A stretch of DNA of 23,561 nucleotides, from positions 1-23,561 of IMG/VR virus record IMGVR_UViG_3300036826_000059, one strand, 5' to 3'. Position 1 is the stretch's first letter. Every line of letters begins with the position of its first letter. The translations under genes were made by a program, and so were the position numbers. Below, piece after piece: positions 1 through 23,561 of the stretch. Below the pieces are notes generated by a model that saw only the letters and a program-made list of their open reading frames with translations, ran no database searches and was not told where the DNA came from. This stretch comes from a virus.

Positions 1-127
1 ACGGCCGCGGGTCTATGCGTACGGCGAACTGCCGGAGCTCGTCGCCGCGATCGCGGCCTGCTGGCGCGAACACGAGCGGATCGAGAAAACCCATCAGAAA
101 GTGACGGCGCGCGTCTTTGTCCGGTGG
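1..127. repeat. 127-bp terminal repeat, left copy (circular contig overlap)
   Basis: These 127 bases are identical to the last 127 bases of the window (23435-23561). The repeat lies inside the integrase coding sequence and the reading frame continues correctly through it. A repeat of exactly 127 bases equals the largest k-mer commonly used by de Bruijn assemblers, so it is best read as the overlap of a circular contig, not as a biological terminal repeat. Confidence 0.95.
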
Positions 128-499
128 ACCGGGAAGAAACGGACGGGCAAGCCGGTCAAGTCCTGGCGCAAGGCCTGGCGGATCGCGTGCACGGCCGCGA
201 ACCAGGAGGGGCAAATCCCGCACAACTTCCGGCGCACGGCGTCGCGCAATCTCCGGCGCCGCGGCGTGCAGGCCGGCGAGCGGATGGCCTTGATCGGGCA
301 TCTCACCGATTCGATGGATCGGCGCTATGCGATCGTCGACGAGGCCGATCTCGCCGCGGCCGCCGGCCGCCTGGCGGATCTGGCGACGGAGGGCGCCGGG
401 GGCCCGGATCCGGGCGCGAACAAGATCAAAAACAAGATCACCGGCGGATCGCGGGGTCTGACGGCCGATGGGCGCCAGCGGTTAAGGCTTGTGAAATGA
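2..499 (+). CDS. int: Tyrosine integrase, C-terminal catalytic part (continues from 23561)
   Basis: This is the 3' portion of the gene that starts at 22758; after closing the circle the protein is 391 residues, normal for a phage integrase. The catalytic residues seen here, numbered on the full protein, are the H-x-x-R box (HNFRR, H300 and R303), the GH dyad (H326) and the nucleophile tyrosine in RRYAI (Y335), which forms the 3'-phosphotyrosine intermediate. The enzyme catalyses recombination between attP and the host attB. The C-terminal tail after the tyrosine is polar and reads NKIKNKI where the gene overlaps the left 22-bp repeat of the attachment region. The stop at 497-499 lies only 13 bases before the tRNA-like core, the usual arrangement for phages that integrate into tRNA genes. 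The window start truncates the 5' end only because of where the circle was opened. Confidence 0.95.
   Translation, partial: RPRVYAYGELPELVAAIAACWREHERIEKTHQKVTARVFVRWTGKKRTGKPVKSWRKAWRIACTAANQEGQIPHNFRRTASRNLRRRGVQAGERMALIGHLTDSMDRRYAIVDEADLAAAAGRLADLATEGAGGPDPGANKIKNKITGGSRGLTADGRQRLRLVK
419..440 (+). repeat. 22-bp direct repeat, left copy (candidate integrase arm sites)
   Basis: Two copies of ACAAGATCA start 12 bases apart (420-428 and 432-440), linked by AAA. The whole 22-bp block recurs exactly at 659-680, on the other side of the tRNA-like core. Paired short direct repeats flanking a core are the pattern of arm-type integrase binding sites in lambda-like attP sites. This copy lies inside the integrase 3' end. 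The function is inferred. Confidence 0.65.
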
Positions 500-512
500 A
501 GACGTTAGAGAA

Positions 513-556
513 TGGGCCCCGACAGGATCGAACTGTCGACACCGTGATTAAAAGTC
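513..556 (-). other. attP: attP core: 3' part of a tRNA-Lys(UUU) gene
   Basis: Read on the minus strand this is the 3' half of a tRNA. It contains an anticodon loop CTTTTAA (anticodon UUU, plus positions 548-554), the 3' anticodon strand TCACG, a five-base variable loop, a perfect T-arm (stem GACAG/CTGTC with loop TTCGATC, plus 521-537), the seven-base 3' acceptor strand GGGGCCC and discriminator A at 513. CCA is not encoded next to it. The 5' strand of the anticodon stem pairs at only three of five positions and no D-arm or 5' acceptor strand follows, so this is not a full tRNA gene. Such a fragment lets a phage rebuild the 3' end of the host tRNA gene when it integrates. The exact crossover bases cannot be read from one sequence. 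Confidence 0.85.
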
Positions 557-582
557 CTGGGCTCCATTCATTTTTTGCATAC

Positions 583-616
583 CGATCGGCGGATTTCCTA
601 GGAAATTCGCCGATTG
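583..616. repeat. 34-bp near-perfect palindrome in the attP region
   Basis: The two 17-base halves are complementary around the centre CCTAGG (597-602), with only two G-T positions. It lies between the tRNA-like core and the right 22-bp repeat. No T-run follows on either strand, so it does not look like a standard intrinsic terminator. It could be an operator, a site for a recombination accessory protein, or a transcript-end stem-loop for the integrase mRNA. The structure is certain; the role is not. Confidence 0.6.
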
Positions 617-658
617 TCATGTTCTGCGTTACGTCATTTCTCCGGGGTTTCAACGACA

Positions 659-680
659 AACAAGATCAAAAACAAGATCA
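659..680 (+). repeat. 22-bp direct repeat, right copy (candidate integrase arm sites)
   Basis: Exact copy of 419-440, offset by 240 bases, again with two ACAAGATCA units (660-668 and 672-680). It is non-coding here under the start chosen for the next gene. Together with the left copy it brackets the tRNA-like core, giving four candidate integrase arm sites. Confidence 0.65.
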
Positions 681-688
681 GCGGTTTT

Positions 689-1024
689 ATGCATAACAGA
701 CCACGGCCTCGAGCTCGGCCGTCCCGGCGGCGCCAGGAGGCGCGCGAACCGTCGCGGCGGTCGACCCTCGAGGCCGTCGGCGATCGCTCACGGTGCGCCA
801 CGCCAGCCACGCCGCCGGCCTTCCTGAGCGCCGATCCGAGTGTCCGGCAACTCACGCCGGACGGGACGCGCTACGGGATGGTGATCTCCGACGCGGAGGT
901 CGGCGATCTCGCCGCCGGGATCGTCCCGCAGACGCTCGTCGCGATCTGTCGGATGTGGCTCGAGGATGTGGACGAGGGCTATCGCCGGTTGGCCGATCGC
1001 CCGTACCGGAAGGCGCGCGCATGA
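689..1024 (+). CDS. Hypothetical protein, 111 residues
   Basis: I do not recognise the family. The first 45 or so residues are very rich in Arg and Pro and look poorly ordered. The second half, from about residue 50, looks like a folded domain with an acidic helix containing ICRMWLEDVDEG. The ATG at 689 has no good ribosome-binding site; the frame is open further upstream from a TTG at 614, and the internal ATG at 878 would give only the conserved-looking last 48 residues. The stop overlaps the next start as ATGA (1021-1024), which supports a real gene and starts a run of translationally coupled small genes. It is the first gene to the right of attP, so in a prophage it would lie beside the host junction. 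Confidence 0.6.
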   Translation: MHNRPRPRARPSRRRQEAREPSRRSTLEAVGDRSRCATPATPPAFLSADPSVRQLTPDGTRYGMVISDAEVGDLAAGIVPQTLVAICRMWLEDVDEGYRRLADRPYRKARA

Positions 1025-1236
1025 CGGCGATCCGCCCGTTCGATCTCGAGACGCTCCGGGCGCAAGGCCTTGAGACGATCGTCGTCGACCTGGCGGCCGG
1101 GACGCTCGAGCTCCGGTTTGCGCACTATGTCCAGATCTGGCAGCGTGTCCCGGCGCCGTCGCTCGCCGCCCAGAAGGGCGGGTACTTGCGCGCGTTTAAC
1201 GGCGAGCTCTACGTTGGGCCGAAAGAGACGCCATGA
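1021..1236 (+). CDS. Hypothetical protein, 71 residues
   Basis: A small protein with no recognisable family. It looks like a compact beta-rich domain: an N-terminal acidic helix, then alternating hydrophobic strands around LELRFAHYVQIWQR, ending in a charged tail. The start overlaps the previous stop by ATGA and the stop overlaps the next start at 1233 in the same way, so it is very probably translated as part of the coupled small-gene cluster. No catalytic motif or membrane segment is visible. Confidence 0.7.
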   Translation: MTAIRPFDLETLRAQGLETIVVDLAAGTLELRFAHYVQIWQRVPAPSLAAQKGGYLRAFNGELYVGPKETP

Positions 1237-1499
1237 AAACGCCGACGCGGCCGGCCGTGACGATCGAGATCTATGCCGACAGTCGCGAGCGCGCGCATTG
1301 CCGCGGCTGCGGCGCCGCGATCGAATGGGCCACAGTCGTCGCCACGGATCGCCGGCTCTGCTTCAATTCGATCCGGATCCTCGAGAAAAAACTTCTCCCG
1401 AACGGCACGATCGTCGCCGTCGTCGATCAATCGCTCAATCACTGGGCGACCTGCCCGGATGCCGATAAATTTCGCAAGCGTCGAGCGGATCAATCGTGA
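1233..1499 (+). CDS. Putative zinc-binding small protein, 88 residues
   Basis: Residues 22-28 carry HCRGCGA, a C-x2-C knuckle, and residues 70-75 carry HWATCP, a second His/Cys cluster followed by a basic stretch (KFRKRR). Such pairs usually bind one zinc ion. Small phage proteins of this type, with a CRGC start and an H-x3-C then P-x3-F end, are frequent in accessory clusters, but their role is unknown to me. The ATGA overlap with the upstream gene and GTGA overlap with the downstream one support expression. DNA or RNA binding is a reasonable guess only. Confidence 0.75.
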   Translation: MKTPTRPAVTIEIYADSRERAHCRGCGAAIEWATVVATDRRLCFNSIRILEKKLLPNGTIVAVVDQSLNHWATCPDADKFRKRRADQS

Positions 1500-1771
1500 A
1501 GATCTGGGTCGCCGGTAAGTACGGAGCGACGGAGACGCCGTATATCGTGACGCGATCGCTATCGCGCGCGATCATGCTTCAGGAACAAATGAACACGGTA
1601 CCCGGAACGATTCGAGAGTCGGGCTATCGGTTCGTATGGGAATTGCGATTCCTCGACGGCGAAGCGGTGGATCTACTCCTCACGACGACGGTTGACGGGA
1701 GGACGTTGTACATACACGGATACGCGGATCTCGACGACGATGTGGATCTCGAGGACGAGCAACAGCCATGA
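1496..1771 (+). CDS. Hypothetical protein, 91 residues
   Basis: Not recognised. It starts with GTG in a GTGA overlap with the preceding stop and ends in an ATGA overlap with the HNH gene. The protein is predicted by eye to be mixed alpha/beta, with aromatic strands (YRFVWELRFLDG) and a strongly acidic C-terminus (residues 77-89 mostly Asp and Glu). Its codon use is a little less GC-rich than its neighbours, for example in AGG, ATA and GTA codons. No catalytic motif is visible. Confidence 0.7.
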   Translation: MKIWVAGKYGATETPYIVTRSLSRAIMLQEQMNTVPGTIRESGYRFVWELRFLDGEAVDLLLTTTVDGRTLYIHGYADLDDDVDLEDEQQP

Positions 1772-2148
1772 TCCGGAAACCCTGTGCGACGCCGGGCTGT
1801 CCTGAGCTCCTCGAGCCGGGCCGGACGCATTGCGAGATCCATCGGCCGGCGATTCGCCAGGCACGCGACGAACGCCGGCGTGGTTCGCAACGGGATCGAG
1901 GGTATACGTGGGCCTGGGAGAAACGGCGCAAACTGTTTCTCCGGCGGTACCCCTTGTGCGGGATGCGGCCGGGCGGCTTGGCGCCGGTCCTGAGTGCCTG
2001 TTACGACGCCGGCCGGGTGACGCGCGCGACGCAAGTCGATCACGTCGTCCCGCATAAAGGCGATCGCGCGCGGTTTTGGGATGAGCTCGGGAACTGGCAA
2101 AGTCTGTGCGCCTCGTGCGGATCGAAAAAGTCGGCGGCCGGATTATGA
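1768..2148 (+). CDS. HNH endonuclease, phage type
   Basis: The 126-residue protein has an N-terminal Cys/His knuckle (C6, C11, C22, H25), a basic region with RGSQRDRGY, and the HNH core: D91-H92 in QVDHVVPHKGD, N109 in GNWQSLC and the Cys pair C114/C117. Metal-dependent nucleases of this family cut DNA; in HK97 and related cos phages an HNH enzyme near the terminase genes helps the terminase cut cos sites. Here the terminase genes begin 1.2 kb downstream. Two points are odd. The last His of the motif, normally directly after the second Cys of the pair, is Gly (CGSKKSA). The first zinc pair is widely spaced (C64 and C78). The fold call is firm, activity is uncertain. Confidence 0.88.
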   Translation: MIRKPCATPGCPELLEPGRTHCEIHRPAIRQARDERRRGSQRDRGYTWAWEKRRKLFLRRYPLCGMRPGGLAPVLSACYDAGRVTRATQVDHVVPHKGDRARFWDELGNWQSLCASCGSKKSAAGL

Positions 2149-2156
2149 GGTGACGT

Positions 2157-2330
2157 ATGGATCTGCTCTCCCTGATCGTCGTCGTCGCGATTATCGGGTT
2201 CGCGCTCTGGCTGGTGACGACGTATGTCCCCATGCCGGCGCCGGTGAAAACGACACTCGTGGTCCTGGTCGTCTTGCTGATCGTGCTTTCCGTCTTGCGG
2301 ATCGTCGTCGGGCCGGTACGCGTGCCATGA
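2157..2330 (+). CDS. Small two-helix membrane protein, 57 residues
   Basis: Two hydrophobic segments cover about residues 4-22 and 33-52, separated by a short loop with YVPMPAPVK. The pattern resembles the Thivi_2564-type small membrane proteins, which have no established function. It starts at ATG 2157 after GAGGTGACGT, a workable ribosome-binding site, eight bases past the HNH stop, and its stop overlaps the next ATG at 2327. In size and topology it could act as a holin, but it is far from any recognised lysis enzyme, so that is speculation. Confidence 0.75.
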   Translation: MDLLSLIVVVAIIGFALWLVTTYVPMPAPVKTTLVVLVVLLIVLSVLRIVVGPVRVP

Positions 2331-2461
2331 TCCGCCGGCCGTCTGATAGGGACGGGGTAACGAGGCTGGAAACGCGCCAGTCGTCTCAGGCCGTGAACCG
2401 TATGGTTCGCAGGATGAGTCGAGCAACTCCTGGCGATGTTGCAGACTCCCGGCGTGTATGA
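2327..2461 (+). CDS. Very small hypothetical protein, 44 residues
   Basis: A 44-residue basic peptide with many Arg and Ser residues and no recognisable domain. The main support is its fit: it begins in an ATGA overlap with the membrane-protein stop and ends in an ATGA overlap with the next gene (2458-2461), exactly filling what would otherwise be a 127-base gap. Codon use is atypical for this genome (AGG, GTA, GAA). A short non-coding spacer, or structured RNA, remains the alternative. Confidence 0.45.
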   Translation: MIRRPSDRDGVTRLETRQSSQAVNRMVRRMSRATPGDVADSRRV

Positions 2462-2670
2462 CACGTGAGGATCTCCTCGATCGGTTGAATCAAATCGGGG
2501 AGTTGTGGGTCCAGGCCGATCCCGGCGACGATCTCCAGGCCTTTCAGGAACGCGGGATCGCGCTCGGCGTGGCACTTGGGATCGTGGGCACCATTGATGC
2601 CCGACTCCTCGAGGATCTCGTGGAACTCGTGACGGAGGAGGCGCGGCGCGCCGATCCGCGTGTGCACTGA
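2458..2670 (+). CDS. Hypothetical acidic helical protein, 70 residues
   Basis: Not recognised. The sequence is almost entirely helix-forming, with two amphipathic stretches (residues 3-20 and about 45-62). The second contains LVELVTEEA, which resembles LLELVTEDD in the gene at 2934, so the two may be distant duplicates. It starts at an ATGA overlap. Its last codons and stop lie in a 25-bp sequence that recurs at 2939. Confidence 0.65.
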   Translation: MTREDLLDRLNQIGELWVQADPGDDLQAFQERGIALGVALGIVGTIDARLLEDLVELVTEEARRADPRVH

Positions 2671-2683
2671 CGGGCCTGGCCTG
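2659..2683 (+). repeat. 25-bp imperfect direct repeat, first copy
   Basis: This block matches 2939-2963 at 24 of 25 bases (the difference is G2672 versus C2952). Here it encodes the last residues and stop of the 70-residue protein; in the second copy it encodes the first residues of the 66-residue protein in another frame. It suggests a local duplication of about 280 bp. Confidence 0.7.
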
Positions 2684-2700
2684 TGAAAAGGAGAAGACGA

Positions 2701-2937
2701 ATGATTGTGACACTTGAAAGCACGGACAAGATTATCGAGCTCGAGACACCGAACGGGCGCGTTCCCGCGCGCCTGTGGGAAGGAAGGACGAGCACCGGGA
2801 TCGCCTGCCATGCATTGATCACTCGGATCGCCGTGCACAAAGACGACGATGCGAGTCAGTTTCAAGCCGAACTCCTCGAGCAACGGGCGCCGACGCCGGC
2901 CGTCGCGAAGGTCTATGAGACTCGCATGGTGCTGTGA
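2701..2937 (+). CDS. Conserved small phage protein, 78 residues
   Basis: Small proteins with this layout (an N-terminal beta segment, then VPARLWEG, then HALITRIAVHKD, then a Q-F-x-x-E-L segment) are common in temperate phages near the packaging genes, but no function is assigned. The start at ATG 2701 is preceded by AAAAGGAG (2687-2694), one of the clearest ribosome-binding sites of the cluster, so this gene probably begins independently of upstream translation. An in-frame GTG at 2683 lies before that site and is less likely. The stop overlaps the next GTG start. No nuclease or membrane motif is visible. Confidence 0.75.
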   Translation: MIVTLESTDKIIELETPNGRVPARLWEGRTSTGIACHALITRIAVHKDDDASQFQAELLEQRAPTPAVAKVYETRMVL

Positions 2938-3134
2938 CCGTGTGCACTGACCGGCCTGGCCTGGTGGTGGTGGAGGTACTCCTCAATGCCGATACCCTGG
3001 ATGCCTTACTCGAGCTCGTCACAGAGGACGACACCTTGGACTCGATCGATGCGGCCATCGGTCGCGCGATCGCGTGGTATCTCGAAGATCGCCGATTGTC
3101 TCCCAGGCCGCCGGATCAACGGGAGGGGGGGTAG
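2934..3134 (+). CDS. Hypothetical protein, 66 residues
   Basis: Starts with GTG in a GTGA overlap. It is a small acidic protein with VVVEVLLNADTLDALLELV followed by a second helix with AIGRAIAWYLEDRR and a basic, Pro-rich end. The LLELVTEDD stretch echoes the gene at 2458. The final codons are a run of G (3121-3131). No family recognised; it could be a small DNA-binding or adaptor protein. Confidence 0.6.
   Translation: MTVCTDRPGLVVVEVLLNADTLDALLELVTEDDTLDSIDAAIGRAIAWYLEDRRLSPRPPDQREGG
2939..2963 (+). repeat. 25-bp imperfect direct repeat, second copy
   Basis: Copy of 2659-2683 with one mismatch, at the 5' end of the 66-residue gene. See the first copy for interpretation. Confidence 0.7.
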
Positions 3135-3214
3135 TCCGCAGTTGTCCTCGAGGCGGCCTGTAACCATCTCCCGACCCATTTGCGCGCGTCCGCGAAATTC
3201 CGCAAGGGGTTAGC

Positions 3215-3397
3215 GTGATTCCGATCCTGACGTTGATCGCGCTCTGGGGACTCGTGGCGATCGTCGCGTTGCTCGTCCTCGTCGCGGCGTGCCTCCTGGT
3301 CGAGCTCCGTGCGATCCGGAACGTGATCCGGGAGTGTCTCGAGGTGGTGACACGCCGATCGCCACCGGATCTCAGGACGTTTCATGCGCGGTCGTAA
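3215..3397 (+). CDS. Small single-pass membrane protein, 60 residues
   Basis: Starts with GTG at 3215 behind CAAGGGG. Residues 2-30 form one long hydrophobic helix (LIALWGLVAIVALLVLVAA and on), followed by a charged amphipathic helix with RAIRNVIRECLEVV and a polar tail. It overlaps the start of the small terminase by 14 bases, so the two are probably co-translated. One-helix proteins of this size can be holin-like or anchor proteins; position before the terminase gives no decisive hint. The 80 bases before it (3135-3214) hold no gene I can support. Confidence 0.65.
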   Translation: MIPILTLIALWGLVAIVALLVLVAACLLVELRAIRNVIRECLEVVTRRSPPDLRTFHARS

Positions 3398-3854
3398 GCC
3401 GGTGCCAACGCAGTTAAAGCTCCTGCGCGGTAATCCGGGCAAACGGCCGATCGCGACGCATGAACCGGCGCCGGCCGCGCTCGAGGCCTCGACGGCGCCG
3501 CCGGCCTGGCTGGAGGCCTCCGCCAAAAAAGAATGGCGCCGGCTCGCGCCGCTCCTTGCGAAAAACGGGCTCCTCTCGGAGCTCGACGTCGACGCCCTCA
3601 CGGCGTACTGCATCACGTTTGCCGAGTGGCGCCGGGCGGCCGCGGCCGCGCGTAAGCAGTCGACGGTCATGTCGGCGAACGGGTTTCTCATGCCGTCGCC
3701 ACATGTGACGATGGCGCGCCAGGCGCTCGCGCTCTGTCGATCGCTCATGAATGATTTCGGGATGACACCCTCCGCGCGTTCGCGCGTCACGAAAACGGCC
3801 GTCCTCGCGCCGGTGCCAGTCGGCAATCCGCTCGAGAAATTTCTTCGGCGATGA
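3384..3854 (+). CDS. terS: Terminase small subunit, P27 family
   Basis: The 156-residue protein opens with MRGRKPVPTQLKLLRGNPG, the typical start of P27-type small terminases, followed by a Pro/Ala linker, a helix with PPAWLEASAKKEWRRLAP, and a helical core ending in a short region with NPLEKFLRR. Small terminase binds the packaging site on concatemeric phage DNA and hands it to the large subunit. Length matches the family. The ATG at 3384 lies inside the end of the membrane-protein gene, and the stop overlaps a new ATG at 3851. The large subunit does not follow directly; a 230-bp methyltransferase remnant lies between. Confidence 0.93.
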   Translation: MRGRKPVPTQLKLLRGNPGKRPIATHEPAPAALEASTAPPAWLEASAKKEWRRLAPLLAKNGLLSELDVDALTAYCITFAEWRRAAAAARKQSTVMSANGFLMPSPHVTMARQALALCRSLMNDFGMTPSARSRVTKTAVLAPVPVGNPLEKFLRR

Positions 3855-4083
3855 TTCGCAAACAAATGCCGATCCTTGGGGAGACGTCCACTGGATCCCT
3901 TGCTGCGATGGCAAATGGCGGCCGATTGGATCCGGGGTTTTCCCGTTGGCTCATGGGATATCCAATCGCGTGGGACGATTGCGCGCCTATGGCAATGCGA
4001 TCGTCCCGCAACTCGCCGCGGCCGTGATTCGAGCCTATCTGGATGCGATCGAAAACGCGGAAAACACCAACAAGGCCGAGTAA
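3850..4083 (+). pseudogene. C-terminal remnant of a DNA (cytosine-5) methyltransferase
   Basis: Reading the frame that begins at 3850, the translation includes GDVHWIPCCDGKWRP, FPLAHGISNRVG and RLRAYGNAIVPQLAA and stops at 4083. This is the characteristic end of phage and prophage C5 cytosine methyltransferases (the target-recognition end and conserved motif X region, in which GNAIVP is diagnostic). The catalytic part, with the PC and ENV motifs, is absent, and no usable ATG or GTG opens the frame at its beginning. The fragment lies between the terminase genes and overlaps the start of the large subunit. I infer that a full methyltransferase gene once stood here and was cut down. The same DNA in another frame encodes the 58-residue reading frame at 3851. 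Confidence 0.75.
3851..4027 (+). CDS. Small overprinted reading frame, 58 residues, methylase-tail-like
   Basis: The ATG at 3851 overlaps the small-terminase stop (ATGA), so translation is likely. The peptide contains GGRLDPGFSRWLMGYP and then AWDDCAPMAMRSS, which resemble the C-terminal end of another group of phage DNA methylases. It uses the same bases as the methyltransferase remnant, shifted by one base, so one of the two protein tails appears to be an out-of-frame reading of the other. With no catalytic domain it cannot be an active methylase. It could be a spacer peptide, an expressed relic or a new short gene. The stop is 15 bases before the large-terminase ATG. Confidence 0.5.
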   Translation: MIRKQMPILGETSTGSLAAMANGGRLDPGFSRWLMGYPIAWDDCAPMAMRSSRNSPRP

Positions 4084-5821
4084 ACGGCCGCCGGCCGTCG
4101 ATCCGGTGACGGCGTACGCGCGCGCCGTCGTCGCCGGCGAGCGCGTGGCCGGCCGGCTGGTGCGGTTGGCCTGTCAACGGCATCTGACCGATCTCGAGGC
4201 CTCGCCGGCGAACGGGCTCACCTGGCGGCCGGCGGAGGCGATCCGCGTCATTGCGTTTTTCGAGGAAGTGCTCTGCCTCCCGGAGGTGACGGCCGCCGGC
4301 GACGCGCTCGAGGAGGACACCCCGGATCCGGAGGCCGGCCGGCCGTTTCTCCTCCAACCGTGGCAGCAATTTATCAACGGCTCGCTCATGGGCTGGTACA
4401 CCACCAACGGGACGCGGCGTTTTCACGATGCGTACGTGGAGATTGGCAAGGGCAACGGGAAAACGCCGAACGGCGCCGGGCTGATGCTGTATTTGCTCGT
4501 CGCCGACGGCGAACCGGCGGCGCAAGTCTTTTTCGCGGCCGTCTCGCGCGAACAGGCGCGGATCGCGTTTGCCGACGCGGAAAAAATGGTCCGGGCCTCG
4601 CCGGCCTTGCGATCGCTCGTGCAGCAAACCGTGAATAACCTCGCCGTGGTGGAGACGGGCTCGTTTCTCCGCGCGATCTCGAGCGAAAAACGCGGCCTCG
4701 ACGGCAAACGCGTGCACGGCGCGCTCCTCGACGAGGAGCACGAGCACGCGACGCCGATCGTCGTCTCGAAAATGCGGCGGGGCACGAAAGGCCGGCGCAA
4801 CGCGCTGGTCATGCGGACGACGAATAGCGGCTTCGATCGGACGTCGATCTGCTGGCACGATCACGACTACTCCCGGCAAGTCCTCGAGGGCGCCATCCGG
4901 GATCCGACGTGGTTTGCCTTCGTGGCCGGGATGGATCCCTGCCCGGCCTGCCTCGCCGCCGGCAAGGAATTTCCGACGGACGACTGCGCCGACTGCGACG
5001 ACTGGCGCACGGAAGGCGCGCACTGGACGAAGGCCAACCCGAATCTCGGCGTCTCGCTCCCGTGGTCCTACCTGCGCGAGCTCGTGACGCAGGCGAAAGG
5101 CCGGCCGGAGGCCGTCTCGGATCTCCTTCGGTTCAATTTCTGCGTCTGGACGCAGGCGATCACGCGCGCGATCGCGCTCGCGCAGTGGTTCGCCTGTCAG
5201 GCGCCGCCGGCCGCGGCGGAGCTCGTCGGCGTCCCGTGTTACGGCGGCCTCGATCTCGGGATGTCGGATGATTTCTCGGCCTGGGTGCGTGGCTGGATGC
5301 TCGACGATGGCCGGCTCGTGGTCCGGTGTCGGTTCTGGGTGCCGGAAGGCGCGATCGAGAAGTTTCCGTCACGGCCGTATGACGAATTCCGGCGCGCCGG
5401 CCTCGTGGTGACGCCCGGCCCAACGACGGACTACGAGACGATCGAGGCCGCGGTGGCCGCGGATTGTGAGGCCGACGGGATCCGCGAGGTCGCGTACGAT
5501 AACCGCTTCGCCGAACAGATGGCGCAACGCCTGGCCGGCCGCGGGATCACGATGGTACACACGGGCCAGGGGTTTCAATTGAACGAGGCGATCCGCCGGA
5601 AACTCGAGCTCATCCAGACGGGCGTCCTCTGCCACGGCGGCGATCCGATCCTGGCCTGGATGGCCGGCAACTATGTCGTCCGGCACGGGCCGCGGGGCGA
5701 TATGCGGCCGGCGAAGGAGCGGGCCGGGGATAAAATCGACGGCCAGGTCGCGCTCGATATGCTGATCGATCGGATTGTCCGGCGCCCGAAGGCGCCGGCG
5801 TATCAAGTCCTGATTTACTGA
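4043..5821 (+). CDS. terL: Terminase large subunit
   Basis: A 592-residue packaging motor. The N-terminal ATPase has a Walker A at residues 135-141 (GKGNGKT) and a Walker B at 227-232 (ALLDEE); the C-terminal nuclease has acidic residues in GGLDLGMSDD (D404), VAYDNRF (D486) and GDKIDGQVALD (D563, D566, D572). It translocates DNA into the prohead and cuts it. Between the domains, residues 300-318 carry two C-x2-C pairs (CPAC and CADC), which could bind zinc. Length and order fit the HK97-type large terminases. The start at 4043 overlaps the end of the methyltransferase remnant; the conserved part begins at about residue 20 (DPVTAYARAVVAGE), so a GTG at 4108 is a possible alternative. The head genes follow downstream. 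Confidence 0.96.
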   Translation: MRSKTRKTPTRPSKRPPAVDPVTAYARAVVAGERVAGRLVRLACQRHLTDLEASPANGLTWRPAEAIRVIAFFEEVLCLPEVTAAGDALEEDTPDPEAGRPFLLQPWQQFINGSLMGWYTTNGTRRFHDAYVEIGKGNGKTPNGAGLMLYLLVADGEPAAQVFFAAVSREQARIAFADAEKMVRASPALRSLVQQTVNNLAVVETGSFLRAISSEKRGLDGKRVHGALLDEEHEHATPIVVSKMRRGTKGRRNALVMRTTNSGFDRTSICWHDHDYSRQVLEGAIRDPTWFAFVAGMDPCPACLAAGKEFPTDDCADCDDWRTEGAHWTKANPNLGVSLPWSYLRELVTQAKGRPEAVSDLLRFNFCVWTQAITRAIALAQWFACQAPPAAAELVGVPCYGGLDLGMSDDFSAWVRGWMLDDGRLVVRCRFWVPEGAIEKFPSRPYDEFRRAGLVVTPGPTTDYETIEAAVAADCEADGIREVAYDNRFAEQMAQRLAGRGITMVHTGQGFQLNEAIRRKLELIQTGVLCHGGDPILAWMAGNYVVRHGPRGDMRPAKERAGDKIDGQVALDMLIDRIVRRPKAPAYQVLIY

Positions 5822-5830
5822 GAGGCGCGT

Positions 5831-6013
5831 ATGCGGATCCGACGACGGCCCGGGCGGCCACGCCTGGCGCCCGGCGACACCTCGACGCATCTCACGCTCA
5901 CGCTCCCGACGAAACACTACGATGCGCTCGCGCGCCAGGCCGTCCGGGCCGCGGTGAGTGTGCCGGAGCTCGTGCGGCGCCAACTGGAAAAAAACCGACA
6001 AACTCGACAATAA
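5831..6013 (+). CDS. Putative ribbon-helix-helix protein, 60 residues
   Basis: A basic N-terminus (RIRRRPGRPR) is followed by THLTLTLP, a likely DNA-binding beta strand, and two helices (KHYDALARQAVRAA and SVPELVRRQLEKN), the order of a CopG/Arc-type ribbon-helix-helix fold. These proteins bind operators as dimers. It sits alone between the large terminase and the capsid gene, nine bases after the terminase stop, with GAGAGGCG as a ribosome-binding site. It may regulate the late operon or play a structural role; the fold is moderately supported, the target is unknown. Confidence 0.7.
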   Translation: MRIRRRPGRPRLAPGDTSTHLTLTLPTKHYDALARQAVRAAVSVPELVRRQLEKNRQTRQ

Positions 6014-6040
6014 GACGCGGCCGGCCGATCCTCGGCGACG

Positions 6041-7867
6041 ATGGATCGCGCGTCCGCGCGCCTCGAAATTAAATCGATCGCCGGCCGACGCTTTTCCGGC
6101 GTGGCCTCCACGCCGACGGTCGATCGCGATAATCAAATCGTCGATCTCGCCGGCGTCTCGTTTACCAATCCCGTCCCGCTCCTCTGGCGTCACGATCAAG
6201 CGCAACCGATCGGGCTGGCCTGGCTGACGAAAACCGACACGGCGATCACGTTCGAGGCCGAGATTGCGGACGTCCTCGAGCCGGGCGCGCTCAAGGTCCG
6301 CACGGACGAGGCGCGGCAATCGGTCGCCGCGAAGGTCGTCCGCGGCGTCTCGATCGGGTTTCGCGTGCTCGAGCGCGCCGTCGAACGGCTCGCCAACGGT
6401 GTCCTCAAGCTCGGCAAGGTGGAGATCTGCGAGCTCTCGCTCGTGACGATCCCGGCGAACGTGGACGCCACGATCCTGCAAATCAAGGCCGCGGCCGGCC
6501 GGAGTCTGCCCGGCGTCTCGGGCGTCTCGATCACAGGTGGTGTTATGACGACGGCTGAATCCTTGGTGCAGTGGGAGAACAAACGCGCGGCGACGGCCGG
6601 CCTGATGGCCTCGCTGATGACGAAAAGCAACGAGACGGGCCTGGCGCTCGAGGGCGACGAGGCGACGAAATACGACGAGTACGCGGCGGAGATCAAAGGG
6701 ATCGATGCGCAGCTCGAACGGCTCCGGGAGCTCGAGCGGCTCGCCGTGAAGGGCGCGACGGTCGTCCCGTTCAAGCCGGCCGGCGTCCCGCCGTCGTCGA
6801 TCGTCTCGCTCAAGTCGGCCGTGGAACCGGGGATCCGCCTGGCGCGCGCGGCCTCGGCGCTTCTCCGGTCGAAGGGCGATCGGATGCTGGCGATCGAGCT
6901 CGCGAAACAATACCGGGATACGCCGGAGGTCGAGCTCTTTTTGAAGGCGGCCGTGGCGCCGGCGACGACGACGGATCCCAATTGGGCCGGGCCGCTCGTC
7001 CCGACGACGAATATCACGGGGGATTTTCTCGAGATGCTCCGGCCGGCGACGGTCCTCGGGCGCGTGCCGGGCCTCCGGACTGTCCCGTTCAACGCGGCCG
7101 TCCCGATGCAGACGGGCGGCGGGACGTACAACTGGGTCGGCGAGGCGAAGCCGAAACCCGTCACGGCGGCGACGTTTTCGTCCGTGCGGCTCGGTGTCAG
7201 CAAGGCGGCCGGGATTATCGTCCTCACGGACGAGCTCGCGCGCCTCTCGGTTCCGTCGGCGGAGGCCTTGATTCGGGACGAGATGATCAAGGGGATCGCG
7301 GGATTCCTCGATCAACAGTTCCTCGATCCGGCGGTCGCCGCCGTGGCCGGCGTGCATCCGGCCTCGATCACGAACGGGATCGCGGGGATCCCGGCGACGG
7401 CCGATCCCGTGAACGATATCCGGGCGCTCCTGACGTCGTTCATCAACGCGCACGTACAGCTCTCGAGTCTCGTGGCGATCATGTCGCCGGCGAACGCGCT
7501 CGCGCTCTCGATGAAGAAAAACGCCATGGGCGCGCCGGAATTTCCGGGCATGAACGTCAACGGCGGGACGCTCTACGGCGGGATCAATGTGATCACGTCG
7601 TCGGTCGTCGGGACGAATATCGTGGCGTTTGATCCGTCCTACATCCTCGTGGCGGATGAAGGCGGCGTCTCGATCGACGTCTCGCGCGAGGCCTCCGTGC
7701 AAATGGATTCGGCGCCGGCCTCGCCGGCGGATGCGACAACGGTCCTCGTCTCGTTCTGGCAGAACAATCTGATCGGATTGCGCGCGGAACGGTACATCAA
7801 CTGGAACCGGGCGCTCACGGCCGCGGTGAATTACATCTCCGGGACGGCGTACCCGGCGGCCGCGTAA
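6041..7867 (+). CDS. Prohead protease fused to HK97-type major capsid protein
   Basis: One 608-residue reading frame. Residues 1 to about 150 are a HK97-type prohead serine protease, with the His in PLLWRHDQAQP (H51) and the Ser in CELSLVTIPAN (S133). Residues about 170-260 are charged and helical, like the scaffolding delta domain, and the rest is an HK97-fold capsid protein (for example PLVPTTNITGDFLEMLRP and the late TLYGGINVITSS). The protease matures the shell by removing the scaffold segment; fusions of this kind occur in some phages. An internal ATG at 6545 (residue 169), four bases after AGGTGG, falls at the domain border and could give the capsid precursor alone. The ATG at 6041 has little Shine-Dalgarno sequence. 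The portal follows. Confidence 0.93.
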   Translation: MDRASARLEIKSIAGRRFSGVASTPTVDRDNQIVDLAGVSFTNPVPLLWRHDQAQPIGLAWLTKTDTAITFEAEIADVLEPGALKVRTDEARQSVAAKVVRGVSIGFRVLERAVERLANGVLKLGKVEICELSLVTIPANVDATILQIKAAAGRSLPGVSGVSITGGVMTTAESLVQWENKRAATAGLMASLMTKSNETGLALEGDEATKYDEYAAEIKGIDAQLERLRELERLAVKGATVVPFKPAGVPPSSIVSLKSAVEPGIRLARAASALLRSKGDRMLAIELAKQYRDTPEVELFLKAAVAPATTTDPNWAGPLVPTTNITGDFLEMLRPATVLGRVPGLRTVPFNAAVPMQTGGGTYNWVGEAKPKPVTAATFSSVRLGVSKAAGIIVLTDELARLSVPSAEALIRDEMIKGIAGFLDQQFLDPAVAAVAGVHPASITNGIAGIPATADPVNDIRALLTSFINAHVQLSSLVAIMSPANALALSMKKNAMGAPEFPGMNVNGGTLYGGINVITSSVVGTNIVAFDPSYILVADEGGVSIDVSREASVQMDSAPASPADATTVLVSFWQNNLIGLRAERYINWNRALTAAVNYISGTAYPAAA

Positions 7868-7886
7868 CGACGCGCGTCACGCGACG

Positions 7887-7930
7887 GCGCCGCGATCCGG
7901 GAAGGCGCTACTCCTGAAGGATCGCGGCGC
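7887..7930 (+). promoter_or_regulatory. Strong intergenic stem-loop between capsid and portal genes
   Basis: A perfect 12-bp inverted repeat, GCGCCGCGATCC (7887-7898) and its complement (7919-7930), encloses a 20-base loop. It fills most of the only sizeable gap within the head operon. No T-run follows, so complete termination is unlikely; partial attenuation or protection of the capsid mRNA 3' end would fit the need for more capsid than portal. Role inferred. Confidence 0.6.
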
Positions 7931-7955
7931 TCGTCTCGTGCTCGAGGGGAGACGG

Positions 7956-9362
7956 ATGCAGATTTTCGGCCGCTCGATTGGATGGCGCTCGCCGCTGCAG
8001 ATCACGCGGACGCCGACGGCGTACGATCCGATCCGGCCGGGCAATGGCTGGCGCGCCGTCGTCCGGGAACCGTATACGGGCGCCTGGCAACAGAACGTCG
8101 CGCTCACGGTGGACAGTCCGTTGTCCAATCCAACGGCCTTTTCCTGTATCACCTTGATCGCGACGGATCTCGGCAAGCTCGAGCTCCGGCTCGTGCAGGA
8201 CGAAGGCGCCGGCGTGTGGCAACCGACGACGAACCCGGCGTACTCGCCGCTCCTCCGGCGGCCGAACCGGTACCAGATCCCGCCGAAGTTTGTCGAGCAA
8301 TGGATGCTCTCGAAGCTCACGGCCGGCAATACGTACGCGCTCAAGGAGCGCGACGGCCGCGGGATTGTCACGGCCTTGTATCTCCTCGATCCGTGCAAGG
8401 TGTGGCCGCTCCTGGCGAGTGACGGCGGCGTGTACTACGAGCTGGGCTCGGGGATGTGGCAGAGCGGCGGCGGCGCGGGCATCTTTCCGGGCCTCACGAT
8501 CCCGACGGATCTCGCCGGGCCGCGGGGCGGCGTGATTGTCCCGGCGCGCGAGCTGATTCACGATCTCATGTATCCGCTGTTTCATCCGTTGATCGGCGTC
8601 TCGCCGATTTTCGCGGCCGCGGCGCCGGCGATTCAAGGGCTGACGATTCAGAACACGTCGACGAATTTTTTCGGCCAGGGCGCGAAACCAAGCGGCGTCC
8701 TGACGGCGCCCGGCGCGATCCCGCAAGCCACGGCCGATCGCATCAAAGAGTTCTGGCAAACCGAATTCACCGGCGATCGGGCCGGCCGCGTCGCCGTCCT
8801 GTCCGACGGGATGAAGTACGAGCAAGTCTCCGTCTCGGCCGTGGACGCCGAATTGATCAAGCAACTGAATTGGACGACGGCGGAGATCTGCAAGTGCTAT
8901 CACGTCCCGGTGTCGCTGATCGATACCTCGCAACAGCCACCCTACGGCAAGCAAGAATATTTATTCCGCCAGTACTACTCCCAGTGTTTGCAGACGCTCC
9001 TCGTCAATTTCGAGGGCGCGATGGACGACGGCCTCGAGCTCGCGCCGGATCTCGGGGTCGAGCTCGACATCGACGGCCTGATCTGGATGGACACGGAGAC
9101 GCGGACGAAGGCGGCGGCCGATTCGATCGGCGCCGGCGCGCTCGCGCCGAACGAGGCGCGGTACAAATATTTCGGGCTCGGCAAGGTGGCCGGCGGCGAG
9201 TCGCCGTATCTGCAGCAACAGTATTACTCGCTCGAGGCGCTCGCCCAGCGAGACGCGGAGAACCCGCTCGCCGCCCCGACGCCGGCGCCGGCGCCGCCGG
9301 AGGCCTTGCTCGCGGCGTTTGTGTCGGCGCTCCAGACGAAGGCCTTCGCCCATGAGTCCTGA
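7956..9362 (+). CDS. Portal protein, HK97 family
   Basis: A 468-residue protein. Family features include SNPTAFSCITLIATDLGKL near residues 60-80, the LLRRPNRYQ region, VTALYLLDP, the stretch from NTSTNFFGQGAKPSGVL, and the C-terminal DTETRTKAAADSIGAGAL. Twelve copies form the ring at one capsid vertex through which DNA enters and leaves. The chosen ATG at 7956 follows GAGGGGAGACGG, a good ribosome-binding site; an upstream in-frame GTG at 7938 lies before that site and is less likely. It is preceded by a stem-loop and overlaps the next gene by 11 bases. Position after a protease/capsid fusion is unusual, since portal normally precedes protease in HK97-like genomes. Confidence 0.94.
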   Translation: MQIFGRSIGWRSPLQITRTPTAYDPIRPGNGWRAVVREPYTGAWQQNVALTVDSPLSNPTAFSCITLIATDLGKLELRLVQDEGAGVWQPTTNPAYSPLLRRPNRYQIPPKFVEQWMLSKLTAGNTYALKERDGRGIVTALYLLDPCKVWPLLASDGGVYYELGSGMWQSGGGAGIFPGLTIPTDLAGPRGGVIVPARELIHDLMYPLFHPLIGVSPIFAAAAPAIQGLTIQNTSTNFFGQGAKPSGVLTAPGAIPQATADRIKEFWQTEFTGDRAGRVAVLSDGMKYEQVSVSAVDAELIKQLNWTTAEICKCYHVPVSLIDTSQQPPYGKQEYLFRQYYSQCLQTLLVNFEGAMDDGLELAPDLGVELDIDGLIWMDTETRTKAAADSIGAGALAPNEARYKYFGLGKVAGGESPYLQQQYYSLEALAQRDAENPLAAPTPAPAPPEALLAAFVSALQTKAFAHES

Positions 9363-9888
9363 TGAAGCGGCGGCGGCCGTGGTCGCGACGGTCAAGGCCT
9401 TGCTCGCGCCGCTCGAGACGCGCGTCGCCGTGCTCGAGGCCGCCGGCCGGCCGCTCGAGACGCTCGCCGCCGATCTCGTCGGCGTCCGGGAGCGCCTGGC
9501 GGCCGTCGAAGTGAAACCGCTCCTCGCCGGCCCGGCCGGCGCCGACGGGAAGGACGGCGCGCCCGGCCTCGACGGGAAGGACGGCGCCGACGGGCTCGGC
9601 TTCGAGGAGCTCGCGCTCGAGCGGCGCGGCGATCGCGGCCTGGCCGTGGTGGCGCGGCGCGCCGATGTGACGAAGGAGATCGGCGCGATCATGTTTCCCG
9701 TACCGGTGTATCGCGGCGTCTACGCACCCTCGTTCCGGTACACGCCCGGGGATCTGGTCACCTGGGGCGGATCGCTCTGGCATTGTGATCAGGCGACGAG
9801 CGCACGGCCAGAAACAGCGGACGGCGCCGCGGCCTGGACGCTCGCCGTCAAACGCGGCCGGGATGGCCGGGACCGGCGGGATCCGTGA
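9352..9888 (+). CDS. Collagen-like protein with C-terminal carbohydrate-binding module
   Basis: 178 residues in three parts. Residues 1-60 form a helix with regular leucines (LLAPLETRVAVLEAAGRPL), probably a trimeric coiled coil. Residues about 61-82 are Gly-X-Y repeats (GPAGADGKDGAPGLDGKDG). The end, from YRGVYAPSFRYTPGDLV through SLWHCDQATSARP to W-x-L-x-V-K-x-G-R-D-G-R-D, is the layout of a CBM5/12-type chitin-binding module. It thus looks like a short trimeric fibre that binds sugar. It begins 11 bases inside the portal gene and ends in a GTGA overlap with the head-tail connector, so it is expressed with structural head genes and is probably a virion surface component. Binding specificity cannot be read from the sequence. 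Confidence 0.82.
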   Translation: MSPDEAAAAVVATVKALLAPLETRVAVLEAAGRPLETLAADLVGVRERLAAVEVKPLLAGPAGADGKDGAPGLDGKDGADGLGFEELALERRGDRGLAVVARRADVTKEIGAIMFPVPVYRGVYAPSFRYTPGDLVTWGGSLWHCDQATSARPETADGAAAWTLAVKRGRDGRDRRDP

Positions 9889-10271
9889 CGACGCCGACGA
9901 CGCCGGCGCTCGTCTTTCCGATCGACGGCGGCCTCGTGATTTCAAAGGCCGCGGCGACGAACCATCTTCGGCTCGTCCTCTCGAGCGCGCAACCGGAGAT
10001 CGAGGCCGATCTCGATTTGAAGATGGCGCAGGCCTCGGAGGCGATCCGGCGGTATCTCGATCGGTCGAACGATCCCGCCTGGGATGCGACGAGCGCGCCG
10101 GCCTGTGTGCAACAGGCGGCCTTGCTGCATCTCGGGTGCGCCTGGGATCACCGCGGCGACACGGGCGCGGCGCCGTCCGGGACGACAGGGCCGGCGCGTG
10201 ACGCCTGGGCCGGCACATGGGAGACGATCGGGTACGTGTTGCGACAACTCCGTGATTCCGCGATTGCCTGA
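9885..10271 (+). CDS. Head-tail connector protein, gp6-like
   Basis: 128 residues, starting with GTG in an overlap with the previous stop. The helical layout (IEADLDLKMAQASEAIRRYL near residues 38-57, then APACVQQAALLHLGCAW) is typical of the small connector that docks under the portal in HK97-like phages and seals the packaged head. Size and place in the gene order agree. The assignment rests on this pattern and synteny, since sequence conservation in this family is low. Confidence 0.8.
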   Translation: MTTPTTPALVFPIDGGLVISKAAATNHLRLVLSSAQPEIEADLDLKMAQASEAIRRYLDRSNDPAWDATSAPACVQQAALLHLGCAWDHRGDTGAAPSGTTGPARDAWAGTWETIGYVLRQLRDSAIA

Positions 10272-10273
10272 CC

Positions 10274-10690
10274 ATGCGGACCTTGCCTCACCGCGCGCGG
10301 CCGGAGACGCCCGGCGATCCGATCCCGGACGGCGCCGGCGGCTGGTCCGATCAATGGGTGGCCTGTGATCCGCCGGTCTGGTGGTGCGCGATCGAAAACG
10401 CGAACGCGCGCAATATCGAACGCGGGATTGCCTCAACGGTGGAGGCGACGGCGACGCACGTCCTCAAAGGCGACTATCACCCGGGGATCACCTCGCTCTG
10501 CCGGATCTGGGTGCCGGATCTCGAGGATCCGACGGTCGAACATCGGTACGACGTCCTGGGGGTCGAAATTCTCCACGCGGCGCGGCGGTACCTCGTGGTG
10601 ACGGCGGCGGAGTACATCGCCGAATCCGATCCGCGCGGCCTGGCCGTCCGGGCCGCGGATCCGGCCTTTCCGGAGACGCGGCGGCCGTGA
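10274..10690 (+). CDS. Head closure / head-tail adaptor protein
   Basis: 138 residues. The protein is beta-rich, with WWCAIENANARNIERGIA, VEATATHVLKGDYHPGI and a strand pair around RYDVLGVEILHAARRYLVV. This matches the beta-barrel head-closure family (SPP1 gp16-like), whose THxVxxRYxxxI-type strands bind the head-to-tail interface. It sits two bases after the connector gene and overlaps the next gene by GTGA, the usual position for this function. Confidence 0.8.
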   Translation: MRTLPHRARPETPGDPIPDGAGGWSDQWVACDPPVWWCAIENANARNIERGIASTVEATATHVLKGDYHPGITSLCRIWVPDLEDPTVEHRYDVLGVEILHAARRYLVVTAAEYIAESDPRGLAVRAADPAFPETRRP

Positions 10691-11175
10691 GTGTCTCGCT
10701 CTCGTGGACGGGCCTCTCCGCGTTTACCGAAGGCCTGCACAAGCTCCCGGAGGAGCTCGCGAGCGAGGCCTCGAGCATCATTCGCCGGACGACGGAGGAG
10801 ACGAAGGCGGAGCTCCTGGCGGGCTATCCCGTCGGGCCGGGCTACAAAGCCTCGGCGACGCGCGGGACGCGGACGCGATCGGGGTACGCCGGCGGGAACC
10901 TCCGGGCCGGCGTCTCGAGCAATTCGGCGCGATCGGGCGTCACGACGGTCGGCCATGTCTTTTCGATGGCGCCGCATGCCCATTTCTGGGAGCTCGGCAC
11001 GGTCGATCGGTTTACGAAAACGTGGCGGCCGGGATCGCACCGGGGCGTCATGCCGGCGCATCGATCGCAGAGTCTCCGGGCGATCGCCGATCGGCGGCGG
11101 CCGGCGATGAATCAGGCGCTCGCCGATCTCGTCCGGCGCGCGGGGTTTTCGGTGTCCGGCAATGCCGAAGGATAG
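10687..11175 (+). CDS. HK97 gp10-like tail-joining protein
   Basis: 162 residues from a GTG start overlapping the previous stop. It has an N-terminal helix (FTEGLHKLPEELASEAS), a central region VGHVFSMAPHAHFWELGT and PAHRSQSLRAIADRR near the end, which are the hallmarks of HK97 gp10-type proteins that sit at the head-tail junction (residues APHAHFWELG are the most diagnostic). It overlaps the next gene by 14 bases. Confidence 0.85.
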   Translation: MSVSLSWTGLSAFTEGLHKLPEELASEASSIIRRTTEETKAELLAGYPVGPGYKASATRGTRTRSGYAGGNLRAGVSSNSARSGVTTVGHVFSMAPHAHFWELGTVDRFTKTWRPGSHRGVMPAHRSQSLRAIADRRRPAMNQALADLVRRAGFSVSGNAEG

Positions 11176-11605
11176 CGGCGCGATCGATCAGGCCGTGTAT
11201 CAGGCGCTCGCCGGCGACGCACAGCTGGCGGCCTTGCTGCCTGACGGCGTGTACTTCGATCGCGCGCCGCAAGGCTCCGCGCGGTTTGTCGTCGTCTCGC
11301 TCGTGCCGGGCGGCGCCGACATGTACGCCTTCGACGGATTCGGGATCGAGACGCTCCTGTACCGGGTGGCGGCGACGGTCCTCGCGACGCAAGTGGACGC
11401 GGCCAACGCGGCGGCCGTCCGCATTGATGCCGTCCTGCACGATCAAACGCCGGCCACCTTGCCGATCGTCGGCTACAAGGTCATGCGATCGGAGCGGACG
11501 GAACCGTTAAGCGAACCGCGGAGTCTCGACGATCCGGAAAATACGTCCGTGCGCTGGCTGCAGCGAGGCGGGTACTACCGGATCATGGTGCAACCGGACG
11601 TCTAA
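11162..11605 (+). CDS. Tail terminator / completion protein, DUF3168-like
   Basis: 147 residues. The opening AIDQAVYQALAGDAQLAALL and the following GVYFDRAPQGSARFVVVSL, then the ETLLYRVAATV strand and a long helix with AANAAAVRIDAVLHD, follow the layout of DUF3168-type tail completion proteins, which cap the tail tube as a hexamer and connect it to the head. Position between gp10-like and tail-tube genes is exactly as expected. The ATG at 11162 lies within the end of the upstream gene. Confidence 0.85.
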   Translation: MPKDSGAIDQAVYQALAGDAQLAALLPDGVYFDRAPQGSARFVVVSLVPGGADMYAFDGFGIETLLYRVAATVLATQVDAANAAAVRIDAVLHDQTPATLPIVGYKVMRSERTEPLSEPRSLDDPENTSVRWLQRGGYYRIMVQPDV

Positions 11606-11622
11606 AACACGAGGGCGAATCT

Positions 11623-12060
11623 ATGAATCGCATACACGGCGCACACGGGCAGATCGGCATGGATCGCACGGCCGCGGTCACCACGCCGACCTACGTCACG
11701 ATCGGCAGCATGAACAAGTGGACGCTCAACATGGCGCGCGATCGCGTGGATGTGACGGCGTTCGGGGATACCACAAAGATCTACGTCCAAGGCCTGCCCG
11801 ACGTGAAAGGCACGCTCGGCGGGTGGTTCGATACGGACGATCTCTCGTACCTGTATGCGGCGCTCGCCGGCGCGAAAGTCGGGCTCAAGCTCACGCCTTC
11901 CGACGAGATCGCGACGACGTTTTTCTCCGGCCTGGCGTTCATTGATGGATCGGTGGACGTCGCCGCCAATGGCGCCGTGAGTGTCTCGGGCTCGTTCGCG
12001 GGCGCCGGCCCGTGGACGCTCGCGCCGGTCGATCCCGGCGTCCTGGCGGCCGCGGCGTAA
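11623..12060 (+). CDS. Major tail tube protein
   Basis: 145 residues with the pattern of tail tube proteins: a beta-rich chain opening with IHGAHGQIGMD, strand KWTLNMARDRVDVTAFGD, GTLGGWFDTDD in the middle and a C-terminal segment FIDGSVDVAANGAVSVSGSF. Hexameric rings of it stack to form the tail tube. GAGGGCGAATCT before the ATG is a fair ribosome-binding site, and the gene follows a 17-base gap, allowing independent, strong translation. It precedes the chaperone and tape-measure genes, as usual. Confidence 0.9.
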   Translation: MNRIHGAHGQIGMDRTAAVTTPTYVTIGSMNKWTLNMARDRVDVTAFGDTTKIYVQGLPDVKGTLGGWFDTDDLSYLYAALAGAKVGLKLTPSDEIATTFFSGLAFIDGSVDVAANGAVSVSGSFAGAGPWTLAPVDPGVLAAAA

Positions 12061-12080
12061 GCCTGACGGAGGCGCGCGGC

Positions 12081-12347
12081 GTGCCGCTCGGGATCTCCGG
12101 CGTCCACGGCGAGATCCGCTGGTCGTACTATCTCGCCGGCCGGATTCAGGGCTATACGCTCGCGCGCCACAATCAGCAATGGACGCTCACGGCGAACGTG
12201 GTCGAGTCCGACGCGTACAAGATGGCCCAGCGGCCGCTCCTCTTTGCGGCGCCGACCCAACGCGGCGTCCTCCGGTGGCCGATCGTGCACTGTCGGCTGA
12301 CGGCCGCCGGGCGCCTCGAGGCGGAGCTGGGCGAGCCGATCCCCTGA
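12081..12347 (+). CDS. Conserved small tail-region protein, 88 residues
   Basis: Begins with GTG at 12081 behind GGAGGCGCGCGGC (12068-12080). The protein has GVHGEIRWSYYLAG, RHNQQWTLTANVVESD and RPLLFAAPTQRGVLRWP, a layout I recall from unannotated genes between tail tube and chaperone in related phages. It is predicted beta-rich. It may be a minor tail component or a tail assembly factor; no function is established. Confidence 0.75.
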   Translation: MPLGISGVHGEIRWSYYLAGRIQGYTLARHNQQWTLTANVVESDAYKMAQRPLLFAAPTQRGVLRWPIVHCRLTAAGRLEAELGEPIP

Positions 12348-12357
12348 TGAGGCCTCT

Positions 12358-12756
12358 ATGAACAGTTTTGTCGAACCGGCGATCGATCGGCTCCCGCTCG
12401 CGGGCGGCGAGTGGCTCGAGGTGAAACACGAGCTCACGGCCGGCGAACATCGCGCGATGATGGCCGACTGTCGCCGCCGATTCGGGCCGGGCGAGATGCC
12501 GACCCTCGATCCCGTCCGGTACGCGCCGGCGCGCATCCTGGCGTACGTCGTCGGCTGGAGTCTGACCGATCGCGACGGGCATCCAATCCCGTTCTCCGCC
12601 GGCGCGCTCGATTCGCTCAAGGTGCCACGCTTCACCGAAATTCTTCGGGCCGTGGAAGCGCACGAGGCCGCGATCGAGGAGGCGTACGAGGCGGAAAAAA
12701 AAACGATCCCGGCTGGCGAGACGAGCTCCGCGGCCGGTTTGCGATCTGTCAGCTAA
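12358..12756 (+). CDS. Tail assembly chaperone, short product (gpG-like)
   Basis: 132 residues. N-terminal strand region (RLPLAGGEWLEVKHELTAGEH), middle ILAYVVGWSLTDRDG and a helix with TEILRAVEAHEAAIEEAYEAEKK. Proteins in this position coat the tape measure during tail assembly and are absent from mature virions. The last codons run into nine A residues (12695-12703), where a -1 slip fuses the protein to a second frame. Without the slip, translation ends at 12756 after a short serine-rich tail. Confidence 0.88.
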   Translation: MNSFVEPAIDRLPLAGGEWLEVKHELTAGEHRAMMADCRRRFGPGEMPTLDPVRYAPARILAYVVGWSLTDRDGHPIPFSAGALDSLKVPRFTEILRAVEAHEAAIEEAYEAEKKTIPAGETSSAAGLRSVS

Positions 12757-12848
12757 TGGGCTGGTCCTGGCTAGAGCTCGAGGCGCTCCCGGCCCGGCTC
12801 TATCACGAGCTCGTCTTGTATCTCAATGAACGGCACGAGGCCGCGTAA
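12358..12848 (+). CDS. Tail assembly chaperone, -1 frameshift product (gpGT-like)
   Basis: If the ribosome slips back one base at A-AAA-AAA (12696-12702), residue 115 is followed by 48 residues from the -1 frame, starting NDPGWRDELRGRFAICQ and continuing through GWSWLELEALPARLYHELV to a stop at 12848, three bases before the tape measure. This makes a protein of 163 residues. The second frame is a convincing short helical domain with no good start of its own, and the arrangement is the same as G/GT in lambda, where the T domain contacts the tape measure. The ratio of products is set by slip efficiency. Confidence 0.85.
12695..12703 (+). promoter_or_regulatory. Slippery site for -1 ribosomal frameshift (nine A)
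   Basis: Nine consecutive A residues hold a heptamer A-AAA-AAA in the correct phase, directly before the point where the reading frame must change. It is the longest A-run in this GC-rich genome that I noticed. It is placed between the two tail chaperone frames as known in lambda and many siphophages. Confidence 0.88.
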
Positions 12849-12850
12849 CC

Positions 12851-15040
12851 ATGCCGGTCGCTAAATTCGAGGCCGATTTTTCCTCCTTCCTTGTCGCGGT
12901 GGATCGCGCAGAACTGAAGCTCGCCGATCTGAGTAAGGGCGCCGATAAAGTCCAGAAGTCGCTCGACGACATGAGCGATCGGTTCTCCGGCCGGGCCTTG
13001 ATTCAGGAAGCCACGATGATGGTGGTCAGCATCGAGAAACTGGGCGGCGTCTCGAAACTCACGGCGGAGGAGCTCGCGAACGTCTCCGCGAAGGCGGCGC
13101 AAGCGGTCGAAAAAATGAAGGCGCTCGGGTACGAGGTGCCGGCCGGGATCGAAAAGCTCGCGAGCGCGACGCAGGCCACGGCCACGGCCACGACGAATTG
13201 GTCGACGGCCTTGCAAACCATGGGCGGCGTGCTCGGGGCGATCGGGATCGATGCCTCGCTCCGCGGCGTGATTTCGTTCGGCCAGGCCATCCTCGAGACG
13301 GCCGACAAAGTCCAGAAGATGGCGGATCAGACGGGCATCTCCGCCGAAAACATTCAGCGCCTGCAGTACATCGCGGGGCAAACCGGGACGTCGATGGCCT
13401 CGATGGTGTCGGCCGTCCAGAACATGCAGGAGAAACTCGGATCGGGCGACAAGAATCTGAACAAGGCGCTCGCCGATCTCGGGATCTCGCTCGATCACAT
13501 TAAGTCCCTGGACGCGTATTCGGCGTTCACGGAGATCGCGGACGCGATCGGGGCGATTGCCGATCCCACGCGCCGGGCCGCGGATGCGCAGGATGCGTTC
13601 GGGCGCAATTGGAAAGAACTCCTCCCGGCGATCAAAGCCGGGATGCGGGAGGTCGGCGACGCGGCCGCCACCATGTCCGACGAGACGATCGCGAAACTCG
13701 ACGCGATCGGGGATGAGTGGGAGGCGCTCAAACAGCGGATCGTGGTGATTGGCGGTGAGGTGATCGCGGCGGGTGAAAACTTCGGCGAGAAATTCGCGAA
13801 AAATTTCGAGGTGAACCCGCTCTACAAGATGTATCAGGCGGCGGAGCTCGCGCACTATGCGATCGAGCAGCTCGTCGTCCCGATCGACGACGTGATTGCG
13901 CGCCAGAATGCGCTCGATCGCGCGACGGCGAACTACGCCGCGAAACTCCCGGCGGCCTTGAAACCGGCGGAGGATGCCTGGGCGGCGCTCGCCGAATCCG
14001 AAGCGGCGCAGGGCAAGATCGACGCGGAACGGCAAAAATCCACGGACCAATGGACCGCGCTCATGGGCCGCGTCGCCGCGGCGACGGCCGACACACAAAC
14101 CGTGCTCGAGGGGCTCGACGGCGCCGTGGTGGAAGGCGCGAAGGCCTTAAACGAGCTCGGCGTCGCCTGGAAAGATATCGGCGAGCTCTACGGCCTGACG
14201 GAGACGCAAGTCCGGGCGCTCGAGCGCGCGCACCGGGACGATGAGAAGGCCGCGAAGGATCACGCGAAGGCCGTCGCCGACGGCCTGAAGGCCGCACAGG
14301 CGGAGGCGGAGACGATGCGGCAGGGCTATCTCGAGACGCAAAAAGTCAAAAAGCAAATCGACGACAACGATCTGAAGGCCTCGACGGATGCGACGACGTA
14401 CAAGATCACGAAAATCTGGGAGGAGGCCGACGCCGATATCAAGGCGCACACCGAAAAATACGGCCGCGATCAGGAATACATCAACATGCGGTACGAGCTC
14501 GCGAATCAGGAAGTCGCGATCGTCTCGCAGGGCTACGACAAGGAAGCGCAGGTCGCGGAGGATTCCTACGCGCGCATGGCGGATGCCGCGGCCGGCATGA
14601 CGGACAAGATGATCAAGAGCGTACAGGATCAGCTCGCCGGCGTCCTCGGGGCGTTTACCGAAGTCGGGCAGCGGATCGCGGATCTGCAGACGATCGGGAT
14701 CGATCGCGGGCAGACGATCGGCGGCCTCTCTGGCGTGCATCCGGGCGGGATGCTCGGCGGCGGTGGCGCGGCGCTCGCGAGCGATCCGCGGACGATCGGC
14801 CTGATGGGGATGGGGTACACGCCCAGCGAGGCCGCGGCGATCGCCGGCGGGTACGGCGGGATGATCTCGATCCCGTTCGGGCAACGGCAAACGGCGCTCG
14901 CGCAAGCCGGCGGCTTGGGCAATGTGAATATCGCGATCAATGGCTCGGTGCTCGGCAGCAAGGATGAAATTGCGCGCGCCGTCGGCGATAGCCTCTCCGA
15001 TCTCCTCCGGCGCCAGGGCTACACCTTGCCGGGCCGGTGA
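12851..15040 (+). CDS. Tail tape measure protein
   Basis: A 729-residue, mostly helical protein. Residues about 120-200 contain GVLGAIGIDASLRGVISFG and ADQTGISAENIQRLQYIAG, the region typical of tape measures, followed by long charged helices (ERAHRDDEKAAKDHAKAV and others) and a Gly-rich segment near residues 630-670. The C-terminus (VNIAINGSVLGSKDEIARA to RQGYTLPGR) is a common tape-measure ending. It sets tail length; using the established figure of about 0.15 nm per residue, the tail would be near 110 nm. It starts two bases after the chaperone stop. No lysozyme-type motif was noticed inside it. Confidence 0.93.
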   Translation: MPVAKFEADFSSFLVAVDRAELKLADLSKGADKVQKSLDDMSDRFSGRALIQEATMMVVSIEKLGGVSKLTAEELANVSAKAAQAVEKMKALGYEVPAGIEKLASATQATATATTNWSTALQTMGGVLGAIGIDASLRGVISFGQAILETADKVQKMADQTGISAENIQRLQYIAGQTGTSMASMVSAVQNMQEKLGSGDKNLNKALADLGISLDHIKSLDAYSAFTEIADAIGAIADPTRRAADAQDAFGRNWKELLPAIKAGMREVGDAAATMSDETIAKLDAIGDEWEALKQRIVVIGGEVIAAGENFGEKFAKNFEVNPLYKMYQAAELAHYAIEQLVVPIDDVIARQNALDRATANYAAKLPAALKPAEDAWAALAESEAAQGKIDAERQKSTDQWTALMGRVAAATADTQTVLEGLDGAVVEGAKALNELGVAWKDIGELYGLTETQVRALERAHRDDEKAAKDHAKAVADGLKAAQAEAETMRQGYLETQKVKKQIDDNDLKASTDATTYKITKIWEEADADIKAHTEKYGRDQEYINMRYELANQEVAIVSQGYDKEAQVAEDSYARMADAAAGMTDKMIKSVQDQLAGVLGAFTEVGQRIADLQTIGIDRGQTIGGLSGVHPGGMLGGGGAALASDPRTIGLMGMGYTPSEAAAIAGGYGGMISIPFGQRQTALAQAGGLGNVNIAINGSVLGSKDEIARAVGDSLSDLLRRQGYTLPGR

Positions 15041-15046
15041 CGAGCG

Positions 15047-17416
15047 ATGGCGACGCTCGCGGCCGGCGAGAAAGCCCGGATGTATGCGCTCGGCAAGATC
15101 GCGCGTGGCGGCGCGACGCGCGGCGGCTATACGTCGATGCAGCCGTTCATCACGATCGGCGGCGTCCACGTCGGGACGGCGCCGGCCGATCCGACCAAAC
15201 GGGTGATCGTCGCGAGTCTCTCCATTCACGACACGCTCGACGAGGCGCCGAATACCCTGCAAATGACGGTCAAAGGCTTTGCGCCGACGCCGGGCCAGGC
15301 GATTGTGATCACGCTCGGCTCGAAAAACAGCCTGACGCGGTGGTTCGGCGGCGTCGTCCTCTCGACGAACGAGGCGTATCTCGTCGACAACCCGGCGAAC
15401 CTCGTCTATCAGGTCAACGGGATTGACTATCATTGGCAGCTCGCGAACAAGCTCGCGATCCGGCGCTACACGGGCTGGACGGCCGGCGCCGTGATCCGGG
15501 ATCTCGTCGCCACATTTGCGGAAGGATTCACGACGGCCAATGTCGCCGCGGCGCTCGACACCCTGATCCTCGACGAAATCACGTTTACGAATACGGCCGT
15601 CCCGGATGCCATCTCGCAGGTCTGCGATCGGATCGGCGCGTACTGGTACGCCGATTACTTCAAGGATGTGCATGCGTTTCTGACGGAGACGCAGTACGCG
15701 ACGCCGCCGGCCCTGACGCCGGCGCATCCGACGCTCCGGGAGGTGACGGCGAACCGGGATCTCTCGCAAATCGTGACGCGCGCGATCGTCGAAGGCGGGG
15801 GCGCCGCGGCGACGACGGAGCTGGCGCCCGGCGGGACGTTGATCCCGGTCGAGACGCCGGCCTGGTATCAGGCGGCCGGCGGATTTGTCGTCTCCGGGCC
15901 GCAACGGATCGTCTATACGGGTCTGCAAACCGGCGGCGCCGGGACGCTCGTCGGGCCCGGCCTGACGCCGGCCGCGGCGCCGGGCCTGGCCCTGCAAGTG
16001 GGCGCCGGGCTGAGTGTCGGCGCGTATCAATACGCCTATACGTTCGTCACGGCGAGTGGCGAAACCTTGCCGTCACCGGCCGGAGCGATCACGACGCTCG
16101 GCACGACGCCGATCCGCGATCCGGTGACCCCGATCACGAATATTGATCAAGTGGACTGGCCGACGAATTCAACGGGAAATCCGCCGTACGTGGGGGAGAC
16201 GGTCTACTACACCTGGTCCATGTCGACGGCCACGAATGTCAACGATCTCACCAAAGAGACGTGGATCGCGCCGCAGTCGGCCGGGATCGTGGTGCAGTCG
16301 AGTATTCCGTATCCGGGCCGCGCCCGGACGATTAGCTTTTATATTCCGGGGTATACCGATTATCAGACGGGCGTCAACACGTATCACTTGTGGCGGTATC
16401 GCTCCGGTAATCCCCAGTGGTTGCTGATTGGCAAATTCTCGGTGGGCGGTGGGGCGCCCATTGCACCGTTGATTCAAGATGTCTTCGCGGACAGTGCCCA
16501 AGGGCTCGTGTCGGGCGGGAATGCGGTCAATCCGGCCCAGTGTCAAGTGGTCCTCTCGGGGATCGCCGTCGGGCCGAGTGGCACGACGGCGCGGAAACTC
16601 TATCGGACGACGGTCGGCGGCGCACAACTGAAACTCCTCGCGACGCTCGCCGACAACACGACGACGGCGTACACGGATACGCTGGCGGATGCGAGTCTCG
16701 GCGCGAACGCGCCGGCGTCGGATACCTCCGGGTTGCAAATGCCGTCGGGCACGGTGCCGGCCGGCTCGACAACGCTCCGCGTCGCCGGGACGAGCGCCTT
16801 CTTAGCGGGCGGCGGGTATGCCGTGATTGGCAATGGCGAACAGGTGATCCGGTATACCGGGGTCGCCGGCGGCGCGCTCACGGGGATCCCGGCGTCGGGC
16901 GCCGGATCGATCACGGCGAGTGTCGCGTACAACTCGACGGTCACGGCCGCGCCGATGTTGACCGGGATCCCGGCGTCAGGCGCCGGCGCGATCCTCTACC
17001 CGATCAAAGAGGGCGACGACGTGAACTTGCTCGTCCAAGTCGACGATGCCCAGGCGCAAGCGGATCTCGCCGCGCTCCTCGGTGGCAGCGGCGTCAAAGA
17101 GTCGTACATTCAGGATCGCCGCCTGGGATTTACGGAGGCGACGGCGCGCGGCAAGGCGCTCCTCGCCTCGCGGCGCACGGTCCTGCTCACGCTCGCGTAT
17201 AGCGTCCGCGATCCGAACACGCGATCGGGCCGGACGGTGCACGTCGATCTGCCGGCGCCGTTTCTGCTCACGGTCGATCTCAAAATTCAGGATGTGACGA
17301 TCGGGCCGTTCTGGCCGACGCCCGGCCTCGCGCCGCTGATGAAAGTCACGGCCTCGAGTAACTTCTATTCCCTGGCGGATCTCCTCCGCGTCGCGCGGAA
17401 CTCAGTGGGAGCGTAA
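15047..17416 (+). CDS. Tail hub / minor tail protein with beta-sandwich insert
   Basis: 789 residues. The N-terminal third looks like a tail-hub domain: FITIGGVHVGT, LQMTVKGFAPTPGQAIVI, GIDYHWQLANKLAIRRYTG and ISQVCDRIGAYWYADYFKDV. Residues about 310-560 are repeated beta modules (YQYAYTFVTASGETLPSP resembles fibronectin-type modules; TTARKLYRTTVGGAQLKLL is a second). Residues about 600-640 carry LTGIPASGAG twice. The C-terminus (SNFYSLADLLRVARN) returns to the hub pattern. The protein likely forms the distal tail end that holds the fibre and opens on infection. Start at ATG 15047, six bases after the tape-measure stop. Its exact class (Tal-like or Dit/hub fusion) is unclear. Confidence 0.82.
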   Translation: MATLAAGEKARMYALGKIARGGATRGGYTSMQPFITIGGVHVGTAPADPTKRVIVASLSIHDTLDEAPNTLQMTVKGFAPTPGQAIVITLGSKNSLTRWFGGVVLSTNEAYLVDNPANLVYQVNGIDYHWQLANKLAIRRYTGWTAGAVIRDLVATFAEGFTTANVAAALDTLILDEITFTNTAVPDAISQVCDRIGAYWYADYFKDVHAFLTETQYATPPALTPAHPTLREVTANRDLSQIVTRAIVEGGGAAATTELAPGGTLIPVETPAWYQAAGGFVVSGPQRIVYTGLQTGGAGTLVGPGLTPAAAPGLALQVGAGLSVGAYQYAYTFVTASGETLPSPAGAITTLGTTPIRDPVTPITNIDQVDWPTNSTGNPPYVGETVYYTWSMSTATNVNDLTKETWIAPQSAGIVVQSSIPYPGRARTISFYIPGYTDYQTGVNTYHLWRYRSGNPQWLLIGKFSVGGGAPIAPLIQDVFADSAQGLVSGGNAVNPAQCQVVLSGIAVGPSGTTARKLYRTTVGGAQLKLLATLADNTTTAYTDTLADASLGANAPASDTSGLQMPSGTVPAGSTTLRVAGTSAFLAGGGYAVIGNGEQVIRYTGVAGGALTGIPASGAGSITASVAYNSTVTAAPMLTGIPASGAGAILYPIKEGDDVNLLVQVDDAQAQADLAALLGGSGVKESYIQDRRLGFTEATARGKALLASRRTVLLTLAYSVRDPNTRSGRTVHVDLPAPFLLTVDLKIQDVTIGPFWPTPGLAPLMKVTASSNFYSLADLLRVARNSVGA

Positions 17417-17420
17417 CCCG

Positions 17421-18260
17421 ATGGCGACGATCACGCGGACGCCGATTATCGACGACGACGGATCCGGGACGACGGGCACAACGCTCGACAACGCCTGGAA
17501 ACAGGAGCTCTACAACCAAATCGACGCCGTGATTGCCCCGTTTGGGTCGGGCGGCGTCGAAACAATTGCGTTGTCCACGAATGGCGCGGTCAACAACCTC
17601 CCGCTCGCCGCCGGCAAGAGTGTGCATATCATTTTTTGCACGAATACCGCCGATCTGACGTTGAGCGGGTTTCCCAGCAGCCCGGCGCCGTCGGAAGGCG
17701 ATCGCGTCGTCATTATCGCGAACGGCAATCCGGTGTATCTCCCGCATCTCTCCGGCCTGTCGGAGCAACCGCTCGCGAACATCCTCACGTCAGGGAATAC
17801 GCCGCTCAGTGGATTGGGCTACGGCAAAGCGGAGTACATCCGGTCCAATAATTTCTGGCGGCTGCTGGTGCATGAGCAGGGCAAACGATTGCCGTGGACA
17901 CCGACGCTCACGTTTGGCGGCGCGGCCGTCGGCATGACCTACACCGCGCGGCACGGCCAGTACATGGTCCGCGGCGCCGATGTGCAGGGCGGCCTCCGCG
18001 TCACCCTCTCCGCCAAAGGCACGTCCACCGGGCAGGCGCAAATCGGCGGATTTCCGTACGCGAGCGATGGACAATTCGACGACGGCGCGTGGGCAGTGTA
18101 TGGCGGCGGCCTGAGCGGCGCCGGGATGAGCTCCGGATTCCTGCAAGGTTCGACCTTGACGCTGGCGGCGTGGAGCGCCGGTGGGGCGGGGGCCCTCACG
18201 GATGCCAACTTTACGAACGCGAGCGATCTCATGATGGTCTTCCGGCTCCACGCCCCGTAG
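17421..18260 (+). CDS. Tail fibre / receptor-binding protein
   Basis: 279 residues. Residues 1-40 (RTPIIDDDGSGTTGTTLDN, WKQELYNQIDAVI) look like an attachment and trimerisation segment. Residues 50-150 are beta-rich. The end, from WTPTLTFGGAAVGMTYTARH through LSAKGTSTGQAQIGGFPY to ASDLMMVFRLHAP, matches a tip domain often found at the end of phage tail fibres, with the GTSTGxAxI motif. It follows the hub gene at four bases and closes the tail operon, so it probably recognises the host surface. Confidence 0.82.
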   Translation: MATITRTPIIDDDGSGTTGTTLDNAWKQELYNQIDAVIAPFGSGGVETIALSTNGAVNNLPLAAGKSVHIIFCTNTADLTLSGFPSSPAPSEGDRVVIIANGNPVYLPHLSGLSEQPLANILTSGNTPLSGLGYGKAEYIRSNNFWRLLVHEQGKRLPWTPTLTFGGAAVGMTYTARHGQYMVRGADVQGGLRVTLSAKGTSTGQAQIGGFPYASDGQFDDGAWAVYGGGLSGAGMSSGFLQGSTLTLAAWSAGGAGALTDANFTNASDLMMVFRLHAP

Positions 18261-18270
18261 AGAGGCGCAC

Positions 18271-18525
18271 ATGGCGCAAGAATTTATCCGCAAGCCGACG
18301 CGGTACACGGCCGATCAATTTCTCGTCGCGCACGACCCCAAACCGGCCGGTGTCGATCAATGCACGGCCGGCGGCGGGACGTGGCACGTCCACACCGCTG
18401 GCGATCAGGTAATCGGCCTCTCGGATACGGATTGGATCCTGACGGAGACGGTCGTCGGCGCGCGGTATGTCGTCCCGGACGCCAACTTTCAACGCGACTA
18501 CACGATCGCGACGGGGCCGGGGTAA
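18271..18525 (+). CDS. Small PGDYG-like protein, 84 residues
   Basis: The sequence has an FIRKPTRYTADQFLV opening, then HVHTAGDQVIGLSDTDWIL, then ARYVVPDANFQRDY. This resembles the small phage proteins in which a KP-x-V/Y-x-A-x-Q/F start is followed by a strand ending in GDWI and a closing motif near Tyr. No function is assigned to them. GAGAGGCGCAC gives a ribosome-binding site ten bases after the fibre stop. It could be a small tail accessory protein or an unrelated late gene. Confidence 0.65.
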   Translation: MAQEFIRKPTRYTADQFLVAHDPKPAGVDQCTAGGGTWHVHTAGDQVIGLSDTDWILTETVVGARYVVPDANFQRDYTIATGPG

Positions 18526-18708
18526 ATGCGGTTCGCGATCGGCTGCGCGCTCCTCGCCGCGGTCAGCTGTACGCCGGCGCTCCGCGTGCGTCTGGCGCCG
18601 CCGGCGGAGCTCCGCTGCGGGGACGGCCGGCCGGTCAAACTCCTGATCGGGGAGATGTGCCCGGCCGGGATCTGTGGCTGGTCCTGCGAGCCGGATCGCT
18701 GGCGCTAA
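18526..18708 (+). CDS. Small secreted or lipoprotein-like protein, 60 residues
   Basis: The ATG directly follows the previous stop codon. Residues 1-15 form a short signal peptide ending LLAAVSC, a possible lipobox with Cys15; a mature part rich in Cys (CGDGRPVKLL, CPAGICGWSC) follows. Such a protein would be exported and held at a membrane. In phages, short lipoproteins can be outer spanins or superinfection-exclusion factors; the size allows either, but no partner inner spanin is visible. Its stop (18706-18708) overlaps the stop of the convergent repressor. Confidence 0.65.
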   Translation: MRFAIGCALLAAVSCTPALRVRLAPPAELRCGDGRPVKLLIGEMCPAGICGWSCEPDRWR

Positions 18709-19052
18709 CGATGCGGCCGGCGTTTCTTGCGGCGTCGCGGCGGATCCTGCCACGCGTGCAGCAGCCCGATCAAGGCCTCGCGCCGGGCCGGCGTCAAGGC
18801 GCGCGCGAGCTCGGCGAGCTCGATGTCGGCCGGATTGAGCGGCACATCCAGCAGATCACACACGGTGTGGCCGAACACGCGCGCGATCGTCTCGAGGTCG
18901 TCCAGCCGGAGACGCATGGGCGTCCGGAGGTACCGGCTGATGTGGCTCTGTCGGACGCCGAGTGCGGCGGCGATCGTTTCCTGTGTCACATCGGGACGCG
19001 CGGCCAGCCAGGCGGCCACGCGGGCGCGCGCCCGGTCGTCGAGTTTCCCCAT
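18705..19052 (-). CDS. XRE-family repressor (cI-like)
   Basis: 115 residues, the only confident leftward gene. Residues 22-68 form a helix-turn-helix: VTQETIAAALGVRQSHISRY is the recognition part, followed by LDDLETIARVFG and a CDLLDVP end, as in XRE/cI proteins. The rest is short and helical with a very basic end (RRRKKRRPHR), with no peptidase domain, so it cannot self-cleave like lambda cI. It probably represses the rightward early genes that begin at 19318. The chosen start, CAT at 19050-19052, has AAGGGAACC just upstream on this strand; a longer frame runs 21 codons further upstream, without a better site. Confidence 0.85.
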   Translation of the reverse strand: MGKLDDRARARVAAWLAARPDVTQETIAAALGVRQSHISRYLRTPMRLRLDDLETIARVFGHTVCDLLDVPLNPADIELAELARALTPARREALIGLLHAWQDPPRRRKKRRPHR

Positions 19053-19127
19053 GGTTCCCTTGGTGGACGGATCCTGCCACGAAGGGCGCCGTCTCGTCGG
19101 TGCGCGAGTGCGCATATGCGTATGCTG

Positions 19128-19155
19128 AGTTTACAAGAGAGACAAAGTTTCACAA
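19128..19155 (-). promoter_or_regulatory. Candidate promoter of the repressor gene
   Basis: On the minus strand TTGTGA (19150-19155) and TAAACT (19128-19133) are separated by 16 bases, a plausible -35/-10 pair. Transcription would start close to 19121, next to the palindrome CGCATATGCG (19111-19120), which could be an autoregulatory operator. Inferred from sequence only. Confidence 0.4.
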
Positions 19156-19179
19156 AGCGCCGATCACCTAGGGCTTGTG

Positions 19180-19202
19180 GTCGCTGTGATCGACACCGCG
19201 AC
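19180..19202. promoter_or_regulatory. Imperfect dyad, candidate repressor operator
   Basis: A 23-bp imperfect dyad with arms GTCGC and GCGAC and further pairs inside (8 of 11 possible pairs match) lies in the 265-bp gap between the repressor and the rightward early genes. This gap (19053-19317) is AT-richer than the rest and holds no gene I can support; TTGACC at 19228-19233 is a possible rightward -35 element but no convincing -10 follows. Confidence 0.35.
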
Positions 19203-19317
19203 ATCTGGCCGAGTAGCCAATCTATTGTTGACCTATCTACCGATTTAGCAGTTGTGACGAATTTCACGGCCCGTTTACGCTGGCACCGGCCGCGGGATTC
19301 CACGGGAGGCCACGACG

Positions 19318-19608
19318 ATGCATCACGATCCGGGGCTGGATCATGTCCGAGAATTTGCGTCGCGATCCCTGACACCTGATCTCGATCCACCGATCACGCT
19401 GACGTGTACGGAGCACGAGCGCGCGACGGTCCACGCCATTGGCGCCGGGCTCTGTACCGCGGCGTCGGGCGGCGCGCCGCTCTGCCGGGGCGTCGTCCTG
19501 GCGGCGGCGTGCGATCTCATTCACCTGCTCGAGGCCGAACGGCGGGCGGCGCGCGAACGCTCCGGGCTCGAGGCGCCGCGATCCGTCGCCGCTGATCGGA
19601 CGCGATGA
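19318..19608 (+). CDS. Hypothetical early protein, 96 residues
   Basis: First gene of the rightward early cluster, with GGGAGGCCACGACG before the ATG. The protein is helical in its second half (LCRGVVLAAACDLIHLLEAERRAAR) with three Cys residues in the middle, and polar ends. The opening MHHDPGLDHVREF might chelate metal but no known motif is present. It overlaps the next gene by ATGA. No family recognised; as first early gene it could be an antirepressor or Cro-like function, but it lacks a clear helix-turn-helix. Confidence 0.65.
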   Translation: MHHDPGLDHVREFASRSLTPDLDPPITLTCTEHERATVHAIGAGLCTAASGGAPLCRGVVLAAACDLIHLLEAERRAARERSGLEAPRSVAADRTR

Positions 19609-19757
19609 TCCCGGCCTGGCTGGTCCGGCTCCGCGCGCGGTGTACGCATCACTGGATCGTGCGCGGCGACGGCGACGGCATTCTCTGGCTCGAGTGCGCG
19701 TTTTGTGAGACGCGATCCGTCGGCTGGATCGTCCACGCGCCGCGAGGCCGATCATGA
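19605..19757 (+). CDS. Small zinc-knuckle protein, 50 residues
   Basis: A 50-residue protein with C13-T-H-H-W near the start and ECAFCET later (Cys pair separated by two residues), fitting one zinc site. Both ends overlap neighbours by ATGA (19605-19608 and 19754-19757), which strongly supports translation. Small phage proteins of this size and pattern are frequent in early clusters and have no assigned role; nucleic-acid binding is plausible. Confidence 0.72.
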   Translation: MIPAWLVRLRARCTHHWIVRGDGDGILWLECAFCETRSVGWIVHAPRGRS

Positions 19758-20095
19758 ATGCGCCGCCGGCCTTTTTGTTTTATCCGAAGGACTATCTCGC
19801 GGACGTCAATGTCGTCTTGATGCCGCTGGAGACGGAGGCCGCGTACTGGCGCCTGATCTGTCACTGCTGGATCGAGGGATCGCTCCCCAACGATCCGGCC
19901 CGGCTGGCCGTGCTCGTGCGACTGACGCCGGAGGCGTTCGCGGCGCGCATCTGGCCGGCGATCGCCGCGTGCTTTACCGTCGACGACGCGGGCCGGCTCC
20001 GCCATCCTCGGCTCGAACGGGAACGCGCGAAACTGACGAACGCGAAACGGCGCCGGCAACAGGCCGCCCTCGCGCGGTGGGATCGCGCCGGATGA
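19754..20095 (+). CDS. DUF1376 (YdaU-like) replication-associated protein, short form
   Basis: 113 residues. It opens with PPAFLFYPKDYLADVNVVLM and continues with ETEAAYWRLICHCWIEGSLP, the diagnostic part of DUF1376/YdaU proteins, which are encoded next to phage replication genes and may load or organise the replication complex. Family members normally run on for 100 or more residues after the RRRQQAALARWDRAG segment; here a TGA stops the frame directly after it. The next codons in the same frame read CNAYAMQ, then a second stop, then CNAMHCNVQ, so the C-terminal part has decayed. The 3' end adjoins the AT-rich repeat region proposed as the replication origin. Confidence 0.85.
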   Translation: MNAPPAFLFYPKDYLADVNVVLMPLETEAAYWRLICHCWIEGSLPNDPARLAVLVRLTPEAFAARIWPAIAACFTVDDAGRLRHPRLERERAKLTNAKRRRQQAALARWDRAG

Positions 20096-20267
20096 TGCAA
20101 TGCATATGCAATGCAGTGAACACGTCGGCGCGTCTGCATATGCAATGCAATGCATTGCAATGTACAGATCTTGAAATAGTACCAACGAGCTAATTAGGGT
20201 CCTGTGGAAATGTGGAAAACCGATCCGAATCGAGGGCGGCGCTGATGGCAAAGGGGCCTGTGGAAAA
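20096..20267. other. Candidate replication origin: AT-rich repeats and DnaA-box-like motifs
   Basis: This is the most AT-rich stretch of the genome after attP. It contains two exact copies of TGCATATGCAATGCA (20101-20115 and 20135-20149), a further ATGCATTGCAATG block, and then three motifs matching or nearly matching the DnaA box TTWTNCACA on the minus strand (20203-20211 with one mismatch; 20211-20219 and 20259-20267 exact). Neighbouring genes are replication- and recombination-like. The coordinates are approximate and the last motif lies within the next gene. Part of the repeats could instead be left-over low-complexity coding sequence of the YdaU-like gene. Confidence 0.45.
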
Positions 20268-20745
20268 GCTGTCGACGGCGATGGCGACGTATGTCCCGAC
20301 GGCGGAGACGTGGACGATCACATTACCCCGCCTGTTGCGATCGCCGAATGCCACACTCTGGCGCCATTGGCGGATCAAACACCGCGAGGCCAAGGTGTGG
20401 CGCGCGCTCCTGCTACAAGCCTTACTCACGGAGCGGATCGTCGGCGCGGCGATCGTCCGGACGGTGCTGGCCGGCCATCGGGCGCCGGCGGCCGGCCCGC
20501 GGCGCGTCCGGATTGAACGCTGGTGCGCGCGCCGGCAACAGTTCATTCGCGATCGGGATAACCTCGCGTTTTGCGGGAAACATCTCGTCGACGCGCTCGT
20601 CGGGATCGGGCTCCTCGTCGACGACGATCCGGCCTGGGCGGAGCGACCGATCCCGACGCAGCATGTCTCTGCGGACGGCCGCGCGTATACCGTCGTCGTC
20701 GTCGAACCGATCCATCCGCTCGTCCCGGACGGGACGGGCCTGTAA
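20245..20745 (+). CDS. rusA: RusA-like Holliday junction resolvase
   Basis: 166 residues from ATG 20245, which follows GAGGGCGGCGCTG; an in-frame GTG at 20212 would add 11 residues. The second half holds the RusA-type active-site pattern: RDRDNLAFCGKHLVDAL (D103, D105, K112, D116), then GIGLLVDDDPAW (acidic residues 126-128). RusA enzymes are dimeric, metal-dependent endonucleases that cut Holliday junctions, resolving recombination and replication intermediates before packaging. The N-terminal part (WTITLPRLLRSPNATLWRHW) is the usual substrate-binding start. It is the last gene of the early replication cluster. Confidence 0.85.
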   Translation: MAKGPVEKLSTAMATYVPTAETWTITLPRLLRSPNATLWRHWRIKHREAKVWRALLLQALLTERIVGAAIVRTVLAGHRAPAAGPRRVRIERWCARRQQFIRDRDNLAFCGKHLVDALVGIGLLVDDDPAWAERPIPTQHVSADGRAYTVVVVEPIHPLVPDGTGL

Positions 20746-20755
20746 GGAGGCCGCT

Positions 20756-21046
20756 ATGGCGTACGGACTGTTCCGCGATCCGCTCCTCGAGCACGCGCCG
20801 ATTCCCAATTCCATGTTTGACTCGTTCGTGACCGTGGGCGCCGGCCTCGTCGCACTCAAGACGGCCGACGGCCAATACATTTCGCAAGTGCCGAACGAGC
20901 ATAGCCACTTCAATCTCGCGCCGGAGGCGAAGGCGTACGAGACGTTTGCCGGCGACGCCGGGCCGGGTCTGCTGACGGTGTGGACGCGGCCGGCGCAGGA
21001 CGATGCCTGTTACACGTACGTCTGCCGGCAACTGCCGAATTGCTGA
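20756..21046 (+). CDS. Fascin-like beta-trefoil mini-protein, 96 residues
   Basis: Residues about 25-60, with GLVALKTADGQYISQVPNE and EAKAYETF, follow the repeat pattern of fascin-like and actin-crosslinking beta-trefoils (V-A-L-K, then G-x-Y-I/V-S, then an E-x-F end). A full trefoil has three such units and about 120-140 residues, so this protein holds one clear unit and may work as a trimer or fold differently. TAAGGAGG, ten bases before the ATG, is the best ribosome-binding site I noticed, so it may be made abundantly. It stands next to the glycosidase-like gene, ten bases upstream, and the two probably act together, perhaps in carbohydrate binding. Function inferred only. Confidence 0.6.
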   Translation: MAYGLFRDPLLEHAPIPNSMFDSFVTVGAGLVALKTADGQYISQVPNEHSHFNLAPEAKAYETFAGDAGPGLLTVWTRPAQDDACYTYVCRQLPNC

Positions 21047-21056
21047 GAGGCGATCC

Positions 21057-22094
21057 ATGAGCGCGCATGTCCTGTATTTTCTCGAGCGCGCGGCGCCGCC
21101 GCCGGCGCCGCTGACGCCGCGATCGCCGCTCCCGCCCTTCGATCCCGACACGACGGATCCCGATACCGGCGCGCCGCTGCCGGTCTGGACGACGCTCCGC
21201 GAGGATCCGCCGGCGAATCCGGATGTGAGCTGGTGGCGCGGTGACGCCTGGGGGATCACACTCCCCGGCCTCCCGTTCGTCAATGGCGGCGCCTCCGGGC
21301 CGGCGCAAGATCGCGTCTTGACGTACTTCCTGGGGCGCTACGGCCGCGACTGGGAAGAAAAAATCCTCGCGCAACACCAAATGAACGGCTACTCGCACAT
21401 TTCGCTCTCGCCGCAAGACGAGTTTGCGGAGGGCATGAGCGACGACGACTACGTGGCGATGGCGCAACGCTGCAAAGAGGCCGGGTTGTTCGTGCATCAT
21501 CTGATGCGATCGAAGCTCTACACCGGCAACCCGCCGGATCTGAGCGCCGCCGATGCCCTGATCGAGCGGTTACTGGACGCCGGCGTGCTCGACGTCGAGA
21601 CGCCGGCCTGGGAAATGAATTATTGGTCCCCGGACGATGTGCGCGCGATGATCGATCACGATGCGGCGCTCATTGGCACGCGGTGCCGGATCATGTTGCA
21701 TTTCTACCCGCATTACATCTCCTGGCAACCGAACGACGAGACGCCGACGGATTTCTGGAACGACAACTACGGCAAGGTGGACGGCGTGCTGTATCAGTGC
21801 GATCCGGGCTGGTCGGCCGGGATGATGAACGCGCGCGCCAACGATTGTCTCGATCGCCTGGCGCCGGGCGGCCTCTGGGGATTAGGGGACTCCGGCCGCG
21901 GGCATCCGATCGATTTTACGGTCTGGGAAACGATCGCGACGAAACAATTCAACAACGATCTCGACGGCGACGGGCGCCTGGCGGATGAGGACGAGGGCAA
22001 CCTGAAAGGCTACGAAACGGTGTGCTCGCCGGGCGCGATGTGCGTCAAGGGCTACGGCAACGGCGGCCGGCGGCCGGACGGGACGCGCCTGTGA
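21057..22094 (+). CDS. Putative TIM-barrel glycosidase-like protein, 345 residues
   Basis: A Pro/Asp-rich N-terminal segment (residues 12-60) is followed by what looks like an alpha/beta barrel: strands such as GYSHISLSP, GLFVHHLM, GVLDVETPAWEMNYW and RCRIMLHFYPHYISW alternate with helices, with acidic residues at strand ends (for example D179, E181 and E186). Residues 301-312 (DLDGDGRLADED) form a textbook EF-hand-type calcium loop, followed by two Cys and a Gly-rich tail with GYGNGGRRPDG. I recall similar unannotated proteins in other phages. It may degrade a surface polysaccharide, or act as the lysis enzyme, since no classical endolysin is visible. It is outside the tail operon. Start ATG 21057 follows GAGAGGCGATCC. 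Confidence 0.55.
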   Translation: MSAHVLYFLERAAPPPAPLTPRSPLPPFDPDTTDPDTGAPLPVWTTLREDPPANPDVSWWRGDAWGITLPGLPFVNGGASGPAQDRVLTYFLGRYGRDWEEKILAQHQMNGYSHISLSPQDEFAEGMSDDDYVAMAQRCKEAGLFVHHLMRSKLYTGNPPDLSAADALIERLLDAGVLDVETPAWEMNYWSPDDVRAMIDHDAALIGTRCRIMLHFYPHYISWQPNDETPTDFWNDNYGKVDGVLYQCDPGWSAGMMNARANDCLDRLAPGGLWGLGDSGRGHPIDFTVWETIATKQFNNDLDGDGRLADEDEGNLKGYETVCSPGAMCVKGYGNGGRRPDGTRL

Positions 22095-22231
22095 CGCCGC
22101 CGGAGGCCGCGGCGCTCGCGCGCCTCCGCGAAGTGCTGTACGTCCTGATCGGCTGGCTGGCGTCGTCGCCGGCGGCGCCGATCTCGAAACACGAGGCGCT
22201 CGAGCTCCTCCGGCGCCTGGAAGGGGAGTGA
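22091..22231 (+). CDS. Very small hypothetical protein, 46 residues
   Basis: Starts with GTG in a GTGA overlap with the previous stop and ends one base before the excisionase-like gene. The centre (LYVLIGWLASSPAA) is moderately hydrophobic, flanked by two charged helices. It may be a short membrane-associated peptide or a soluble helical one. No family recognised. Confidence 0.6.
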   Translation: MTPPEAAALARLREVLYVLIGWLASSPAAPISKHEALELLRRLEGE

Positions 22232-22477
22232 ATGGCGACGGATACGACGGATCGGGTCAAAGCCTTCCGCGCGCGGCGGCGGGAAGGCCGGGCGCAGGGG
22301 CGGCTCCTCTCCGCCGGCGAGGCCGCCGACTATACGGGCTGGCCGTATTCGACGCTGCACGATCTGACGGTCAAGGGCGAGCTCCCGGCCGTCCGGCCGC
22401 CGGGCTCGCGCAAGGTCTGGTACGACCGGGCCGATCTCGATCGCGCGATTGCGGCCTGGAAAAGCCGGGTCACATAA
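22232..22477 (+). CDS. xis: Excisionase-like DNA-binding protein (AlpA/MerR-type helix-turn-helix)
   Basis: 81 residues. After a basic N-terminus (KAFRARRREGRAQG) comes RLLSAGEAADYTGWPYSTL, a winged helix-turn-helix opening, then HDLTVKGELPAVR, PPGSRKVWYDRADLDR and an AAWK end, which match the excisionase/helix-turn-helix 17 pattern. Excisionases bend DNA at attP arms and turn the integrase toward excision. The gene lies upstream of int on the same strand, separated by one small gene. Directly after it are TATGTGG repeats that may be binding sites. A transcriptional regulator of the same fold is the alternative. Confidence 0.82.
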   Translation: MATDTTDRVKAFRARRREGRAQGRLLSAGEAADYTGWPYSTLHDLTVKGELPAVRPPGSRKVWYDRADLDRAIAAWKSRVT

Positions 22478-22481
22478 TGAA

Positions 22482-22499
22482 TATGTGGTCTATGTGGTA
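22482..22499 (+). repeat. Tandem TATGTGGT repeats after the excisionase gene
   Basis: Two near-identical 9-base units (22482-22490 and 22491-22499) stand in tandem, and CACATA at 22471-22476 is the inverse of their start. They are AT-richer than the surroundings and lie in the 56-bp gap before the next gene. They could be a binding site for the excisionase-like or ribbon-helix-helix neighbour. Confidence 0.5.
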
Positions 22500-22506
22500 A
22501 TGTAGA

Positions 22507-22530
22507 CGGGCCGGCGAGGAGGCCGGCCCG
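22507..22530 (+). promoter_or_regulatory. Hairpin that presents the Shine-Dalgarno site in its loop
   Basis: CGGGCCGGC (22507-22515) pairs perfectly with GCCGGCCCG (22522-22530); the loop GAGGAG plus the next G is the only Shine-Dalgarno sequence for the ATG at 22534. The 9-bp all-GC stem would be very stable and ends three bases before the start codon, so ribosome access is likely controlled by it. There is no T-run, so it is not a terminator. Confidence 0.65.
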
Positions 22531-22533
22531 AAC

Positions 22534-22761
22534 ATGACGAAGAAACGACAAGCGAAAGCGACGATCACGCGCGGCCTCAAGTATCAGCTCGAGGGGATCC
22601 CGGCGCCGGTGTGGCGCGCCGTCAAAACGCGCGCGGCCGCGGAAGGCCGTACAGTCCGCGCCGTGCTCCTCGCGCTGTTAGATGAGTGGCTCGCCCGGAA
22701 GTGGATGGACGAGCTCTACGACGCGATCGAGGACCAGCCGGCGAAGGGCGGCCGGTCATGA
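22534..22761 (+). CDS. Ribbon-helix-helix-type DNA-binding protein, 75 residues
   Basis: A basic N-terminus (TKKRQAKATITRG), a short strand (YQLEGIPAPV), then two helices (WRAVKTRAAAEGRTVRAVLL and LLDEWLARKWMDELYDAI) in the pattern of Arc/CopG-like proteins. The start at 22534 is set by the SD in the hairpin loop. Its stop overlaps the integrase ATG (ATGA at 22758), so translation of int depends on it. Such a protein could regulate int or act with the excisionase at attP. Confidence 0.75.
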   Translation: MTKKRQAKATITRGLKYQLEGIPAPVWRAVKTRAAAEGRTVRAVLLALLDEWLARKWMDELYDAIEDQPAKGGRS

Positions 22762-23561
22762 GAGGCGCCGGCGAGGTGCTCCTCCGCGGCGCCATCTACC
22801 ACGTCCGCTACTACGATCGCAACGGCCGGCAACGGGTCGAATCGACGCGCCAGGGCGATCCCGACGAGGCGAAGCGGATCCTGGCGGAGCGGATCGCCGC
22901 GATTAAAAACGGCGTCCCGGTGACGCCGCAAATTGCGCGACTGACGCTCGAGGCCGCGGCCGCGCTCGTCGAAGCGGATTACGAGCTCAAAGACAACCGA
23001 TCGCTCGCGCACGTCCAACGCCATCTCACGACGCTGAAAAACTATTTCGGGCGAACCCGCCGGATGACGGCGATCACGGCCGCCGATATCGATCAATTTG
23101 CCGTGACGCGCAAACGCGAGGGCTACACGCTCGCCTCGATCAATCGGGAAAAGGCCGCGCTCCGGCGCGCCTTCAAGCTCGCGATCCGGAAGGGGCTGCT
23201 CCTCGTCGCGCCGTATATCGAAACACCGAAAGAGGACAACGCGCGCCGCGGGTTTTTTGAATACGCGGAGTTTGCGGCCGTCCGCGCGGCGCTCCCGCCG
23301 GATCTGCAAGTGGTCGCGACGCTGGCGTACTACACGGGCTGGCGGCTCAAGGCGGAAATTCTGCCGATGGAGTGGAGCTGGGTGGATCGGGCGGCGTGCA
23401 CGATCACGCTCCCCGCGGCGTGCTCGAAAAACAAACGGCCGCGGGTCTATGCGTACGGCGAACTGCCGGAGCTCGTCGCCGCGATCGCGGCCTGCTGGCG
23501 CGAACACGAGCGGATCGAGAAAACCCATCAGAAAGTGACGGCGCGCGTCTTTGTCCGGTGG
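22758..23561 (+). CDS. int: Tyrosine integrase, N-terminal part (continues at base 128)
   Basis: First 268 codons of the 391-residue integrase; base 23561 equals base 127 and the frame continues to 499. The order is: a short N-terminal arm-binding region (YHVRYYDRNGRQRVES, then a long helix, residues about 11-60), a SAM-like core-binding domain (residues about 65-155, with ADIDQFAVTRKREGY), and the start of the catalytic domain with the first catalytic Arg in YYTGWRLKAEI (R196) and the beta-hairpin Lys in CSKNKRPR. It joins attP to the host tRNA-Lys site. ATGA coupling to the upstream gene places its expression under that gene's hairpin-controlled start. Confidence 0.95.
   Translation, partial: MRGAGEVLLRGAIYHVRYYDRNGRQRVESTRQGDPDEAKRILAERIAAIKNGVPVTPQIARLTLEAAAALVEADYELKDNRSLAHVQRHLTTLKNYFGRTRRMTAITAADIDQFAVTRKREGYTLASINREKAALRRAFKLAIRKGLLLVAPYIETPKEDNARRGFFEYAEFAAVRAALPPDLQVVATLAYYTGWRLKAEILPMEWSWVDRAACTITLPAACSKNKRPRVYAYGELPELVAAIAACWREHERIEKTHQKVTARVFVRW
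23435..23561. repeat. 127-bp terminal repeat, right copy (circular contig overlap)
   Basis: Exact copy of bases 1-127. Removing one copy leaves a 23,434-bp circle in which the integrase is intact. Confidence 0.95.

Follow-up and report, generated by a model that had tools for sequence, protein, structure and literature searches.

A remnant between the terminase genes of a viral record is probably the 3' stub of a C5-methyltransferase gene split over two overlapping frames

Results

The interval between the terminase genes

The stretch of DNA analyzed here, hereafter the window, is a whole virus sequence from IMG/VR (record IMGVR_UViG_3300036826_000059; 23,561 bases). Its first 127 bases recur as a direct terminal repeat (1-127 = 23435-23561), which indicates that the record is probably complete. 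Since an integrase open reading frame (ORF) is also divided between the record ends (22686 to the end, and 101-499), the record is a circular map.

All features of interest lie on the plus strand. The small terminase gene, terS, spans 3384-3854 (PF05119, E 7.6e-25; phrog_83, 8e-43), and the large terminase gene, terL, spans 4043-5821 (PF20441, 4e-25; PF03354, 2.5e-22; phrog_9, 5e-128). Two overlapping reading frames occupy the space between them. Frame b is an ORF of 58 codons (3851-4027) that begins at 3851 with an ATG that overlaps the stop codon of terS (..CGATGATT..) and ends with a stop codon at 4025-4027; it contains a segment resembling methylase motif IX, GGRLDPGFSRWLMGYPIAWD, at 3917-3976. 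Frame a is an open stretch of 78 codons (3847-4083; stop codon at 4081-4083) that lacks a start codon and carries a motif X, RLRAYGNAIVPQ, at 3976-4011, with its GN 74 nt downstream of the start of the motif IX-like segment. The terL start overlaps the final 41 nt of this stretch. As argued below, frames a and b appear to be the 3' stubs of two chains, alpha and beta, respectively.

A first-pass annotation of the window had described two recognizable methylase endings on the same bases (3850-4083), and both coordinates and peptides were found to be as described. Its reading of frame a as a remnant without start or catalytic part agrees with the 78 codons and the lack of a Pfam match, and the ATG at 3851 does lie within the terS stop region, forming the ATGA overlap that it had reported. 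With this geometry, the frame b stub is perhaps translated by coupling to terS.

Database matches of the two stubs

The frame b stub matches phrog_31772 (E 3.7e-12) and phrog_1008 (6.3e-8), while the frame a stub matches phrog_363 (2e-11); the families matched by either stub are phage "DNA methyltransferase" families. When phage genomes were searched by tblastn, 270 phage records were found with frame b (best E 7e-12, about 64% identity) and 299 with frame a (best E 3e-19, 65% identity). Hence both translations have matches, not one only, and in phages matched by both, such as K1ind2, the a and b matches are identical nucleotides. Nucleotide homology between the two methylase groups, which the first-pass annotation had envisaged, is thus found in a literal sense: they are the same nucleotides of the same genes. 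The presence of two methylase-matching frames on the same bases is not due to chance.

Searches of Pfam and NCBIfam returned nothing for either stub, and a search of the whole 23,561-base record detected no second copy of the frame a stub. With only the last 78 codons left, the window stub falls short of the catalytic domain of C5-cytosine methyltransferases (PF00145).

Intact relatives carry two overlapping frames

Relatives were gathered from IMG/VR, GTDB genomes and phage records, and at least 593 alpha-tail relatives were confirmed in IMG/VR. For Escherichia phage K1ind2, both frames were annotated by the depositors, frame a (phrog_363, 9e-89) as a "putative C-specific methylase" and frame b (phrog_1008, 1e-64) as a "putative Mte8-like protein"; the two genes are offset by one base (+1) and share almost their entire length. 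One Xanthomonas phage record lists both frames as DNA methyltransferase. PHROG 363 and PHROG 1008 are two frames of one gene, though they are separate families in PHROGs. Usually, a single gene is entered in the annotation of intact relatives, and we found no report of a phage overlap of this kind in the open-access literature searched.

Intact alpha has the features of a C5-cytosine methyltransferase: the alpha of relative L007 matches PF00145 (3.6e-17), and the invariant residues P81-C82-Q83, G155-P157-H158 and G291-N292 represent the catalytic PCQ, motif VIII and motif X. Among 190 complete C5-methylase genes of this type, the +1 ORF covers a median of 90% of the gene, compared with 21% in the third frame. 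The 10th percentile of +1 cover is 81%, and the long +1 ORF holds across GC contents of 45-75%. A single gene of the 190 (L030:1947-3143) has a +1 ORF below 60%, and its beta tail is absent; the gene may represent a single-chain variant without beta.

The openness of the +1 frame was scored at P ≤ 0.02 by a codon permutation that preserves both the alpha protein and its codon usage. The frame was over-open in 94% of 48 alpha genes, compared with 1.9% of 54 control ORFs from the same loci and 2% for frame +2; as pairs and loci share descent, the P values of different genes are not independent of one another. Canonical C5 methylases of the same genomes did not show a general +1 ORF excess.

The arrangement was also approached from the beta side. 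Alpha lies one base back in 80 of 80 beta-found loci of bacterial genomes (80 of the 98 examined in GTDB genomes), and an open frame with a C5-type RVxxGhP tail lies one base back in 80 of 81 matches to an EWLMGFPxGW DNA pattern in IMG/VR, both sets having been recruited by the beta tail and being therefore biased toward beta by design. Two other IMG/VR sets, recruited by alpha, are free of this bias. The motif X GN signature is present in 74 of the 80 pattern loci with the RVxxGhP tail. The pattern loci thus reveal the same arrangement in a second, larger clade; in this EWLMGFP clade, 68% of 53 testable genes have a significantly open +1 frame, versus 6% for +2. Two large phage/prophage clades, in many bacterial phyla, share the arrangement.

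Both frames are under purifying selection

Substitutions inside the overlap were sorted according to what they change in each of the two frames, using 37 independent close pairs and, as controls, genes of the same loci. The ratio dNN/dNS was 0.15 (95% bootstrap 0.11-0.19) against 0.51 in controls, and dSN/dSS was 0.40 (0.33-0.52) against 1.60. Changes that would create a stop in beta stood at 0.10, a tenfold depletion, compared with 0.73 in controls. The permutation and substitution tests together establish that both frames are under purifying selection. An alternative measure, the similarity of beta between pairs relative to codon-permuted partners, had too little frame-specificity (z 5.3 for +1 and 3.3 for +2), and the substitution classes were used in its place.

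When the gene was divided into segments, coding duty was seen to pass from one frame to the other. From the start to motif IV the N/S ratio is 0.09 in alpha and 3.5 in beta; in motifs IV-VI it is 0.05 and 5.1, respectively, and in motifs VI-VIII it is 0.20 and 1.1. In the 15 codons after motif VIII both ratios are low (0.44 in alpha, 0.35 in beta), and in the variable region, the candidate target-recognition region (TRD), the relation is reversed (3.17 in alpha, 0.07 in beta). The two segments before motif X, around motif IX, again show low values in both frames (alpha/beta 0.44/0.43 and 0.34/0.28), and after motif X the ratios are 0.05 in alpha and 7.6 in beta. These values indicate that alpha codes motifs I-VIII and X, that beta codes the variable region, and that both frames are read around the beta tail.

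The same data bear on the idea that beta is not a protein, the openness of +1 being a by-product of codon usage, GC content or the amino acid composition of alpha. Long alternative ORFs are indeed common in high-GC genes, and beta has no relative in Pfam, NCBIfam or PDB. Against this, the excess persists when alpha and its codon usage are kept and is the same from 45 to 75% GC, control ORFs and canonical C5 methylases are negative, and beta is under strong purifying selection with a reversed codon-position pattern. A pure composition explanation of the +1 ORF was thus rejected statistically by the permutation and substitution tests, and we regard a non-protein beta as extremely improbable.

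The beta tail resembles motif IX

A profile of 305 beta tails, with the consensus GGQLNPxxSRWLMGFPxxW, aligns with the canonical motif IX, PLxxREyARLQGFPDxW (hhalign P 4.8e-4). Of 14 canonical C5 methylases, 12 have motif IX itself as the best ungapped match of the profile. The match, though short, identifies the beta tail as motif IX. In canonical C5 methylases the GN of motif X follows the motif IX match by 32-38 residues. In the dual-frame genes the distance from the start of IX to the GN of X is 74 nt, both in 172 genes of the phrog_363 type and in 105 genes of the EWLMGFP clade. As 74 nt equal 24 2/3 codons, IX and X sit in different frames; compared with 32 in-frame codons, a net loss of 22 nt would have moved them apart. 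A spacing that is constant in both clades suggests a common origin.

Motifs IX and X of the two frames are neighboring segments of a single ancestral C5-methylase tail. The first-pass annotation had anticipated a frameshift, and the position of IX in b and of X in a, with the net 22-nt loss between them, agrees with it. The accompanying proposal that one methylase tail type was derived from the other does not hold, as frame b corresponds to motif IX and frame a to motif X, successive pieces of a single tail.

Structure predictions

The AlphaFold2 (AF2) model of alpha is confident up to about residue 170 and from about residue 290, that is, over motifs I-VIII and X, while residues 194-256 and 270-291 fall below pLDDT 50. 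These low-pLDDT stretches agree with the coding map of alpha derived from substitutions. A Foldseek search with the alpha model retrieved M.HaeIII, M.HhaI and DNMTs. The beta model is weak (pLDDT 59), with confidence only in one helix-hairpin and the motif IX tail, and it gave no fold match.

Could beta be a separate functional protein, such as a regulator or an anti-restriction factor, overprinted on the methylase without being its subunit? Some phages have beta annotated as a gene in its own right, and its AF2 core, a helix and a beta-hairpin, has no known fold. However, the beta tail matches motif IX in register, alpha has neither a motif IX nor a conserved recognition region, and alpha was always present beside beta among the loci examined. 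We therefore consider a separate overprinted protein unlikely.

Frame-swap variants

In four of the 80 bacterial beta loci (L108, L137, L143 and L145) the frames are swapped by an indel. An enterobacterial version of the alpha/beta gene varies at one poly-G site, with G7 at L108:2926, G9 at L143:2902, and G8 at L146:1827 and L147:1827. Both frames are intact with G8; with G7, alpha I-VIII runs on into the C-terminus of beta, and with G9, the N-terminus of beta runs on into the C-terminus of alpha. It is possible that this tract is a phase-variation or slippage switch. Other lineages swap alpha and beta frames at G8/G9 tracts (L336:2772, L341:1214 and L344:2933). In L242 (8842-9805), motif I (MKVVDLFSGIGGF) lies in the beta frame and motifs IV-X in the alpha frame, an arrangement that may have arisen by a further natural swap of frames or by an error of assembly. 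In L245 (minus strand, reverse complement about 3280-4153) the TRD, IX and X are in the beta frame and I-VIII in another, a split resembling that of M.AquI.

Such variants raise the question of whether slippage, ribosomal or transcriptional, normally fuses alpha and beta into a chain of the order I-VIII-TRD-IX, the frame being switched at poly-G tracts. The two fusions produced around G8 at a single enterobacterial site would fit this idea, as would the swaps at G8/G9 in L336, L341 and L344 and the presence of IX and X in one frame in L245. Nevertheless, runs of G or C of at least 7 are depleted in intact genes (10, compared with 27 expected), which speaks against a general slippage site, and the fused chain would be without motif X. 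Slippage as the normal mode of expression is, in our opinion, quite unlikely.

The window copy and other contents of the terS-terL slot

Homology of both stubs begins just past the terS stop. The relatives found through TerL differ at this position: the terS-terL gap is lacking in L057 and L059; in L053, the closest relative (94% TerL identity), the gap (67-609) is occupied by a methylase-like ORF of 180 codons with a DPPY motif; and in L063 it contains an N6_N4_Mtase gene of 440 codons (584-1906; PF01555). A C5 stub between terS and terL is absent from all TerL relatives found. Alpha-tail relatives with the C-terminal part in a separate ORF were considered as further stubs; where examined, they were frame-swapped or shifted genes.

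The stub is most likely a relic in a cargo slot between terS and terL, in which about the last 75-78 codons of a dual-frame C5 methylase appear to have been kept. Recombination or deletion beside the terS stop may have removed the upstream part, leaving the two tails. Being a start-to-stop ORF, the frame b stub is perhaps still translated via the ATGA overlap. This consideration, together with the uninterrupted frame b and the retention of key motif IX residues, would also suit a functional 58-aa microprotein, a beta tail coupled to terS. On the other hand, the lack of the stub in every TerL relative found, the loss of most of the recognition region and the presence of alpha as a tail only make a microprotein improbable.

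Discussion

We consider it very likely that the feature in the window is what remains, at the 3' end, of a split C5-methyltransferase gene coded in two frames, with the alpha/beta model, the frameshift origin and the relic status taken together. Within that explanation, the two coding frames, the selection acting on each, the passing of constraint between them, the identity of the motifs and the stub itself follow from the data, while we infer the translation of beta, the heterodimer, the frameshift origin and the loss of function in the window.

Under the model that we favor, alpha (frame a, PHROG 363) consists of motifs I-VIII, a long and weakly constrained linker, and motif X. The +1 frame, b, encodes beta (PHROG 1008/31772), which would start early in the gene; its N-terminal part would be a passenger, and its C-terminal half would carry the target-recognition region and motif IX. 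A single conserved start codon or SD was not established for beta. The large, catalytic domain would thus come from alpha and the small domain for DNA recognition from beta, and the two chains may associate in the manner of M.EcoHK31I. The ancestor would have been a single-frame gene of the order I-VIII / TRD-IX / X, whose middle block was put out of frame by one indel before the TRD and the net loss of 22 nt between IX and X.

More generally, an obligate two-chain C5 methylase with overlapping frames and the TRD in +1 only is probably the default in both clades, and many annotated "C5 methylases" and "LNPxWVEWLMGFPxGW" proteins would then be half enzymes. If so, two seemingly separate phage protein families are the two chains of one enzyme, and the existence of an annotated chain without a recognizable motif IX and recognition domain is accounted for. 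Specificity studies that clone the annotated ORF alone may fail, or may rely on unnoticed expression of beta. The genes would also make up a very large natural collection of long overlapping genes for mapping constraint frame by frame, and the overlap would offer a clean system for studying the evolution of frame hand-over.

In M.HhaI-type enzymes, motif IX belongs to the small domain together with the recognition region, and motifs I-VIII and X belong to the large domain (PMC3404938). Alpha resembles M.HhaI and M.HaeIII in its fold and in motifs I, IV, VI, VIII and X; these enzymes differ, however, in being encoded in a single frame, with IX in the same chain and without a general +1 ORF excess. 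M.AquI shares with the arrangement described here the location of I-VIII in one chain and the recognition region in the other. Its beta chain contains IX and X together, whereas X remains in alpha here: in nearly all loci IX belongs to beta and X to alpha, L245 being the exception.

When compared by its described motif layout, M.EcoHK31I (YGGCCR) is similar in that the larger chain carries I-VIII and X while IX lies in the smaller one; in the intact relatives studied here, motif IX is likewise missing from the large chain and present in the small. The smaller chain of M.EcoHK31I is reportedly read from an overlapping alternative frame, and the genes described here overlap in different frames, both of them selected. 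M.EcoHK31I is a natural two-chain C5 methylase whose larger subunit contains I-VIII and X and whose smaller subunit has IX alone, the predicted TRD being assigned to the larger subunit (PMC3404938). In contrast, the substitution pattern found here points to a variable region in beta, and the dual-frame arrangement covers two large phage/prophage clades.
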